Notes under the pieces: generated by a model
What the model saw: the letters and a program-made list of their open reading frames with translations, nothing else
Told to the model about the DNA's origin: nothing
Databases searched by the model: none
Position numbers and translations under genes: made by a program
Shown: piece after piece, positions 1-64,000 of the stretch
How positions within the stretch are numbered: position 1 is the first letter of the stretch
Layout: the number at the start of each line of letters is the position of its first letter
Assembly (NCBI RefSeq): GCF_002924445.1
Contig: NZ_PIGG01000081.1
Coordinates: forward strand, 62,001 to 126,000
Direction: 5' to 3'
Length of the DNA stretch: 64,000 bases
From: Minwuia thermotolerans
GTDB lineage: Bacteria; Pseudomonadota; Alphaproteobacteria; Minwuiales; Minwuiaceae

Positions 1-2
1 AA

Positions 3-503
3 ACCTTATTGCGGGCTGGTGCGGACAAAATAGCGATCAACACCGCCGCCGTGCGGCGCCCGGAACTGATCACGGAGCTATCCCGGATGTTCGGGTCACA
101 GTGCATTGTGCTTTCCATAGAAGCCAAACGCCAAGGCGAAGCTTGGGAGGCGTATACCGACAATGGCCGCGAACGCACTGGTATTGACGCCGTACAATGG
201 GCACGACGGGGCGAGGAACTGGGCGCTGGCGAGATTCTCGTGACTTCGGTCGACATGGAGGGGCGTCGCAGGGGCTTCGACGTTGAACTCGTCTGCGAGA
301 TCACCCGGCAGGTCGATATCCCGGTGATCGCCAGCGGAGGCATGGGCGAAGCTGCCCATCTGCTGGACGTCGTGGAGCGGGGGGGGGCCGATGCCGTGGC
401 CATGGCTCACGTGCTTCACCATGAGGTTGTCAAACTACCCGAGTTGCGAAATGCACTGGTTGGGGCAGGACTCAGCATTCGCAACGTTGACTGGTGTCGT
501 TGA
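3..503 (+). CDS. hisF: HisF-like imidazole glycerol phosphate synthase cyclase subunit, 5'-truncated
   Basis: The frame is open from the window edge, so the N-terminus, including the first catalytic Asp of HisF, is missing. The visible 166 residues show the (beta/alpha)8 pattern: GADKIAINTAA near the start, the second catalytic Asp in TSVDMEGRRRGFD, and the phosphate-binding ASGGMG. HisF condenses PRFAR with ammonia supplied by HisH. The next genes are glycan genes rather than his genes, so this is more likely the HisF2/WbuZ paralogue that works with HisH2 to feed ammonia to a sugar amidotransferase. That partner is not in the window. Assignment to HisF is firm; the paralogue role is inference. 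Confidence 0.85.
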   Translation, partial: TLLRAGADKIAINTAAVRRPELITELSRMFGSQCIVLSIEAKRQGEAWEAYTDNGRERTGIDAVQWARRGEELGAGEILVTSVDMEGRRRGFDVELVCEITRQVDIPVIASGGMGEAAHLLDVVERGGADAVAMAHVLHHEVVKLPELRNALVGAGLSIRNVDWCR

Positions 504-505
504 GC

Positions 506-1159
506 ATGGCCGGGCCCTCGGTCTCGATACTCGACTACGGCGTCGGCAACCTCCGCAGCGTCGCACGCGCATTTGAAGTCTGCGGTGCGGCGCCAATCCT
601 CGCAAGTTCGCCGAAGGAAGCCGCGCGCGCGGAGCGTCTCGTCATTCCGGGGGTTGGCGCTTTCGGGTCTTGTGTTGCCGCTATTCGGAAACGGGGTTTC
701 CATGAAACGATCGAGGAAGTCGTCCGTCTGCGGCAGCGCCCGGTAATGGGCATCTGCGTCGGTATGCAGATGCTCTTGGATGAGAGCGAGGAATTCGGCC
801 CTGTGACGGGTTTCGGCTATCTGCCGGGCGGCGTGGTCGGCTTGGCGAAGGAACTGGGCGAAACACGCCGCAAAGTGCCGCACGTTGGATGGGCAGCACT
901 GATACCGCCAGAGGAAAATGTGGAGCGCTGGAATGGCACACCGCTCGAAGGGGTGCGCCCGGGGGATGAGGTCTATTTCGTGCACAGCTTTCACGCTGCG
1001 CCCGCGAACCGACAGCACTATCTCGCTGGCGCTGACTACCTTGGCGACAGCGTCTGTGCCGCCGTCCACCACGAAAACCTGGTTGGTTTCCAGTTTCACC
1101 CGGAAAAGAGCGGTCCCGTGGGGCTGGCTATCCTGCGGCGCTTTCTGGAAATGGGCTAG
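506..1159 (+). CDS. hisH: HisH-like glutamine amidotransferase subunit
   Basis: A class I glutamine amidotransferase of 217 residues, the usual HisH length. The nucleophile Cys84 sits in GICVGMQ, and the His198/Glu200 pair in FHPEKS completes the triad. The N-terminal SILDYGVGNLRS and the oxyanion PGVGAFGSC motif are typical of HisH. ATG at 506 is chosen, 2 nt past the hisF stop; an in-frame GTG at 494 would overlap hisF. HisH hydrolyses glutamine and channels ammonia to HisF. Because neuB- and neuA-like genes follow, it is probably the HisH2/WbuY paralogue used for nitrogen transfer to a surface sugar. Confidence 0.88.
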   Translation: MAGPSVSILDYGVGNLRSVARAFEVCGAAPILASSPKEAARAERLVIPGVGAFGSCVAAIRKRGFHETIEEVVRLRQRPVMGICVGMQMLLDESEEFGPVTGFGYLPGGVVGLAKELGETRRKVPHVGWAALIPPEENVERWNGTPLEGVRPGDEVYFVHSFHAAPANRQHYLAGADYLGDSVCAAVHHENLVGFQFHPEKSGPVGLAILRRFLEMG

Positions 1160-1185
1160 ACTGCTCCAGGAAGGGACGAATTCCG

Positions 1186-2250
1186 ATGAGATTACGAACT
1201 CCAGTGCGGATCGGTTCCCGAATGCTCGGCGGTGGCAATCCACCGCTCTTGCTGCCCGATATCGACATGTTCTTCAACGCGGATATTGCCATGGCGCAAC
1301 ATATGGTCAAAGCGGTCAGGGACGCTGGGCTAACCATCATCAAGGCGGCGGTCCTGCACGACGAGGCAATCGCGCTGAATTGTGGCACCATGGAAACTTT
1401 TCTCGACAATAGGGGCCGCCCGGTCACGGTCGACTACCGCCGTCTGATCAGCAAGAAGGTGATCAGCAAGGACGAACACAGGCGGCTGTTCCGTTTCATT
1501 CAAGATACCGGTCTCGAATTGGTGCTTTCCGTATACGATCTGGAGGGGCTGAATCTCGCCGTCGACAGCGGCGCCGTGGCCATCAAGATCCCTTCCTCGA
1601 ACATAACCCATCAGCCCCTCATTGCCGCGGCTGCCTTGGCACCGGTTCCGCTGATCGTGGACACCGGGAAATCGACTATGGTGGAAATCGCTCGCGCCCT
1701 GGAATGGGCGGCGCCGGCACGCGAACGAGGCTTGATCGTCGAGCACTCGCCGGAGGCGCCGCCAGCCCCGCTTGCGCGTCACCAACTGATGATGATCCCC
1801 CGGCTCGCTGAAACTTTCGACCTCAATGCCGGGCTCTCCGATCATCATCATGGCAATGAGATGATGTTGGCAGCGACGGCGCTTGGGGCCGTCGTTCTGG
1901 AAAAGGGTTTGACGGTCGATGATCCGGATTCCGACCAAGACGTCTATCATGCGATGCGTCTTTCCGACCTCAAGCCCCTTCGCCGTCAGGTCGAGATGAT
2001 CTACGACGCCTTGGGCGATGGTCGGAGAACCCGGCCTTCGGACCGGCCCGTCCCCCATTCGCGCATGGGAGCAGTGGCCGCACGCGGATTGTCCACGGGC
2101 GAGATGCTGAGCCTTTCGAATGTCGGGTTCGCACTGCCCCCGCTGGGCGTCGGCGCCGAGCATTGGCCAATCATCGAAGGCTGGCAGGCTCGGCGCGAAG
2201 TGGCGGCCGGTGAGCCAGTCGGCTGGGAAGACATTGAGCCTCCTTCCTGA
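1186..2250 (+). CDS. Divergent NeuB-family (sialic acid synthase-like) protein with C-terminal SAF domain
   Basis: A protein of 354 residues with the NeuB layout: TIM barrel about 20-275, then a SAF/antifreeze-like domain about 288-350. Matches to NeuB include KIPSSNITHQPL (134-145), VDTGKST (158-164) and GLSDH (216-220). Enzymes of this family condense PEP with an N-acetyl sugar to make nonulosonic acids. Several usually invariant positions differ: the N-terminal EIGxNH region reads DIDMFF, the KFQ/KHQ motif reads KAA (53-55), and EKHFT reads EKGLT (239-243), losing a His that is a metal ligand in NeuB. A Shine-Dalgarno AGGAAGGGA precedes the ATG. The reaction may therefore differ from canonical NeuB. 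Confidence 0.75.
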   Translation: MRLRTPVRIGSRMLGGGNPPLLLPDIDMFFNADIAMAQHMVKAVRDAGLTIIKAAVLHDEAIALNCGTMETFLDNRGRPVTVDYRRLISKKVISKDEHRRLFRFIQDTGLELVLSVYDLEGLNLAVDSGAVAIKIPSSNITHQPLIAAAALAPVPLIVDTGKSTMVEIARALEWAAPARERGLIVEHSPEAPPAPLARHQLMMIPRLAETFDLNAGLSDHHHGNEMMLAATALGAVVLEKGLTVDDPDSDQDVYHAMRLSDLKPLRRQVEMIYDALGDGRRTRPSDRPVPHSRMGAVAARGLSTGEMLSLSNVGFALPPLGVGAEHWPIIEGWQARREVAAGEPVGWEDIEPPS

Positions 2251-2272
2251 TCGTCCCCCGGCGCCGCCGGGA

Positions 2273-3295
2273 ATGAGCGCACGGCGTTGGGTGTGCGCCG
2301 ACCCGGAGACCGCCGCCAGCCTTTGTGCCACCGTTCGGACCGAGTTGGACGAGATCAACCGCGTCGAGCGCCCCGAAGGAACGGCCGACGCGTCCGAATT
2401 GCGGTACTTCAGGCTCGTCGGTCGAACCGGAGCCTGCTTCGTGAAGGCAATTCCGGAATCGGCTGTTTCGACGGGAATCGCAGCAGAAGCCATCGCACGG
2501 GGCGTCCGGCTGCTCGGTGTCGGAGTGTGCACCATGATTGTGCCGGAGCCGCTACGATGGACGGACGGAAGATGGTTGTTCGTCTATCCTTGGGTCGAGG
2601 CAGCTACGATTCCGCCCGAACCGGATTCGCTGCGTAGGCTGGGCTTCAGGATTGCACAGTTGCATGGGGCGCTGCGGCGGATACCGTCCGAACTGCGCGA
2701 TGATGTGGCGTCTCGCTCGGACGAGCGAGTACGCTGGCTACTTGCCGGCAATCGCGATCTGTCGGCCTTCGCGGAGCGATTGCATCGCCTTTCAATGCGT
2801 TGGGCCGCGGATCATGTCTCATCCTTGTCGACACATCCTTGGGCGGTGCTTTCCAGCTTGCCGCAACAGGTGATCCACGGTGACCTGAATGCTGGCAATG
2901 TGCTTTGGCGTGAAGACACAGAAAAAGAGTTTGTTTTCCTCGACTTCGAGGAGGCCACGCGCCAGTACCTGCCGACGGCAGTCGACCTCGCCCTGGCCTT
3001 CGAACGTATCGTCCTGGACGTCGTCTCCGAAGCGTCGCTCTGTGCACAGTGTCTCGATGCTCTGTTCAATGGCTATGCGGTGGGCGAGGGAGAAGCAGCG
3101 GCTGCGGCGGCAGCCGACGGGTTTCGCGCTGCGCTGGACTGGAACCTGCTGACGCCACTGACGATCCTGGCCGATTTCCGGGCCACGGGGCGAGACTGGC
3201 CGGATGAGGAATGGGAGAAATTCCATCGTCTGGCCGACATGCACGTACGGTTCAGGCCCGCAATGGAGGCGACGCTGCCGAGGTGGCGCAAATGA
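2273..3295 (+). CDS. APH/choline-kinase-fold phosphotransferase
   Basis: A protein of 340 residues with the aminoglycoside phosphotransferase (APH) kinase core. The Brenner motif HGDLNAGN is at 202-209 and the metal-binding LDFEE at 223-227. An N-lobe Lys in ACFVKAI (about 58) may bind ATP. Family members phosphorylate small molecules such as choline, sugars or antibiotics. The setting between a NeuB-like synthase and a GT-B-like gene points to a sugar or alcohol substrate used in the glycan, not to drug resistance. ATG at 2273 is chosen, 22 nt past the neuB stop; longer frames would overlap neuB by over 100 nt. The substrate is unknown. Confidence 0.75.
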   Translation: MSARRWVCADPETAASLCATVRTELDEINRVERPEGTADASELRYFRLVGRTGACFVKAIPESAVSTGIAAEAIARGVRLLGVGVCTMIVPEPLRWTDGRWLFVYPWVEAATIPPEPDSLRRLGFRIAQLHGALRRIPSELRDDVASRSDERVRWLLAGNRDLSAFAERLHRLSMRWAADHVSSLSTHPWAVLSSLPQQVIHGDLNAGNVLWREDTEKEFVFLDFEEATRQYLPTAVDLALAFERIVLDVVSEASLCAQCLDALFNGYAVGEGEAAAAAAADGFRAALDWNLLTPLTILADFRATGRDWPDEEWEKFHRLADMHVRFRPAMEATLPRWRK

Positions 3296-4539
3296 GGGCC
3301 AAGCGAGTACTGGCCGTCTGCTATGGCGCTGGCCATGTCAACATGGTGTTGCCGGTATTGCGTGAACTGAAGCGGATGGGCGGCTTCGAGATCGTTGCGC
3401 TCGGCCTGACAACCGCTTGGGATCGGCTCGATGCTGCCGGGTTCGCACCGCTCCGTGTCCGCGATCTGGTTGACCCGGAACTTGACGCTGAGGCGCTGCG
3501 CGTCGGCGCCGAGCTCGCTCTCGATCTATCGCCTGGCGGCCCTGTGCCCGAATGGGAATCCGCTGCCTATCTCGGCATTTCCTATCGTGAACTCGTCGAG
3601 GACGTGGGGGAGGCGAGGGCGGCACAGCTCTATCGTGAAAGGGGCCGCGCCGCCTTCCTGCCCTCGCGTTTCGCGAGGCGTGCAATCGAACGGCTCCAGC
3701 CGGACGTGCTGCTGACCACCAATTCGCCGAGGATGGAACGCGCGTTCCTTCAGGCAGCAGATGAGCTGGGTCTGCCCAATGTGGTGATCTGGCCGTCGCT
3801 TGCGGACGGCGAGGCCGAATGGGTCGGTCGCCCGCGGAAGAACGCCATTGTCTGCATCGACAATGACTGGGCGGCGCAACGGTTGCGCGCGGCGGGCGCG
3901 AACGACGAGATGCTGCGCATGACAGGCGGTCCGCAATATGAACACCTTTTCGCGCCGGATCTGAAGGCTAGGGCGGCCGCCTTTCGGGAAAGCCATGGCT
4001 GGGGTGATCGGTTCGTACTGCTATGGGTCTCGCAGCTTCACGGACCCGTGCATCCGTTGACCGGAGAGGCGGCGGACCCGGGGTTGCCGGCGCGAATTGA
4101 AGGCCGGCTGGTCGAGGAAGTCGGTCGGCGGGCCGACCGGATGCATCTCGCGATACGCTATCACCCGAACGAACTGATCCGCGAGGGCAATCGGCCGGAA
4201 TGGGTCTCGGTGAATCGCCGCGACGACGACCTCCACGTCGTCCTACACGCAGTCGACGCAATGGTGACGATCAATTCCAGCGTCAGCTATCAGGCCGCCC
4301 TGCTCGGCAAGCCGGTACTGCAATATATGGACTCACCGTACGCCCGGTTCTTTCCTTTCGACAAGGTAGGAATTGCCCGCCCACTTCGCCAATTGGCGGC
4401 GATCCCGTTTGAACTCAATCATTTGCAAAAATGCCAATATGAATCTCAAATTACAAATGCCGATCAATTGAATTCAGCATTAAGGGTTTCAATTGAGATG
4501 GTTAAATTAACAAATGGAGGTTCAATTCCCAGAACTTAA
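3292..4539 (+). CDS. GT-B-like glycosyltransferase of polysaccharide biosynthesis, 3' end in AT-rich DNA
   Basis: A protein of 415 residues starting at an ATG that overlaps the previous stop (ATGA). The N-terminus (KRVLAVCYGAGHVNMVLPVL) resembles the first Rossmann unit of GT-B enzymes. An HP motif in IRYHPNE (291-292) and a Ser pair in TINSSVSYQAALLGKPV (329-330) recall the HP and S/SS motifs of bacterial sialyltransferases and capsule transferases. It may transfer the CMP-activated sugar made nearby. From about residue 371 the DNA turns AT-rich and the protein loses its Arg/Ala-rich character, so the C-terminus may be replaced or truncated. The family assignment is by motif only. Confidence 0.55.
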   Translation: MRAKRVLAVCYGAGHVNMVLPVLRELKRMGGFEIVALGLTTAWDRLDAAGFAPLRVRDLVDPELDAEALRVGAELALDLSPGGPVPEWESAAYLGISYRELVEDVGEARAAQLYRERGRAAFLPSRFARRAIERLQPDVLLTTNSPRMERAFLQAADELGLPNVVIWPSLADGEAEWVGRPRKNAIVCIDNDWAAQRLRAAGANDEMLRMTGGPQYEHLFAPDLKARAAAFRESHGWGDRFVLLWVSQLHGPVHPLTGEAADPGLPARIEGRLVEEVGRRADRMHLAIRYHPNELIREGNRPEWVSVNRRDDDLHVVLHAVDAMVTINSSVSYQAALLGKPVLQYMDSPYARFFPFDKVGIARPLRQLAAIPFELNHLQKCQYESQITNADQLNSALRVSIEMVKLTNGGSIPRT

Positions 4540-4543
4540 AATA

Positions 4544-5245
4544 TTACCTCTTTGCCCCAATAAAAATATAATGTGAACCAATTCCTTCATTGACGTCAAT
4601 AGTTGAGCTATAATATCCAATTTTTAACGTCTTGAAGACATAAAAGACCGAAGAGAGATGCTCTTTCGATTCAATAAAACGGACATAATGCTTTCCTTTT
4701 AGACGCTTATGATTTGACAGATCGATTTCTTCGAGACCGTTTTGCTGTATACCCTTGGAATACATAGACCAATAAGAATCTCTTGCCATCATGGTTGCCA
4801 AAATTATACCCCCTTGTTTTAATAGAGAGTCAAATTCTCTAAGTCTTTTTTCAAAAGTAGTTGGAGTTAAAAAATACAAAACCTGATTACTAAAAATAAC
4901 ATCAAACTTCTGTGATAATACATTGTTAAGATTTGAATTATCATCTATCTTAAAGAAATTATCCTGATAGTCTGGGTTAATCGACCTAGCTTCTTCCAAA
5001 GCGCCTTCAACAATATCAACACCGTATATATCAAATCCCTTGTCAGAAAAATACTTTGTATGCGTTCCATTCCAGCATCCGAAATCGAGAAGCGACCTTT
5101 CGGAAATTTTATCATCAAAGTGCTTTCGAATTACCTGTTCGTATGCGCGAATTATATGTCCATCAGGATATCTTAGTCCATACCCTTCTTTGTGCCGCTG
5201 TTGGTATTCTTCTGCGGACGTTTTTGTTTTCAAGTTATGGCTCAT
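4544..5245 (-). CDS. Class I SAM-dependent methyltransferase in an AT-rich patch
   Basis: A protein of 233 residues. SAM-binding motif I is DFGCWNG (54-60), followed by the acidic strand-2 end in YGVDIVEG and a later VIFSNQVLYF segment matching motif IV. Such enzymes methylate sugars, lipids or small molecules. It lies 36 nt downstream of the 5282-6370 gene on the same strand and ends 4 nt from the end of a convergent gene. Base composition and codon use are strikingly AT-rich compared with everything around it, which indicates recent acquisition. The glycan setting suggests O-methylation of a sugar, but the substrate cannot be read from the sequence. Confidence 0.75.
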   Translation of the reverse strand: MSHNLKTKTSAEEYQQRHKEGYGLRYPDGHIIRAYEQVIRKHFDDKISERSLLDFGCWNGTHTKYFSDKGFDIYGVDIVEGALEEARSINPDYQDNFFKIDDNSNLNNVLSQKFDVIFSNQVLYFLTPTTFEKRLREFDSLLKQGGIILATMMARDSYWSMYSKGIQQNGLEEIDLSNHKRLKGKHYVRFIESKEHLSSVFYVFKTLKIGYYSSTIDVNEGIGSHYIFIGAKR

Positions 5246-5281
5246 GTGTCAAATCGTCCTGTAGATTAAACAATTCAGAGT

Positions 5282-6370
5282 TCAAGTGTTGATGTAGCCC
5301 AACAATACGCGCGCGGCAAGCTTCGGGCTGGGCTCCGGGTAGAGTGTCAGCACGGCGTCCGCGCGCGGCGGAGAAGCGCCGTCGAGTACGGTTCCGATTG
5401 TCCCGCGCGTTCGAACAACGCTGGCGAGTCCAAGTTGGACCGGAAGCGGTAACCCACCTGCAGAATGAGTAAGGTACGCATTCATGACATCGGGCTCCTG
5501 GAGTAGGTATACGCTGGTCGCTGGCGCAATGCCGGGCCGTGTGCCTAGCACCATCCGGTCCTCGATTGCCGATGAGAAGCAGGACAGGACTAGGCGGGAG
5601 CGCGCGAGGTCTTCGCTCAGGACGTTTTCGCCCGTCAGCGTCGGTGGCTTTCGTGTTCCTCGACGTTCCAATCTCTTGCAGAGCATTGCAACTTCGTCAT
5701 CTGTCTCCCGTGGATGAGGGCGATAATGCCATTCGATGCCTCGCGCCGACAGAAAATCTCCGAGTTCCGATAGGGTTCGAAGGTAACCGGAAAGGTGGTG
5801 CAGCGGTTGACCTAGAAACAGCGTATGTTCCGCGCGAACAGGATCCGAATTGTGGTTGACTGCGAAATGGCGAGTTCGTCCCAAGGCACCCACGATGGTG
5901 ACTCGGTTAACGCCACCAGCGCGGGTCATCTTGGCCGCTTGGTGGTTCGCGACGAGATAATGGGCCGCAGCCCCTTCCACACCATGCACGACCCATCCGG
6001 GCCAGTCCTGAACGGAGATGCAGCGTTCCCGCCCGGCGGCGTGCACTAGGGCTTCGTCGACCCCGATATCGGGACCGGAAAGCCCGCCCAGGATTGCGGT
6101 CGGTCGGAAATGGTCGATCTCAGCACGGCAACTACCGATGAGGTCGTGTATGGCTGGATCGTTCGGTGAGGCAGCCACGGCGTTGATTCGACGCAACTCG
6201 ATTTGCGGGTGGTTCCCAAAACGCTTCTTCAGGTGCCCCCATGCGGGCTCGCCGCAAATCATGCGGATCGCGGCGACATCCGTGTTGCCGACGAGTTCAG
6301 AGATCACCGGATCAATGGCCAACGCAGCGCCCATGTCGCGCGCTGATACGAGTAGGCGATGCCGAGCCAT
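5282..6370 (-). CDS. Putative GT-B-like polysaccharide/sialyl transferase
   Basis: A protein of 362 residues of no family I recognise with certainty. An HP motif in YRPHPRE (219-220) and a Ser pair in SCFSSAIED (266-267), separated by a typical distance, recall the two substrate-binding motifs of bacterial sialyl- and polysialyltransferases. ATG at 6370 (MARHRLLVSARD) is chosen because it falls 22 nt after the neuA stop; the longer frame would overlap neuA. Being directly downstream of a CMP-sugar synthetase in the same operon fits a role in using that CMP-sugar. The function is inferred from motifs and context only. Confidence 0.5.
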   Translation of the reverse strand: MARHRLLVSARDMGAALAIDPVISELVGNTDVAAIRMICGEPAWGHLKKRFGNHPQIELRRINAVAASPNDPAIHDLIGSCRAEIDHFRPTAILGGLSGPDIGVDEALVHAAGRERCISVQDWPGWVVHGVEGAAAHYLVANHQAAKMTRAGGVNRVTIVGALGRTRHFAVNHNSDPVRAEHTLFLGQPLHHLSGYLRTLSELGDFLSARGIEWHYRPHPRETDDEVAMLCKRLERRGTRKPPTLTGENVLSEDLARSRLVLSCFSSAIEDRMVLGTRPGIAPATSVYLLQEPDVMNAYLTHSAGGLPLPVQLGLASVVRTRGTIGTVLDGASPPRADAVLTLYPEPSPKLAARVLLGYINT

Positions 6371-6392
6371 GCCCGCGATTTGCCCTGTTCTG

Positions 6393-7094
6393 TCAGCCAA
6401 GTCGGAACCCGGGACGTAGCACGAGACCGCGCGCAACTTCGAGATCGTAGAGCGTGTCGATATCGATTGCACGCTCGTACGGGGTGACATGGGCCATCGT
6501 ATGCTCCCCGTAGAATTTCCGTTCCCTGATCAGATAGTCGGTCCAGACAGCGTAGACGAGCGCGTTCGGCCAGTACTTCGGTTTCGAATCCTGGCGCCGT
6601 TTGAGCAAGCCGCCACCATCCATCGGACAGACGCGGCCTTCGGCGTCGATCTCGACGATGTAGCTTGCGGGTTTGGGCAATTCGGAAAAGGTTACACAGC
6701 AATCGCCGCCATGTTCGACCAACTGACGCACGGTCGCATCAATGTCATCGGCAATCCGGAATGGCGAGGTAGCCTGCAGCAAGACCACGATATCGTAGCG
6801 CGACTCGAGGTTCTCGACCATGTGGATGACAGCCTCCGCTACGGGAATATCGTCGGTTGCCAACTCCGCCGGGCGGAGGAACGGTACCTCGCCTCCGGCT
6901 GCCCGGCTTGCCGCCGCGATTTCTTCATCATCGGTGGAGATGACTGTGCGGTCCAGGATCCGAGATCGGACCGCCGCTTCGATCGACCAGGCAATCAGCG
7001 GCTTCCCGCCCAAGTCGAGGACATTTTTCCGGGGCAGGCCTTTAGAGCCGCCTCTCGCACAAATGACTGCGAGGACAGAGTGATCTCCGATCAT
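6393..7094 (-). CDS. neuA: CMP-nonulosonic acid cytidylyltransferase (NeuA family)
   Basis: A protein of 233 residues, the usual length for the NeuA catalytic domain. The CTP-binding signature ARGGSKGLPRKN is at 13-24. LLQATSPFR and PNALVYA follow, and YERAIDIDTLYDLEVA near the end carries the paired metal-binding Asp residues of the family. The enzyme activates a nonulosonic acid (sialic, legionaminic or pseudaminic acid) with CTP to form the CMP-sugar donor. ATG at 7094 is chosen because the homologous part starts there. It probably leads a minus-strand operon with the two genes that follow. Which acid is used cannot be told from the sequence. Confidence 0.88.
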   Translation of the reverse strand: MIGDHSVLAVICARGGSKGLPRKNVLDLGGKPLIAWSIEAAVRSRILDRTVISTDDEEIAAASRAAGGEVPFLRPAELATDDIPVAEAVIHMVENLESRYDIVVLLQATSPFRIADDIDATVRQLVEHGGDCCVTFSELPKPASYIVEIDAEGRVCPMDGGGLLKRRQDSKPKYWPNALVYAVWTDYLIRERKFYGEHTMAHVTPYERAIDIDTLYDLEVARGLVLRPGFRLG

Positions 7095-7208
7095 GCACGG
7101 CTCCGATGAACGGCAGATGTTCCGGTGAAAGATAGCATCCCGTCGACGACTCGTCATTCTCCGCGGAACGGCAGATTGTCGGTGTCGGGCGGATCGGCTA
7201 GGAAGACG

Positions 7209-7802
7209 ATGTCACCCCAACTCACTTTGCTGGATTCGACCATCGCCGTGAAGCGCCTTTTCGACATCGCCGTCTCGCTCGTCGCCCTGCTGGCGCTGTC
7301 GCCGCTGCTGCTGGCGGTGGCGCTGGCCGTGGCGTCGACCAGTCCCGGCGGCGCCTTCTACCGCCAGGTCCGCGTCGGCCGCGGCGGACGGCCGTTCCGG
7401 ATGCTGAAGTTCCGCTCCATGGTCGCCGACGCCGACCGCATCGGCGGTTACTCCACCGCCAGGGGCGACCCCAGGATCACCCGGATCGGCCGCTTCATCC
7501 GCCGCACCAGCATCGATGAACTGCCACAGCTCCTGAACGTGCTCGGCGGTTCGATGAGCCTGGTCGGCCCGCGCCCCGACGTACCGGCGCAGGAGGAACT
7601 CTATGCGCCCGAGGAATGGCGTGAGCGCCACCGGGTCAGGCCCGGCATTACCGGTCTTGCCCAGGCCCTGGCCCGCAACGAGGCGGGTCCCGGAGAACGC
7701 AAGGCCCTGGATCTGCGCTATGTGCGCGAGCAAAGCCTGTGGCTGGACCTCAAGATCATCTGGTGGACGGTCCGGCAGGTGCTGGGCAAGGGCAGCCACT
7801 GA
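7209..7802 (+). CDS. Undecaprenyl-phosphate sugar phosphotransferase (bacterial sugar transferase family)
   Basis: A protein of 197 residues matching the small monotopic phosphoglycosyl transferase class (PglC/WcaJ catalytic domain). It has one hydrophobic N-terminal segment (about 15-40), then [20 protein letters not shown], the [13 protein letters not shown] active-site region, SLVGPRP and RPGITG. The enzyme loads the first sugar phosphate onto undecaprenyl phosphate at the inner membrane face and so starts repeat-unit synthesis. ATG at 7209 follows an AGGAAG Shine-Dalgarno. It is divergent from neuA, with about 110 nt between. Being short, it lacks the extra N-terminal membrane domain of WcaJ/WbaP. 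Confidence 0.87.
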
Positions 7803-7818
7803 GCCCCCGCGCGGGGGC
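7803..7818. terminator. GC palindrome between convergent genes
   Basis: A perfect 16-nt palindrome, GCCCCCGCGCGGGGGC, begins within 3 nt of the sugar transferase stop and precedes the convergent end of ptsP. It could act as a bidirectional terminator, but there is no clear T-tract and no loop, so this is a weak call. Confidence 0.3.
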
Positions 7819-7834
7819 AGGGAAGAGGTTTCTC

Positions 7835-10081
7835 CTACACCTCGATCTGGTGGCGGGCGGCGTAGTCCTGCAGCATCGGCCGCAGCGTGCGGTCGTCGCG
7901 GCCGAGCCAGCCGTTCATCTCCTTGCGCAGCGCCGCGATGTCGGTCGCCAGCACGAGTTCCTTGATCGGGCCGATGGCGTTGGCGCGCATGGAAAGCTGG
8001 CGGAAGCCGAGCGCCAGCAGCGCCAGCGCCTCCACGGGCCGGCCGGCCATCTCGCCGCAGATCGAGAAGGGCACCTCGGCCTGCTCGCACTGGCGCGCGA
8101 TGCGCCGCAGCACCGACAGGAAGGCCGAACTCAGCGGGTCATAGCGGTCGGCGACGCGCGCGCTGCCCCGGTCGACCGCATACATGAACTGCATCAGGTC
8201 GTTGGAGCCGACGGAGACGAAGTCCACCAGCGGCAGCAGCGCCGGCAGCCGCCAGACCAGCGCCGGCACCTCCAGCATCACGCCCACGCGGATATGGACA
8301 GGCAGCGGATGGCCGCGCCTGCGGGCCCAGTCCAGTTCGCGCTGCAGCACCTCGCGCGCGGCCTTGAACTCGGCGATGTCGGCGACCATCGGGAACATGA
8401 TGTCCAGTTCCTCGCCGGCGCTGGCGTGGAGCAGGGCGCGGATCTGCATGCGGAACAGGCCCGGATGATCCAGCGAGATGCGGATCGCCCGCCAGCCCAT
8501 GGCCGGGTTCTCCTCCTTCTCGCGTTTCATGTAGGGCAGCAGCTTGTCGCCGCCGACGTCCAGGGTCCGGAACACCAGCCGGCGGCCGTTGCAGAGTTCG
8601 CGCACTGCGCGGTAGTACTCGGTCTGCTCGCGCACCCGGGGCAGGCGCCCGCGCACCATGAAGTGCAGCTCGGTGCGGAACAGGCCGACGCCCGCGGCGC
8701 CGGTCTGATCGAGATGGCGCATGTCCAGCAGCAGCCCGGCATTGGCCAGCAGCTCGATGGCGACGCCGTCCCTGGAGACCGCGGGCACGTCCTTCAGCGC
8801 CGCCCAGCGCGCCTTCTCCTGCGCGCGCACGCTCTCGATCTCGTCGAAGGCGTCGATGACGTTCTGGTCGGGGCGGATGAAGACCTGGGCGTGCTCCCCG
8901 TCGACGATGACCGGGTCACCGGTGTCGATCTGTTCGGTGGCGCCGCGGACATTGCCGATGACGGGGATGTTCATGGCGCGCGCCACGATGGCCATGTGAG
9001 AGCCCGACGAGCCTTCCTCCAGCACCACGGCCTTCAGCTTCTCCTCGCCGAAATCGAGGATTTCCGCCGGCCCCATGTCGCGGGCGACCAGCACGATGTC
9101 GTCGGGCAGTTCCTCGTTCAGGGCGTTCAGGCCGCCCTGAAGCCGGTTGATCAGGCGGTTGGCCAGGTCGTCCATGTCGGCCATGCGCGCCCGGATATAG
9201 GGATCCGGCACCTGGCGGAAGCGGGCCCGGGTCTGGTCGTGGATGCGCTTGACGGCGGCCTGGGCGGTCAGGCCGGCCTCGACCGCTTCCCGCATCCGGC
9301 GCTGCCATCCCGGATCGTGCGCGAACATGCGGAAGGCTTCCATGACCTCCCGCGATTCGCCGGCCGCCAGCACCGGCTGGGACAGCATCTCGTCGATCTG
9401 GGACTGGATGTCGACGATGGCGGCGTTGAGATCCTCCAGTTCCTGGCCGATGTCGTCGGCGATGGTCCGGGTGATTTCGATCCGGGGCGCGTGCAGCACC
9501 GCGGTGCCCATGGCGAAGCCGTCCGAGAGGGGCCGGCCGGTCAGCCGTGCGGCGCGCTTGGTCGCCGTGACCGATTCCGCCAGCACGTTGGGGGAGACCA
9601 GAGCGCCGACGCCGACCATTTCGGCGAAGCCCATGGCCACCGTCTCCAGCGCCTCTTCCTCCTCGTCGGTGTAGTTGCGTTCCTTGACGTTCTGCACCAC
9701 CAGAACGCCGACCACCTTGTTGGCGTAGAGGATCGGCACGCCCAGCATGGAGCGGAACGCTTCCTCGCCCGTCTCCGGCCGGTACTCGTACTGGGGGTGG
9801 GAGCGCGCGTCGCGCAATCTGAGCGGTTTGGAAAGCGCGGCGATGTGGCCGACGATGCCGGCCCCCACGTTCAGGCGGGTCTGGTGGATGGCCTCACGCT
9901 TCAGGCCTTCGGTGGCGTAGAGTTCCAGTACGCCTCCCGGCTGCATCAGGTAGACCGAGCAGACTTCGGCGACCATGGCGCCGGCGATCAGGCGGACGAC
10001 CTGCTCCAGGCGTTCCTCCGGCGTCATGCCGCTCCGCATGATCTCGCGGAAGCGGCGCATCAGGAAGCGCGGCCCGGTCAT
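7835..10081 (-). CDS. ptsP: Phosphoenolpyruvate-protein phosphotransferase PtsP (Enzyme I-Ntr)
   Basis: A protein of 748 residues with an N-terminal GAF domain (about 20-160), the PEP-utilising swivelling domain and the C-terminal PEP-binding TIM barrel. The phosphorylated His is His362 in GSSGSHMAIVAR, and FRTELHFM and GSNDLMQF mark the PEP site. It starts the nitrogen PTS relay (PtsP, NPr, PtsN), a regulatory cascade linked to nitrogen and potassium status. ATG at 10081 is chosen because GAF homology begins right after it. It lies 65 nt downstream of lysC on the same strand, a pairing common in alphaproteobacteria. Confidence 0.93.
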   Translation of the reverse strand: MTGPRFLMRRFREIMRSGMTPEERLEQVVRLIAGAMVAEVCSVYLMQPGGVLELYATEGLKREAIHQTRLNVGAGIVGHIAALSKPLRLRDARSHPQYEYRPETGEEAFRSMLGVPILYANKVVGVLVVQNVKERNYTDEEEEALETVAMGFAEMVGVGALVSPNVLAESVTATKRAARLTGRPLSDGFAMGTAVLHAPRIEITRTIADDIGQELEDLNAAIVDIQSQIDEMLSQPVLAAGESREVMEAFRMFAHDPGWQRRMREAVEAGLTAQAAVKRIHDQTRARFRQVPDPYIRARMADMDDLANRLINRLQGGLNALNEELPDDIVLVARDMGPAEILDFGEEKLKAVVLEEGSSGSHMAIVARAMNIPVIGNVRGATEQIDTGDPVIVDGEHAQVFIRPDQNVIDAFDEIESVRAQEKARWAALKDVPAVSRDGVAIELLANAGLLLDMRHLDQTGAAGVGLFRTELHFMVRGRLPRVREQTEYYRAVRELCNGRRLVFRTLDVGGDKLLPYMKREKEENPAMGWRAIRISLDHPGLFRMQIRALLHASAGEELDIMFPMVADIAEFKAAREVLQRELDWARRRGHPLPVHIRVGVMLEVPALVWRLPALLPLVDFVSVGSNDLMQFMYAVDRGSARVADRYDPLSSAFLSVLRRIARQCEQAEVPFSICGEMAGRPVEALALLALGFRQLSMRANAIGPIKELVLATDIAALRKEMNGWLGRDDRTLRPMLQDYAARHQIEV

Positions 10082-10146
10082 GGCCTGTCCGCCGCTCACG
10101 GCGATATCGCCCCTGTGCCGATGTCGTCCTCCCTTCCGGCCCCCTG

Positions 10147-11367
10147 TCAGGCCGCGTCGAGTTCGAACGCGCTGTGCAGCGCCCTGACCGCCAGTTCCGT
10201 GTAGTCCGCGCCGATCAGCACACTGACCTTGATTTCCGACGTGGTGATGACCTGGATGTTGATGCCCTTCTCGGCCAGCGCGCGGAACATGGTCTTGGCG
10301 ACGCCCACATGGCTGCGCATGCCGACGCCGACGATGGAGACCTTGACCACGTTGGGGTCGGCGGTCAGCTCGCTCCACTGGACCTCGTCCCTGACGCCGT
10401 CCAGCACCTTCAGCGCCCGGTCCAGGCTGTCGCGCGGCACGGTGAAGGTCAGGTCGGTCGTGGCGCCGTCCTCGGAAACGTTCTGCACGATCATGTCGAC
10501 ATTGATGTTGGCGTCGGCCAGCGGCCCGAAGATGCCGGCGGAAACGCCCGGGCGGTCGGCGACCTTGCGGAGCGTGATCTTGGCCTCGTTGGGGGCGTAG
10601 GTCACGCCGTTGACCATCTGCTGTTCCACGATTTCCTCCTCGTCGACGACCAGTGTGCCGGGCTCGTCGCTGAAACTCGACCGCACATGTATGCGGACGC
10701 CGTGATTCATGGCCAATTCCACCGAACGGGTCTGCAGCACCTTGGCGCCCAGCGAGGCCAGTTCCAGCATCTCCTCGTAGGTGATGCGGGCCAGCTTGCG
10801 CGCCGCGGGCACGATGCGCGGGTCGGTGGTGTAGACGCCGTCGACGTCGGTGTAGATGTCGCAGCGGTCGGCCTGCAGCGCCGCCGCCAGCGCCACGGCG
10901 GAGGTGTCGGAGCCGCCGCGGCCCAGCGTGGTGATGCGGCCGTTCGGCGCCACGCCCTGAAAACCGGCGACCACCGCGACCTGGCCCTCGCCGAAGCGGC
11001 GGATGATCTCGTCGGTGTCGATGCCGGTGATGCGGGCCGAGCTGTGCACGTCGGTGGTGTGCACCGGCACCTGCCAGCCCAGCCAGGAGCGTGCATGGAC
11101 GCCGACCGCCTGCAGCGCCATCGCCATCAGGCCGATGGTGACCTGCTCGCCGGAAGCGACGACGACGTCGTATTCGCGGGCGTCGTGCATGGGCGAGGCG
11201 GCCCGCGCCAGATCGACCAGCCGGTTGGTCTCCCCCGACATGGCCGAGACCACGACCGCGACCTCGTTGCCGGCGTCGACTTCCTGCTTGACGCGCAGGG
11301 CCGCCGCCTTGATGCGATCGATGTCGCCGACGGACGTGCCGCCGAATTTCATGACGATGCGCGCCAT
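10147..11367 (-). CDS. lysC: Aspartate kinase
   Basis: A protein of 406 residues. The N-terminal kinase domain begins IVMKFGGTSVGD and continues with VVVSAMSGETNRL and TLGRGGSDTSAVALA. Two ACT domains follow (from about 265), with KVSIVGVGM near the end, which bind lysine or threonine for feedback control. It phosphorylates aspartate in the first step of lysine, threonine, methionine and diaminopimelate synthesis. ATG at 11367 is chosen because the conserved MARIVMKFGG begins there. It is divergent from ubiG, with a 136-nt spacer that must hold both promoters. Confidence 0.95.
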   Translation of the reverse strand: MARIVMKFGGTSVGDIDRIKAAALRVKQEVDAGNEVAVVVSAMSGETNRLVDLARAASPMHDAREYDVVVASGEQVTIGLMAMALQAVGVHARSWLGWQVPVHTTDVHSSARITGIDTDEIIRRFGEGQVAVVAGFQGVAPNGRITTLGRGGSDTSAVALAAALQADRCDIYTDVDGVYTTDPRIVPAARKLARITYEEMLELASLGAKVLQTRSVELAMNHGVRIHVRSSFSDEPGTLVVDEEEIVEQQMVNGVTYAPNEAKITLRKVADRPGVSAGIFGPLADANINVDMIVQNVSEDGATTDLTFTVPRDSLDRALKVLDGVRDEVQWSELTADPNVVKVSIVGVGMRSHVGVAKTMFRALAEKGINIQVITTSEIKVSVLIGADYTELAVRALHSAFELDAA

Positions 11368-11503
11368 ATTATCCCAAGCCGCTCGACGTGGATGGATGAT
11401 GCTGAAACCCGCGCCCTTGCGGCCGGGCGCGGGCACCTCTTAACTTTGCACGGGACGGCCCGCAAGGGCGCTTCCGTGTTACCAGCCGGTAGGAAATGCA
11501 GCC

Positions 11504-12241
11504 ATGACCTCGACCACGGTCGACCCGGACGAGATTGAGCGTTTCGCCGCGATGGCGGAGGACTGGTGGGATCCGGACGGACCCATGAAGCCGCTGCATC
11601 GCCTGACGCCCGCGCGCATGCGCTATCTGGCCGACCGGCTGGCGCGGCATTCCGGGCGCGGGGCCGGCGCCGCGTCGCTGACGGGACTCTCCGTGCTTGA
11701 CATCGGCTGCGGCGGCGGACTGGTCTCGGAGCCGCTGGCGCGCCTCGGCGCCGAAGTCACCGGCGTCGACGCGGCGGCGAAGAATATCGAGGCCGCGCGC
11801 CTGCACGCCGCGGAGGCGGGGCTGAAGATCGACTACCGCCACGGCACGGCCGAGGCCCTGGCCGAGAAGGGCGAACGCTTCGACGCCGTCCTCGCGCTGG
11901 AGATCATCGAGCATGTCGCGGATCCGCCGCTGTTCGTGCAGTCGCTCGCGAGCCTCGTGAAACCCGGCGGGCTCGTCGTCTTCTCCACCCTGAACCGCAC
12001 GGCCAAGTCGTTCGCGCTCGCCATCGTCGGCGCGGAGTACGTGCTGGGCTGGGTGCCGCGCGGCACGCATGCCCATGACAAGTTCGTGAAGCCGTCCGAA
12101 CTCGCCCGCTGGTGCCGGGAGGCCGGTCTGGAGGTCACCGACCTGACCGGCCTGGTCTACTCGCCGCTGGCCGGCTGGTCGCTCGATGCGAAGGACCTGG
12201 ACGTGAACTACTTCGCCTGCGCCGAACGCGGGAAAGGGTAG
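11504..12241 (+). CDS. ubiG: Ubiquinone biosynthesis 3-O-methyltransferase
   Basis: A protein of 245 residues matching UbiG along its length. It starts with the FAAMAEDWWDPDGPMKPLHR signature, has the SAM motif DIGCGGG (66-72), and carries VLALEIIEHVADP, STLNRTAKSF and GVDAAAKNIEAA. It performs the two O-methylations of ubiquinone synthesis and so serves the respiratory chain at the inner membrane. ATG at 11504 fits the family start. Its neighbour lysC is divergent and the LysR gene after it is convergent, so it is probably transcribed alone. Confidence 0.94.
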   Translation: MTSTTVDPDEIERFAAMAEDWWDPDGPMKPLHRLTPARMRYLADRLARHSGRGAGAASLTGLSVLDIGCGGGLVSEPLARLGAEVTGVDAAAKNIEAARLHAAEAGLKIDYRHGTAEALAEKGERFDAVLALEIIEHVADPPLFVQSLASLVKPGGLVVFSTLNRTAKSFALAIVGAEYVLGWVPRGTHAHDKFVKPSELARWCREAGLEVTDLTGLVYSPLAGWSLDAKDLDVNYFACAERGKG

Positions 12242-12246
12242 GCGGC

Positions 12247-13161
12247 CTATCTCGTTTCCAGGTCTTCCCAGTAGGGCGGGTCGCCGAAACAGCCGGCCAG
12301 GTGGTCGATGAAGGCGCGGACCTTGGGCGAGAGGTGGCGGCGGTGGGGATAGACCGCCTGGATCGAGAGCTCGCGGATCGTCCAGTCTTCCAGCACCGGC
12401 ACGAGCTCGCCGCGGCGCATCGCCTGCCAGGCGATGAAGAGCGGCTGGATCGACAGCCCGGCCCCGGCGATGGCCGCGTCGCGCAGGATCTCGCCGTTGT
12501 TGGAGCGGAGCGGCCCGTCGACGGCGACCTGCTGGCTCTCATCGCCCCGGCGGAAGGTCCAGAAGCTCGTCTCCGACGAATTGGCGTAGATCAGACAGCG
12601 ATGGCGCTTCAGATCGCCCGGATGTTCCGGCCGGCCGAACTTCTTCAGATAGGCGGGGCTGGCCATCACCCGGTTGCGCGAGGGCGCCAGACGCCGCGCG
12701 ATAAGGCTGGAATCGGCCATCTGCGTGATGCGGATGGCCAGGTCAAACCCGCTGTCGATCAGGTCGATGAAGCTGTCCGTCAGTTCCAGCTCGACATGGA
12801 TGTCCGGGTATTCCGCCATGAAGCTCGCCACCGCGGGCGCGAGATGCATGGTGCCGAAGCTCATCGGCGCGTTGACGCGCAGCCGCCCGCGCGGGGCAGC
12901 CTGCAGCTGCGCCACGGCCATGTCGGCGGCCTCCGCGTCCTTCAGGATGCGGGCGCAGAAGCCGTAGTAGATCTCGCCGACTTCCGTCAGGCTGATCTGG
13001 CGCGTCGTGCGGTTGACCAGCCTGGCGCCCAGCCGCTCCTCCAGCCGCGCGAGCTGCTTGGAGACCGCGGACTTCGACAGGTTGAGCCGCTCCGCCGCCT
13101 GGCTGAAACTCATCGCCTCCGCGATCGCCGCGAACACCGCCATGGCCGTCAGGTCGTGCAT
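12247..13161 (-). CDS. LysR-family transcriptional regulator
   Basis: A protein of 304 residues. The N-terminal winged helix-turn-helix (about 1-60) contains AMSFSQAAERLNLSKSAVSK, and LGARLVNRTTRQISLTEVG follows. A periplasmic-binding-protein-like effector domain fills about 90-300, in the AaeR/DsdC-like style where the C-terminus begins GRLRVNAPMSFG. ATG at 13161 is chosen by homology. It is divergent from the glutathionyl-hydroquinone reductase gene with 111 nt between, a layout in which LysR proteins usually control the divergent gene. The inducer is unknown; a quinone or aromatic electrophile would fit the target. Confidence 0.88.
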   Translation of the reverse strand: MHDLTAMAVFAAIAEAMSFSQAAERLNLSKSAVSKQLARLEERLGARLVNRTTRQISLTEVGEIYYGFCARILKDAEAADMAVAQLQAAPRGRLRVNAPMSFGTMHLAPAVASFMAEYPDIHVELELTDSFIDLIDSGFDLAIRITQMADSSLIARRLAPSRNRVMASPAYLKKFGRPEHPGDLKRHRCLIYANSSETSFWTFRRGDESQQVAVDGPLRSNNGEILRDAAIAGAGLSIQPLFIAWQAMRRGELVPVLEDWTIRELSIQAVYPHRRHLSPKVRAFIDHLAGCFGDPPYWEDLETR

Positions 13162-13272
13162 GGGCTCCGTTCCGTTTCCATCCGGAAACCGAATTCTTCC
13201 ACGCGCGCCTCTGGCCGCCAAGCGTTACCGTCCCAGATGAACCGAAACGGGAAACGACATGGGAGATCTGCG

Positions 13273-14235
13273 ATGGGCCTGCTGGAAAACGGCGTCTGGC
13301 GCGACAAGCCCCGCGAGCCGGGCAAGAAAGGCGAGTTCGTCCGCAAGGACGCCCAGCTGCGCAACTGGGTCGGGAAGGGTGGCGAATTCCCGCCGGAGTC
13401 CGGGCGCTATCACCTGTACGTCTCCTATGCCTGTCCCTGGGCCCACCGCACACTGATCTTCCGCAAGCTGAAGGGGCTGGCCGACCACATTTCCTTTTCC
13501 GTGGTCCATCCGCTGATGCTGGAGAACGGCTGGGAGCTGACGACGGACTTCGAGGGCGCGACGGGCGATCCGGTCAACGGCTTCACCTACCTGCATCAGG
13601 TCTACACTGCCAACGATCCGGCCTATACCGGCCGGGTCAGCGTGCCGGTGCTCTGGGACAGGAAGACGGGCCGCATCGTCTCCAACGAGAGCGCGGAGAT
13701 CATCCGGATGCTGAATTCCGAGTTCGACGATCTCACCGGCAACACCGACGACTACTACCCGGAGGACCTCCGCAACGAGATCGATCTGGTCAACGAACGC
13801 GTCTACGAGACCGTCAACAACGGCGTCTACCGCTCCGGCTTCGCGCGGACCCAGGACGCCTATGAGGAGGCGGTGACCGAGCTGTTCGACACCATGGACT
13901 GGCTGGAGGACCGGCTTTCGAAACAGCGCTACCTCGCCGGCGACCGCGTCACCGAGGCCGACTGGCGGCTGTTCCCGACCATGATCCGCTTCGATCATGT
14001 CTATCACGGCCACTTCAAGTGCAACCGCAACCGGCTGATCGAGTTCCCGAACCTGTTCGGCCTGACACGTGAGCTCTATCAGTGGCCCGGCGTCGCCGAG
14101 ACGGTGAACATGGAGCACATCCGCTGGCACTACTACTACAGCCATCCCTGGGTGAACCCGACGCGCGTGGTCTCGATCGGTCCGGAAATCGACTTCGGCG
14201 CGCCGCACGGACGGGAGCGGCTGAAGGCGGCGTGA
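13273..14235 (+). CDS. Glutathionyl-hydroquinone reductase (Xi-class glutathione transferase)
   Basis: A protein of 320 residues, the length of YqjG/PcpF-type Xi-class transferases. The catalytic Cys54 is in SYACPWAHR. An all-alpha C-terminal domain carries the family's LAGDRVTEADWRLFPT and RFDHVYHGHFKCN motifs. These enzymes reduce glutathionyl-hydroquinones with a second glutathione, releasing hydroquinone and GSSG. ATG at 13273 is chosen because MGLLENGVW is the family N-terminus. Its stop overlaps the GTG start of a ChaC-like gene, so the two are translationally coupled. Regulation by the divergent LysR gene is likely but not shown. Confidence 0.9.
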   Translation: MGLLENGVWRDKPREPGKKGEFVRKDAQLRNWVGKGGEFPPESGRYHLYVSYACPWAHRTLIFRKLKGLADHISFSVVHPLMLENGWELTTDFEGATGDPVNGFTYLHQVYTANDPAYTGRVSVPVLWDRKTGRIVSNESAEIIRMLNSEFDDLTGNTDDYYPEDLRNEIDLVNERVYETVNNGVYRSGFARTQDAYEEAVTELFDTMDWLEDRLSKQRYLAGDRVTEADWRLFPTMIRFDHVYHGHFKCNRNRLIEFPNLFGLTRELYQWPGVAETVNMEHIRWHYYYSHPWVNPTRVVSIGPEIDFGAPHGRERLKAA

Positions 14236-14765
14236 GCGCATTCGACCTGCCCCGGGGCGACCTCTGGGTCTTCGGCTACGGCTCGCTGATGTGGCGGCCC
14301 GGCTTCGAACACGCCGAGCGCCAGCAGGCGCTGCTGCGCGGCCGGCACCGCCGGCTCTGCGTCTGGTCCTGGCATCACCGCGGGCTGCAGCACGCGCCGG
14401 GACTGGTGATGGGCCTGGACCGCGGCGGCTCCTGCATCGGCGCCGCCTACCGCGTGCCCGAGGAGGAAGCGCAGGCCGCCTTCGACTATCTGGCGGCCCG
14501 GGAGATGGTGACGCCGGTCTACGTGCCCACCCATGTCCGCCTCGACCTCGCCGATGGCGGCGCGGTGCACGGTCTCACCTTCACCGTCGACCGGGCCAAC
14601 CCGCAATATGCCGGCCGCATCAGCGTGGAGACGGCGGTGGAGACGGTGCGCCGCGCCGAGGGCCACAGCGGGCGCAATGTGGACTATGTGCGGGAGACAG
14701 TCGCACACCTGCGGGAGATCGGCGTCCGCGACGCCTTCATGGAGGCCGTGGCCGACCGGCTGTGA
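14232..14765 (+). CDS. ChaC-like gamma-glutamylcyclotransferase
   Basis: A protein of 177 residues with the ChaC fold signature WVFGYGSLMWRPGF near the N-terminus and the putative catalytic Glu91 in AAREMVTPVY. The conserved C-terminal GHSGRNVDYV is also present. ChaC enzymes cleave glutathione to 5-oxoproline and Cys-Gly in the cytosol. A GTG start overlaps the stop of the upstream reductase by 4 nt (GTGA), so the pair forms an operon for glutathione chemistry. Confidence 0.88.
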   Translation: MSAFDLPRGDLWVFGYGSLMWRPGFEHAERQQALLRGRHRRLCVWSWHHRGLQHAPGLVMGLDRGGSCIGAAYRVPEEEAQAAFDYLAAREMVTPVYVPTHVRLDLADGGAVHGLTFTVDRANPQYAGRISVETAVETVRRAEGHSGRNVDYVRETVAHLREIGVRDAFMEAVADRL

Positions 14766-14796
14766 CGGCACGGCGGACGATTGGCGCGGTGCCGGC

Positions 14797-15372
14797 TCAG
14801 GTGCTTTCGTTGACCAGGGGGGCGCCTTTGAACTGCGCGCGGTCCACCAGGGTCCTGTCGATCTCGGCGGGAAAGCCATAGCGGATCTCGACACGAAGCC
14901 CCAGTTCCTCACCCAGCTGGTCAATTAGCTGGTCCATCTCCAGCATGGCCTCGTGGAGTCCTTCCGATTCGACCTTGAATTGATGGCGCTTGCCGCGTCG
15001 GTCGCTGTAGCTGGCGACCGCGTCATAACCCTTGCGCAGCAGCAGGATCGGACCGAGGTCGCGCATGTCGCGGCTTGTGGCCCATCCTTCGAGCATGATC
15101 TCCGGCGCCTTGTCGGAGAGCGTTGGCGGGCCAGGGTTTATCGTGGGTCCAACAAAGACGATGCGCTCGCCGATGCGTGCGCCCGATCTGTAAATCTCGA
15201 ATCGGCCGCCGAACTCCTTGCTGACGGCGCAGAGGTAGTTGTCCTCACTCGCCCCGTCGAGGCATTCAACCGTCCAGCCTTCGACCATTTCCTCCGCCAG
15301 GAGCGATGCGTGCGGCGACAGGCAGAGCAGCGCCACGGCCGTCCCGGCGGACAGGATACGATGGCATCGCAT
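14797..15372 (-). CDS. Exported hypothetical protein, weakly IalB-like
   Basis: A protein of 191 residues that I do not recognise with confidence. Residues 1-25 form a secretion signal with a hydrophobic core (AGTAVALLCLS). The mature N-terminus has a W..C pattern, EGWTVECLDG, followed by a second Cys in YLCAVS; this resembles the start of IalB-family (invasion-associated locus B) periplasmic proteins, so a disulfide is possible. A later run, about 140-165, looks helical. ATG at 15372 is chosen because it opens the signal peptide. It lies downstream of a small membrane protein gene on the same strand. No function is assigned. Confidence 0.55.
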   Translation of the reverse strand: MRCHRILSAGTAVALLCLSPHASLLAEEMVEGWTVECLDGASEDNYLCAVSKEFGGRFEIYRSGARIGERIVFVGPTINPGPPTLSDKAPEIMLEGWATSRDMRDLGPILLLRKGYDAVASYSDRRGKRHQFKVESEGLHEAMLEMDQLIDQLGEELGLRVEIRYGFPAEIDRTLVDRAQFKGAPLVNEST

Positions 15373-15508
15373 GGGTTTGTTCCTCTCGATTGCCGTATCA
15401 GGGCCGATCCGGTCCAGAGCACCGCCGCATCTGCGGAATCGCGCGGGCCGGGATCGACGACGCCCCGGCCGGACCCCTTGCGGCATCCGGCCGAGGCGCA
15501 TGTCGGTG

Positions 15509-15850
15509 TCACGCCATCTGCCCTTCGCAGGCGTCGTTGATATCGTCCTTCAGGGGATCGGGGACCGGCCACTCACTGGTGACCGATTTCGCCAGTTCTT
15601 CCCGCTTCTCCCGATTGTCCCAGCCAGCGAGTTCCTCCGCCGTGTTGCCTTGCGCCTCCCAGGAGCGCATCGCCTCGGCCGCGCAGAGGGAGGCCATGGG
15701 TTCGACCTTCGCGTCGTGGACCGCATCTTCCATTGCGGCGGACGTCACGCCCCAGCCGCTGGCGAATACGATGATCACGCCAACGACGATGCCGCCGGTG
15801 ATGCCGATTCCGTAAGGTTTGCCGCGGCTCAGAATATTGTCGTTCGCCAT
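15509..15850 (-). CDS. Small single-pass membrane protein of unknown function
   Basis: A protein of 113 residues. One membrane segment at about 15-36 (IGITGGIVVGVIIVFASGWGV) follows a short polar N-terminus, so the C-terminal 75 residues probably lie outside the cytoplasm. That part has two Cys residues (ASLCAAE and DACEG) that could pair, and a charged helical stretch. I know of no family match. The start ATG is well placed after an AGGGAGA. It is probably co-transcribed with the exported protein gene 136 nt downstream. Confidence 0.5.
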   Translation of the reverse strand: MANDNILSRGKPYGIGITGGIVVGVIIVFASGWGVTSAAMEDAVHDAKVEPMASLCAAEAMRSWEAQGNTAEELAGWDNREKREELAKSVTSEWPVPDPLKDDINDACEGQMA

Positions 15851-16250
15851 GTCTGTCTCCCTGTGACGTTTCGATCTTGTTGCAAATCGCCATTGTGATC
15901 CGGCGAATTCACACGCTTTTCAAAGTGAGGCTTAAATATGGCGAAAATATGATATCAGGGATGTTCGATTGAAATTCATGGATTTTTCGTTTTTTAACTG
16001 AAGCATAACCTCATATGTTCTGAGAATAATGTCTTGAATATTATTGAATTCGGCAAAATTGCAAAGAGTCGGATCACCGATATTTTTTGGTCACCTGTGG
16101 TCCATTGGACAGGCGCCGGGCGCAATTTCTGGCGAAGAGCAGACGGCGCAGGCGAGCATCGGCTGTGACTACCCTGCTGACGGGTCGCCATTGTGCCGTC
16201 CGGGACGCAGTCAGGTACCCGTCCCGGCCATGCGGCGATTTCGCCGTTGA
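15851..16250. other. AT-rich intergenic region before trkH
   Basis: This 400-nt stretch between a divergent small-protein gene and trkH has no convincing reading frame. Its central part (about 15910-16090) is conspicuously AT-rich compared with the surrounding DNA. A weak hairpin, TCGG-ATCA-CCGA at 16069-16080, is followed by a T-rich run (TATTTTTT) and could be a short terminator on the plus strand. Promoters for both flanking genes must lie here, but none matches consensus well enough to name. Confidence 0.4.
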
Positions 16251-17747
16251 ATGCCGGGGGCGGGGGCGGATGATGACGGCCCGCGGCATTGGGGTCGTCT
16301 TTTGCTGAATTTGCAGTCGATCTTCTACATCGTCGGCATGCTCTGGTGCGGGCTCGCCGGGCTGATGCTGGTGCCGATCCTGATCGACCTGGTCACGATC
16401 GACGGCTTCGCTGTCGGCTTTCTCGAATCCATGCTTGTCGTCCTTGCACTCGGCGGTCTGCTGGTCATTGCATCCAGACCACGGCAGGGCATATCCCTGC
16501 GATTGCGCGACGCGTTCGTGCTCACTTCGCTCGCCTGGGCAAGCCTCCCCGCGGCGGCGGCGCTGCCGTTCCTGTTCTACGGCCTTGATTATTCAGACGC
16601 CTATTTCGAGGCGATGTCGGGCCTCACCACCACCGGATCGACCGTAATCGCCGGGCTCGATACGGCGGATCGGGGCCTGTTGTTCTGGCGATCCCTGCTG
16701 CAATGGATGGGGGGCGCTGGAATCATCCTCATGGCCATCATGCTGCTGCCGTTCCTGCGCGTCGGCGGCATGCAGCTGTTCAGAACGGAAAGTTCGGACC
16801 AGTTCGAGAAGGCGGTTCCGCGGGCCGTGCAGTTCGGGGCCTGGATCTTCAGCGTCTACGCCGGCCTCACGGTGATCGCTGCTTTGACCTACAAGATTCT
16901 GGGCATGAGCGATTTCGATGCCATCTGCCACGCCATGACGACCCTGTCGACCGGTGGATACTCCACGCACGACGCCTCGTTCGGATATTTCGAGGAGCCT
17001 GCGCTGCACTGGGCCGCGTCACTGTTCATGATCGCCGGCGCCCTGCCATTCGCCGCCTACGTCCACGCACTGCGAGGGCGGCCCGACGCCTTCTACAAGG
17101 ATCCCCAGGTGCGGGGATTCCTGGCGGTCGTGTTCGGCGTCTGCGCGCTGTTCACGCTCTGGCTCTGGCTGACCGAGGGCGGCGACCCGACGGTTGCGGC
17201 GCGGCTGGTCGTCTTCAACGTGGTCTCCATCGTCACGACCACGGGCTATGCGACCACTGACTATCAGCTCTGGGGCTCGTTCGCGGTCACCGCATTTCTC
17301 TTCCTGATGTTCATGGGAGGCTGCGCCGGTTCGACCTCGGGCGCGGTAAAGACCTATCGTATCCAGATCCTGGCGATAACCGTGGTGGGCCAGATCCGGC
17401 GGCTTTCCTCGGTCCATCGCGTTCATGTGCCGCAATATGGCGGCCAGCGGCTGCCAGCCGACGTTCCGGTGTCGGTGCTCGCATTTCTGGCGGCCTATGT
17501 GGTCGTGATCGCCTTCGGGTCCCTTCTGCTCTCCATGACCGGACTGGACATGGTGACATCGGTGACCGCGACGATCACAGCGCTGACCAATGTCGGACCG
17601 GGTCTTGGAAGCATCATCGGACCAGCGGGCAATTTCGTGCCGCTTTCGGACACTGCGAAGTGGCTTCTGTCGGCCGCTATGATGCTGGGGCGGCTGGAGC
17701 TGTTTACCGTGCTGGTTCTGCTGGACCCTGAGTTCTGGCGGAACTGA
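16251..17747 (+). CDS. TrkH-family potassium uptake channel subunit
   Basis: A protein of up to 498 residues with about ten membrane segments and the four half-membrane selectivity loops of TrkH/KtrB, each with its filter Gly: GLTTTGST, TLSTGGYST, VTTTGYATTD and TALTNVGPGLG. It forms the K+-conducting subunit and needs a cytosolic NAD-binding TrkA, not seen in the window. The start is uncertain: ATG at 16251 gives an odd Gly/Asp-rich leader, while TTG at 16302 gives (M)LLNLQSIFYIVG, closer to the family N-terminus. PtsP is encoded nearby and the nitrogen PTS can control K+ uptake, but any link here is speculation. Confidence 0.88.
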   Translation: MPGAGADDDGPRHWGRLLLNLQSIFYIVGMLWCGLAGLMLVPILIDLVTIDGFAVGFLESMLVVLALGGLLVIASRPRQGISLRLRDAFVLTSLAWASLPAAAALPFLFYGLDYSDAYFEAMSGLTTTGSTVIAGLDTADRGLLFWRSLLQWMGGAGIILMAIMLLPFLRVGGMQLFRTESSDQFEKAVPRAVQFGAWIFSVYAGLTVIAALTYKILGMSDFDAICHAMTTLSTGGYSTHDASFGYFEEPALHWAASLFMIAGALPFAAYVHALRGRPDAFYKDPQVRGFLAVVFGVCALFTLWLWLTEGGDPTVAARLVVFNVVSIVTTTGYATTDYQLWGSFAVTAFLFLMFMGGCAGSTSGAVKTYRIQILAITVVGQIRRLSSVHRVHVPQYGGQRLPADVPVSVLAFLAAYVVVIAFGSLLLSMTGLDMVTSVTATITALTNVGPGLGSIIGPAGNFVPLSDTAKWLLSAAMMLGRLELFTVLVLLDPEFWRN

Positions 17748-18060
17748 CCGGCGGCGGAACGATTGCCGCGGTGGCGTGTGGCCGGAGCGGCGCTGCAACG
17801 GCCAACGACGGCTGCGCGCCTTCGCGCAGGGTCCGTCATCGGCCGCCGGACCGGGCTTGAGTGTGGAGGCGCACCCGGCCTGTTTCTGATTTCTTCAGTC
17901 GGATCAGGGGCTTCAACCCGAGGCGGGCGCGTCCGCCTGTCGCGTGCGAGCGGAGTGCCCTGACGAACTCGACCGAAGGCTACAACGGATTCCGCCCGGC
18001 GGAGGGTACAACGCCTCGCTCAGGCCGCGGTGGAGATGATCGGGAAATGCCGCCGCCGGT
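17748..18060. other. Intergenic region between trkH and tRNA-Asn
   Basis: A GC-rich 313-nt stretch between the end of trkH and the 3' end of a convergent tRNA gene. I see no credible reading frame, no clear T-tract terminator and no strong repeat. Confidence 0.4.
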
Positions 18061-18136
18061 TGGCTCCCCGGGTAGGACTCGAACCTACGACCCAGCGGTT
18101 AACAGCCGCTTGCTCTACCAACTGAGCTACCGAGGA
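18061..18136 (-). tRNA. tRNA-Asn (GTT)
   Basis: The minus strand folds into a full cloverleaf of 76 nt including an encoded CCA. The acceptor TCCTCGG pairs with CCGGGGA (one G-T pair). The anticodon stem AGCGG/CCGCT frames the loop CTGTTAA, giving anticodon GTT for Asn, and the T-arm is GTAGG-TTCGAGT-CCTAC. A TTATAT sequence about 18 nt upstream of the 5' end could be the -10 box. Confidence 0.96.
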
Positions 18137-18279
18137 CCAGCCGTGGCGGAGCGGCGATATAACAAAGGCCCCATGGCTTGGCCAGCGAAAAATCCGGCCG
18201 TCCCCGGCCGTGCCGCGGCATCGGCGACCGCCGCGCGATCGCTGCGCCGGCGCCGGTGTCGCCATGATCGCCGGCAGGA

Positions 18280-19305
18280 TCAGGCGGGCTCCGCGGCCGT
18301 CCTGCCGCCGGCTGCCTCCGGGGCCGGAGTGACATCGACCGGCTGCTCCTCGCCGGTCGTGGCGTCGATGAACGCTGCAGGCCGGCCGTCTTCGCAGTCA
18401 TAGGCGTTGTGCTTGAGCCGTCTGGGGCTCAGACCCTCCACCCTGTGGAACGTCGCGCCGTCGATGGCGTTGCCCGTCATGTGGACGCCCTTCATTGCGC
18501 CGCGGAAGAAGGCGCAATGGCGCAGTCCGCAGCGATCAAGGCCGGCGCGGGAGAAATCGCAGCCCTCGAACCGGATCCCCGAAAGGTCCATCTTCGCGAA
18601 ATCGAAGCCGGAGAAGTCGAGGAAGTGGCAGGAAAGCGGCGCGGGGATGCGGGCCCCGCGCAGTTCCGGGTGGTAGCCGGCGGCCCGCTCGGCGCGTTTC
18701 ATCCTGTCGTCGCGTGCGCCGAGCGTGCGGAACAGCAGGCGCTTTTCGTCTTCGGTGTAGATGTTCCCGCCGCCGGCGGCGGACGGCTCGCCATTGGGCG
18801 GCCTTTCCGGACCGCGCGTATCCTCGAAGCAGGCCGTCAGCAGGCGCATGACCGGGACATGGTAGGCGGCGGGATCCTCGCGGCGGAGTTCGTCGAGGAC
18901 GAACATCGCGGCCATCCGCTCCTGTCGGGAGTCAGCGCCCAGCATCCCGGCGGCATCCTGAAGCCGGCCGTAGCGGTTGCCGCGCTGGCCCGACTCGAGC
19001 TGCCGGAATTGTCGGGCCGCCTGGCGGTGGGCGGTGATGCTGCGCCATACCAGCAGCGGCAGGGCCATCAGCCCGAGCAGGATCAGCCCCAGATCGCGCA
19101 GCGTGGCGCCGTTCGTGACCCCGTCCGCGCCGTGGCCCCGGTTCAGCCAGGCCCAGAACGCTTCGAGCGGAGCGGGCCATGTTGCAACGAGGTAGGGCGG
19201 CAGGGTGGCCGCGACCGCCGCGGCGAGCACCACCACAACGGGGGCGTGGCGCCAATGCCAGAAGCCGCGGGGATTGAATGGTGCGGTTCTCCTGGGCGGC
19301 ATCAT
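18280..19305 (-). CDS. Membrane-anchored pentapeptide-repeat protein
   Basis: A protein of 341 residues. Two hydrophobic segments (about 22-40, VVVVLAAAVAATLPPYLVA, and 71-85, LGLILLGLMALPLLV) anchor it, followed by a long soluble region. A run of pentapeptide repeats lies at about 240-300, readable as FLDFSGFDFAKMDLSG, then IRFEGCDFSRAGLDRC, giving a short right-handed beta-helix. The middle part (WRSITAHRQAARQFRQLESG, then RQERMAAMFVLDELR) resembles membrane proteins with pentapeptide domains common in alphaproteobacteria. ATG at 19305 has an AGGAG nine bases upstream. The function is unknown. It sits between two tRNA genes on the same strand. Confidence 0.7.
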   Translation of the reverse strand: MMPPRRTAPFNPRGFWHWRHAPVVVVLAAAVAATLPPYLVATWPAPLEAFWAWLNRGHGADGVTNGATLRDLGLILLGLMALPLLVWRSITAHRQAARQFRQLESGQRGNRYGRLQDAAGMLGADSRQERMAAMFVLDELRREDPAAYHVPVMRLLTACFEDTRGPERPPNGEPSAAGGGNIYTEDEKRLLFRTLGARDDRMKRAERAAGYHPELRGARIPAPLSCHFLDFSGFDFAKMDLSGIRFEGCDFSRAGLDRCGLRHCAFFRGAMKGVHMTGNAIDGATFHRVEGLSPRRLKHNAYDCEDGRPAAFIDATTGEEQPVDVTPAPEAAGGRTAAEPA

Positions 19306-19538
19306 GGCATGAGGCTCCTGCGATGGTTGCCGGGGGGGGGGTGCGAGGGATCCGAAGCGGCGCTCTCGCCGCCGCCGCGAAGGGAATACGGCGGCCGCGG
19401 TCAATGGCGGCTTCGCCGCCGGACGTCCACGCCGCCTTCGGGGCCGGGCGACCCCGTCTGCATTTCACTTGAGAGAGATCGCCCCGGCATTCAACCCGCT
19501 GCTTCCCGGATGCCGGGCCATTGGACTGACAGTAGGGC

Positions 19539-19612
19539 TGGAGGCGCGGACCGGAATCGAACCGGTGTACACGGATTTGCAGTCCGTTGCGTCACCACTC
19601 CGCCACCGCGCC
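19539..19612 (-). tRNA. tRNA-Cys (GCA)
   Basis: The minus strand gives a 74-nt cloverleaf with an encoded CCA. The acceptor GGCGCGG pairs perfectly with CCGCGCC and the discriminator base is T. The anticodon stem CGGA/TCCG frames CTGCAAA, giving anticodon GCA for Cys, and the T-arm reads CCGG-TTCGATT-CCGG. Confidence 0.96.
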
Positions 19613-19635
19613 GTTCCAATGAGTGGGCGGGCTGC

Positions 19636-19664
19636 GGTATAGGCCCCGCTCCCGAACGGGTCAA
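19636..19664 (-). promoter_or_regulatory. Sigma-70-type promoter of tRNA-Cys
   Basis: On the minus strand TTGACC and TATACC are separated by exactly 17 nt. The -10 box ends 23 nt before the tRNA-Cys 5' end, which predicts a leader of roughly 16 nt. Both hexamers differ from consensus by one or two bases. Confidence 0.7.
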
Positions 19665-19785
19665 GCGGGAAGCGGTGTTGCGTTCCGGTCGCATTGCGCG
19701 GCGATCCCGCGCACCTTATAACGCCACGAATTGCATGAGATTTCCGTGGATCCGAGGGGGTCCGCTCGCTTCCGGGAAAGGGTGA

Positions 19786-20445
19786 ATGTCCACAAGTCTG
19801 GATTATGAGGCTGCGCGCCAGGCCATGATCAACAGCCAGCTCCGGCCGAACCGGCTGATCGACGAGCGTCTGATCGAGGCGATCGATCGCGTGCCGAGAG
19901 AGGCCTTCGTGCCCAAGGAACTGCGCGGCATCGCCTATGTCGACGAGGATCTGCCGCTGGGCGAGGGCCGCTACATGATGGAGCCGATGGTGCTGGCGCG
20001 CATGCTGCAGGACGCCCGCATCGAGGCAGACGATACGGTGCTGATGGTCGGCTGCACCACGGGCTACGGCGCGGCTGTGGCCGCGGCGCTGGCCGGAACG
20101 GTGATCGCGCTGGAGCAGGATCCGGAATTCGTCCGCCGCGCCACCGAGACGCTGGCGGGCCTGGGCATCGCCAACGTGGCGGTGGTCGAGGGCGAACTGG
20201 CGCAGGGCATTCCCGACCAGGGACCCTTCGACGTGATCATCCTGGAAGGCGCGGTGGCCGAGGTGCCGGAGACTCTGCTGGACCAGCTCGCCGAGGGCGG
20301 CCGGCTGATGACGGTGCTGCGCGAGGGCGGCATCGGCAAGCTGACCATCTTCACCCGCGTGGGCGGGATCGGCCGGCGCACGATCTTCGACGCGGCGACG
20401 CCCGTCCTGCCCGGCTTCGAGAAGAAGAAGAGTTTCGTGTTTTGA
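19786..20445 (+). CDS. Protein-L-isoaspartate O-methyltransferase-like protein
   Basis: A protein of 219 residues of the Pcm/PIMT family. It has AMINSQLRPNRLIDERL, RVPREAFVPKEL and IAYVDEDLPLGEG as in PIMT, and a SAM-binding region VLMVGCTTGYGAAVA where true PIMT has VGxGSGY. The family's substrate-loop motif QTIS is replaced by RYMME, so isoaspartate repair is not certain. Homologues commonly sit upstream of tolC in alphaproteobacteria. Its TGA overlaps the TTG start of the rhodanese gene, so the three genes to 22117 form one operon. Promoter elements are not obvious in the 121 nt after the tRNA-Cys promoter. Confidence 0.75.
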   Translation: MSTSLDYEAARQAMINSQLRPNRLIDERLIEAIDRVPREAFVPKELRGIAYVDEDLPLGEGRYMMEPMVLARMLQDARIEADDTVLMVGCTTGYGAAVAAALAGTVIALEQDPEFVRRATETLAGLGIANVAVVEGELAQGIPDQGPFDVIILEGAVAEVPETLLDQLAEGGRLMTVLREGGIGKLTIFTRVGGIGRRTIFDAATPVLPGFEKKKSFVF

Positions 20446-20771
20446 GCGCTCCCGAACTGCCTTTGGAGGTGACGGTCGCCGAGGCCGCTGATATGCGCGC
20501 GAAGGGCGCCGCGATCGTCGATGTGCGCGAGCCCTGGGAGTTCGACCAGGGTCATATCGAGGACGCCCTCCTGATCCCGCTGAAGAGTTTGCCCCAGCGC
20601 GTGGCCGAGGTGCCGCGGGACCGGCCCGTGGTGATCAACTGTCACCATGGCGGCCGCAGCATGCAGGCGGTCAACTACCTGCGCCAGCAGGGTTTCGGCA
20701 ATGTCACCAACATGGAAGGGGGCATCGACAGATGGTCGCTCGAAATCGACCCGTCAATCGCGCGCTACTAG
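20442..20771 (+). CDS. Single-domain rhodanese-like protein
   Basis: A protein of 109 residues that is a complete single rhodanese domain. IVDVREPWEFDQGHI is the first conserved motif and the active-site Cys67 lies in VVINCHHGGRS. Such proteins carry sulfane sulfur as a Cys persulfide in the cytosol. A TTG start overlaps the stop of the PIMT-like gene (TTGA). Its last 40 nt overlap the start of tolC in another frame, so translation of the two is probably linked. Confidence 0.85.
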   Translation: MSAPELPLEVTVAEAADMRAKGAAIVDVREPWEFDQGHIEDALLIPLKSLPQRVAEVPRDRPVVINCHHGGRSMQAVNYLRQQGFGNVTNMEGGIDRWSLEIDPSIARY

Positions 20772-22117
20772 GCGCGGTTTCCGGCGCCGCCCTGCTGACG
20801 GCCCTTGCCGGACCGGCCGCAGCCGAGACCCTGCGCGAAGCCCTGATCGCCGCCTATGCGACGAATCCGACGCTGGCCGCCGAGCGCGCCAACCTCCGCG
20901 CCGTCGACGAGAACGTCAACCAGGCGCTGTCGGGCTGGCGGCCGACCGTCGTGGCCACGGCCGACGGCGGTCTGCAGTTCAACGACCAGGAAATCCGCGG
21001 CATCGCGAGTTCCGACACAACCGCACCGCTCAACGCCACGCTGAACCTGACCCAGCCGGTCTATGACGGCGGCACGACGCCGGCCGAGGTCGATTCCGCC
21101 GAGGCGCTGGTGCTGGCCGGCCGCGCCAATCTGAGTTCCACCGAGCAGGACATCCTGCTCGACGCCGTCACCGTCTACATGGACGTGCTGCTCAATCAGG
21201 CGATCGTGCAGCTCAACCTGAACAACGAGGAACGGCTGGAGCGTCAGCTCGAGGCCGCGCAGGATCGTTTCAGCGTCGGCGAGATCACCCGCACCGATGT
21301 GGCCCAGGCACAGGCGGCGCTGTCACGCGCCGCGGCGGACCGGGCGCAGGCGGAAGGCAATCTGATCGCCGCGCGCGCGGCCTATGAGCGTGTCGTCGGC
21401 AACATGCCCGATCAGTTGCAACCGCCGCCGCCGCTGCCCGACGTGCCGCCCAGCGAGAAGCTGGCGCTGGAGATCGCGTACGCGGAAAATCCGGATCTGC
21501 TGGTCGCGGTCAACACTGCCGACTCGGCGGAGCACGACATCCGCGCGACCTATGGCCAGCTTCTGCCCCAGGTCGACGTGGAGGCGCTGGCGACCCATTC
21601 GCGCAACGGCACCCAGGCCGGCGACGACAACACCACGCTGCGGCTGCGCGGCGTGCTGACGGTGCCGATCTATCAGGCCGGCGCCGTCCACAGCGGCGTG
21701 CGCCAGCAGAAGAACGTGCACAGCCAGCGCATGCTGGAAGTGCAGGAGACCCGCCGGCTGGTCGGCGAAGGCGTGACCCAGGCCTGGGAGGCGCTGGAGA
21801 CCGCACGCGCCCGGATCGTGGCCGGCCGCGCCGAGGTGCGCGCCAACGAGATCGCGCTGGAAGGCGTGATCCAGGAGGCGCAGGTCGGCTCGCGCACGAC
21901 GCTGGACGTGCTCGATGCCGAACAGGACCTGCTGGATTCGCAGGTCGCGCTGGTTCAGGCGGAGCGCGACGAGTATGTCGGGGCCTATCAACTGCTGGAC
22001 GCCGTAGGGCGGCTCAGCGTTGCGGTGCTTGGCCTGGCGGTCGAAGCCTACGACCCCGATGTCCACTACAGGCAGGTCCGCGATCAGTGGTGGGGCACCC
22101 AACCGCGGGCGGAGTGA
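20732..22117 (+). CDS. tolC: TolC-family outer membrane efflux protein
   Basis: A protein of 461 residues with a cleavable signal peptide (about 1-31, ending GPAAAET). Two internally repeated units follow, each with a TLREALIAAYATNPTL-like helix and transmembrane strands such as LNLTQPVYDGG and VLTVPIYQAG. Long alpha-helices rich in Glu, Ala and Arg form the periplasmic tunnel. The trimer serves as the exit duct of RND pumps and type I secretion systems. ATG at 20732 lies inside the end of the rhodanese gene, with AAGGGGG upstream. No inner membrane pump partners are adjacent. Confidence 0.92.
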   Translation: MVARNRPVNRALLGAVSGAALLTALAGPAAAETLREALIAAYATNPTLAAERANLRAVDENVNQALSGWRPTVVATADGGLQFNDQEIRGIASSDTTAPLNATLNLTQPVYDGGTTPAEVDSAEALVLAGRANLSSTEQDILLDAVTVYMDVLLNQAIVQLNLNNEERLERQLEAAQDRFSVGEITRTDVAQAQAALSRAAADRAQAEGNLIAARAAYERVVGNMPDQLQPPPPLPDVPPSEKLALEIAYAENPDLLVAVNTADSAEHDIRATYGQLLPQVDVEALATHSRNGTQAGDDNTTLRLRGVLTVPIYQAGAVHSGVRQQKNVHSQRMLEVQETRRLVGEGVTQAWEALETARARIVAGRAEVRANEIALEGVIQEAQVGSRTTLDVLDAEQDLLDSQVALVQAERDEYVGAYQLLDAVGRLSVAVLGLAVEAYDPDVHYRQVRDQWWGTQPRAE

Positions 22118-22216
22118 GCATTGCGGGGGCGTTAACCAAGCTTTAGCGTCATCCGTGCAACGCTGGCCATTCCGGACGCCGCGCGACCGACGGCCGTCAT
22201 TGAACACGGAAAGATC

Positions 22217-22822
22217 ATGAGCGACGCCAACGCCCAGAACGAACCGACAATGGAGGAGATTCTCGCCTCCATCCGGCGGATCATTTCCGAAGACGACGAG
22301 GAAGAACAGCCGAAGCCGGAGGCGGCCGAGGAGGAGGATTCCGTCGAGGAGATGCTGAACTCCGAGCCGGACTCCGATCCGGAACCGGAGCCCGAGCCGG
22401 TGTTCGCGCCCGAACCGGAGCCGGAACCCGAACCCGAGCCGGAGCCCGAAGAGGAAGAGGTTCTCGAACTGACCGACATGGTCGAGGACGAGGGCTCCGA
22501 CACCGACCTGACGGGCGACGCGGCAGACGACCGCATGGAAACGCCGGCCCCGCCGGTGTCGCCGCAGACGATCACCGACCGCCTGATCTCCGACGTCACC
22601 GCGGCCGAATCGGCGGCCTCGCTCGCCGCGCTCACCCACCGGGTTTCCTCCCAGCGCGACATTTCCGTGCCGACCCACCGCAGTCTGGAAGACATCACCA
22701 AGGAGCTGCTGCGGCCGATGCTGAAGGAATGGCTGGACAAGAACCTGCCGGCGATCGTCCAGCGCATCGTCGAACGCGAGATCGCCAAGCTCGCCGGCGA
22801 GGTCGACGACAGCAAGCGCTGA
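22217..22822 (+). CDS. PopZ-family polar organising protein (DUF2497)
   Basis: A protein of 201 residues with PopZ architecture. A short N-terminal helix (PTMEEILASIRRIISEDDEE) is followed by an acidic, disordered Pro/Glu linker (about 50-80, repeated EP dipeptides) and a C-terminal helical assembly domain ending LLRPMLKEWLDKNLPAIVQ. PopZ self-assembles into a condensate at the cell pole that anchors the chromosome origin and recruits cell-cycle regulators. The position just before valS is common in alphaproteobacteria. The EP-rich tract is low-complexity coding sequence, not a separate repeat element. Confidence 0.88.
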   Translation: MSDANAQNEPTMEEILASIRRIISEDDEEEQPKPEAAEEEDSVEEMLNSEPDSDPEPEPEPVFAPEPEPEPEPEPEPEEEEVLELTDMVEDEGSDTDLTGDAADDRMETPAPPVSPQTITDRLISDVTAAESAASLAALTHRVSSQRDISVPTHRSLEDITKELLRPMLKEWLDKNLPAIVQRIVEREIAKLAGEVDDSKR

Positions 22823-22936
22823 GCGTTCCGCCGCCCTTCCACTTGACGCCCTGGCGTCCCGCGCCCTAGTACCCTGCATCCCGGCGCGGGCGCGCCGCGG
22901 GCGGTGTCAGTTCAATCGGAAACGGCGGGTTCGGCG

Positions 22937-25570
22937 ATGCTGGACAAGACCTATCGGCCCCAGGAGGTCGAACAGCGGCTCTATCGTGAATGGGAACAGG
23001 GCGGTCTGTTCCGCTGTGGCCAGGTGGACGGCGATCCCTTCACCATCGTGATCCCGCCGCCGAACGTCACCGGCAGCCTGCACATGGGCCACGCGCTGAA
23101 CAACACGCTGCAGGACGTGTTGATGCGCTGGCGGCGCATGAAGGGGCGCGATGCGCTGTGGCAGCCGGGCACGGACCACGCCGGCATCGCCACCCAGATG
23201 GTCGTCGAACGACAGCTCGCCGAGCAGGGGAAGAACCGGCGCGACATGGGCCGCGAGGCTTTCGTCGAGCGCGTCTGGGAATGGAAGGAGGAGTCGGGCG
23301 GCGCCATCACCAACCAGCTCCGCCGCCTGGGCGCGTCCTGCGACTGGGACCGCGAGCGCTTCACCATGGACGAGGGGCTTTCCGCCGCCGTCCGCAAGGT
23401 CTTCGTCGACCTCTACAGACAGGACCTGATCTACCGCGACAAGCGGCTGGTCAACTGGGATCCGAAGCTGCTGACCGCGATCTCCGATCTGGAGGTGGAG
23501 AACCGGGAAGTGAAGGGCCACATGTGGCATTTCCGCTATCCGGTCGAGGGCGAGGACGGCGCCTTCATCACCGTCGCCACCACCCGGCCGGAGACGATGC
23601 TGGGCGACACCTGCGTCGCGGTTCATCCCGACGACGAGCGCTACACCGGCCTGATCGGCAAGCACGTCATCCTGCCGTTGGTCGGCCGCCGCATCCCCAT
23701 CGTCGCCGACGAATACGCCGATCCCGAACAGGGCTCCGGCGCGGTGAAGATCACGCCGGCCCACGACTTCAATGACTTCGAGGTCGGCAAGCGCCACGAC
23801 GCCGAGATGGTCAACATCTTCGACGAACACGCGGTCCTGAACGACAACGTGCCCGAGGCCTATCGCGGTCTGGAGCGTTTCGCCGCGCGCGAGAAGGTCA
23901 TCGCCGATCTGGACGCCGAAGGCCTGCTGGAGAAGATCGACGAGATCACCCACACGGTGCCCTATGGCGACCGCTCCGGCGTCGTCATCGAACCGTGGCT
24001 CACCGACCAGTGGTTCGTCGATGCGGCCACGCTGGCGAAGCCCGCCATCGAGGCCGTCGAGTCGGGGCGCATCCAGTTCGTCCCGAAGAACTGGGAGAAC
24101 ACCTATTTCGAGTGGATGCGCAACATCCAGCCTTGGTGCGTCAGCCGACAGCTCTGGTGGGGCCACCAGATTCCGGCCTGGTACGGGCCGGACGGCGCGA
24201 TCTTCGTCGAGCACACCGAGGAAGAGGCGGCAGCCGCGGCGGAGAAGCACTATGGCCGCAAGGTCGAGCTGACCCGCGACGAGGACGTCCTCGACACCTG
24301 GTTCTCGTCTGCGCTGTGGCCGTTCTCGACGCTGGGCTGGCCGGAGGCGACGCCGGAGCTCGAGCGCTACTACCCGACCGACGTGCTGATCACCGGCTTC
24401 GACATCATCTTCTTCTGGGTCGCCCGCATGATCATGATGGGCCTCCACTTCATGGACGAGATTCCGTTCCACACGGTCTACATCCACGCCCTGGTCCGCG
24501 ACGAGAAGGGCCAGAAGATGTCCAAGTCGAAGGGCAACGTCATCGATCCGCTGGACCTGATCGACGAGTACGGCGCCGACGCGCTGCGCTTCACGCTGAC
24601 GGCGATGGCCGCCCAGGGCCGTGACATCAAGCTTTCGCCGCAACGCGTCGCCGGCTACCGCAACTTCGCCACCAAGATCTGGAACGCCGCACGCTTCTGC
24701 GAAATGAACCAGTGCGCGGAGCCGGCGGACTTCGACCCGGCGGCCCTGACCCAGCCGGTCAACCGCTGGATTGCGGCCGAGGCGGCGCGTGCGGCCCAGG
24801 CGATCGACCGCGAACTGGAGGCCTTCCGCTTCAACGAGGCGGCCGGCGCAGCCTACCGCTTCGTCTGGAACACCTTCTGCGACTGGTATCTGGAACTGGC
24901 CAAGCCGGCGCTGCAGTCCAACGACGCGGAGGTTTCCGGCGAGACCCGCGCCACCGCGGGCTGGGCGTTGAACCGCATCCTGGCGATGATGCATCCCTTC
25001 ACACCCTTCGTCACCGAGGAGCTCTGGCAGCGCACGGGCGGCGAGGGTTCGGTCTCGGCCCTCGACTGGCCGTCCATCGATTTCGCCGACGCGGAGGCGG
25101 AGACGGAATTCGGCTTCGTCATCGACCTGATCTCCGAGATCCGCTCCGTTCGGGCCGAGACCAACGTCCCGCCCGGCGCCCAGATCGTCGCCCACTTTCC
25201 CGATGCGGACGACGAACGGAAGTCGCGGATCGAGCGCAACCGGCAGATGATTTCCCGCCTGGCCAGGCTGTCGGACCTGGTGTTCGCCATGCCGGACGGC
25301 GCCGGCGGCGCGGAGACGGTCGTCGGCGGCATGCGGGTGGTGCTGCCGCTGGCCGACGTCATCGATATCGGCGCCGAGAAGTCGCGGCTGTCGAAGGAGA
25401 TCGAGAAGCTGGAGAGCGAGATCGCGCGCATCGAGAAGAAGCTCGCCAACGAGAATTTCGTCTCCCGCGCGCCCGAACACGTGGTCGAGCAGGAGCGGGA
25501 GCGCCGCGAGGACGCGGCGGCGGCACGCACCAAGCTCAACGCCGCGCTGGAGCGCCTCTCGGCCGCTTGA
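22937..25570 (+). CDS. valS: Valyl-tRNA synthetase
   Basis: A class Ia synthetase of 877 residues. The HIGH-type motif is in [13 protein letters not shown] (42-54) and KMSKS is at 527-531. The editing domain ([17 protein letters not shown]), the anticodon-binding domain and the C-terminal coiled-coil arm (from about 815, rich in Lys and Glu) are all present. It charges tRNA-Val and edits Thr. ATG at 22937 gives the family N-terminus [12 protein letters not shown]; a GTG at 22904 would add 11 residues. Its TGA overlaps the next ATG, so a downstream exported protein gene is coupled to it. Confidence 0.97.
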
Positions 25571-26214
25571 TGCGCCGCCTGCTGGCAGCGCTGGCCTGCC
25601 TTCTGCCCGCACTGGCCGGCGCGGCGGAACCGGGCTGGGTTGTGCCTTTCCGCGCCTATGTCAACGCGCCGGCCTATCTCAACGAGATGGGCCGCAGCAT
25701 CGCCCGGCTGGAAACCCGGCTGGCCCCGCAGTGCGTGCAGGTGCTGAAGGGCATGCGGCGGCAGGAACTGCGCATCATCACCGAGCCGTCCTTCGAACCC
25801 GGCCTGCCCATACCGACCGGCGGACAGTGGCGCGAACAGGTGCGCATCGACCGCTGCGGCGAGCCGGCGCTGCACAACGTGCTGGTGACGGCGGGCGAGG
25901 GCGCGAGCCCGTTCATGACCGTGCTGCTGCCGGGATCGTCGAAGGCTGACGGGCGCTTGCAGGTAAAGGCGACGCCGGCAGTCTTCGCCATCGCCGGCGC
26001 GCGGCTGGAGGGCGATTGCCGGAGCTCGGCGCGGCACATCGTCGATACGCAGTTCCGGCGCTGGCTGGGCAGCACCGGCGATGCGCCGCTGGCCGACCGG
26101 CTGTGGCGGGAGATCTGGACCGTGCGCATCTGCGGCCGGGATGTGCGCGTGCAGGTCGATTTCGCTCCCGACGGCCAGGGCGGCTATACCCATGCCGTCG
26201 ATATTGCGCCATAG
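25570..26214 (+). CDS. Exported hypothetical protein
   Basis: A protein of 214 residues with a clear signal peptide (1-18, [18 protein letters not shown]). The mature part has four Cys residues, in PQCVQVL, DRCGEP, EGDCRSS and VRICGRD, which could form two disulfides in the periplasm. I recognise no family. The ATG overlaps the valS stop by one base (TGATG), so it is probably translated with valS. Confidence 0.6.
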   Translation: MRRLLAALACLLPALAGAAEPGWVVPFRAYVNAPAYLNEMGRSIARLETRLAPQCVQVLKGMRRQELRIITEPSFEPGLPIPTGGQWREQVRIDRCGEPALHNVLVTAGEGASPFMTVLLPGSSKADGRLQVKATPAVFAIAGARLEGDCRSSARHIVDTQFRRWLGSTGDAPLADRLWREIWTVRICGRDVRVQVDFAPDGQGGYTHAVDIAP

Positions 26215-26291
26215 CCTCGGGCGGGCGTACTTGCCGCCGCCGGAGCCTTTCGGCATATTCCGCCCCACGCATCAGGGAGTCCCGAAAGCTC

Positions 26292-26642
26292 ATGCCCAAC
26301 ATGTTCACCCGTTTCATGACCTGGCGGCGCGGCAGGAAGGTCGGCGAGGACCAGTTCGGCAACGCCTACTACGAGGACCGCAAGGAAGCGGGCCGCCGCT
26401 GGGTCGTCTACAAGGGGATCGACGAGGGCTCGAAGGTGCCGCCGATGTGGAACGCCTGGCTGCACCATACCGTCGATGCGGCCCCGAAGGAGGGCGATTC
26501 GATCGTCTATGACTGGGAAAGGCCGCACGTTCCCAATCTGACGGGCACGCCGCACGCCTATCGTCCGAAGGGTCATGTCACGCGCCGGGCGGAACGGGAC
26601 CCGTCGGACGCCGACTATGAAGCCTGGTCGCCCGACCGGTAA
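26292..26642 (+). CDS. NDUFA12-family accessory subunit of respiratory complex I
   Basis: A protein of 116 residues matching NDUFA12/B17.2. It shows VGEDQFGNAYYEDRK, RRWVVYKG, VPPMWNAWLHHT and the C-terminal NLTGTPHAYRP. This subunit sits on the matrix/cytosolic side of NADH:ubiquinone oxidoreductase and is shared by alphaproteobacteria and mitochondria. The genes that follow, mlaD and the DUF2155 gene, are its usual neighbours in this class. The nuo core genes are not in the window. Confidence 0.92.
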   Translation: MPNMFTRFMTWRRGRKVGEDQFGNAYYEDRKEAGRRWVVYKGIDEGSKVPPMWNAWLHHTVDAAPKEGDSIVYDWERPHVPNLTGTPHAYRPKGHVTRRAERDPSDADYEAWSPDR

Positions 26643-26654
26643 GGAGCGCGGATC

Positions 26655-27104
26655 ATGGTCAGCAATGTCCTCGAGACAGTGATCGGCGCGGTGGTGCTCG
26701 CCATCGCCGCGATCTTCATCATCTTCGCCTACCGGACCGCGGATATCGCGCCCACGTCCGGCTATCCGCTGACGGCCAAGTTCGACAAGATCGACGGCCT
26801 GAACGTCGGCGCCGACGTGCGCATGAGCGGCATCAAGATCGGTTCCGTCATCTCCACGGAACTGGAACCGTCCAGTCTGCTCGCCGTGGTGCGCATCAAC
26901 GTGCGCAAGGGCGTCGACATTCCCGAGGATTCGGCCATCCGGATCCTGACCGAGGGCCTGATGGGCGATTCCTATCTGTCGGTCGAGCCGGGCGGCGGGA
27001 TCGACAATATGGCGGCGGGCGACAATTTCCGCTTCGCCCAGGGATCGGTGAACCTGATCGACCTGGTCGGCCAGGCGATCTATTCCAGCGGCAAGTCGGA
27101 ATGA
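26655..27104 (+). CDS. mlaD: Outer membrane lipid asymmetry protein MlaD
   Basis: A protein of 149 residues with one N-terminal membrane anchor (about 5-25, TVIGAVVLAIAAIFIIFAY) and an MCE domain (about 38-120: KFDKIDGLNVGADVRMSGIK, then ILTEGLMGDSYLSVEPG). MlaD forms the hexameric periplasmic ring of the MlaFEDB ABC transporter, which moves phospholipids between membranes. The other mla genes are not here, so mlaD is separated from its operon, as often seen in alphaproteobacteria. An AAGGAG precedes the ATG. Confidence 0.92.
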   Translation: MVSNVLETVIGAVVLAIAAIFIIFAYRTADIAPTSGYPLTAKFDKIDGLNVGADVRMSGIKIGSVISTELEPSSLLAVVRINVRKGVDIPEDSAIRILTEGLMGDSYLSVEPGGGIDNMAAGDNFRFAQGSVNLIDLVGQAIYSSGKSE

Positions 27105-27859
27105 GCGGGCAGCCGCAGGACTGGCAGTCCGACCGTTACCAGAAGAACGCCGGATTCGTGGCCGTGCTGGGCATGCCGGTGGTAGAGCTGCTGCGGCCGC
27201 AGAACGGCGAGCGCATCCTCGATCTCGGCTGCGGCGACGGCTATCTGACCGAGAAGCTCGTCGAAATGGGCTGCGAGGTCGTTGGCGTCGACGCCGGCGA
27301 GGACATGATCCGCGTCGCCCGGGAAAAGGGCCTGGACGCGCATGTCATGGACGGTCATGCGCTGACCTTCGAGGCGGAGTTCGACGCGGTCTTCTCCAAC
27401 GCGGCGCTGCACTGGATGCTGCGGCCGGCGGAGGTCGTCGCCGGCGTGAAACGGGCGCTGAAGCCGGGCGGACGGTTCGTCGGCGAGTTCGGCGGCCACA
27501 CCAACGTCGCCGCGTGCAAGACCGCCATGATCGCGGTGCTCAATGCGCGCGGCCTCGATGGCGCCTCGTTCTCGCCATGGTATTTCCCCACGCCCGAGGA
27601 ATATGGATCCCTGCTGACGGCGCAGGGCTTCGAGGTCCACACCGCCGAACTGATACCGCGTCCGACCCTGCTGCCGACCGATGTCGGCGGCTGGATGGAC
27701 ACATTCGGCGAGGCGTTCTTCAAGGCCCTGCCGGCCGACCAGCGCGCCGAGGCCCGCGCCGAGGCCGTGGAACTGCTGAGGCCCAGCCTCTGCGACAGCG
27801 AGGGAAGATGGACCGCCGACTACGTCAGACTGCGCTTTTCGGCGTCCTTGCCGGGCTGA
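27101..27859 (+). CDS. SAM-dependent methyltransferase (class I)
   Basis: A protein of 252 residues. The SAM motif is DLGCGDG (41-47), followed by GVDAGEDMI and NAALHWM, a Methyltransf_11-type set seen also in trans-aconitate methyltransferases. The C-terminal half (FSPWYFPTPEEYGSLL, WMDTFGEAFF) forms the substrate cap. The substrate is unknown. It starts 4 nt inside mlaD (ATGA) and its end overlaps the start of the DUF2155 gene by 52 nt, so all three are tightly coupled. Confidence 0.82.
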   Translation: MSGQPQDWQSDRYQKNAGFVAVLGMPVVELLRPQNGERILDLGCGDGYLTEKLVEMGCEVVGVDAGEDMIRVAREKGLDAHVMDGHALTFEAEFDAVFSNAALHWMLRPAEVVAGVKRALKPGGRFVGEFGGHTNVAACKTAMIAVLNARGLDGASFSPWYFPTPEEYGSLLTAQGFEVHTAELIPRPTLLPTDVGGWMDTFGEAFFKALPADQRAEARAEAVELLRPSLCDSEGRWTADYVRLRFSASLPG

Positions 27860-28272
27860 GCCTGCTCGCCGCCGCCGCCGTCGCGCAACCCGCCCCGTCG
27901 CCCGATCGTCCGGTCGGCCACACCGCCGTGCTGCGCGTGCTTGACAAGATCACCGCCGAAACCACCGACCTGGAAATCCCGATCGGCGAGACCATGCGTT
28001 TCGGCACGCTGGAGATCACCGCCCGCTATTGCCGCAGCCGTCCGTTGTTCGAACAGCCCGAATCCTTCGTCCTGCTGCATGTCGAGGACGACGCCGCCGA
28101 CCGGCCGCGCGCCGTGGTCTTCGACGGCTGGATGCTGGCGTCCATGCCGTCTCTGAACTCGCTGGAGCATCCGGTCTACGGACTCTGGGCCATCGGCTGC
28201 CGGATGCCGGAAAACGCCGAATCCGCCGCCGAAAATGCGCCGGCGGCGGATGACGCCGTGACCACGGATTAG
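27808..28272 (+). CDS. DUF2155-family periplasmic protein
   Basis: A protein of 154 residues with a signal peptide (about 1-26, ending AAVAQ). It carries the DUF2155 signature: TAVLRVLDKITAET, FGTLEITARYCRSRP, VVFDGWMLASMPSLNSLEHP and YGLWAIGC. The two Cys residues may form a disulfide. The function is unknown, but the family nearly always lies near NDUFA12 in alphaproteobacteria, as here. The ATG follows an AGGGAAG and lies 52 nt inside the methyltransferase gene. Confidence 0.88.
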   Translation: MDRRLRQTALFGVLAGLSLLAAAAVAQPAPSPDRPVGHTAVLRVLDKITAETTDLEIPIGETMRFGTLEITARYCRSRPLFEQPESFVLLHVEDDAADRPRAVVFDGWMLASMPSLNSLEHPVYGLWAIGCRMPENAESAAENAPAADDAVTTD

Positions 28273-28303
28273 AAACTTCGCAGGACCCGGCCCCGCCGAC
28301 GGT

Positions 28304-29116
28304 TCAGGCCGGCAGGCGCATCTTCAGTTGGTGCGCGACGTCGAACAGGCGCTCCTGCGGCATGCCGCCGATGACCATGTAGCCGAAGCCGTCCTCGACC
28401 CAGTGGACTACGCCCATGTCGTTGCGGGTCTCGAAGCTCTCCGGCGCGGGTTCGTTGCCTGACGGAATGACGCAGAATGACACCGGGATGCCGTCGGCGC
28501 TGAGAAAGGCAAACTGGATCAGCGGCTTGCCGTTGAATCGCAGCACCTGCACGCGTCGGAAATTGAGCTCATCCGTGTTCTGCGCCAGCCGTTTCAGCTC
28601 CAGGCCGACCGTGGCGCTTGCCAGCTCGATACCGGAATCGCCGCCCTGATAAGGCGTGAGGGATTCGGTCGTGAACAGGCTCTGGTAATCTGCGACGGCC
28701 TGTCGCCAGCCGCGCTCAGCCGGCGCTTCGACCGGCGCGGTCCGGGCCACTTCGCCCGGTTCCGGCTGCAACAGTATGCCGCCGGCGAAGCCGCCGACCA
28801 GAGCCAGCAGGATGGCGGCCGCCGCAGCCATCGGCGCGCGGCCGCCGGCGGCGGGCGACGCGGATGCGCCGGCGCGGCGTTCGGCCTCGGCCAGCATGGG
28901 ACGCAGCCGGTCCATCGGCGCCTGCCGCTCCAGCAGGTCGAAGGCTTCACGGAAGGGCCGGTCGCCGGTGCGCAGGCGCTCCAGCCGCTGGCGCGCATCG
29001 GCCGATTCGGCGAGAGCGCGGTTGACCCGGCGGCGCTCTTCGAGCGGCAGTTCGCCATCGAGGAAGGCGACAAGCTCCTCGTCCCCAAGCATCGCATTGT
29101 CGGCACTGGCGGTCAT
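28304..29116 (-). CDS. Membrane anti-sigma factor
   Basis: A protein of 270 residues. The cytosolic N-terminus LGDEELVAFLDGELPLEERR is typical of zinc-less anti-sigma domains that bind ECF sigma factors. One membrane segment lies at about 96-115 (MAAAAAILLALVGGFAGGIL). The outer part has beta-rich segments and ends RLFDVAHQLKMRLPA. It would hold the ECF sigma at the membrane until a periplasmic signal arrives. Its ATG overlaps the sigma stop by 4 nt. The gene is intact although the upstream sigma frame is broken. Confidence 0.82.
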   Translation of the reverse strand: MTASADNAMLGDEELVAFLDGELPLEERRRVNRALAESADARQRLERLRTGDRPFREAFDLLERQAPMDRLRPMLAEAERRAGASASPAAGGRAPMAAAAAILLALVGGFAGGILLQPEPGEVARTAPVEAPAERGWRQAVADYQSLFTTESLTPYQGGDSGIELASATVGLELKRLAQNTDELNFRRVQVLRFNGKPLIQFAFLSADGIPVSFCVIPSGNEPAPESFETRNDMGVVHWVEDGFGYMVIGGMPQERLFDVAHQLKMRLPA

Positions 29117-29649
29117 TCCCGCTCGTCTTCCTCCATTGGCGGGGTCGCGGACGGCGACTCCTTCAGGCCTGCAAGCATGGATCGTGCCGTTGCAAGCCGG
29201 GACATGATGGTTCCGATGGGGACGTCCAGAATTCGCGCGGCTTCCCGGTAGGTAAACCCTTCCGCATAGACCAGGGTGACGGTCTGCCGCTGCGCTTCCG
29301 GCAGTCTTTCGACCTCAATCAACACCCGCCGCAGCAGATTATTCATTTCCATCTCGCCTTCGCCATCGGCGACCAGCGCGGTTTCGGGATCGGCGAATCC
29401 CGCCCCCTGCCGCACCCGCTCGGCGCGGAGATGATTTTTCCAGATCGAGGACAGGATGGTGAACAGTCAGGCCCGGAGGTTGGTGCCCGCGCGGTACTGA
29501 TCCCGGCGCTCAAGGGCCCGCAGGCAGGTCGCCTGCACCAGATCCTCGGCGGTCGCGTGATCACGGCTGAGCACGAGCGCATAGCGCCAGAGGCGGGATA
29601 GATTCGCCGCCAGGCCGTCGCTCACGCTTTCGTGATCATCTTCGCTCAT
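29113..29649 (-). pseudogene. ECF RNA polymerase sigma factor interrupted by an in-frame TGA
   Basis: Read through one stop, the frame gives a 178-residue ECF sigma factor. Region 2 (LWRYALVLSRDHATAEDLVQ) and region 4 (RLPEAQRQTVTLVYAEGFTY, then REAARILDVPIGTIMSRL) are complete. Codon 61 is TGA (29467-29469) inside N-L-R-A-stop-L-F-T-I, exactly where ECF factors have the conserved Trp of RAWLFTI. A TGG to TGA change at one base explains it; no frameshift is present. Either the gene is newly inactivated, the base is an error, or there is read-through. The downstream half alone could start at a GTG (29415) but would lack region 2. Confidence 0.85.
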
Positions 29650-30183
29650 AGGGTAACCGAATAGGCCGGCGGGGTGGGTTGTTGACGGGGTGACAGCTTA
29701 TCGGAGGGTGGCACATGGCGAAGATCACAAATCCCGCTTTCGCTTCGGGCCCCCTCCACGCAGTCGGCGGGCGCAATCCGGAATTGATTGATTGTTCCCA
29801 TGTCACGCGTTTCACGGCAAGCGCCGAAGGCCCTGCCGGCCAGCGCGGACCACAGGCCGGCAGCGGCGAAGGACAGAACGCGCCACCGATCGGGGTCGGG
29901 GGCGTTTCAGGCCGGCGGTATTGTTCTCACGCCCGAGTGCCGCCGGCCTGACCTTACAGAGAGCCGCTGGGTGGGACACCAACGGCCGGGCCATTGCCTT
30001 GAGACCCACCCTGCGGTCGGGGGATCACGAAATCGGTTCCGCGTGATCCCCCGATTGCCTTCCGGCCCTCGTCCCGAATCCCTGCCGGGGCGGGGGCCTT
30101 TCTTTTCCGGCGGGCGCGTTGAACGCCGCGGCCCGTGAGCGCATATCCCTGGCTGTCAGCAACGGCAGCACGGGAATTCCGCC
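29650..30183. other. Intergenic region between the sigma locus and the SpoIIAA-like gene
   Basis: This 534-nt stretch holds no gene I can support. A possible 78-codon frame at 29715-29951 has a good GGAGG Shine-Dalgarno seven bases before its ATG, but its product is low-complexity and matches nothing I know. A perfect 12-bp inverted repeat lies at 30018-30053. The sigma-factor promoter should lie just past 29650 on the minus strand; I cannot name its boxes. Confidence 0.4.
30018..30053. repeat. Perfect 12-bp inverted repeat (hairpin)
   Basis: CGGGGGATCACG (30018-30029) and CGTGATCCCCCG (30042-30053) are exact inverted repeats around a 12-nt loop. An 8-bp direct repeat ATTGCCTT occurs at 29993-30000 and directly after the hairpin at 30054-30061. 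There is no T-tract, so a simple terminator is not obvious; an operator or a small mobile palindrome is possible. Confidence 0.6.
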
Positions 30184-30939
30184 ATGTACGCCATCCTCGA
30201 CGCCCCCGACGACGTTCTCGCCATCGAGCTTTCGGGCACGGTCACGCGGGAGGACATCCAGGCCATCGAAAGCGCCTGCCGCGCCAGGCTGGAGCGGCAC
30301 GAGGCCCTCGGCCTGTTCGTGGATCTGACCGGCCTGTCCGACGTTACCGGCGACGCCATCGCCGAGGACATCCGCTTCGAGATGGAGATGCTGTCGATGT
30401 GGGAGCGTTTCCCCCATGTCGCCGCCGTCTCCGACAAGAAGTTCGTCAGCGCGATCGTGCGCTTTCTCAACCGATCCGTCGCCGCGGTCGAGTTCCGCGC
30501 CTACGATTCGGCCTCGCGGGACGCCGCGATGGCCTTCGCCTCCGACGTCCCGGCGGCGCCGGCGCAACCGCGGAAGGCGGTCCGCCGGATCGAGCCGCGC
30601 GAGGAAGGCGTGCTGGCCTTCGAGATCAATGGCCGCGTCACGCCGGGCGATATCGACACGATCGTCGGACCGCTGCGCGAAGCGACGGCCAGCGGCCGGC
30701 GTATCGACCTGTTCGTCCGCCTGCACGACTACGAGGGCTTCGATCCGGCGATGCTGGTCTCGGGCTCGCTGTTTTCGGCGAAGATCGGTGCGATCCGGCA
30801 CGTGCGCAGATACGCCCTGGTCGGGGCCAGCGACTGGATGAAGCGCGCCGTGGAGGCCGCCGAACACGTCCTGCCGATGGAAATCCGTTCATTCGACCGC
30901 GACGACGAGGATCAGGCCTGGGCCTGGCTGCGCTCCTGA
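30184..30939 (+). CDS. Tandem SpoIIAA-like (STAS-fold) protein
   Basis: A protein of 251 residues made of two similar halves. Each half looks like a SpoIIAA-like domain (PF11964 type). The first (1-115) has LAIELSGTVTREDIQAI, then LFVDLTGL and RFPHVAAVSDKKFV. The second (138-250) has LAFEINGRVTPGDIDTI, then LFVRLHDYEG and IRHVRRYALVGASDWM. Single-domain members are common and of unknown role, perhaps in lipid or anion binding. The linker is rich in Ala and Pro. The start ATG follows GGAATTCCGCC, a weak ribosome site. Confidence 0.7.
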   Translation: MYAILDAPDDVLAIELSGTVTREDIQAIESACRARLERHEALGLFVDLTGLSDVTGDAIAEDIRFEMEMLSMWERFPHVAAVSDKKFVSAIVRFLNRSVAAVEFRAYDSASRDAAMAFASDVPAAPAQPRKAVRRIEPREEGVLAFEINGRVTPGDIDTIVGPLREATASGRRIDLFVRLHDYEGFDPAMLVSGSLFSAKIGAIRHVRRYALVGASDWMKRAVEAAEHVLPMEIRSFDRDDEDQAWAWLRS

Positions 30940-31025
30940 TTTCAGGATTCGGCGCATCGGAACTGGTCGGAATGCTTCGCATTCTGCAATGATGCGTGCC
31001 GAAACCGGCAGCGCGGGAGGGAACG

Positions 31026-32480
31026 ATGACCGGCATGGCCTGGAAGACGGCGCGGGAACTGAGCGGGGCCATCGCCCGCGGCGAGGTCGGCGCGCTGGAA
31101 CTGCTCGATCACTACATCGGCCGCGTCGAGCGTCACGACGACGCCATCAATGCCGTCGTCGTCCGCGACTTCGAGCGCGCCCGCGACCGGGCCCGGGAGG
31201 CCGACGCGGCCCGCGCCAGGGGCGAGAACTGGGGCGCGCTGCACGGCCTGCCGATGACGGTGAAGGAGAGCTTCGACATCGAGGGGCTGCCGACCTGCTG
31301 GGGCGTCGAGGCGTTCCGCGACAACCGCGCGAAGGCCGACAGCGTGGTCGTGAAGCGCCTGAAGGACGCCGGCGCGGTGATCTTCGGCAAGACCAACATC
31401 CCCGTCATGCTGGCTGACTTCCAGAGCTACAACCCGGTCTATGGCACCACCCACAACCCCTGGCGGGCCGGCCATACGCCCGGCGGCTCCTCGGGCGGCG
31501 GCGCGGCGGCGCTGGCGGCCGGCTTCTCGGCGCTGGAATACGGCTCCGACATTGGCGGTTCGATCCGCAATCCCGCGCATTACAGTGGCGTCTTCGGCCA
31601 CAAGCCCACCTGGGGAATCGTGCCCATGCGCGGGCATTCGCTGGCTGGTGCGCTGACGCCCACGGACATTTCGGTGGTCGGGCCGCTGGCGCGGTCGGCC
31701 GCGGACCTGGAACTGGCGCTGGATCTCACGGCGGGCGCGGACCGGCCGCATGCGCCGGGCTGGAAACTCGACCTGCCGCAGCCGGGCTACCACGGCGCGA
31801 AGGGGCTGAAGGTGGCGCTCTGGTCCGACGATCCGATGGCGCCGGTCGACAAACGCGTGAAGGCGCGGATCGAGGCGGCGGCGAAGGCGCTCGCCGATGC
31901 GGGCGCCGAAGTGGACGACAAGGCCCGGCCCGATTTCGAGCCGCGGGCGTGCCACGAGACCTACATGCAGCTGCTCCACGCCGCCCTGGCGGCGCGGCAG
32001 CCCGAAGACGTGTTCGCGGAGAACCTGAGACAGCTCGATGCCCTGCCCGACGACGACGCCAGCGGACGCGCCATGCTGCTGCGGGCCCAGACCATGCGTC
32101 ACCGCGACTGGACTCGGCTGAACGAGGCGCGGACGCGGATGCGCTGGGCCTGGGCGGCGTTCTTCGACCGTTTTGACGTGCTGCTCTGCCCCGTCGCCGC
32201 CGTGCCGGCCTTCCCGCACGACGAATCCGAGGATCTCAACGCCCGCCAGCTCACGGTCAACGGGAAGTCCGTGCCCTATTTCCAGCAGCTCTTCTGGGCC
32301 GGCTTCACCGGTGTCAGCTACCTGCCGGCGACGGTCTATCCGGCGGGCCCGTCGGACGACGGCCTGCCGGTCGGCGTGCAGATCGTCGGGCCGGAGATGG
32401 GCGACCGCCGCACGCTCGCGGTCGCCGCGACGCTGGAACAGATCATGGGCGGCTTCCGGGCGCCCGAAGGTCTGGCATGA
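31026..32480 (+). CDS. Amidase-signature-family amidohydrolase
   Basis: A protein of 484 residues with the full Ser-cisSer-Lys triad of the amidase signature family: Lys80 in PMTVKESFD, Ser155 in TPGGSSGGGA and the nucleophile Ser179 in GSDIGGSIRNPA. Members hydrolyse amides, and some act in tRNA amidation as GatA. Length and the HNPWRAGHTPGGSSGG context fit a stand-alone amidase rather than GatA, and no gatB or gatC is adjacent. ATG at 31026 is chosen because GGGAGGGAACG precedes it. The stop overlaps the cutA start by 4 nt. The substrate is unknown. Confidence 0.88.
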   Translation: MTGMAWKTARELSGAIARGEVGALELLDHYIGRVERHDDAINAVVVRDFERARDRAREADAARARGENWGALHGLPMTVKESFDIEGLPTCWGVEAFRDNRAKADSVVVKRLKDAGAVIFGKTNIPVMLADFQSYNPVYGTTHNPWRAGHTPGGSSGGGAAALAAGFSALEYGSDIGGSIRNPAHYSGVFGHKPTWGIVPMRGHSLAGALTPTDISVVGPLARSAADLELALDLTAGADRPHAPGWKLDLPQPGYHGAKGLKVALWSDDPMAPVDKRVKARIEAAAKALADAGAEVDDKARPDFEPRACHETYMQLLHAALAARQPEDVFAENLRQLDALPDDDASGRAMLLRAQTMRHRDWTRLNEARTRMRWAWAAFFDRFDVLLCPVAAVPAFPHDESEDLNARQLTVNGKSVPYFQQLFWAGFTGVSYLPATVYPAGPSDDGLPVGVQIVGPEMGDRRTLAVAATLEQIMGGFRAPEGLA

Positions 32481-32803
32481 AGGCGGAAGCTGTCGACGTC
32501 TGGATCAACTGTCCCGACAAGGCGACGGCGGACAGGATCGCCGATGCCGTGATCGAGAGGCGTCTGGCCGCCTGCGCCAACGTCATGGCGCCGATCGAGA
32601 GTGCGTATCACTGGAAGGGCAAGGTGGAGCGGGAACCGGAGGTGCCTCTGGTGCTGAAGACCCGCGCCGCCCTGTTCGACCGGCTCGTCGCGGCGGTCAG
32701 GGAACTGCATCCCTACGAGACGCCCGCGATCATCGGCCTGCCGATCGCGATGGTGAACGACGACTACCTGCAATGGATCGTCGAGGAGACGGACGGCGCC
32801 TGA
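32477..32803 (+). CDS. cutA: Divalent-cation tolerance protein CutA
   Basis: A protein of 108 residues covering the whole CutA1 family. It carries ERRLAACANVM, the SAYHWKGKVEREPEVPLVLK core and ELHPYETPAIIGLPI. CutA forms very stable trimers with a PII-like fold. It has been linked to copper tolerance, but its biochemical role is unsettled. It overlaps the amidase stop by 4 nt (ATGA), so the two are co-translated. Confidence 0.93.
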   Translation: MKAEAVDVWINCPDKATADRIADAVIERRLAACANVMAPIESAYHWKGKVEREPEVPLVLKTRAALFDRLVAAVRELHPYETPAIIGLPIAMVNDDYLQWIVEETDGA

Positions 32804-32822
32804 GCCGCGCCCCCCCCGGCTG

Positions 32823-33455
32823 TCAGCGGCAGCCGCGGTCGTTGATCTCGCGGACCCGCTGATTGAGTTCCATCGACTGCGGGTTGAGGATGCGCAGCGC
32901 ATTGTAGACCGCGATCAGGTTCCGGCAGTCCGCCGAGAGCTGGACGTCCGCGGACGCCGACTTGGTCATCAGCAGGCGGAGCTGGCGGTATTCGCCGCTC
33001 TCGCGCCCGGTCGCGCTGCCGGACATGTCGACATATTTCCGGTGATCGTCGGCCAGGATGCCGGCGCTGACAATGGCTAGCGCCAGTTCGAGGGCGGAGG
33101 CGTATCGGGCGCTGCGGTTCATCAGCATGGGCGCCGGCCACCGGTTCATGGGCTCGGGGTAGTAGACGCCGGTGAAGTGCGCGGTCTCGTCATCGATGTC
33201 GCGGTATTTCGAAGGCGGGTTGTAGATGATCTTCCGGATCAGTCCGCTGCGGTTCCACTCCGCCCGGGGCAGGGAGCGGACCATGTCGACCGCCATCCCG
33301 GCGACGCGGAAGAAATCCTCGCTGTCACGGTCGGCATAGGTGGTGCCGACCAGGTCGACGCCCCTGTGGGTGCGGACTTCGCCTTCCGGCGGCAGCCCGC
33401 CGGCTTTCGCCAGCAGCGGGGCCAGACACATCAGTACCAGAATCAGGACCCTCAT
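32823..33455 (-). CDS. Exported hypothetical protein
   Basis: A protein of 210 residues with a signal peptide at 1-19 (MRVLILVLMCLAPLLAKAG). The mature protein is mixed alpha/beta with no membrane segment. Cys residues occur in SADCRNL and at DRGC, the second being the penultimate residue; they may pair. I do not recognise the family. It is convergent with cutA, with 19 nt between stops, and lies downstream of the gamma-glutamyltransferase gene on the same strand. Confidence 0.55.
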   Translation of the reverse strand: MRVLILVLMCLAPLLAKAGGLPPEGEVRTHRGVDLVGTTYADRDSEDFFRVAGMAVDMVRSLPRAEWNRSGLIRKIIYNPPSKYRDIDDETAHFTGVYYPEPMNRWPAPMLMNRSARYASALELALAIVSAGILADDHRKYVDMSGSATGRESGEYRQLRLLMTKSASADVQLSADCRNLIAVYNALRILNPQSMELNQRVREINDRGCR

Positions 33456-33570
33456 CTACACCTCCTGCGCTACGACCGGGACGCCATACTGACACGCAGA
33501 TGGGTGTGGATTTCCGCGGAGGAAGGCCGGTCACAGGAAGATCACCGCCGGCTGCGTCGGTGGGCCGCGT

Positions 33571-35190
33571 CTATTCGACTCCGATGGCGACGCCGTCATG
33601 GCCGGGATCGGCCCCGCCATCGAGCCGGCCGTCCTCGGTCAGCCGGATGCCGTGCACGGCGCCGATGTCGAAGTTCAGCGGGTTGCGCACCACCTCGTAG
33701 CCCAGTTCTTCCAGTTCCCGCTGGACGTAGCGGGGGATGCGGTTGGTGATATCGATGATGTCGGAGGTGGCGGAGAAACGCGGCGCCGAGACGGCCTCGG
33801 TCATGGTCATGCCGTGGTCGATGACGTTCAGCGTCGCCTGCATCACTCCCATGGCGATCTGGGTGCCGCCGGGTGCGCCGATTGCCAGCCGCAGGTCGCC
33901 GTCGCGAAAGCCGAGCGTCGGGCAGACCGAACTGAAGCGCGACTTGCCGGGCGCGATCGAGCCGGCGCGGCCGGGCCTCGGGTCGAAGACCGCCATGCAG
34001 CCGTTGTACATGAAGCCGAGACCGTCGGTGATGACGCCCGAGGGCATCCCCAGCGAATGGGTCATGGTCACCGCGTTGCCGTCGGCGTCGATCACGGCGA
34101 CGTGGGTCGTCTGCTTCGATTCCTCCATGCCGATGCGCTCGACATGGTGCATCTCGCCCGCCTGGATGCGGCGCGCGGCGGCCTCGGCATGCAGGTCGGA
34201 GGTCAGCCGTTGGACCGGTACGTCGTAGAAGGCCGGATCGCCGACGTGATTGTCCTTGTCGGAGGTCGCGACCTTCATCGCCTCGGCGACGACGCGGATG
34301 TACTCGACCGTGTTGTGGCCGATCTCCGCGAGGTCGAAGTGACCGAGGATGTTCATCATCTCGTTGAGCATGATGCCGCCGCCCGGCGGATGATTGGTGG
34401 CGAGTTCCCAGCCGCGATAGGCGAAGTGCAGCGGATCGAACCGCGTCGTGCGGTAGTCCTTCAGGTCTTCAAAGGACAGCAACCCGCCATTGGTGCGAAA
34501 ATCCTCGGCGATTCGTTCGGCGATCTCGCCCTCGTAGAACACTTCCGGCCCCTTCTCGGCGATCAGCTTCAGCGTCTTCGCGAGATCCGGGTTGGCGACA
34601 TGGTCGCCGATCCGCTTGATCGAGCCGTCGGCGCGGAAATAGGCCTCGCGCCCGGTTTTCGAGAAGGCGAGCCGGTCGGTGACGTCGGCGCGGCCGAAGC
34701 TGGCGCCCGAATGCCACCAGAAGTCGACATGCGGGCGGACGATGAAGCCCTGTTCCGCCTGGGCCACGGCGGGCGCGCAGATGTCGGCCCAGTCCCAGGT
34801 GCCAAACTCGCTCGCCGCCTCGTGATAGGCCTTCAGGCTGCCCGGCGTGGTCACGGCCTGATAGCCGAGATCGTTGACCTTGTCCTTCAGCACGAAGCCG
34901 AAGCCGTCCCGCGTCTCGCCCTCGATGATGTCGGTCCACATGTCGGGCCGGGCCGCCTTCGGCGTCTTGCCGTGGAAGTCGATGAAGGTGTGGACGCCGC
35001 GCCGGGGCATGTAGATCTGACAGGAGCCGAAGCCGGCGATGCCGCACATCTGCGGGTCGACCACGCCCTGCACCAGGGCCGCCGCCATGGCCGCGTCGAC
35101 GGCGTTGCCGCCGCGCATCAGCACTTCGGCGCCGGCTTCCGAGGCCTCTGGCTGTGCCGTCACGATCATGGCCCTGTGTCTGGCAGCCAT
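33571..35190 (-). CDS. Gamma-glutamyltransferase family protein, apparently cytosolic
   Basis: A protein of 539 residues of the Ntn-hydrolase GGT family. Autoprocessing should occur before the nucleophile Thr361 in ESKQTTHVAVIDADG, giving large and small subunits. GGNAVDAAMAA, the PPGGG segment and the GAPGGTQI motif are family hallmarks. GGTs transfer or hydrolyse the gamma-glutamyl group of glutathione and related amides. ATG at 35190 leaves no signal peptide (MAARHRAMIVTAQPEAS), so unlike E. coli GGT this one is probably cytosolic, as with many GGT-like acylases. The substrate is not certain. Confidence 0.88.
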   Translation of the reverse strand: MAARHRAMIVTAQPEASEAGAEVLMRGGNAVDAAMAAALVQGVVDPQMCGIAGFGSCQIYMPRRGVHTFIDFHGKTPKAARPDMWTDIIEGETRDGFGFVLKDKVNDLGYQAVTTPGSLKAYHEAASEFGTWDWADICAPAVAQAEQGFIVRPHVDFWWHSGASFGRADVTDRLAFSKTGREAYFRADGSIKRIGDHVANPDLAKTLKLIAEKGPEVFYEGEIAERIAEDFRTNGGLLSFEDLKDYRTTRFDPLHFAYRGWELATNHPPGGGIMLNEMMNILGHFDLAEIGHNTVEYIRVVAEAMKVATSDKDNHVGDPAFYDVPVQRLTSDLHAEAAARRIQAGEMHHVERIGMEESKQTTHVAVIDADGNAVTMTHSLGMPSGVITDGLGFMYNGCMAVFDPRPGRAGSIAPGKSRFSSVCPTLGFRDGDLRLAIGAPGGTQIAMGVMQATLNVIDHGMTMTEAVSAPRFSATSDIIDITNRIPRYVQRELEELGYEVVRNPLNFDIGAVHGIRLTEDGRLDGGADPGHDGVAIGVE

Positions 35191-35326
35191 GGATACCTCC
35201 CCTTGCGCCGTCCGGATTCGCAGTGTGCCAAAGGTCCATGGCCGCCGGCAATCATGTGACGGCGAAACTTGCGGCCTGCCGCGGGATCGGCAACCATCGC
35301 GATCATCCTCCGGCATAGGAGCGTCC

Positions 35327-35824
35327 GTGCCGCCGATCTTCGTCGCCGCCGCCGTCATCGGCGCCCTGCTGATTCTCGCCGTCCTGCTGCCGCGGCTGGA
35401 GGTGCGTCTGCCGCGGCGCTATCGCGACATTATCTATATCCGGTTGCGTCAGGCCGGGGCACGGGTGGAGATTTTCCGTGGCAGCCCGGTAGGCCGTGTC
35501 TTCGAGGCCGGGCGAACCTGGGCGGACGACGAACAGGCCGTCTTCAATTCCTATGGCGTACCCGTCGACATCCGCGCCGCCGCCGTCCGGTTGCGCGGCC
35601 TGATCCGGCCGGGCCGGCCCAGACGGTTCTTCAGTCCGATCCTTGTCCTTCACCCTCTGGACAAGGCTCTGGCCGGACTGGACGACGGCGACCGCCGGGC
35701 CCTGACGCGACTGGGGGAGGAACTGGGCGGGGAGGTCCTGATCGGGGAACTGCCGACGGTATTCCCCGACCGAGCCTTCCAGGAACTCCGGCTGTACGGC
35801 ATGGCGCCATGGAACGCGAACTGA
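35327..35824 (+). CDS. Small membrane-anchored protein of unknown function
   Basis: A protein of 165 residues starting at a GTG with TAGGAG six bases upstream. One membrane segment at 3-22 (IFVAAAVIGALLILAVLLP) is followed by a basic stretch and a soluble domain. The soluble part (FRGSPVGRVFEAGRTWADDE, then PILVLHPLDKALAGLDDGDR) faintly recalls pieces of MreB-type actin-like proteins, but the ATP-binding motifs are missing and I would not assign it. It overlaps the next gene by 16 nt. Confidence 0.55.
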   Translation: MPPIFVAAAVIGALLILAVLLPRLEVRLPRRYRDIIYIRLRQAGARVEIFRGSPVGRVFEAGRTWADDEQAVFNSYGVPVDIRAAAVRLRGLIRPGRPRRFFSPILVLHPLDKALAGLDDGDRRALTRLGEELGGEVLIGELPTVFPDRAFQELRLYGMAPWNAN

Positions 35825-36339
35825 CCCCGCCGGCCGCGGGCGACGTGCGGGTCCGCGACACGCGCGATGACGACATGGCCGCGATCACCGCCATCTATGC
35901 CCACTGGGTCGAGACAGGTACGGCGTCGTTCGAACTGGAGGCGCCCTCGCAGGCCGAGATGCGCCGGCGCTTCGCCGGTTATCGGGAGAGCGGTTTTCCC
36001 TGGCTGACGGCGGAACGTCAGGGCGAGGTCATCGGCTACGCCTATGCCGGTGCCTACCGGCCGCGGCCGGCCTATCGCTTCACGGCCGAGGATTCCATCT
36101 ACCTCCACCCGGGCGCGACCGGCCACGGCGCCGGACGGCTGCTGCTCGGGGCCTTGCTGGACCGGCTTCGCGCTGATGGTTTCCGCAGCGTGATCGCGGT
36201 GATCGGCGACCCCGGGGTCAATCGCGCTTCCGTGGCGCTGCACGGCGCAGCCGGTTTCGCGCCGTTCGGCGTCGCCCGGCGCATCGGCTTCAAGTTCGAG
36301 CGCTGGCTGGATGTCGCCTACATGCAGCTCGAGTTCTGA
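35809..36339 (+). CDS. GNAT acetyltransferase, phosphinothricin acetyltransferase-like
   Basis: A protein of 176 residues. The N-terminus VRVRDTRDDDMAAITAIYAHWVETGTASFE and AYAGAYRPRPAYRFTAEDSIYL are the signatures of the Pat/YwnH subgroup, and the acetyl-CoA loop is GATGHGAGRLLL. Members acetylate phosphinothricin, methionine sulfoximine or amino acid derivatives. The natural role is often detoxification of glutamine synthetase inhibitors. It begins 16 nt inside the preceding small gene. Confidence 0.87.
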   Translation: MERELTPPAAGDVRVRDTRDDDMAAITAIYAHWVETGTASFELEAPSQAEMRRRFAGYRESGFPWLTAERQGEVIGYAYAGAYRPRPAYRFTAEDSIYLHPGATGHGAGRLLLGALLDRLRADGFRSVIAVIGDPGVNRASVALHGAAGFAPFGVARRIGFKFERWLDVAYMQLEF

Positions 36340-36469
36340 CACTGCCCAAAATTGCGCCACGACAAGCGCGGCGGCGCATGGAATCATGATTTCGAAGTTC
36401 GCGTGCGACGTTGTTGCCCGTTGAAGGGCGGCGGCCGGCAGCCACGTCCTTTGCGATGAAGGGGGGCCA

Positions 36470-37894
36470 ATGACAGAAGACAGTTCCGCGACCTTCGACG
36501 AGATGTGGACGCCGGAAGGGGACGTCCGCGCGGCCTACGCCAATCTCCGCGACTGGCTCGAACAGACGCCCACCGAGCTCTTCGAACAGAAGCGGCAGGA
36601 GGCGGAATTTCTCTTCCGCCGGCTGGGGATCACCTTCGCGGTCTACGGCGAGGGCGGAGATCCCGAACGTCTCATCCCCTATGACATCGTCCCCCGGGTG
36701 CTGACCGGCGCGCAGTGGGACGAGATGGCGAAGGGAATGGAACAGCGCGTCCGCGCCATCAACGCCTTCCTTTCCGATATCTATGGCGCCCAGGAGATTA
36801 TCGCCGCGGGCGTGGTGCCCAGGGAGATCATCGAGGCCAACGACGCCTACCTGCCGCAGATGCGGGGGGTCGAGCCCCCTGCAGGTGTTCACGCGCACAT
36901 CGCCGGCGTCGACATGGTCTGCGTCGACGGCGAATTCGTGGTTCTGGAGGACAATGTCCGCACGCCCTCGGGTGTGTCCTACATGCTGGGCAACCGGGAG
37001 GCGGAAATGCGCCTGTTCCCGGAGCTGTTCATGCGCCATCGCGTCCGGCCCGTGGACCACTATCCCGACGAATTGCGCCAGAGTCTGATGTCGGTCTCGC
37101 CCAATCAGTCCGGCACGCCGCAGGTCGTGGTGCTGACGCCGGGCCGCTTCAACTCGGCCTATTTCGAGCACGCCTTCCTGGCCGACCGGATGGGCGTCGA
37201 ACTGGTCGAGGGCGCGGATCTCTTCGTCAGCGAGAACGTGGTCTACATGCGTACGACCCGCGGGCCGAAGCGGGTCGACGTCATCTACCGCCGCATCGAC
37301 GACGCCTTCCTGGACCCGGATGCTTTCAACCCCGAATCCATGCTGGGCGTGCGCGGCCTGGTGGAGGCCTATCGCGCCGGCAACGTCGCGATCGCCAACG
37401 GCATCGGCAACGGCGTCGCCGACGACAAGGCGATCTACGTCTACGTACCGGAGATGGTGCGGTTCTACCTCGGGCAGGAGCCGGCGCTGAAGAACGTGCC
37501 GACCTACATGGGCCGCCGCGCGGACGACCTGAAATACATCCGCGAACACCTGGGCGAACTGGTGGTGAAGGAGGTCCACGGCTCCGGCGGCTACGGCATG
37601 CTGGTGGGGCCGAAGTCGACGAAGCCCGAGCAGGAAGCCTATCTGAAACGCATCGAAGCGGATCCGGACGGCTTCATCGCCCAGCCGACGCTGGCGCTGT
37701 CGACCTGCCCCACTTTCGTCGAGGAAGGCGTGGCGCCGCGGCATGTGGACCTCCGGCCGTTCGTGCTGACGGGAGCGGACGAGGTCCGCATCGTGCCGGG
37801 CGGGCTGACGCGCGTGGCCATGAAGAAAGGCTCGCTGGTGGTCAATTCCAGCCAGGGCGGCGGCACGAAGGACACCTGGGTGCTGGAGGACTGA
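36470..37894 (+). CDS. Circularly permuted ATP-grasp type 2 protein
   Basis: A protein of 474 residues with the DUF404/DUF407 layout. Signatures seen are QRVRAINAFLSDIYGAQ, VVLEDNVRTPSGVSYML, the metal/ATP-binding KRVDVIYRRIDDAFLDP and LVVKEVHGSGGYGML. The fold implies ATP-dependent amide or peptide bond formation on an unknown substrate. It leads an operon with an alpha-E protein (1-nt gap) and an Anbu peptidase, a grouping known in many proteobacteria. AAGGGGGG precedes the ATG. Confidence 0.92.
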   Translation: MTEDSSATFDEMWTPEGDVRAAYANLRDWLEQTPTELFEQKRQEAEFLFRRLGITFAVYGEGGDPERLIPYDIVPRVLTGAQWDEMAKGMEQRVRAINAFLSDIYGAQEIIAAGVVPREIIEANDAYLPQMRGVEPPAGVHAHIAGVDMVCVDGEFVVLEDNVRTPSGVSYMLGNREAEMRLFPELFMRHRVRPVDHYPDELRQSLMSVSPNQSGTPQVVVLTPGRFNSAYFEHAFLADRMGVELVEGADLFVSENVVYMRTTRGPKRVDVIYRRIDDAFLDPDAFNPESMLGVRGLVEAYRAGNVAIANGIGNGVADDKAIYVYVPEMVRFYLGQEPALKNVPTYMGRRADDLKYIREHLGELVVKEVHGSGGYGMLVGPKSTKPEQEAYLKRIEADPDGFIAQPTLALSTCPTFVEEGVAPRHVDLRPFVLTGADEVRIVPGGLTRVAMKKGSLVVNSSQGGGTKDTWVLED

Positions 37895-37895
37895 G

Positions 37896-38885
37896 ATGCT
37901 GAGCCGTACCGCAGACGACGTCTACTGGGCCTCCCGCTATGTCGAGCGGGCCGAAAACCTGGCCCGTCTGATGGAAGTGGCCGTGCGCATGTCGCTGATG
38001 CCGATGAAGGCGGAGGATGGCGGCGAATGGCTTTCGGTCCTGATCGCTTCGGGCACCGAGCCGCTCTACCTCGAAAAATACAACTCCGTCACCGAGGCCG
38101 ATGCCATCCATTTCATCGCCTTCGACGGCGACAATCCCTCCAGCATCTACAACTGCCTGAAGAACGCGCGCGAAAGCATGCGCGCCCAGAGGCATACCAT
38201 CACGCGCGAACTGTGGGAGGCGGTCAACGACACCTGGCACGGCATCCGGGACATGGATGTCGAGGCCATGGAGCGCCGCGGCCGCTCGGAGTTCTTCGAC
38301 TGGGTCAAGCAGCGTTCCCATCTGGTGCGCGGCGCCATCGCCGGCACCATGATCCGCGACGACCTCTACAACTTCCTGCGCATCGGCACCTTCGTCGAAC
38401 GGGCCGATTCCACCGCGCGGATCCTGGATGTGAAGTACCACCTGATCCTGCCCGAGGGCGTCCCGCTCGGCGGCGCCGCTGACTACTATCAGTGGACGGC
38501 GCTGCTCCAGTCGGTTTCGGCGCATGTCAACTACCGGCGGCTGTTCGGCGAAGCGGTCCGATCCATCCGCGTGGCGGAATTGCTGATTCTCAGGGACGAG
38601 ATGCCGCGCTCGATCCGGAGCTGCTATGACGAGATCATGCGGAACCTGGAAGATCTGTCGGGCGACTACGGCCGCTCGCTGCCCAGCCTGAGAATGGCCG
38701 GCCGCGTCCACGCCGAGATCAAGTACGGCACCATCGACGAGATATTCAACCTGATCGGACTGCACGAATTCCTGACCAGCATCGTCGACCGCAACATCGA
38801 GATCGGTGCGCAGATACAGCGGGACTTCCTGCTGGTGCCGGAGGAGCAGGGCGAGACCCAGAGCCAGTCGCAATCCATGGCGTAG
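37896..38885 (+). CDS. Alpha-E domain protein (DUF403)
   Basis: A protein of 329 residues that is one long all-helical alpha-E domain. The N-terminus MLSRTADDVYWASRYVERAENLARLM is diagnostic, and later helices include TFVERADSTARILDVKY. It is the steady partner of the circularly permuted ATP-grasp enzyme and is thought to act with it in making a peptide-like product, though the chemistry is unproven. It starts one nucleotide after the ATP-grasp stop, so the two are co-translated. Confidence 0.92.
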   Translation: MLSRTADDVYWASRYVERAENLARLMEVAVRMSLMPMKAEDGGEWLSVLIASGTEPLYLEKYNSVTEADAIHFIAFDGDNPSSIYNCLKNARESMRAQRHTITRELWEAVNDTWHGIRDMDVEAMERRGRSEFFDWVKQRSHLVRGAIAGTMIRDDLYNFLRIGTFVERADSTARILDVKYHLILPEGVPLGGAADYYQWTALLQSVSAHVNYRRLFGEAVRSIRVAELLILRDEMPRSIRSCYDEIMRNLEDLSGDYGRSLPSLRMAGRVHAEIKYGTIDEIFNLIGLHEFLTSIVDRNIEIGAQIQRDFLLVPEEQGETQSQSQSMA

Positions 38886-38931
38886 TCCGCCGGATTGCGT
38901 TAATCAGGCGGCCTGTTTCCTGTTCATGCTC

Positions 38932-38936
38932 GGAGG
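38932..38936 (+). promoter_or_regulatory. Ribosome binding site fixing the Anbu start
   Basis: GGAGG lies 10 nt before the GTG at 38947. It supports that GTG over an upstream in-frame ATG at 38926, and so places the catalytic Thr directly after the initiator Met. Confidence 0.65.
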
Positions 38937-38946
38937 ATGCGCCGCG

Positions 38947-39687
38947 GTGACCTATTGCGTCGGGACGTTGACGGCGGAAGGGCTGGTGATGCTGGCCGAC
39001 ACCCGCACCAATGCCGGGATCGACCACATTTCCACCTTCCGCAAGCTCAAGATCTGGAAGCGCCCGGGCGAGCGGCTGGTGGCGCTGATGTCGGCGGGCA
39101 ATCTCGCCGTAACCCAGGCCGTGGTGGGACTGCTGGAAGAGCGGATGGAAGACAACTCGGTCGATCCCGGCGAGACCATCCTCGGCGCCCCCAGCATGTT
39201 CGCCGTCGCCCGGCTGGTCGGCGCGGCGATCCGCGACGTCCGCGAGGTCGACGGCCCGTCGCTGGAGCAGGGCGCGCACGGCTTCAACGCCACGTTCCTG
39301 CTGGGCGGCCAGATCGCCGGGCGCAAGCTCAGACTCTACCAGATCTACGCCGAGGGCAATTTCATCGAGGCGACGGAGGACACGCCCTTCTTCCAGATCG
39401 GCGAGACCAAGTACGGCAAGCCGATCCTTGACCGGGTCATGAGCTTCGGGGTGCCGGTGAAGGAGGCGGCGAAGGTCTGCCTGATTTCCATGGATTCGAC
39501 GCTGCGCTCCAACATGTCGGTCGGTCTGCCGCTGGACCTCATGGTCTACCGCCGCAACCATCCGGGCGAGTATATCGAGCGCCGCATCGCCGAGGGCGAT
39601 CCGTATTTCGAGGATATCCGGCACCGCTGGTCGGAGGCCCTGCGCAGCGCCTATCGCGGTATCGCCGACGTTCCACTGGACGGTTGA
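38947..39687 (+). CDS. Anbu proteasome-like peptidase
   Basis: A protein of 246 residues of the proteasome beta/HslV superfamily, Anbu type. With the GTG start the protein begins (M)TYCVGTLT, so removal of Met exposes the N-terminal Thr nucleophile. Counting that Thr as 1, Asp17 lies in LADTRTN and a Lys follows at 32 in FRKLKIW, the usual catalytic helpers. The rest (FNATFLLGGQIAG, LYQIYAEGNFIEAT, KYGKPILDRV) matches Anbu. The family forms ring-like or helical assemblies of uncertain function. The transglutaminase gene that often joins this operon is missing here. Its stop lies 5 nt before the next ATG. Confidence 0.92.
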   Translation: MTYCVGTLTAEGLVMLADTRTNAGIDHISTFRKLKIWKRPGERLVALMSAGNLAVTQAVVGLLEERMEDNSVDPGETILGAPSMFAVARLVGAAIRDVREVDGPSLEQGAHGFNATFLLGGQIAGRKLRLYQIYAEGNFIEATEDTPFFQIGETKYGKPILDRVMSFGVPVKEAAKVCLISMDSTLRSNMSVGLPLDLMVYRRNHPGEYIERRIAEGDPYFEDIRHRWSEALRSAYRGIADVPLDG

Positions 39688-39692
39688 GCGCC

Positions 39693-40439
39693 ATGGACGA
39701 TGTCCAGATCGAGCGTTACGCCCGCCACATCGTGCTCAAGGAGGTCGGTGGCGCCGGCCAGCAGAAGCTGCTCCGCGCGAAGGTGCTGGCGATCGGCGCC
39801 GGCGGTCTCGGTTCGCCGCTGATCATGTATCTCGCCGCGGCGGGCGTGGGCACCATCGGCGTCGTCGACGACGACACGGTCGCCCTGTCGAACCTGCAGC
39901 GCCAGGTGCTGCATGGCGGCGACGATCTCGGCCTCGCCAAGACCGAGAGCGCCGTCCGCGCGGTGCGCAGGATCAATCCGGACGTCCGCATCGTCGAACA
40001 CCGCACCCGGATCGAAGGCGCCAACGCCCGCGACCTGGTCGAGGGCTACGACATCGTCTGCGACGGATCGGACAATTTCGCCACCCGTTTCGCCGTCCAC
40101 GACGCCTGTTTCGCCGCGCACCGGCCGCTGGTCTCAGCGGCGGTGCTGCGTTTCGACGGCCAGATCGCCACCTGGCGCGGCTGGGAGCCGGAGAATCCCT
40201 GTTATCGCTGCCTTTACCGCGACATCCCGCCCGAGGAACAGACCTGCGCCCGCGACGGCGTGCTGGGCGCCATCGTCGGCGTGATGGGCAGCCTGCAGGC
40301 GACCGAGACGATCAAGGAACTGCTGGATCTGGGCGAGGGGCTGACCGGGCGGCTGCTGATCTATGACGGCCTGTCCGCCAGCTTCCGCCGCATCAAGGTG
40401 AAGCCCGATCCCGAATGCCCGCTCTGCGGTGGCGGGTAG
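39693..40439 (+). CDS. MoeB/ThiF/HesA-family E1-like adenylyltransferase
   Basis: A protein of 248 residues. The nucleotide-binding GAGGLGSP is at 35-42, LSNLQRQ at 65-71, and the adenylation Asp is in VCDGSDNFATR. The zinc site is formed by CYRC (170-173) and CPLC (242-245), and Cys185 in QTCARDGV is the candidate catalytic Cys. MoeB and ThiF activate the C-terminal Gly of MoaD or ThiS for sulfur transfer in molybdopterin or thiamine synthesis. ATG at 39693 is used; a TTG at 39684 overlapping the Anbu stop is also possible. It lies in the Anbu operon rather than beside mo or thi genes. Confidence 0.88.
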   Translation: MDDVQIERYARHIVLKEVGGAGQQKLLRAKVLAIGAGGLGSPLIMYLAAAGVGTIGVVDDDTVALSNLQRQVLHGGDDLGLAKTESAVRAVRRINPDVRIVEHRTRIEGANARDLVEGYDIVCDGSDNFATRFAVHDACFAAHRPLVSAAVLRFDGQIATWRGWEPENPCYRCLYRDIPPEEQTCARDGVLGAIVGVMGSLQATETIKELLDLGEGLTGRLLIYDGLSASFRRIKVKPDPECPLCGGG

Positions 40440-40443
40440 ATCG

Positions 40444-40515
40444 GACCCCCTCCCGGTTCCGCTGACGCGGAAGCATCCTCCCCCTTGGCCAAGGGGGAAA
40501 GCAGAGCGGGGGGTC
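40444..40515. repeat. Composite palindromic element
   Basis: Outer arms GACCCCC (40444-40450) and GGGGGTC (40509-40515) enclose two inner hairpins: TTCCGC-TGAC-GCGGAA (40457-40472) and the 18-nt palindrome CCCCCTTGGCCAAGGGGG (40480-40497). The fold is a three-stem cruciform like dispersed intergenic repeats of alphaproteobacteria. It lies between the convergent moeB-like and MFS genes and could also stop transcription from both sides. Confidence 0.65.
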
Positions 40516-40532
40516 GGCCTCTTGCCAGGAAT

Positions 40533-41708
40533 TCAGGCTACGGGCTTGCGGGCGAAGACCGCCGCCGCGCCGATGAGCGAGGCCAGCGCCAGTCCGCCAT
40601 AGGCGAAGGCGTAGCCCTGGCCGGCGACGGCCATGCCGAACAGCGCCGGCCCCACAACGAGCCCGAAATAGGTGCAGAAGACCGTGGCGCCGGTCGCGGC
40701 CGCCACCTTGTCCTGGGGCACGATGCGCGCGACCTCGGCCAGGTAGACGCCGTTCCAGCCCGCGGCCGCCGCGCCGCAGAGCGCGGCGATGCCCAGGATC
40801 GCCGCATGGGCCGTGTCGGGTCCGACCCCGGCGAGCAGGGTCACGCCCACCGCCGTGACCGCGCCGAAGCCGGCCAGCAGCGGGCGCGGGCGGCGCCAGC
40901 GGTCGTTCAGCCAGCCGGCGAAGATGCGCATGGCGAAGCTGGTGGCCTGCATCACTGCGAAGGCCTGGCCGGCCTCGACGAGACTCAGCCCGGCGCGCGT
41001 GGTCAGGAAGATGACGGTGTAGGTGAACATGATCATCTGCCCCGCGCCGTAGGCGAAGGCGGTGAAGGAGATGAAGGGCAGCAGCGGATGTGCGCGCATG
41101 CCGTCCAGCGGGATGATCTCCCGCAGGCCGAGACGCACGCCCTTCGGCGGCGCCAGCCGCTCCACGTCCAGCCGGCCGCGCCAGGGCTGCACCGCCAGCA
41201 GGACGGCGCCGCCGAAAAGCAGCACCGCCGCGGCGGCCACGCGCCAGCCATAGGCATCCTCCAGCGCCGGGACCATCAGGCCGACGATGGGCACGCCCGA
41301 CTGCTTGACGGAGAAGAAGAGGCCGCGGCGCCGTGGCGGCGCGTGGCGGGCCAGCAGGTGCGAGCCGCCCGGCGCATTGGGTCCGTAGCCGAGGCCGATC
41401 AGCAGCGCCCCGGCCAGCGCGAGGGTATAGGTCTCCAGGTAGAGCGCCGACAGCCCGAGGATCGAGATCACCATGCCCGCCTGGGTCAGCCGGATCGCCC
41501 CGTGACGGCCGATGAAGGCGGCGGCGATGGGGGAGCCGAACATGGCGCCGAGAAAGGTGATGGCGCCGTAGAGGCCGATGCCGGCTTCGTCCAGTCCGAG
41601 GCTGACGGGCAACGCCGGCGCCAGCACCGCCCCGGTGGTGAAGATGGCGGCGGCGACGATCTGCAGGGCCAGCGTGGCGCCGAGCGCGGATTTGGGATGA
41701 AGCTGCAA
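40533..41708 (-). CDS. MFS transporter
   Basis: A protein of about 391 residues with twelve predicted membrane helices. The MFS loop motif between helices 2 and 3 is recognisable as GSPIAAAFIGRHGAIRL, and a second-half helix carries AGWLNDRWRRPRP. Export of a small molecule is the likely role, with the substrate unknown. The start is uncertain: TTG at 41708 gives (M)QLHPKSALGATLALQ just before the first helix, and the frame stays open to an ATG at 41858, which would overlap the divergent ialB-like gene. Confidence 0.8.
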   Translation of the reverse strand: MQLHPKSALGATLALQIVAAAIFTTGAVLAPALPVSLGLDEAGIGLYGAITFLGAMFGSPIAAAFIGRHGAIRLTQAGMVISILGLSALYLETYTLALAGALLIGLGYGPNAPGGSHLLARHAPPRRRGLFFSVKQSGVPIVGLMVPALEDAYGWRVAAAAVLLFGGAVLLAVQPWRGRLDVERLAPPKGVRLGLREIIPLDGMRAHPLLPFISFTAFAYGAGQMIMFTYTVIFLTTRAGLSLVEAGQAFAVMQATSFAMRIFAGWLNDRWRRPRPLLAGFGAVTAVGVTLLAGVGPDTAHAAILGIAALCGAAAAGWNGVYLAEVARIVPQDKVAAATGATVFCTYFGLVVGPALFGMAVAGQGYAFAYGGLALASLIGAAAVFARKPVA

Positions 41709-41845
41709 GGGATGGCGGTCCGTGACGGTGTCGGGACCGTTTATCCGCGCCCGGCGGGCGGCACAATCGCCGATCGCCGCGGGCCGCCATGTGCCGGGCT
41801 TCACGCTGGCTGGAAATTGCCGCAATCGCTCTCTATGTTGCGCGC

Positions 41846-42355
41846 ATGGGAAAGGCACTAATCATCATGATTGCCGTCGCGGCCGGCCTGCTGTCGGGCG
41901 TCGCGTCGGCCCAGAACGCGGCGCAGAAGATCGGCGACTTCCGTGACTGGTCGGCGTGGGTCTACCGCGAGGGCGATGTGCGCATCTGCTACATCACCTC
42001 GACGCCGAAATCGACGGAGCCGTCGAACGTGCGCCGCGGCGACATCCGCTTCTACGTCTCGCACCGACCCGCCGAAGGCGTGCAGGGCGAGATCAGCATG
42101 ATCGTCGGCTATCCCTTCGCCGAAAACCGCGAAGCCATCGCCAGGATCGGCAGCAGCGAGTACGGCATGAGCACCGACGGCGAGCGCGCCTGGACGGTGG
42201 ACCCGGAAGACGACCGGGCGATGATCCGCGACATGAAGGCCGGACGCGACATGCGCATTGATGGCTATTCCAGCCGCGGCACCCACACCGTCGACGTCTA
42301 TTCGCTGCTCGGCTTCACCGCCGCCTCCAACGCCATCGACAAGGCCTGCCAGTGA
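41846..42355 (+). CDS. IalB-family periplasmic protein
   Basis: A protein of 169 residues with a signal peptide (about 1-22, ending GVASAQ). The mature N-terminus has the IalB signature: [19 protein letters not shown], then [12 protein letters not shown] and [10 protein letters not shown], ending with a Cys in DKACQ. The family is named for invasion-associated locus B of Bartonella, but it is widespread in free-living alphaproteobacteria and its function is unknown. The stop overlaps the GTG start of rlmN by 4 nt, a pairing common in this class. Confidence 0.85.
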
Positions 42356-43512
42356 ACGATACCGCTATCGCGCCGGACTTCCGCGCCACGGACCGCGCCT
42401 TTTCCGCCGGCCTCGACCGGCGGCCGTCGCTGATCGGTCTGGACCGGGACGGAATCGCCCGGGCTCTGCTGGACGCCGGCGAGCGGTCCGACAAGGTGAA
42501 GATGCGGGCCAGCCAGCTTTTCCACTGGATCTACCACCGCGGCGCGCGCTCCTTCGACGAGATGACGTCGATTTCCAAGGCCTGGCGGGCGGACCTGGAC
42601 GACCGCTTCGTGATCGGCCGGCCGGAGGTCACGAACTATCAGGAGTCGAGCGACGGCACGCGCAAATGGCTGATGCGCTTCGGCGACGGCCACGAAGCCG
42701 AGACGGTGCATATCCCCGAGGAAGACCGCGGCGCGCTCTGCGTTTCCAGCCAGGTCGGCTGCACCCTGACCTGCGCCTTCTGCCATACGGGTACGCAGAA
42801 GCTGGTGCGCAACCTGACCGCGGGCGAGATTATCGCCCAGCTGATGGTCGCGCGCGACACCATCGGCGAATGGCCGACGCCGAAGGACGGCAACCGCTAC
42901 ATCTCCAATATCGTCATGATGGGCATGGGCGAGCCGCTGCTGAACTACGAGAACGTCGCCCGCGCCCTGAAGATCGCCATGGACGGCGACGGCATCGCCA
43001 TTTCGAAGCGGCGCATCACGCTCTCGACCTCGGGCGTCGTGCCGATGATCGAACGCTGCGGCCGGGAGCTGGAGGTCAATCTGGCGATCTCGCTGCACGC
43101 GGTGAACGACGAACTGCGCGACGTGCTCGTGCCGATCAACCGCAAGCACCCGCTCCGGGAGCTGATGGACGCCTGCCGCACCTATCCGGCGGCGAACAAT
43201 GCGCGGCGCATCACCTGGGAATACGTGATGCTGGACGGCATCAACGACAGCCCGGCCGAGGCGCGGGAACTGGTCCGCCTGATCAGGGGCATTCCGTCCA
43301 AGGTCAACCTGATCCCGTTCAACCCCTGGCCCGGCGCGCCCTATGCGTGCTCCAAGCCGGAGGCCATCCGCAAGTTCGCGGAGATCGTCAACGACGCCGG
43401 CTATTCCAGCCCGGTGCGCACCCCGCGCGGGCAGGACATCATGGCCGCCTGCGGCCAGCTCAAGACCGCCAGCGAACGCGAACGCCGCCAGAAGACCGGC
43501 GTAGCGGGTTAG
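42352..43512 (+). CDS. rlmN: Dual-specificity 23S rRNA/tRNA (adenine-C2)-methyltransferase RlmN
   Basis: A radical-SAM methyltransferase of 386 residues. The 4Fe-4S cluster Cys residues are 137, 141 and 144 in [11 protein letters not shown], and the resolving Cys367 is in [20 protein letters not shown] and [12 protein letters not shown] are family motifs. It makes m2A at A2503 in 23S rRNA and at A37 in some tRNAs, and so affects peptidyl-transferase drug sensitivity and decoding. A GTG start overlaps the upstream stop (GTGA). Confidence 0.97.
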
Positions 43513-43531
43513 GCCTGCAACTCAAGTCGGC

Positions 43532-43620
43532 GCCCTTGGACCCCGAATAATGTCCGGGGCAGGCTTGATCCAAGGGCCCGGCGAATTGACAGACTGGGTC
43601 CTGGGGTCAAGCCCCAGGAC
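43532..43620. repeat. Pair of palindromic units between rlmN and the PhyH gene
   Basis: The first unit has arms GCCCTTGGA (43532-43540) and TCCAAGGGC (43569-43577) around an inner CCCCG/CGGGG pair. The second has arms GTCCTGGGG and CCCCAGGAC (43598-43620) around a TCAAG loop. Such stem pairs between convergent genes resemble dispersed extragenic palindromes and may also terminate transcription. Confidence 0.6.
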
Positions 43621-43637
43621 GCCAGTAATGTTGCGAG

Positions 43638-44510
43638 CTACGTCCGGGCCTTCAGCATCTCGTGCGCTTTCAGGGGCGCGGTGCCGAAGGCGGTGTTCAG
43701 CGTGAAGCCGTAGATCCAGTAGCCGAAGAGCCGCTGCATGATCTTGGGCAGGTGCTTCGCCTCCTCGGGCGGGGTGGTGACAGTCCAGTTCTCCTGCTGG
43801 CGCAGCCAGGGCCGGCAGTAGATCATGTTGACCGCGCGCCGGCGGCTGTCGCCCCGGGCTTCGCCGCCGCCGTGCCAGAGCGCCCCGTCATAGACGAACA
43901 CCGAGCCCGCCGGCACGATCGCCTGCGACGGGGGCGTCGTGGGAGGCGTATCGCCCGGACCGGTGTGGGAGCCGGGGACGTACATCGTCGCCCCGTTGTC
44001 CGCCGTGAAGTCGTCCAGCGCCCAGATGCAGGAGACGACGAAGGGCGGCCGGGGCCGGGGCGCGGCGTAGTGGCCGTCGTCGCGGTGCAGCGGCTGGGCG
44101 CTCTGGCCGCCATGGAGGGTCATGCCCTGGGCGGCGCTGATCACCGGGCTCTCGCCGAAACGGCTCTCGATCAGGGCAATCATGCGCCGGTCGGCAGCCA
44201 TGAAGTCGAAGTCGCGGCTGAGCGACAGCAGGCTGTAGACTCGCTTGGTCCGCTTGCCCTCGAATTCGTAGACGCCCCAGCGGTTGGCCTCGTTGATCGG
44301 GTCAAGCGCCGTGCGCGCGGCTTCCAGGCCCTCGGCATCCAGCATGTCCGGCAGCACGGCGTAGCCGTGTTCGGCCAGGTGCGCCGCGGCGCCGGCCATT
44401 TCCGCGCGGTCGGCCTCGCTCGAGATCAGGCGTTCGCGGTTGATTTCCTGGGCCTGTCTGCCGAAAGGGTCGGTCTCGCCCGCATGCCTCGCCGTTTCGG
44501 CGTCAGACAT
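43638..44510 (-). CDS. Phytanoyl-CoA dioxygenase-family (PhyH) Fe(II)/2-oxoglutarate oxygenase
   Basis: A protein of 290 residues. The iron-binding triad is His142 and Asp144 in LHRDDGHY with the distal His213 in LWHGGGEA; an Arg in DSRRRAVNM should bind 2-oxoglutarate. Family members hydroxylate lipids, osmolytes or natural products in the cytosol. ATG at 44510 overlaps the end of the SDR gene by 8 nt. The SDR directly upstream could oxidise the hydroxylated product. The substrate is unknown. Confidence 0.87.
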   Translation of the reverse strand: MSDAETARHAGETDPFGRQAQEINRERLISSEADRAEMAGAAAHLAEHGYAVLPDMLDAEGLEAARTALDPINEANRWGVYEFEGKRTKRVYSLLSLSRDFDFMAADRRMIALIESRFGESPVISAAQGMTLHGGQSAQPLHRDDGHYAAPRPRPPFVVSCIWALDDFTADNGATMYVPGSHTGPGDTPPTTPPSQAIVPAGSVFVYDGALWHGGGEARGDSRRRAVNMIYCRPWLRQQENWTVTTPPEEAKHLPKIMQRLFGYWIYGFTLNTAFGTAPLKAHEMLKART

Positions 44511-45240
44511 GCTGTCCACCGTTGATGTGGACCTCCGCGCCGGTGACGTAGCTGGCCTGGGGCGAGCAGAGGAAATAGATCGTCGCCGCGACCTCCTCGG
44601 GCCGGCCGAGCCGGTGCAGCGGAATGTCCTCGATCATCTTCTCGGTGCCGGGGGAAAGGATTGCGGTGTCGATCTCGCCCGGCGCGATGGCGTTGACGCG
44701 GATGCCGTGGGGGCCGAGGTCGGCGGCCATCTCCCGGGTCAAGGCCGCCAGCGCGGCCTTCGAGGTGCTGTAGGCGGAACCGGCGAAGGGATGCACGCGG
44801 CTGCCGGCGATCGAGGTGACGTTGACCACCGCGCCCTTCGCCGCCTTGAGTTCGTCGAACAGACCGCGCGCCAGCCAGACCGGGGCGAAGAGGTTCACGT
44901 TGAAGACGCTGTACCAGTCCTCGGGCGCGGTGTTCATCGTGCTCAGCCGTCCGCCGTCCGGCCCCTTGGGCGAGATGCCGGCGTTGTTGATCAAGGCGTC
45001 AAGGCGGCCGTCGGGCAGTTTCGACTTCAGGCTCGCGATGCCTTCCTGGATGGTTTCCTGGCGCGACAGGTCGAGCTGGACGTGGTCTTCCTCGCCGTGT
45101 TCCCAGGGGCAGTCCTCGGAGAAGGGGTGACGGGAGACGGTGATGATGCGCCAGCCTGCGGCGCCGAAGCGCTTCACCGTCGCATGCCCGATCCCGCGCG
45201 AGGCGCCGGTCAGGATCAGTGTCTTGCCGCTATCAGCCAT
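44503..45240 (-). CDS. Short-chain dehydrogenase/reductase (SDR)
   Basis: A classical SDR of 245 residues. The NAD(P)-binding TGASRGIG is at 11-18, NNAG at 85-88, a Ser in NVTSIAGS and the catalytic Tyr157/Lys161 in YSTSK. The C-terminus carries APGEIDTAILSPGTE and INGGQHV, as in 3-oxoacyl-ACP reductase-like members. An Arg near the cofactor loop (TVSRHP) hints at NADP. It is upstream of and overlaps the PhyH gene, so the two probably act on the same metabolite. Confidence 0.88.
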   Translation of the reverse strand: MADSGKTLILTGASRGIGHATVKRFGAAGWRIITVSRHPFSEDCPWEHGEEDHVQLDLSRQETIQEGIASLKSKLPDGRLDALINNAGISPKGPDGGRLSTMNTAPEDWYSVFNVNLFAPVWLARGLFDELKAAKGAVVNVTSIAGSRVHPFAGSAYSTSKAALAALTREMAADLGPHGIRVNAIAPGEIDTAILSPGTEKMIEDIPLHRLGRPEEVAATIYFLCSPQASYVTGAEVHINGGQHV

Positions 45241-45255
45241 GGCCGGGAAGATAAC

Positions 45256-46233
45256 TCACGCCCGCTCCCCTTGGGAATTGTCTTCTTCGGAGGTCTCCCC
45301 CGCGCCGCCGTCCCACTCGGCCGCCGTGACGCGGTCATACTGATCCGCGAGATCTTCGGCGCCCGCCGGATCGAGGTGGACGATGACCTCTGCGCCCGGA
45401 TGGATGCGCTCGATCTCCGCCTCCACCATGTCGGCGATGACGTGTGCGCGGTAGAGCGACATGCCGCCGTCCAGTTCGACGTGGACCTGAACGAAGGCCG
45501 CCAGGCCGGACTGCCGCGTGCGCAGGTCATGCACGGCGCTGACGTCGGGGACTGCCAGCGCCGCGGTCAGGATGCGCGCCCGCTCGTCCTCGGGCAGTTC
45601 CCGGTCCATGAGCTGGTCGAAGGCGTTGCGGCTGATCTGCCACGACCCGCGCAGCAGCCAGAGTGCGATCAGCACGCCGATGATCGGATCAGCGACATGC
45701 ACGCCCATCATGCCCGACAGCACCAGCGCGACGATGACGCCGGCGTTCATCAGCAGATCGCCCGAATAGTGCAGCAGGTCGGCGCTGATCGCGACAGAGC
45801 CGGAGCGGCGGACGACGAAGCGCTGAAAGGCCACGAGAACGAGCGTCATCGCGATCGATACCACCATGACGATGATGCCGAGCGTACTCGCGCGAACGGG
45901 ATCGGGGTCGAGCAGGTTCGCGGCGCTCTCCCAGGCCAGGAAAACGGCGGAGCCGGAAATCAGCGCCGCCTGCGCCAGGGCGCCGAGGGATTCGGCCTTG
46001 CCGTGGCCGAAGCGGTGTTCGTCGTCCGCTTCCGTGAGGCTGTAGCGGACCGCGAACAGGTTGGTCAGCGAAGCGGTCAGATCGAGCGCCGAATCCAGCA
46101 GGGAGCCGAGCATGGCCGTGGAGCCGGTCATGACCAGCGCCACGGTCTTGATCACCATCAGGACAAAAGCCGTCAGCACCGACGCCAGTGTGGCGAGGCG
46201 CATCCAGCTCTCCGGTTTGCGCTCCGGCGCCAT
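45256..46233 (-). CDS. Cation diffusion facilitator (CDF) metal transporter
   Basis: A protein of 325 residues with six membrane helices and a cytosolic C-terminal domain. Transport-site acids lie in SLLDSALDLTASL (helix 2), and the HxxxD pair is in LLHYSGDLLMNAG (helix 5). A cytosolic CHAD-like domain begins LPEDERARILTAA. Such carriers export Zn, Fe, Mn or related ions in exchange for protons. The helix 2 pattern with Asp (DxxxD) fits FieF-like members. Its ATG shares a base with the pdxH stop. Confidence 0.9.
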   Translation of the reverse strand: MAPERKPESWMRLATLASVLTAFVLMVIKTVALVMTGSTAMLGSLLDSALDLTASLTNLFAVRYSLTEADDEHRFGHGKAESLGALAQAALISGSAVFLAWESAANLLDPDPVRASTLGIIVMVVSIAMTLVLVAFQRFVVRRSGSVAISADLLHYSGDLLMNAGVIVALVLSGMMGVHVADPIIGVLIALWLLRGSWQISRNAFDQLMDRELPEDERARILTAALAVPDVSAVHDLRTRQSGLAAFVQVHVELDGGMSLYRAHVIADMVEAEIERIHPGAEVIVHLDPAGAEDLADQYDRVTAAEWDGGAGETSEEDNSQGERA

Positions 46234-46817
46234 CAGGGAAACAGCACCTCGTTCCGCCAGCTGTCCCGTTCCCGGACAAAATTCAGCCGCTCGTGCAGGC
46301 GGAAGGGCCGGTCGCGCCAGAACTCGATCCGCGAGGGCACGATCCGGAAGCCCGACCAGTGCGGCGGCCGGGGCACTTCGCCGATGGCGTACCTGGCGGC
46401 GAATTTCGCCACGCGCTTCTCCAGTTCGAACCGGCCCTCCATCGGGCGGCTCTGATCGGAGGCCCAGGCGCCGATGCGGCTGTCGCGGGGCCGGGAGGCG
46501 AAATAGGCGTCGGCTTCGGCATCGTCGACGCGCTCCACCATGCCCTCGACGCGGACCTGGCGGCGCAGGCTTTTCCAGTGGAAGCAGAGCGCGGCCTTCG
46601 GGTGGGCCAGCAGTTCCTGCCCCTTCTGGCTCTCGAAATTGGTGTAGAAGACGAAGCCATCCTGATCGACGTCCTTCAGCAGCACCATCCGCAGGCTGGG
46701 CATGCCGCCGGCGCCCACAGTCGCGAGCGCCATGGCGTTCGGGTCGTTCGGCTCGCTTTCCCGCGCCTCTTCCAACCAGGATCGGAAATGGGCGATGGGG
46801 TCGGTGGGTGCGCTCAT
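46233..46817 (-). CDS. pdxH: Pyridoxamine 5'-phosphate oxidase
   Basis: A protein of 194 residues, slightly shorter than E. coli PdxH at its N-terminus. FMN- and substrate-binding motifs are [34 protein letters not shown] and the C-terminal [18 protein letters not shown]. It oxidises pyridoxamine or pyridoxine phosphate to PLP, using oxygen, in cofactor synthesis and salvage. The downstream CDF gene shares its stop region, so the two are co-transcribed. Confidence 0.95.
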
Positions 46818-46999
46818 GAAGGTCTCCTTGCCGTGAAGCCGAAGCTAGGGCGTATGGTCTCGATTGCCATGCTGCCGAGTGCCACAGCTTTCGCCCGCGC
46901 CTGTCACACCCTATCTGGTATGGAAGGTTAACCGCCCGATCAACGGAGAATGAGGCCGCCGTGCGCCTTGCCGTCAGAAGCACACCGGAGGGTCAAGTC

Positions 47000-47728
47000 A
47001 TGACCAAGCGTATAGTCTCCCTTTTCGCCATTCTTTTCGTCTGCGCGCCGCTCGCGGCCGCCGAAGCCAGTTTCCGCGACGGGTTGGAGGCCTATCGCGC
47101 CGGTGATCACCCGCGAGCCGCGGAAATCTGGGAGGAAGCCGCCAGGGCGGGTGATCCTGCGGCGCAGCGCAATCTGGGCCTGATGTATCTGAACGGCGTC
47201 GGCGTGGCGCGCGATCCGGAGACCGCCGCGGACTGGTTCCGCCGCGCCGCCGAACAGGATTTCGCGCCGGCGGCGGCGAATCTCGCCGACCTCTATCTGA
47301 AGGGGAATGGCGTGGAAGCGGATGCCGAACGGGCCTTCCGCTACATGAAACAGGCGGCCGAGGGTGGCCTGGCGGAATCGATGCACAATCTGGGCATTCT
47401 CCATGAAAGCGGCTACGGCACGGCGCGCGACCGCGAGGCGGCGATCCGCTGGTTCCGCCGCGCCGCTGAACTCGGCTTCGGCCGCGCCGCGGCGCGGCTG
47501 ACGGAGATGGGCGTTGACCGCCAGGCGCCTTCGGATGCCGAGGTTCGTGCGCCTGCCGGCGAGCGCCCCGAAAACGGCGCCGGGGCCGACACTTCACAGA
47601 TCGAATCCGCGCCGGCGCCGGCCGGAGAGGAGTCGATCGCTTCCGGGCCGCCGCCGCGCAACACCGAACTGGTCAATGACGGTCTAGTGGATCATCTGGT
47701 GGTGCTCTTTTCACCGGATCGGCAGTGA
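47000..47728 (+). CDS. Exported Sel1-like repeat protein
   Basis: A protein of 242 residues with a signal peptide (about 1-20, ending CAPLAAAEA). At least three Sel1-like repeats follow: AAQRNLGLMYLNGVGVARDP, APAAANLADLYLKGNGVEAD and AESMHNLGILHESGYGTARD. A Pro/Ala/Glu-rich tail (from about 175) is probably disordered. Sel1 repeats form alpha-solenoids that bind proteins, so a periplasmic scaffold role is likely. The partner is unknown. ATG at 47000 opens the signal peptide. Confidence 0.82.
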   Translation: MTKRIVSLFAILFVCAPLAAAEASFRDGLEAYRAGDHPRAAEIWEEAARAGDPAAQRNLGLMYLNGVGVARDPETAADWFRRAAEQDFAPAAANLADLYLKGNGVEADAERAFRYMKQAAEGGLAESMHNLGILHESGYGTARDREAAIRWFRRAAELGFGRAAARLTEMGVDRQAPSDAEVRAPAGERPENGAGADTSQIESAPAPAGEESIASGPPPRNTELVNDGLVDHLVVLFSPDRQ

Positions 47729-47817
47729 CCATATATATGGCCGGCCGGGCCCATCCGCGCTATTGATGGCGGCGTGGATGACGGCAGGGGGCCGTTGATC
47801 CGAAAAGACCGAATCAG

Positions 47818-48729
47818 ATGATGCGAGATCCATATACGGTTCTGGGCGTCGGCAGGAACGCGTCCCAGGAAGACATCAAGAAAGCCTACCGCAAGCTGGC
47901 GAAGGACCTTCATCCTGACCGGCATCCTGGGGATTCGTCCGCCGCCGACCGCTTCAAGGAAGTGTCCGCGGCCTACAACCTGCTGGGCGACGTCGACCAG
48001 CGCGCGCGCTATGACCGGGGCGAGATCGGTCCGGACGGCCAGGAGCGCATGTCCCGCACCCAGTACCGCACCTACACCGGTCCGGAAGGCGGCGAGGAAG
48101 GCTTCGGCGGGTTTCACGGCGGGGGCGCGCGGGGCTTCGACGACATCTTCGGCGACATCTTCACCAGCTTCCGCGGCGGCCGGCAGCAGGCGCGCGGCCG
48201 TGACCGCAAGTACACCCTGGATGTGAGTTTCCTGGAGGCCGCGCGCGGCGCCAACCGCAGGCTCACCCTGCCCGGCGGCAAGACGCTGGACGTGCGGATT
48301 CCCGCCGGCCTGGAAGACGGCCAGCAGATACGCCTGAAGGGGCAGGGCGACGCGCCTCCCGGCGGCGCGCCGGGCGACGCCCTGATCGAGGTTTCGGTGA
48401 AGCCGCATCCGCTCTACACGCGCCGCGGCAACGACATCCATATCGAGTTGCCCATCTCGCTCACCGAAGCGGTGCTCGGCGCGAAGATCAAGGCGCCGAC
48501 GATTCACGGGGATGTCACGGTCACGGTGCCCGAGGGCTCCAATACCGGACGCACGCTCCGCCTGAAGGGCAAGGGCATCGTCAACCGGAAATCGGGGCAG
48601 GACGGCGACCAGTATGTCCGTCTCAAGATCGTTCTGCCCGACGGCAAGGATCCCGAGTTGCAGCAGTTCGTGAAGTCCTGGTCGCGCGGCGAGGCCTTCG
48701 ATGCGCGCGCCGACCTGAAGACCGACTGA
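47818..48729 (+). CDS. DnaJ-like co-chaperone (CbpA-type)
   Basis: A protein of 303 residues. The J domain (3-70) has the HPD triad at 32-34 in LHPDRHP. A Gly/Phe-rich linker (about 95-125) is followed by a two-part DnaJ C-terminal substrate domain: LDVRIPAGLEDGQQIRLKG and VTVTVPEGSNTGRTLRLKG. There is no zinc-finger domain, so it is of the CbpA/type II kind. It stimulates the ATPase of a DnaK and hands over substrates. It is convergent with the YihY gene. Confidence 0.92.
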   Translation: MMRDPYTVLGVGRNASQEDIKKAYRKLAKDLHPDRHPGDSSAADRFKEVSAAYNLLGDVDQRARYDRGEIGPDGQERMSRTQYRTYTGPEGGEEGFGGFHGGGARGFDDIFGDIFTSFRGGRQQARGRDRKYTLDVSFLEAARGANRRLTLPGGKTLDVRIPAGLEDGQQIRLKGQGDAPPGGAPGDALIEVSVKPHPLYTRRGNDIHIELPISLTEAVLGAKIKAPTIHGDVTVTVPEGSNTGRTLRLKGKGIVNRKSGQDGDQYVRLKIVLPDGKDPELQQFVKSWSRGEAFDARADLKTD

Positions 48730-48746
48730 GGCCGTCCCGGCTTCGC

Positions 48747-50033
48747 TCAGTCCGCGGCTTCCCGGGGGCGTGGCGTGATGGGCGTCGGCTGGTCGCCATC
48801 GAGAACCCGGGCCAGCGGTACGCCGAAGACCGAACGCTCCATCTGGATGGCCTCGTCGATGGGGCCTTCCAGGCCGGCGACCGGGCTGCCGGCCAGCGAA
48901 GGCTGCCGGGTCTGGATGTCCATGGCGAGCATCAGGTCGTACAGCGTCAGGTCGGCGATTTCCCTGGCCAGTATCCAGCGATGCCGCCGCGTTTCACGGA
49001 CATAACCGGCATTTTCCAGGCGCTCGAAGAGCTGTTCGAGCGCGGTGGGGGACATCCTGAGTCGCCGCACCAGCACGTGCGGGCGCACGTCGTCGCCATC
49101 GCGGTGGGCCTTGCGCAGGATACGCAGGGCTTCGATGGCCAGCGCCAGCCGGCCCGAGCGGGGCGCGGCCACCAGTTCGACGCCGCTCGCCGCGCGCCAT
49201 TCGGGCAGGGCGGCGGTGATCCCGGCGCCGACCAGGGTGACCACCCAGGCGAGATAGATCCAGAGCAGCAGGATCGGCAGCACCGAAATCGCGCCGTAAA
49301 TCGTCTGGTAGACGGGAAAGGTGGTGACATAGAGCCCGAACAGCGCCTTCAGCGCCTCGAACAGCAGCGCTGCGACGCCGGCGCCGATCGCCGCGTCGCG
49401 CACCTCGACATGGCGGTTCGGCATAACCGTGTACATCACCACATAGCCGGCGAAGGCCAGCACATAGGGCACAACGCGGCCCAGGAAAGAGACCGCATTG
49501 CCCAGTTCCTGCCCGCCGGCCTGGTTGGCGAAGGCGAACAGCATCGAGGACAGGGTGACGCTGACCAGGAAGAAGATCGGTCCCAGCGTCAGCAGCGCCC
49601 AGTAGGCCAGCAGCCGCCGAATCATCGAGCGCTGACGGCGGACGAGAAACAGGCGGTTGAGCGCACTCTCGATGGTCACGAGCAGCAGCACCGAGGTCAC
49701 GCCCAGTCCGACGATGCCGAAGGCGGAGAGCTGCCCGACATTGCCGCGGAAGCGCGTGATGTACTCCTGCACCGCGTCGCTGGCGTGGGGCACGAAATTG
49801 CCGAAGATGAATGCCTCCAGCTCGGCCTCGGCCTGATTGAAGGCCGGAAACGCGGCGAATATGGCGAAACTGATCGTCATCAGCGGCACCAGCGCCAGCA
49901 ATGAGGTGAAGGTCAGCGCCGAGGCCACTTCCGGCAGGCGGTTGGCGACGAAGCGCCTGGCCACGAAGACGGCGAGCGACGCCCCGAGGCGCCCCCAGCG
50001 CCGCGCCAATTGCATGGCCTTTTGCCGGTTCAA
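48747..50033 (-). CDS. YihY-family inner membrane protein
   Basis: A protein of 428 residues with about six membrane helices in the N-terminal two thirds. Family motifs are LPEVASALTFTSLLALVPLM, LLLVTIESALNRLF and PNRHVEVRDAAIGA. The C-terminal part (about 290-428) is soluble and includes a winged-helix-like stretch (LRMSPTALEQLFERLENAG, then YVRETRRHRWILA). It was once called RNase BN by mistake; a lipid-related or transport role is now considered. It is divergent from fabI, with about 130 nt between. Confidence 0.9.
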   Translation of the reverse strand: MNRQKAMQLARRWGRLGASLAVFVARRFVANRLPEVASALTFTSLLALVPLMTISFAIFAAFPAFNQAEAELEAFIFGNFVPHASDAVQEYITRFRGNVGQLSAFGIVGLGVTSVLLLVTIESALNRLFLVRRQRSMIRRLLAYWALLTLGPIFFLVSVTLSSMLFAFANQAGGQELGNAVSFLGRVVPYVLAFAGYVVMYTVMPNRHVEVRDAAIGAGVAALLFEALKALFGLYVTTFPVYQTIYGAISVLPILLLWIYLAWVVTLVGAGITAALPEWRAASGVELVAAPRSGRLALAIEALRILRKAHRDGDDVRPHVLVRRLRMSPTALEQLFERLENAGYVRETRRHRWILAREIADLTLYDLMLAMDIQTRQPSLAGSPVAGLEGPIDEAIQMERSVFGVPLARVLDGDQPTPITPRPREAAD

Positions 50034-50165
50034 CGCTTATAAATCCTCGTCAATTCGCTTCGGTTGCACATGGCGCCAATGGATCACATGGTTGCGCTGA
50101 ACCGGGCGTCAAAGCAACTCGGGCCATGGCCGCCGGTGGCGGATGGTCCTGTAGGAGAGACAAGC

Positions 50166-50978
50166 ATGAGCGAACCGAGCGGGCTGTTGGCGGGCAAACG
50201 CGGACTGGTTATGGGCGTTGCCAACGACCGCTCAATCGCCTGGGGCATCGCGCGCGCGGCCGCCAGGGAGGGCGCCGACCTCGCCTTCACCTATCAGGGC
50301 GACGCCCTGAAGAAGCGCGTCGTGCCGCTGGCGGAGTCGATCGGCTGCGACTACGTGATGCCCTGCGACGTCACCGATCCCGCCTCGATGGATTCGGTCT
50401 TCGAGGATATTTCCGGCCGCTGGGGCGGCCTCGACTTTCTGGTCCACGCCATCGCCTATGCCGACAAGGACGAGCTCAAGGGCCGCTATGTCGACACCAG
50501 CCTGGAGAACTTCCGCCGCTCCATGCAGATCAGCTGCTATTCCTTCACGGCGATCGCGCGCCGGGCGGAGCCGCTGATGGCCGATGGCGGCAGCATGCTG
50601 ACGCTGACCTACTACGGCGCCGAGCGGGTCATGCCCCACTACAACGTCATGGGCGTTGCCAAGGCGGCGCTGGAGGCGAGCGTGCGCTATCTCGCCGTCG
50701 ATCTCGGGCCGAAGAACATCCGCGTCAACGCGGTCTCGGCTGGACCGATCAAGACCCTGGCGGCTTCGGGCATCGGCGACTTCCGTTACATCCTGAAGTG
50801 GAACGAACTGAATTCGCCGCTGAAGCGCAACGTCACCATCGACCAGGTGGGCAACTCGGCGCTCTATCTGATCAGCCATCTGGGCGAGGGCGTCACCGGC
50901 GAGGTGCTGCACGTCGATTCGGGCTACCACGTCGTCGGCATGAAGGCCGTGGACGCGCCCGACATCGGCAACATCTGA
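50166..50978 (+). CDS. fabI: NADH-dependent enoyl-ACP reductase FabI
   Basis: A protein of 270 residues, the divergent SDR type typical of FabI. The cofactor motif is [13 protein letters not shown], and the active site has Tyr149, Tyr159 and Lys166 in [19 protein letters not shown]. It reduces trans-2-enoyl-ACP in the last step of each fatty-acid elongation cycle and is the usual triclosan target. ATG at 50166 is chosen because TAGGAGAGA precedes it and [15 protein letters not shown] is the family start. aroC follows after 19 nt. Confidence 0.95.
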
Positions 50979-50997
50979 GCCGGGCCGGGGACCGGCC

Positions 50998-52074
50998 ATG
51001 TCGCACAACACCTTCGGCCATCTGTTCCGGGTCACCACCTGGGGGGAAAGCCACGGACCCGCCATCGGCTGCGTGGTCGACGGCTGTCCGCCGCTGATCG
51101 AACTGGCGGAAGCCGATATCCAGACCTTTCTCGACCGCCGCCGGCCCGGGCAGAACCGGTTCACCACGCAGCGCCGCGAGCCCGACAGCGTGCGCATCAT
51201 GTCCGGCGTCTTCGAAGGCCGCACGACCGGCACGCCGGTCATGATGATGATCGAGAACGTGGACCAGCGCTCCAAGGACTATTCCGACATCAAGGACAAG
51301 TACCGTCCCGGCCATGCGGACTATGTCTACATGCAGAAATACGGCATACGCGACTATCGTGGCGGCGGCCGTTCCTCTGCGCGGGAGACGGCGAGCCGCG
51401 TCGCCGCCGGGGCGCTGGCGCGCAAGGTGCTGGGGTCCGGCGTCCGCATTCGCGGCGCACTGGTGCAGGTGGGCGAGATCGCCATCGACCGCGACGCCTG
51501 GGACTGGGAGACGGTGGACCGCAATCCGTTCTGGTGTCCCGATCCGCAGACCGCCGCGCGCTGGGAGGACTATCTCGACGGCGTGCGCAAGGCGGGCAGC
51601 TCGGTCGGCGCGGTGATCGAGGTGGTAGCCGAAGGCGTGCCCGTGGGCCTCGGTGCGCCGATCTACGGCAAGCTGGATGCCGACCTGGCCCAGGCGATGA
51701 TGTCGATCAACGCGGTCAAGGGCGTGGAGATCGGCGACGGCTTTGCGGCCGCGGCTCTGACCGGCGAAACCAATGCCGATGAGATGCGCATGAAGGATGG
51801 CGCGGTTTCCTTCACCTCCAATCACGCCGGGGGCGTGCTGGGCGGCATTTCCTCCGGCCAGCCGGTGGTCTGCCGTTTCGCGGTCAAGCCGACGTCCTCG
51901 ATCCTCAGCCCCCGGGCGACCGTGGACAGAGAGGGCAACGAGACCGAGATCGTGACCAAGGGGCGCCACGACCCCTGCGTCGGCATTCGCGCCGTGCCCG
52001 TGGGCGAGGCGATGATGGCCTGCGTGCTGGCGGACCATCTGCTGAGGGCCAGGGCCCAGGGACAGGCGTCGTGA
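50998..52074 (+). CDS. aroC: Chorismate synthase
   Basis: A protein of 358 residues with all the family signatures: [20 protein letters not shown] near the start, [16 protein letters not shown] in the middle and [20 protein letters not shown] near the end. It converts EPSP to chorismate using reduced FMN, the last step of the shikimate pathway. Its stop overlaps the GTG start of sppA by 4 nt (GTGA), so fabI, aroC and sppA probably form one operon. Confidence 0.97.
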
Positions 52075-53798
52075 GCGCGCTTGGCCGTGCCCTCAGGATC
52101 GTCTGGTTCGGGCTGAAATCGATCCTGTTCGTCGTCGGCTTCCTGGTGATCGGCGGGCTGGTGGCGCTGGTCGTCGTGGAACCCTGGCAGCAGCGCCCGC
52201 CGGAGATCGCCGACGGCTCGGTGCTGGAAATCAGATTCGACGAGCGCCCGCCGGAATCGGCCAGCGAGGGCGGGTTCCTGAGCGTGGTGCGCGGTAACGC
52301 CCTGACGCTTTCGCGTCTGGTGCGGGTGATCGACCGCGCCGCCGGCGATCCGCGCATCAGGGCGATCCGGATGGATCTGTCGGCGGCAGAGCTGCCTTTC
52401 GTCCACGCCGAGACGCTGGCCGGCGCGATCGGCCGTTTCCGCGCAGCGGGCAAGCGCACCTATGTCGTCTCCGAACACTATGATCTCGCTCGCTACCGCT
52501 TCGCCGCCGCCTTCGACGAGATCTGGATGCCGGCCGCGGGCGAATTCGCGGTCACGGGCGTGGCGCTGCAGACGCCCTATGCGGGCGAACTGGTCGACGA
52601 TCTCGGCATCGATCCCCAGCTCGAACGCCGCAAGCGCTACAAGTCCGCGGCCAATGTGATCGCAGAGCGGCGCATGCCGCCGGAACTGCGCGAGGCCATG
52701 ACGGCGATGGTCGTCGATCTGGACGACAGGCTGAAGGATGGCATCGACGCCGACCGGCCCGGCGTGGCCGAGGGTCTGGAAGGACGGCTGGACCGGGCCC
52801 TGATGAACCCGGCCGCGGCGCTGGAAGCGGGGCTGGTCGACCGGCTGGGCCATGGCTTCGAACTTGATGACGCCCTGGACGCCCCGGTCATCGCGGCCCG
52901 CGACTACTTGCCCCTGATCCTGGAGCGGGATGGCGACGCGATCCGCAGTGTCGCCCTTGTCGTCGCTTCAGGTCCGATCAGCGGCGGCTGGGGGTCGCCT
53001 CTCGAAGGCGATCAGATACGCGCCGAGCGCCTGATCGCGACGCTCAGGGAAGCGGACGCCGATCCCGCCATCGACGCCATCGTGCTGCGGGTGGACAGCC
53101 CCGGCGGCGCCTATGCGCCTTCGGATGCGATCCACCGGGCCATCGAAGCTCTCGACAAGCCGGTCATCGTCTCCATGGGCGAGGTCGCCGGCTCCGGCGG
53201 CTATATGATCGCCATGGCGGCGGACCGCATCGTCGCCGCCGAAACCACGATCACCGGTTCCATCGGCGTGATCGGCGGCAAGATCGTGTTCGAGGAGCTG
53301 CTGGCGCGGAACGGCGTGCGCATCGAGACCGTGCGCAGCGGCCCCGACGCGGCCTTCAACTCGCCCTTCAGCGCCTATAGCCCGGCGCAGCGCCAGCGGC
53401 TCAGCCGCCGCATCGACGAGATCTACGCCGAGTTCGTCGAACGGGTCGCCGAGGCGCGCGGGCTTGGCCCGGCCGCGGCGGAAGCGGCGGCCCAGGGCCG
53501 CGTCTGGACCGGACGGCAGGCGCTGGAACGGGGGCTGGTCGACCGTCTGGGCGGTTTCCGCACGGCTCTGGAGGAGGCCGCCGAAGCCGCCGGCGCCGGC
53601 GGCGCGGCCGACATGGAGATCGTGGAGTATCCGCGCATCGGCTGGCGCGAGAGGCTGCGCGCCGCCGCCGATCCGGGCTTCGTGGCCGCGCGCATCGGCC
53701 TTGCTCATCCGCTGCTGAAGAAGGCTGCCGAGACCGCCGCCGTGCTGGATCAGCCTGCGCTGATCCGGCTGGAGATGCCGCTCTTCGATCTGCGCTGA
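52071..53798 (+). CDS. sppA: Signal peptide peptidase SppA, 67K type
   Basis: A protein of 575 residues with one membrane anchor near the N-terminus (about 17-37, [20 protein letters not shown]). It has the tandem half-domain structure of long SppA. The Ser/Lys dyad is split between the halves: Lys191 in [10 protein letters not shown] and Ser375 in [11 protein letters not shown]. It degrades leftover signal peptides on the outer face of the inner membrane, probably as a tetrameric bowl. A GTG start overlaps the aroC stop. Confidence 0.93.
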
Positions 53799-53842
53799 GG
53801 GCCGTTAACGCGTTCTTCAGGTACCACGCCTAGCATTGGACC

Positions 53843-54988
53843 ATGTCCGCAAGCCCCGACATGGATATCCTGATCGCGCAGTCGCCCGAAGAACTGGCGG
53901 AAGTCTACGGCTTTCGCTACGAGGTCCTGGTCGGTCAACTCGGGCGGACCTATGTCAATGCCGACCACGAGAACAGGGCCCTGTCGGACCCGGCGGATCG
54001 CGCCGCGATGCAGATCTACATGCGCCGCGCCGGCCGAATAGCCGCCACCCTGCGCGTCATCGTGGCGCCCGTGCCCATGCTGCCGGTCTACATGCGCGAG
54101 CGCTTCGGTCTTGGCGCCTTCGACCTCGAGGGGCTGACGGTATCCTTCACCGATACCCTGGTCGTCGATACCGACCGCGCCGACAGCCGCGCCGCGGCGA
54201 TCCTGATGACGGCTGCCTACAAGATCGCCTGCGCCAGGGGCAGCGGGTTCGATTTCACCAATGCCGCGCCGGGCGAAGTGGGCGTGTTCGAGCGGCTGGG
54301 CTACCGCAGCTATGGCGCCAACTACCAGGACGCCGACCTCGGCTTCCGCGTGCCCATGGTGCTGCCCACGGGCGACCTGGAGCACATGACGGCGACCAGA
54401 TCGCCGTTCCTGTCGCTGGCGCGGACGATGAAGCACGACCGGGAACTGGTGAACTGGTTCCGCCGCGCCTTTGCCGAGGCCTGCAATTCCGTCCAGCCCG
54501 CGGCGATGGACGAGGAAGCGCTCTGGAGCTATCTGACCCGCAAGCTCAACCAGACGCCGCACAACGGCATCCCGCTGCTGATGGCGCTGGAGTATCGCGA
54601 CGCGGCCCGCTTCCTGAAGCTGGCGACGGTGGTGAAGTGCGGCGCGGGCGAAACCATCGTCAAGAAGGGCGACATGGGCAACGAGATGTTCGTCGTCCTG
54701 GACGGCGCCGTCGAGGTCCGTGACGGCGACCGGCGCATCGCCCGCTTCGGCAAGGGCGGCATCTTCGGCGAGATGGCCTATCTCAATACCGAGCCCCGCA
54801 CGGCCGACGTCGTCGCGCTGCGGCCTGCCGAAATTCTGGTGCTCACCCAGGACACCATGACCCGGGCCATGACGAAGATGCCCGACATCGCCGCGCGCAT
54901 CCTGTTCAATCTCTCGCTGATCCTCGTCGAGCGGCTGAAGGACACCACCGGAAAATACGTGAAGGCCAGCGAGACGGCCGCCGCCTGA
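53843..54988 (+). CDS. LuxI/FeeM-like N-acyltransferase domain fused to a cyclic-nucleotide-binding domain
   Basis: A protein of 381 residues. The first part (about 5-175) resembles GNAT-fold autoinducer or N-acyl amino acid synthases: EVYGFRYEVLVGQLGR, then AGRIAATLRV, ending in VFERLGYRSYG. After a helical linker (180-245) comes a cNMP domain (250-370) with PLLMALEYRDAARF, KKGDMGNEMFVVLDGAVEV and the phosphate cassette FGEMAYLNTEPRT. Glu310 and Arg319, needed to bind cAMP or cGMP, are present. The fusion suggests an acyltransferase controlled by a cyclic nucleotide. The substrate is unknown. Confidence 0.72.
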   Translation: MSASPDMDILIAQSPEELAEVYGFRYEVLVGQLGRTYVNADHENRALSDPADRAAMQIYMRRAGRIAATLRVIVAPVPMLPVYMRERFGLGAFDLEGLTVSFTDTLVVDTDRADSRAAAILMTAAYKIACARGSGFDFTNAAPGEVGVFERLGYRSYGANYQDADLGFRVPMVLPTGDLEHMTATRSPFLSLARTMKHDRELVNWFRRAFAEACNSVQPAAMDEEALWSYLTRKLNQTPHNGIPLLMALEYRDAARFLKLATVVKCGAGETIVKKGDMGNEMFVVLDGAVEVRDGDRRIARFGKGGIFGEMAYLNTEPRTADVVALRPAEILVLTQDTMTRAMTKMPDIAARILFNLSLILVERLKDTTGKYVKASETAAA

Positions 54989-55004
54989 GCGGAGACGCCA
55001 GTCT

Positions 55005-55796
55005 CTATTCGGCGCTCCGACGCCGCGCCAGGTGGCTTGGCCACAATTCCCTGACCAGCCCCGGCACCTGCTGCATCACCTGCCGGCGGCTCTGACCGGG
55101 CCGCAGCGCGTCCGAATAAAGTACCGAAACCAGCAGGTTGTCGAAGTCCGTCGGAAGCCGGACGTCGTTGGAATCGTTGAACATCGACCAGATGAGCGAA
55201 TCGTCGTCGTCGGGCAGGCCCAGCGACTGGAGGATTTCCTCGGCCAGGCACTCGTTCAGGATCGGGCTCATGTCATCCACGTCCAGGAAGACGACGGCGC
55301 GGCGGATGCGGCCCTTCTGATCGCTGATGCTGGCGCCGCAGCGGCTGAAGTAGAAATGGTCCGCGACCAGCAGCTTGCCGCCCTCGATCCAGCGCTGCGA
55401 GGCCTTCTCGTAGAAGGTCTCGTAGTTCCGCGAGCCGAGCGCCACGACCAGGATGTGAGCGTTGTCGAGGGCTTCCGAGCCGCCCTGGTCGATCGAGGCG
55501 TGGGTCAGGCCGGCGAAGGCGGGCGGGCGGTGGAACCCGGCGACCATATCCATCACGGCCCGCGTGCCATCGACCGGCCGGAGATCGAGAGGTTCGTGCA
55601 GCACGTGGATGCGGATGGGCGCGTCGAACTTGGTGACGTAGGTCGCCTCCGTATCGGCGAATTCGCGTCCGAAAGCGACGATCTCGAAGCCCCGCACGAC
55701 ATCTGCTTCCGTGAAGTCACCGTGCTGGCCCGGCGTCGCGCACCCGGCCAGCAGGAGGGTCGCGGCCAGCAGAGCCACCAGGACCCGAAGGGACAT
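55005..55796 (-). CDS. DUF2927-family lipoprotein
   Basis: A protein of 263 residues with a lipoprotein signal: hydrophobic core LVALLAATLLLAGC with the lipobox Cys at 19. The mature part matches DUF2927: TKFDAPIRIHVLH, AHILVVALGSRNYE, then ILNECLAEEILQSLGLPDDD and SIWSMF-like residues followed by DVRLPTDFDNLLVSVLYSD. Weak likeness to metal-protease-like proteins (ECLAEEI) has been proposed for the family, but the function is unknown. Its ATG overlaps the plsY stop by one base. Confidence 0.85.
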   Translation of the reverse strand: MSLRVLVALLAATLLLAGCATPGQHGDFTEADVVRGFEIVAFGREFADTEATYVTKFDAPIRIHVLHEPLDLRPVDGTRAVMDMVAGFHRPPAFAGLTHASIDQGGSEALDNAHILVVALGSRNYETFYEKASQRWIEGGKLLVADHFYFSRCGASISDQKGRIRRAVVFLDVDDMSPILNECLAEEILQSLGLPDDDDSLIWSMFNDSNDVRLPTDFDNLLVSVLYSDALRPGQSRRQVMQQVPGLVRELWPSHLARRRSAE

Positions 55797-56434
55797 CAAG
55801 GCTTCTTCCCGCCGCCGATCCTCGGTTCCTCGCCGGTGACCAGCCGCCGGATATTGCCGCGGTGCTTGAGATAGATCAGGGCGGCCAGGACGACGTCGAG
55901 TTCCATTGCCAGCGGGCCGTGCAGGTAGAAGGCCAGAACAGGGGTCGCGATGGCCATCACCAGCGCCGCCAGCGAGGAGTAGCGAGTCAGGAACGCGACC
56001 GCCAGCCAGATGGCGCAGGCGGCGAGGCCGACGTGGAAGTGCAGCGCCAGCGCGATGCCCAGAAAGGTGGCCACGCCCTTGCCGCCGCGGAAGGCCAGGT
56101 AGACGGGGAAGAGGTGACCGAGGAAGGCGCCGATGGCCGCCAGAACCTCGCCATTGGGACCGTAGAGATGTCCGGCGATCAGCACGGCCGCGGCGCCCTT
56201 GCCCCCGTCGAGCAGCAGGGTGATGAGCGCCAGATCCTTCCGCCCCGTGCGCAGGACATTGGTCGCGCCGATATTGCCAGAACCGATCCGGCGCACGTCG
56301 CCGAGTCCGGCGACGGAGGTCAGCACCACGCCGAAAGGCACCGAGCCCAGCAGATAGGCGACAAGCAGGGTGCCGCCAAGCTGGACCGGCGCGACGCCGA
56401 TCTGGCCGAGGACGAGGGCGAGGTCGGAATACAT
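55796..56434 (-). CDS. plsY: Glycerol-3-phosphate acyltransferase PlsY
   Basis: A polytopic membrane protein of 212 residues with the three PlsY motifs: [13 protein letters not shown] followed by [19 protein letters not shown], then LDGGKGA, and [17 protein letters not shown]. It acylates glycerol 3-phosphate from acyl phosphate to give lysophosphatidate, the first step of phospholipid synthesis, and works with PlsX. It lies 5 nt downstream of the pyrC-like gene on the same strand, a usual alphaproteobacterial order. Confidence 0.96.
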
Positions 56435-56439
56435 GGCCG

Positions 56440-57741
56440 CTACTTTTCGACCCGGCGGACGAAGACGGTGCGCCCGTCGACCACGGTGCGCACGGCGTGG
56501 CCCTGCAGCGGGCGCTCATCGAAGGGCGAGTTCTTGGATTTCGATCGGAACTTCTTCGAATCCACAACCCATGGCGCCTCGGGATCGAAGATCACCAGGT
56601 CGGCCGGCCGGCCCGGCTCCAGAACCCCGCAGTCGAGACCCAGCAGCCGCGCCGGATTGCAGGTCATGCAGGCGAGCACCGTCAACAGCGGCACGCCCTC
56701 GCTCATGTTGAGCTGCAGACCCAGCGCCAGCATGGTTTCCAGTCCGACCACACCGAAGGCCGCCTGCTCGAACGTCTGGCGTTTCGCCTCCGGATCCTCC
56801 GGCGTGTGCTGGGAGGCAATGACATCGATCGTGCCGTCGCGGATCGCTTCGACGACCGCGCGGCGGTCGTCCTCGGAGCGCAGCGGCGGCGAGACCTTGG
56901 CGAAGGTCCGGTAGCCCGAGACTTCGTGCTCGTTCAGGGTGAAGTAGTGCGGCGCCGTTCCGCACGACACCCTCAATCCCGCCTTCTTGGCGCGGCGCAT
57001 GGCGTCCAGCGCATCGGCGGTGGTCAGCTGCGCGGCGTGATAGCGCGCGCCGGTGAGTTCCACCAGGCGCAGGTCGCGTTCGACCATGATCGTCTCGGCC
57101 GCCGTCGGGATGCCGGAGAGGCCGAGACGGGTCGCCAGCTCGCCGGCGTTCATCACGCCGCTGGCCAGTGTCGGCTCCTCGGCGTGCTGGACGATCAGGG
57201 CGTCGAAAGCCGTGGAATAGCTCAGCGCCCGGCGCAGGATATTGGCATTGGCGATGGCGCGGTCGCCGTCGGTGAAGGCGACGGCGCCGGCCGCCTTCAG
57301 CAGCCCGAACTCGGTAAGCTGCGCTCCTGCAAGGCCCTGGGTCGCCGCGGCGAAGGGGCGGATGTGGACGTCCGAACCCTCGTTGGCGCGGCGGAGCACG
57401 TATTCGACCAGCGCGACATTGTCGATCACCGGATCCGTGTTGGGCAGGGTGCAGAGCGTGGTGACGCCGCCCGCGCGGGCCGCGGCCGCGGCGCTGGCGA
57501 AGCTTTCCTTGTGCTCCGCGCCCGGCTCCCCGACCACGACGTGCATGTCCACCAGTCCCGGCGCCAGGCAGAGGCCGGCGAGGTCGACGACCTCGGTCCG
57601 GTCCGGCAGGCCTCTGGGGAAGATGTCAGGGCCGACGGCGGCGATCCGCTCATCCTCGATCAGCAGATGGCCCGTTTCGTCACGGCCGCTGGCGGGATCC
57701 AGAATGCGGCCGTTCATGTAGGCGATGCGGTGGCTAGCCAT
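56440..57741 (-). CDS. Dihydroorotase-like protein lacking key catalytic residues (PyrX type)
   Basis: A protein of 433 residues of the type I dihydroorotase family by overall match ([28 protein letters not shown]). Catalytic positions are changed: the metal motif DMHVHLREPG reads [10 protein letters not shown] (second His to Val69, substrate Arg to Gly71), the YHxxH motif reads YHAAQ (His to Gln238), and the catalytic Asp of TDHAPH reads SQHTPE (Gln311). His186 is kept. It overlaps pyrB by 8 nt. Non-catalytic PyrC homologues that stabilise aspartate transcarbamylase are known in Pseudomonas; this looks alike, so an active dihydroorotase should be encoded elsewhere. Confidence 0.85.
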
Positions 57742-58708
57742 TGGCCGGTCCCCCGTTGCCCTGTTTCGGCGTCAGCAGCAGCAGCACGGCCATGCGTACG
57801 GCAACGCCCATCTCGACCTGTTCGCGGATGACGCTGCGGTGAATGTCGTCGGCGACCTCCGTATCGATCTCCACGCCCCGGTTCATCGGCCCCGGATGCA
57901 TGATCAGCGCGTCCGGCTTGGCGCAGGCCAGCTTGTCGTGATCGAGCCCGTAATAGTGGAAGTATTCGCGCACGGATGGCAGGAAGGAGCCGGTCATCCG
58001 CTCTCGCTGAAGGCGCAGCATCATCACCACGTCGGCGTCCTTCAGTCCCTCGCGCATGTCGATGAAGGGCGTGGCGCCGAGCCGGGCGATCCCCGTCGGC
58101 AGCAGCGTCGGCGGGGCGATCACGCGGACATGCGCGCCCATCGTGTTCAGCAGATGGATGTTGGACCGCGCCACCCGGCTGTGGGCCACATCGCCGCAGA
58201 TCGCGACCGTGAGACCCTCCAGACGCTTCAGGCGCTGGCGGATGGTCAGGGCGTCCAGCAGCGCCTGGGTCGGATGTTCGTGCTTGCCGTCGCCGGCGTT
58301 GATGACGGCGCAGTCCATCTTCTGGGCCAGCAGGTCCACCGCGCCCGAATCGGGATGGCGGACCACCAGCACGTCGGGGTGCATGGCGTTCAGCGTCATC
58401 GCCGTGTCGATGAGGGTCTCGCCCTTCTTGGTGGAGGAGACTTCGGTATTCATGTTGATGACGTCGATACCGAGGCGCTTGCCCGCCAGTTCGAAGGAGG
58501 TCAGCGTCCGCGTCGAATTTTCGAAGAACAGGTTGATCTGGGTTCGGCCGTAGAGATCGGTGCGATGCTTGTTGGCCTGCCGGTTCTGGTCGATGAACCG
58601 CTCCGACAGGTCAAGAATACGCTCGATGTCGCCACGGCTGAGGTTCTGCGTCCCCAGCAGGTGCCGGTGGGGGAAGGGCAGATCGAAGGCGTCGTCCGCA
58701 TGGTCCAT
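57734..58708 (-). CDS. pyrB: Aspartate carbamoyltransferase catalytic chain
   Basis: A protein of 324 residues. The carbamoyl-phosphate loop [12 protein letters not shown], the HPTQALLD aspartate-site motif and [16 protein letters not shown] are all present. It makes N-carbamoyl-aspartate, the committed step of pyrimidine synthesis. No pyrI regulatory chain is adjacent; instead the pyrC-like gene overlaps its end by 8 nt, which fits the dodecameric ATCase/pseudo-DHOase type. ATG at 58708 is chosen; a TTG at 58753 could add 15 residues containing three Cys. Confidence 0.95.
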
Positions 58709-58801
58709 GAAGCCCGGACAATAGGGGCAAGCGCCGTCCGTGCAAGGGGGCAAATCGGATTTCTGAAAGGCTGTCCCGGGGTTGCCGCCGCGGGCCCCGT
58801 T

Positions 58802-59425
58802 TCAGGCTGGCGGACCGCCCGCGTCGTGCTGGTCGCGGCGCTGCAGTTTCCTTGCCCAGCGCTTCTGGCGCGCCTCGCGGAAGCGGATGATGAATCGCCT
58901 GGACCAGACATAGCCGATCCATGCTGTCCCCACGGCCCAGGGAATCGAGCCGATGAACAGGGGCAGGCCCCAGACCTTGAACAGCGTGAGCGTGCCGATC
59001 CAGAGCCCTTCCAGGAAACTGGAATCGGCGTTCACGACGTCAGTGAGCTGGGCCGTGAAGGTGCCGAAACCGATCGAGCCGAGTTCGTCGAAACGGCCGA
59101 GCATGAGCTGTCCGGTGAGCAGGAAGGTGTAGTAGATCGGGCCGATGGTGAAGATGTTGGTCACCCACACCCAGGCCAATGCGGCCACGAGGTGGAACTG
59201 GAACCGGGTGGCGATGGCCCGCGCCAGCGCCCAGATGCCGAAAACGGCGATGAGCTGGATCCCGACCGTCGGCGTGAAGGCCACGGCGAGGCCGACGGCG
59301 ACACCCCGGGCGACGTGCTCGGGCGGCATCTGGCCGCGTTTCAGGGGAATGATGAGCCGATAGCGGGTCAGCCGTCCCAGATTGGTCATCGGACCGCGCG
59401 CATCGCGGCCTCTGTCTGTGTCCAT
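58802..59425 (-). CDS. DUF2062 membrane protein
   Basis: A protein of 207 residues with about three membrane segments and a basic C-terminus (RFREARQKRWARKLQRRDQ). The DUF2062 signature is clear: PPEHVARGVAVGLAVAFTPT, then GIQLIAVFGIWALARA and WVTNIFTIGPIYYTF. The function is unknown. ATG at 59425 is used; a TTG at 59434 is the only longer in-frame start seen. It lies between pyrB and gluQ on the same strand, with short gaps. Confidence 0.85.
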   Translation of the reverse strand: MDTDRGRDARGPMTNLGRLTRYRLIIPLKRGQMPPEHVARGVAVGLAVAFTPTVGIQLIAVFGIWALARAIATRFQFHLVAALAWVWVTNIFTIGPIYYTFLLTGQLMLGRFDELGSIGFGTFTAQLTDVVNADSSFLEGLWIGTLTLFKVWGLPLFIGSIPWAVGTAWIGYVWSRRFIIRFREARQKRWARKLQRRDQHDAGGPPA

Positions 59426-59476
59426 CGCGCTCAAGAACCGGCTGCCTCCAACTGGCGTTGGCGGATAGTACCCATA

Positions 59477-60349
59477 TCATTGTGACGGGAAAGGGGTGTC
59501 CATATGCAGAATCCGCGCGGGCGCCCCCCGCGCGACGAGAAGCCGCGCCAGGCCCGCCCGGTCGAGTCCCGAATCGATGAGGCTCCGCAGGCTTTCCGCG
59601 CCATGACGCTTGGACAGCTTGACGCCGTCCTCGCCGGTCAGAAGTTCGTGATGGGCGTAGTGTGGCGTCGCCAGCCCCAGCAGGCGCTGCAGCAGGACGT
59701 GCACATGGGTGGCGTGAAACAGGTCGAGCCCGCGGATCACGTCGGTGATCCCCTGGGCGGCGTCGTCGACCGTCACCGCGAGGTGATAGCTCGTGCCGAT
59801 GTCCTTGCGGGCCAGCACCACGTCGCCCCAGCCCCTGCCGTCCCATGTCTGCGCGCCGGCACGGGCGTCCGTCCAGGTCACCGGCCCGGCCGCCCCTAGT
59901 GCGGCGGCGAGATCCAGCCGCCAGGCCGCCGGCTCGCCTGCGGCGATGCGCGCGCGCGCCGCTTCCCGCGGCAGCGCGCGGCAGGTGCCGGGGTAGATGG
60001 GCCCCTCCAGACCCTCCGCCGTCGCCAGTTCCCGGACATCGGCGCGGGTACAGAAGCAGGGATAGACCAGCCCGCGGCGTTCCAGCGCCGCCAGCGCGGC
60101 GCGGTAGTGTGGCATACGCTCCGACTGCCGCCAGACCGGTTCCTCCCAGGCGAGGCCGAGCCAGGCGAGATCGTCGAAGATCATCGCCTCGTATTCGGGC
60201 CTGCATCGCGTCGTGTCGATGTCCTCGATGCGCAGCAGCAGGCGGCCCCCGGCCATCCTGGCCGCCTCGCCGCACAGCAGCGCCGAGAGGGCGTGGCCCA
60301 GGTGAAGGGGGCCAGTGGGACTGGGCGCGAAGCGGGTGATGAAGGTCAT
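59477..60349 (-). CDS. gluQ: Glutamyl-Q tRNA(Asp) synthetase
   Basis: A protein of 290 residues, a GluRS paralogue lacking the anticodon-binding domain. FAPSPTGPLHLGHA (8-21) holds the HIGH motif and KLSKRHGAE the KMSKS counterpart. The zinc-site Cys pair is seen in YPCFCTRADV. It attaches glutamate to queuosine at position 34 of tRNA-Asp, not to the 3' end. It is divergent from the alkA-like gene, with 43 nt between. Confidence 0.94.
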   Translation of the reverse strand: MTFITRFAPSPTGPLHLGHALSALLCGEAARMAGGRLLLRIEDIDTTRCRPEYEAMIFDDLAWLGLAWEEPVWRQSERMPHYRAALAALERRGLVYPCFCTRADVRELATAEGLEGPIYPGTCRALPREAARARIAAGEPAAWRLDLAAALGAAGPVTWTDARAGAQTWDGRGWGDVVLARKDIGTSYHLAVTVDDAAQGITDVIRGLDLFHATHVHVLLQRLLGLATPHYAHHELLTGEDGVKLSKRHGAESLRSLIDSGLDRAGLARLLVARGAPARILHMDTPFPSQ

Positions 60350-60392
60350 GCTGGCTCGACAGTGACGGTGGCTGCGCTCTATTTAGCGTTCC

Positions 60393-61046
60393 ATGTCACT
60401 GCGCTTCAAATCGGGAGAGACGCCGGAGCTTCGGGCGGCGATGGAGGCGCTGTTCGCTGCCGACCCGGATCTCCGGCGCGCGCGGCAGGTCGCCGGCGCA
60501 CTGCCAGACCGCAGCCGCGCGCCGGGTCTCAAGTCCCTGATGATGCTGATCGTCGAGCAGCAGGTCTCCGTCGCGTCGGCGCGTGCGATCTGGGCCCGCG
60601 TAGAGGCGGGGACGAAGCCCTTTTCGGCCCGCCGCTACCTCGATCATGACGAGGAAGCGCTGCGCGGCTTCGGCCTGAGCCGCCCGAAGATGGTCTACAC
60701 GCGCGCGCTGGCGCAGGCGGTGACCGACGGCGACCTGCCGCTGCGGCGGCTCAAGTCCATGACCGACGCCGAGGCGATGGCGGCGCTGACGGCGGTGAAG
60801 GGCATCGGGCGCTGGACGGCCGAAGTCTATCTGCTGTTCGCGCTGCAGCGCCCCGATATCTTTCCGGCGGGCGATCTGGCGCTGCAGGCGGCGGCGCAGG
60901 ATCTCAAGGGTCTGCCGGCGCGGCCCGACGAAAACCAGCTCGCCGCCATGGCGGAAGCATGGCGGCCCCATCGCGGCGTCGCCGCGCGTCTGCTCTGGCG
61001 CTATTATGGCGTCACCCGCCGGCGCGCCGATCCGGTTTCGGTGTGA
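60393..61046 (+). CDS. DNA-3-methyladenine glycosylase II-like (AlkA/HhH-GPD)
   Basis: A protein of 217 residues consisting of the HhH-GPD domain. The hairpin TAVKGIGRWTAEVYLLFALQ is followed by the catalytic Asp161 in FPAGDLALQ. IVEQQVSVASARAIWAR matches the family's ILGQQVS helix. There is no iron-sulfur cluster loop, so it is AlkA-like rather than MutY/Nth-like. It removes alkylated bases from DNA to start base-excision repair. The ATG lies 43 nt from divergent gluQ, a short space for two promoters. Confidence 0.92.
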   Translation: MSLRFKSGETPELRAAMEALFAADPDLRRARQVAGALPDRSRAPGLKSLMMLIVEQQVSVASARAIWARVEAGTKPFSARRYLDHDEEALRGFGLSRPKMVYTRALAQAVTDGDLPLRRLKSMTDAEAMAALTAVKGIGRWTAEVYLLFALQRPDIFPAGDLALQAAAQDLKGLPARPDENQLAAMAEAWRPHRGVAARLLWRYYGVTRRRADPVSV

Positions 61047-61071
61047 ATGTTCCCTTGATGGTGAAGGCTCC

Positions 61072-61806
61072 ATGAAACAGCTCTCCGGCCCCCGCGTGCC
61101 GCCTGCCAGCGGCGGCAAGCCGAAACAGCTCGTCGTCCTGGTGCATGGCTATGGCGCCGACGGCAATGACCTGATCGCGCTGGCGCCCTATCTGCAGCGC
61201 GCCCTGCCGGAGGCCGCATTCGTGGCGCCCGACGGTCCGGACCCCTGCGGTTCGGCGCCCATCGGGCGGGAGTGGTTTCCGATCTCGCTGGACGATCCGG
61301 CGATGATGAGCCGCGATCCCGAGAGGCTGGCCGAACGCTATGCGGCGATGGCCGACCGCGCCACCGACGCAGCCCCGGCGCTCGATGGGTTCATCGACGA
61401 AGAGCTGGCGCGCCACGGGCTCGACGGCGGCGCGCTGGCGCTGGTCGGGTTCAGCCAGGGCACGATGATGTCGCTGCATCTGGGACTGCGCCGGCCGACA
61501 CCGCCGGCGGCCATCGTCGGCTTTTCCGGCGCCCTGCTGGGTCCGGAGGCGCTGGCCGGGGAGCAGGTCGCGCCGGTGCCGGTGCAACTGGTCCACGGCG
61601 ACCAGGACGACCTGGTGCCGCCGCTGGCCATGTTCTGGGCCGCGGCCGGCCTCGGACGCGCCGGCGTGCCGGTCGCCTTCCACATCTCCGCCGGCATCGG
61701 TCACGGCATCGCTCCGGACGGCATCGAGATCGCCACGCGGCATCTCGCGCTGGCCTTCGCCGGCCGGCTCCGCTGCGCCGGTCCCGTATCCTGCGCCATC
61801 GGCTGA
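61072..61806 (+). CDS. Phospholipase/carboxylesterase family serine hydrolase
   Basis: An alpha/beta-hydrolase of 244 residues. The oxyanion region is VLVHGYGADGNDL, the nucleophile Ser128 is in GFSQG, the acid is Asp180 in HGDQDDLVP and the base His211 is in GIGHG. These esterases cleave short acyl esters or lysophospholipids in the cytosol. No signal peptide is seen. ATG at 61072 is chosen since a longer frame would overlap the glycosylase gene. Confidence 0.9.
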   Translation: MKQLSGPRVPPASGGKPKQLVVLVHGYGADGNDLIALAPYLQRALPEAAFVAPDGPDPCGSAPIGREWFPISLDDPAMMSRDPERLAERYAAMADRATDAAPALDGFIDEELARHGLDGGALALVGFSQGTMMSLHLGLRRPTPPAAIVGFSGALLGPEALAGEQVAPVPVQLVHGDQDDLVPPLAMFWAAAGLGRAGVPVAFHISAGIGHGIAPDGIEIATRHLALAFAGRLRCAGPVSCAIG

Positions 61807-61936
61807 GGGATATCTTGTGTCATATTTCCGTCAGCGCCACCGGATATGGATTCCCTAAGCGGTTGCGCTTTCGATTCGCCGGAGAGACAATCCGCACGCG
61901 GCCTGAACAGTTAAGGATTCGCCTGGGGGCAAGCCC

Positions 61937-62488
61937 GTGTATCTGAAGCCCGAGAAATATCCCGCGCTGGTGCTCAATGCGGATTTCCGGCCGCTCAGCT
62001 ATTTTCCGCTCTCGGTCTGGCCCTGGCAGGAGGCCGTGAAGGCCGCCTATCTGGAGCGGGTCAACATCATCCAGTTTTACGACCGGCAGGTATCCAGCCC
62101 CAGCCTCTCGATGCAGTTGCCCAGCGTCATCGCGCTGAAGGAATACATCCGGCCCGCCGCCTATCCGGCGTTCACGCGCTTCAACCTGTTCCTGCGCGAC
62201 CGCTTCCGTTGCCAGTATTGCGGCTCGACGGAGGATCTGACCTTCGACCACGTGATCCCGCGCCGGGCCGGTGGGCGCACGACCTGGGAGAATGTCGTCG
62301 CCGCCTGCGCGCCGTGCAACATTCGCAAGGGCGGCCGCATGCCGGCCCGCGCCCAGATGCATCCGCGCCGTGCGCCGATGCGCCCGACGGTCCATCAACT
62401 CAACGATGTCGGCCGCTCCTTCCCGCCGAATTATCTGCACGACAGCTGGCGGGACTACCTCTACTGGGATACCGAACTGGAACCTTGA
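61937..62488 (+). CDS. HNH endonuclease
   Basis: A protein of 183 residues. An N-terminal segment LVLNADFRPLSYFPLSVWPW precedes the HNH core: CQYCG (Cys92, Cys95), TFDHVIPRRAGGRTTWENVV with His105, and CAPCN (Cys124, Cys127, Asn128). The zinc ribbon and the catalytic His are intact. This alphaproteobacterial group is a conserved single chromosomal gene, so a housekeeping rather than phage or restriction role is likely. A GTG start is used. It lies directly upstream of mreC. Confidence 0.88.
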   Translation: MYLKPEKYPALVLNADFRPLSYFPLSVWPWQEAVKAAYLERVNIIQFYDRQVSSPSLSMQLPSVIALKEYIRPAAYPAFTRFNLFLRDRFRCQYCGSTEDLTFDHVIPRRAGGRTTWENVVAACAPCNIRKGGRMPARAQMHPRRAPMRPTVHQLNDVGRSFPPNYLHDSWRDYLYWDTELEP

Positions 62489-62633
62489 TCTCTCCTGAAA
62501 CGCCGCCGGTTCATCACTTGTCAAGGCCCGTGAATTATGACTAGCGGTCCCAATCGGCAGCGGCTAGAACGGATTATCGTTTCCGTTGTCCCGGCAACGA
62601 TACAACGCTTCCGAATGAGGGGTTGAGTGTAGC

Positions 62634-63497
62634 GTGCGACGTCCGTCGAAACCGCTGGCGGCACGTATGGCAAGTCCCATGAGCTTGCTGGTGAACCGCT
62701 TTTCCCTGGCGGCCCTTGTGGCGGCGTCGGTGATGTTGCTCGCGGCAGGCGGTTCGGGCCTGCCTGCGGTCGAAAGGGCGCGGACGGCGATTCTGGACGT
62801 CGCCGCCCCCGTGCTGGACGTGCTTTCCCGCCCCGTTGCCGCGGTCAACGCGGCCCTGGAGGAGGCGGACAGCGTCCTCCGGGTCTACGAAGAGAACGCC
62901 CGGCTGCGCGAGGAGAACGCCCGGCTGATGCACTGGCAGGAAGTCGCGCGGCAGCTGGAGCGCGACAACGCCCAGTATCGCAGCCTGCTCAGCGTGCGCA
63001 GTCACGACGATGTCCGCTACATCACCGCCCGGGTAATCGGCGAAAGCGGCGGGCCGTTCGTCCGCACCCTGGTGCTGGCCGCCGGCGAACGCGACGGCGT
63101 CGCCCCGCAGCAGGCCGTCGTCAATGCCCGCGGCCTGGTCGGGCGGGTGACGGAGACGGGCCGCAATGCCTCGCGCATCCTGCTGATCACCGACCTCAAC
63201 AGCCGCGTGCCCGTCCTGGTCGAGGACAGCCGCCGCCGCGCCATCCTTTCCGGCGACAATACCGCCCGGCCGCGTCTGGAATTCATGGAGGCGGAGACCC
63301 GGGCGCGTCCCGGCGACCGCATCGTCACCTCCGGCCATGGCGGCGTCTTCCCGCCCGGCCTGCCGGTGGGCGTGGTCGCCCGAGCCGAACAGGGAGACGT
63401 GCGTATCCGGCCCTTTGTCGAATGGTCGCGGCTGGAGATGGTCAACGTGCTGCGCTACAGCCCGCCATCGCTGGACCCGGGGGCCAACGGGCCGTGA
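62634..63497 (+). CDS. mreC: Rod shape-determining protein MreC
   Basis: A protein of 287 residues. One N-terminal membrane helix (about 24-42) is followed by a coiled coil (about 78-115, with YEENARLREENARLMHWQEV) and the double beta-barrel domain: ARVIGESGGPFVRTLVLAAG, NARGLVGRV and LLITDLNSRVPV. MreC links MreB filaments to PBP2 in elongasome cell-wall synthesis. A GTG start is used. mreB is normally directly upstream but here the neighbour is an HNH nuclease gene. It overlaps mreD by 4 nt. Confidence 0.94.
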   Translation: MRRPSKPLAARMASPMSLLVNRFSLAALVAASVMLLAAGGSGLPAVERARTAILDVAAPVLDVLSRPVAAVNAALEEADSVLRVYEENARLREENARLMHWQEVARQLERDNAQYRSLLSVRSHDDVRYITARVIGESGGPFVRTLVLAAGERDGVAPQQAVVNARGLVGRVTETGRNASRILLITDLNSRVPVLVEDSRRRAILSGDNTARPRLEFMEAETRARPGDRIVTSGHGGVFPPGLPVGVVARAEQGDVRIRPFVEWSRLEMVNVLRYSPPSLDPGANGP

Positions 63498-64000
63498 GCG
63501 ACGACCGCATCTGGCATCCGTCCAGGCTGCTGCTGGCGCTGCCGGGGCTGGTGACTGTGCTTCTGATCCTGGTCGGCAGCGTCCCCATCGGCGCACCTCT
63601 GGTCGGTCCGGTCCTGCCGGCCTTCGGCATGATCGCCGTCTTCGTCTTCGCGGTGCAGCGGCCCGATCTGATGCCTCACTGGCTGGCCTTCCTGATCGGC
63701 CTTGCGCAGGATCTCGTTACCGGCGGTCCGCTGGGTCTCAACGCGCTGCTGCTGATGGTCGTGCAGGCGGTCTGCGCCGGGCAGCGCCGTTTTCTGGTCG
63801 GACGGCCCTTCGCCCTGGCCTGGGCCGGCTTCGCCGTGATCGCACTGCCGGCCGCTCTCGCCCAGTGGCTGATCGCCTGCATCTACTTCGCCGAGATCGT
63901 GCCGATCGGCGATGTGATGCTGCAGGCCGGTTCGACTGTGGCGCTGTTTCCCTTCGTCGCTGCGCCGCTGCTCTATGTCGCGCACCGCCTCGGACAGGAG
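63494..64000 (+). CDS. mreD: Rod shape-determining protein MreD, 3'-truncated by the window
   Basis: From a GTG that overlaps the mreC stop (GTGA), the frame is open to the window edge for 169 codons. The product is very hydrophobic, with five or so membrane segments, and contains WLAFLIGLAQDLVTGGPLGLNALLL, whose Gly/Asp/Gly-Pro-Leu pattern (LxQDLxxGxPLGxxAL) is the MreD hallmark. It works with MreC in lateral cell-wall growth. The C-terminus lies outside the window. Confidence 0.88.
   Translation, partial: MSDDRIWHPSRLLLALPGLVTVLLILVGSVPIGAPLVGPVLPAFGMIAVFVFAVQRPDLMPHWLAFLIGLAQDLVTGGPLGLNALLLMVVQAVCAGQRRFLVGRPFALAWAGFAVIALPAALAQWLIACIYFAEIVPIGDVMLQAGSTVALFPFVAAPLLYVAHRLGQE

Follow-up and report, generated by a model that had tools for sequence, protein, structure and literature searches.

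Nonsense mutations in genes for alternative sigma factors are known from E. coli. In the available part of one report, rpoS is interrupted by an amber at codon 33 in certain K-12 lines, and one isolate has a stop at its codon 243 (PMC2700278). The locus described here resembles these alleles in that a single base change places a nonsense codon in an alternative sigma gene of some strains only. It differs in that rpoS encodes the sigma factor of the general stress response and the codon-33 allele is a TAG, whereas here a TGA stands at a tryptophan codon of a small ECF sigma factor gene, which moreover has a probable anti-sigma partner.

Two further systems are close. The first is the operon of an ECF sigma factor with its membrane anti-sigma factor: our locus likewise pairs a gene encoding sigma regions 2 and 4 with an overlapping partner that has one hydrophobic segment, but its sigma gene is interrupted, and its partner lacks the HxxxCxxC motif and matches the anti-sigma models below their cut-offs. 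The second is insertion of Trp at UGA by a near-cognate tRNA in bacteria, which would return the ancestral residue here too; for the present locus it would be an extension from E. coli reporters, as they appear in the available part of PMC11126739. A limited literature search found no title about the case itself.

The interrupted sigma gene and its partner

The window is a stretch of 64,000 nucleotides of Minwuia thermotolerans (contig NZ_PIGG01000081.1, positions 62,001 to 126,000). The features of the sigma locus are as follows.

29113..29649, minus strand: ECF sigma factor gene, 178 codons plus stop, with a single interruption (translation, Pfam, NCBIfam, comparison with genome G006 of the same genus)
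29467..29469, minus strand: TGA in frame as codon 61, where region 2 has a conserved Trp (a Trp codon in G006)
29470..29649, minus strand: truncated product predicted from the translation, 60 residues, part of sigma region 2
28304..29116, minus strand: open gene overlapping the sigma stop (ATGA), probable membrane anti-sigma factor (position, sub-cut-off models, hydrophobic segment)
29113..29415, minus strand: candidate product restarted at a GTG, 100 aa, region 4 alone (ORF, Pfam)
29113..29352, minus strand: candidate product restarted at the ATG of codon 100, 79 aa, region 4 alone (purine-rich upstream sequence)

The sigma frame runs from an ATG at 29649 to a TGA ending at 29113 and contains exactly one internal stop, the TGA at 29469-29467, in the context LRA*LFTI. 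When this TGA is read as Trp, both domains that define an ECF sigma factor, regions 2 and 4, are found within one short protein and in a single frame: Sigma70_r2 at residues 15-78 (E 1.4e-13) and Sigma70_r4_2 at residues 113-159 (E 2.1e-12). The same read-through protein scored 72.6 bits against the NCBIfam model TIGR02937, whose cut-off is 42.9, and the 24 other NCBIfam models among the matches listed all stayed under their own cut-offs. Sequences of solved structures gave 9 distinct matches at E 1e-8 or better, which we take to include Mycobacterium SigH and E. coli sigma-E, and in both structure alignments listed a Trp lies opposite codon 61. An uninterrupted frame is what the window copy lacks, and five orthologues of the genus have it. 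A chance frame is ruled out, because the gene is also present, and open, in G006, from which the window copy differs by 17 synonymous and 3 amino-acid changes. The preliminary description of this DNA, made from the letters alone, had reported a sigma frame intact except for a TGA at the Trp of codon 61; translation and domain matches confirm it. The G006 gene also supports the companion proposal of a single base change at a conserved Trp, gene and downstream partner being otherwise intact.

The downstream gene (29116-28304) had been described as intact and coupled, and it is indeed open, its start sharing the sequence ATGA with the sigma stop. Adjacent and co-oriented, it has what is expected of an anti-sigma partner, a membrane segment, in the form of one strongly hydrophobic stretch at residues 98-116. 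Its scores against anti-sigma models were 21.4 bits for zf-HC2 (cut-off 22.2) and 21 for NF052375 (cut-off 100). Position and these below-cut-off matches suggest that it is probably the anti-sigma factor. It differs from its G006 counterpart by 28 synonymous changes and 6 replacements. A pattern search for a promoter of the GGAAC/CGTT type, on the strand of the gene and in 590-base stretches of six genomes, found none.

Codon 61 in relatives and the age of the stop

Among 40 homologous loci, 39 were matched to the sigma protein. Opposite codon 61 these have 35 Trp, 1 Tyr and 1 Ser, one locus being uncovered there and the last being the window copy with its stop; Trp is thus found in 35 of the 37 other homologous stretches that cover the codon. 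The 35 include two paralogues from the genome of the window itself, and the Tyr locus is a third paralogue.

Six other genomes of the genus (G001-G006) were compared. Open sigma orthologues were present in five of them, all with Trp at codon 61: the nearest relative compared, G006, has the gene at 98% identity, and G001-G004 have it at 71-72% identity, in each case with no stop. G005, which is 89% complete, gave a distant sigma match alone (E 4.7e-7) among the matches listed. A more distant orthologue, in G048, likewise has Trp. Comparison with close strains, the check proposed earlier, therefore returned Trp in G001-G004 and G006 and the TGA in the window genome alone; an unshared lesion with open orthologues in close relatives is the picture of a recent pseudogene or nonsense allele.

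At least six matches in other relatives were flagged as containing one TGA, and six were fetched to ask whether TGA recurs at this Trp. It did not in the five that aligned, all of which have Trp at codon 61; in three of these a stop occurs at query residue 165-167, and the aligned part of the other two is free of stops. For the sixth (L049), no alignment to the sigma protein was obtained. A scan of genome contigs returned 41 loci, of which one was close, in the Minwuia sp. MAG JARGNO010000027.1 (72% identity). The 13 plasmid records retrieved each covered 17% of the query at most, and viral contigs contained no match to a 33-base pattern around the codon whose final base could be A or G.

Between the window and G006, 21 codons of the sigma gene differ, namely 17 synonymous changes, 3 replacements and the stop, for 137.3 synonymous and 396.7 non-synonymous sites. 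With G001-G004 as outgroups, P18S and T54A were assigned to the window branch, the latter less surely as position 54 varies, and L159P to the G006 branch. Had the gene been free of constraint throughout, about 24.6 replacements would be expected on the window branch, assuming that half of the synonymous divergence falls on it. The 2 observed have a 95% upper bound of 6.3, which corresponds to about 26% of that branch. Because 2 replacements were seen against about 25 expected, any loss spans, by these counts, at most about a quarter of the window branch, and constraint held until recently. This constraint is ordinary, since the replacement to synonymous ratio of the gene (0.20, once each number is raised by half a count) ranks 41st lowest among 115 genes of the contig, whose median is 0.24. 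As judged from these substitutions, the sigma gene, if dead, died recently; a sequence error or a gene still in use would look identical.

Stops elsewhere on the contig were counted by comparing contig C81 (183 kb) with the matching part of G006, over 157,550 aligned bases; 2 kb of C81 were absent. Genes were picked from ORFs of at least 80 aa by third-position excess, ORFs that failed being dropped, which left 136 G006-defined and 134 C81-defined genes. Among genes of at least 150 aa, a stop was found in C81 in 1 of 115 G006-defined genes, the sigma gene, and in G006 in 3 of 114, two of these lying within 11 codons of the assumed start. Shorter ORFs, which may not be genes, added three with a stop in C81 (92, 93 and 102 aa) and three with a stop in G006 (89, 90 and 108 aa). 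Frameshift rows, many of them paired alignment gaps, were kept outside the count. From these numbers, one such lesion per contig is not unusual.

A difference of the same kind as the sigma TGA, in the opposite direction, was observed at L053:3945-4652 (C81 43945-44652), where a 235-codon frame is open in the window genome and G006 has a TGA at Trp codon 184.

Nonsense allele, sequence error and read-through

Rather than a new mechanism, the TGA appears to reflect either an error in the sequence or a loss mutation of an ordinary kind that arose recently. Most probably, in our judgement, a single base change has recently created a nonsense allele in a normal ECF sigma gene, and most of the genus genomes compared carry this gene. 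In the structure of sigma-H, as given in the available part of its description, the residues for promoter opening are at 85-98 (PMC6411747). From the structure alignment we infer that the lost part of region 2 corresponds to them, so that a stop at codon 61 would cut region 2 ahead of the promoter-opening residues and would remove region 4 altogether. The main product, of 60 residues, should then be inactive. Decoding of the UGA by a near-cognate tRNA-Trp would restore precisely the ancestral residue, and a trace of normal sigma factor might still be made; with so little of it, the product of the open, probable anti-sigma gene would have little to hold back. The expected outcome would be a silent or strongly weakened regulon in the window genome. 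Since strain-confined nonsense alleles of alternative sigma factors are already known from rpoS, such an allele matters little as it stands; it would nevertheless capture cleanly a sigma factor that is being lost or has only just been lost, and close relatives provide open copies for comparison.

It is possible, if rather unlikely, that living cells of the population carry a normal gene and that the TGA is an error of base calling or assembly, or a minority allele that entered the consensus. The change is a single substitution with no second lesion and no sign of relaxed selection, all five genus orthologues are open, and the sequence comes from a draft assembly (4.9 Mb in 82 contigs, estimated 100% complete with 3.56% contamination). 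Weighing on the other side, the 12-kb block around the sigma gene is 95.8% identical to G006, and a good short-read consensus, if this assembly is one, seldom contains isolated substitution errors. Recent loss and base-calling error, both put forward in the preliminary description, each stand and are inseparable here. Its phrase “loss of the regulon” goes too far for a stop seen in one genome alone.

Alternatively, it may be that the gene works through read-through of the UGA by tRNA-Trp, the stop setting a low or condition-dependent level of sigma factor. The UGA falls exactly at a Trp codon, so the native protein would be restored, and constraint is still visible in the gene; from the substitutions, the near-absence of further decay would fit a gene still in use equally well. 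In the available part of the E. coli reporter study, TGA is the leakiest stop, with Trp the preferred insertion, which makes some ordinary leakage not unlikely; yet just 14 of 40 TGA reporters exceeded the threshold, so that no particular site can be counted on to leak (PMC11126739). UGA is not conserved across orthologues as a functional read-through site would be: none of the five in the genus carries it, all having Trp, and there is therefore no sign of selection for the TGA. Neither was a suppressor tRNA seen, the one tRNA-Trp(cca) being ordinary. We consider this reading improbable. Suppression by read-through had been among the options first listed, and what survives of it is a possible low level of leakage, as known UGA behaviour would permit; selection for read-through is unsupported.

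A more specific form makes the UGA a leaky brake, with the anti-sigma gene open and sigma output following read-through as temperature, nutrients or pH change. The same E. coli source, in its available part, has reporter read-through varying with temperature and nutrients (PMC11126739). If the stop were leaky in such a regulated way, this would be a small new control mechanism, a prospect to which we give very little credence.

Still harder to believe is a region-4 protein restarted at GTG 29415 or ATG 29352 with a role of its own, for instance titration of the anti-sigma factor. The 100-aa open frame has a good region-4 match, and a purine-rich stretch precedes the ATG of codon 100; against this, region 2 is missing from such a product and the gene is split in none of the five genus orthologues. 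Re-initiation at GTG 29415 had been suggested from the first reading; the GTG is there, but the sequence upstream of it is weak (judged by eye, less purine-rich than that of ATG 29352) and its product would be without region 2.

The search for recoding machinery gave 13 SelB matches in the draft genome, none over the cut-off, and a single tRNA-Sec model match over the cut-off, which is called as tRNA-Ser(cga), among 150 scored of 846 first-look candidates. The 11 tRNA-Sec matches listed all coincide with tRNAs named otherwise by ARAGORN, and the draft genome, with these 150 candidates scored, thus gave neither of the two components, SelB and tRNA-Sec, by which a selenoprotein is recognised. 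ARAGORN called 42 of 43 tRNA model matches, leaving out the weak match L164; none of the 42 has a stop-codon anticodon, and, as no tRNA-Ile was seen among them either, this list may be incomplete. The RF2 gene, prfB, has its own TGA frameshift, CTTTGAC after AGGAGG (L156:1524-1530); we take this to be the usual programmed-frameshift site of RF2, and its flag of one TGA is therefore normal. TGA terminates 85 of the 114 larger contig genes (at least 150 aa), which makes it a true stop here. Given that no SelB over cut-off, tRNA-Sec or suppressor tRNA was seen, that RF2 is present and that TGA ends so many genes, a dedicated or programmed recoding of codon 61 appears unlikely, and the selenocysteine and suppressor-tRNA readings are disfavoured. 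That TGA should encode selenocysteine here, or Trp genome-wide, has nothing but the position of the TGA in its favour, against the sole tRNA-Sec hit over the cut-off (of 150 candidates scored) being called tRNA-Ser, the lack of a SelB match over its cut-off and the use of TGA as a terminator with RF2, and can practically be dismissed.

The intergenic block upstream of the sigma gene

A conserved block (about 29876-30061) lies between the sigma gene and a divergent gene at 30184. It can be aligned in six genomes of the genus, those of the seven compared that have the sigma gene, and a DNA search of 9 genomes of the family found it in 6, each of them a member of the genus. In G001-G004 the match covers about 29983-30059 only, at 81-83% identity. 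The block keeps its place beside the sigma gene, even though sequences farther upstream are not alike. Two hairpins were noted.

30013-30058: hairpin within the conserved block
30064-30098, plus strand: 13-pair hairpin followed by a T-rich tail, not conserved in the other four genomes

The consensus fold has 45 pairs, of which 7 are changed on both sides and 9 are broken in at least one sequence; most pair changes set the window and G006 apart from the remaining four genomes and so represent few events. Terminator-like sites on the plus strand there number 2, against 0.8 expected by shuffling. No Rfam family reached its gathering score for the element, which may represent a small RNA or a leader, on either strand.

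Because the sequence past the block differs in G001-G004, the divergent neighbour may not be common to them. In the window this gene, at 30184-30939 and next to the sigma operon, has two SpoIIAA-like domain matches.
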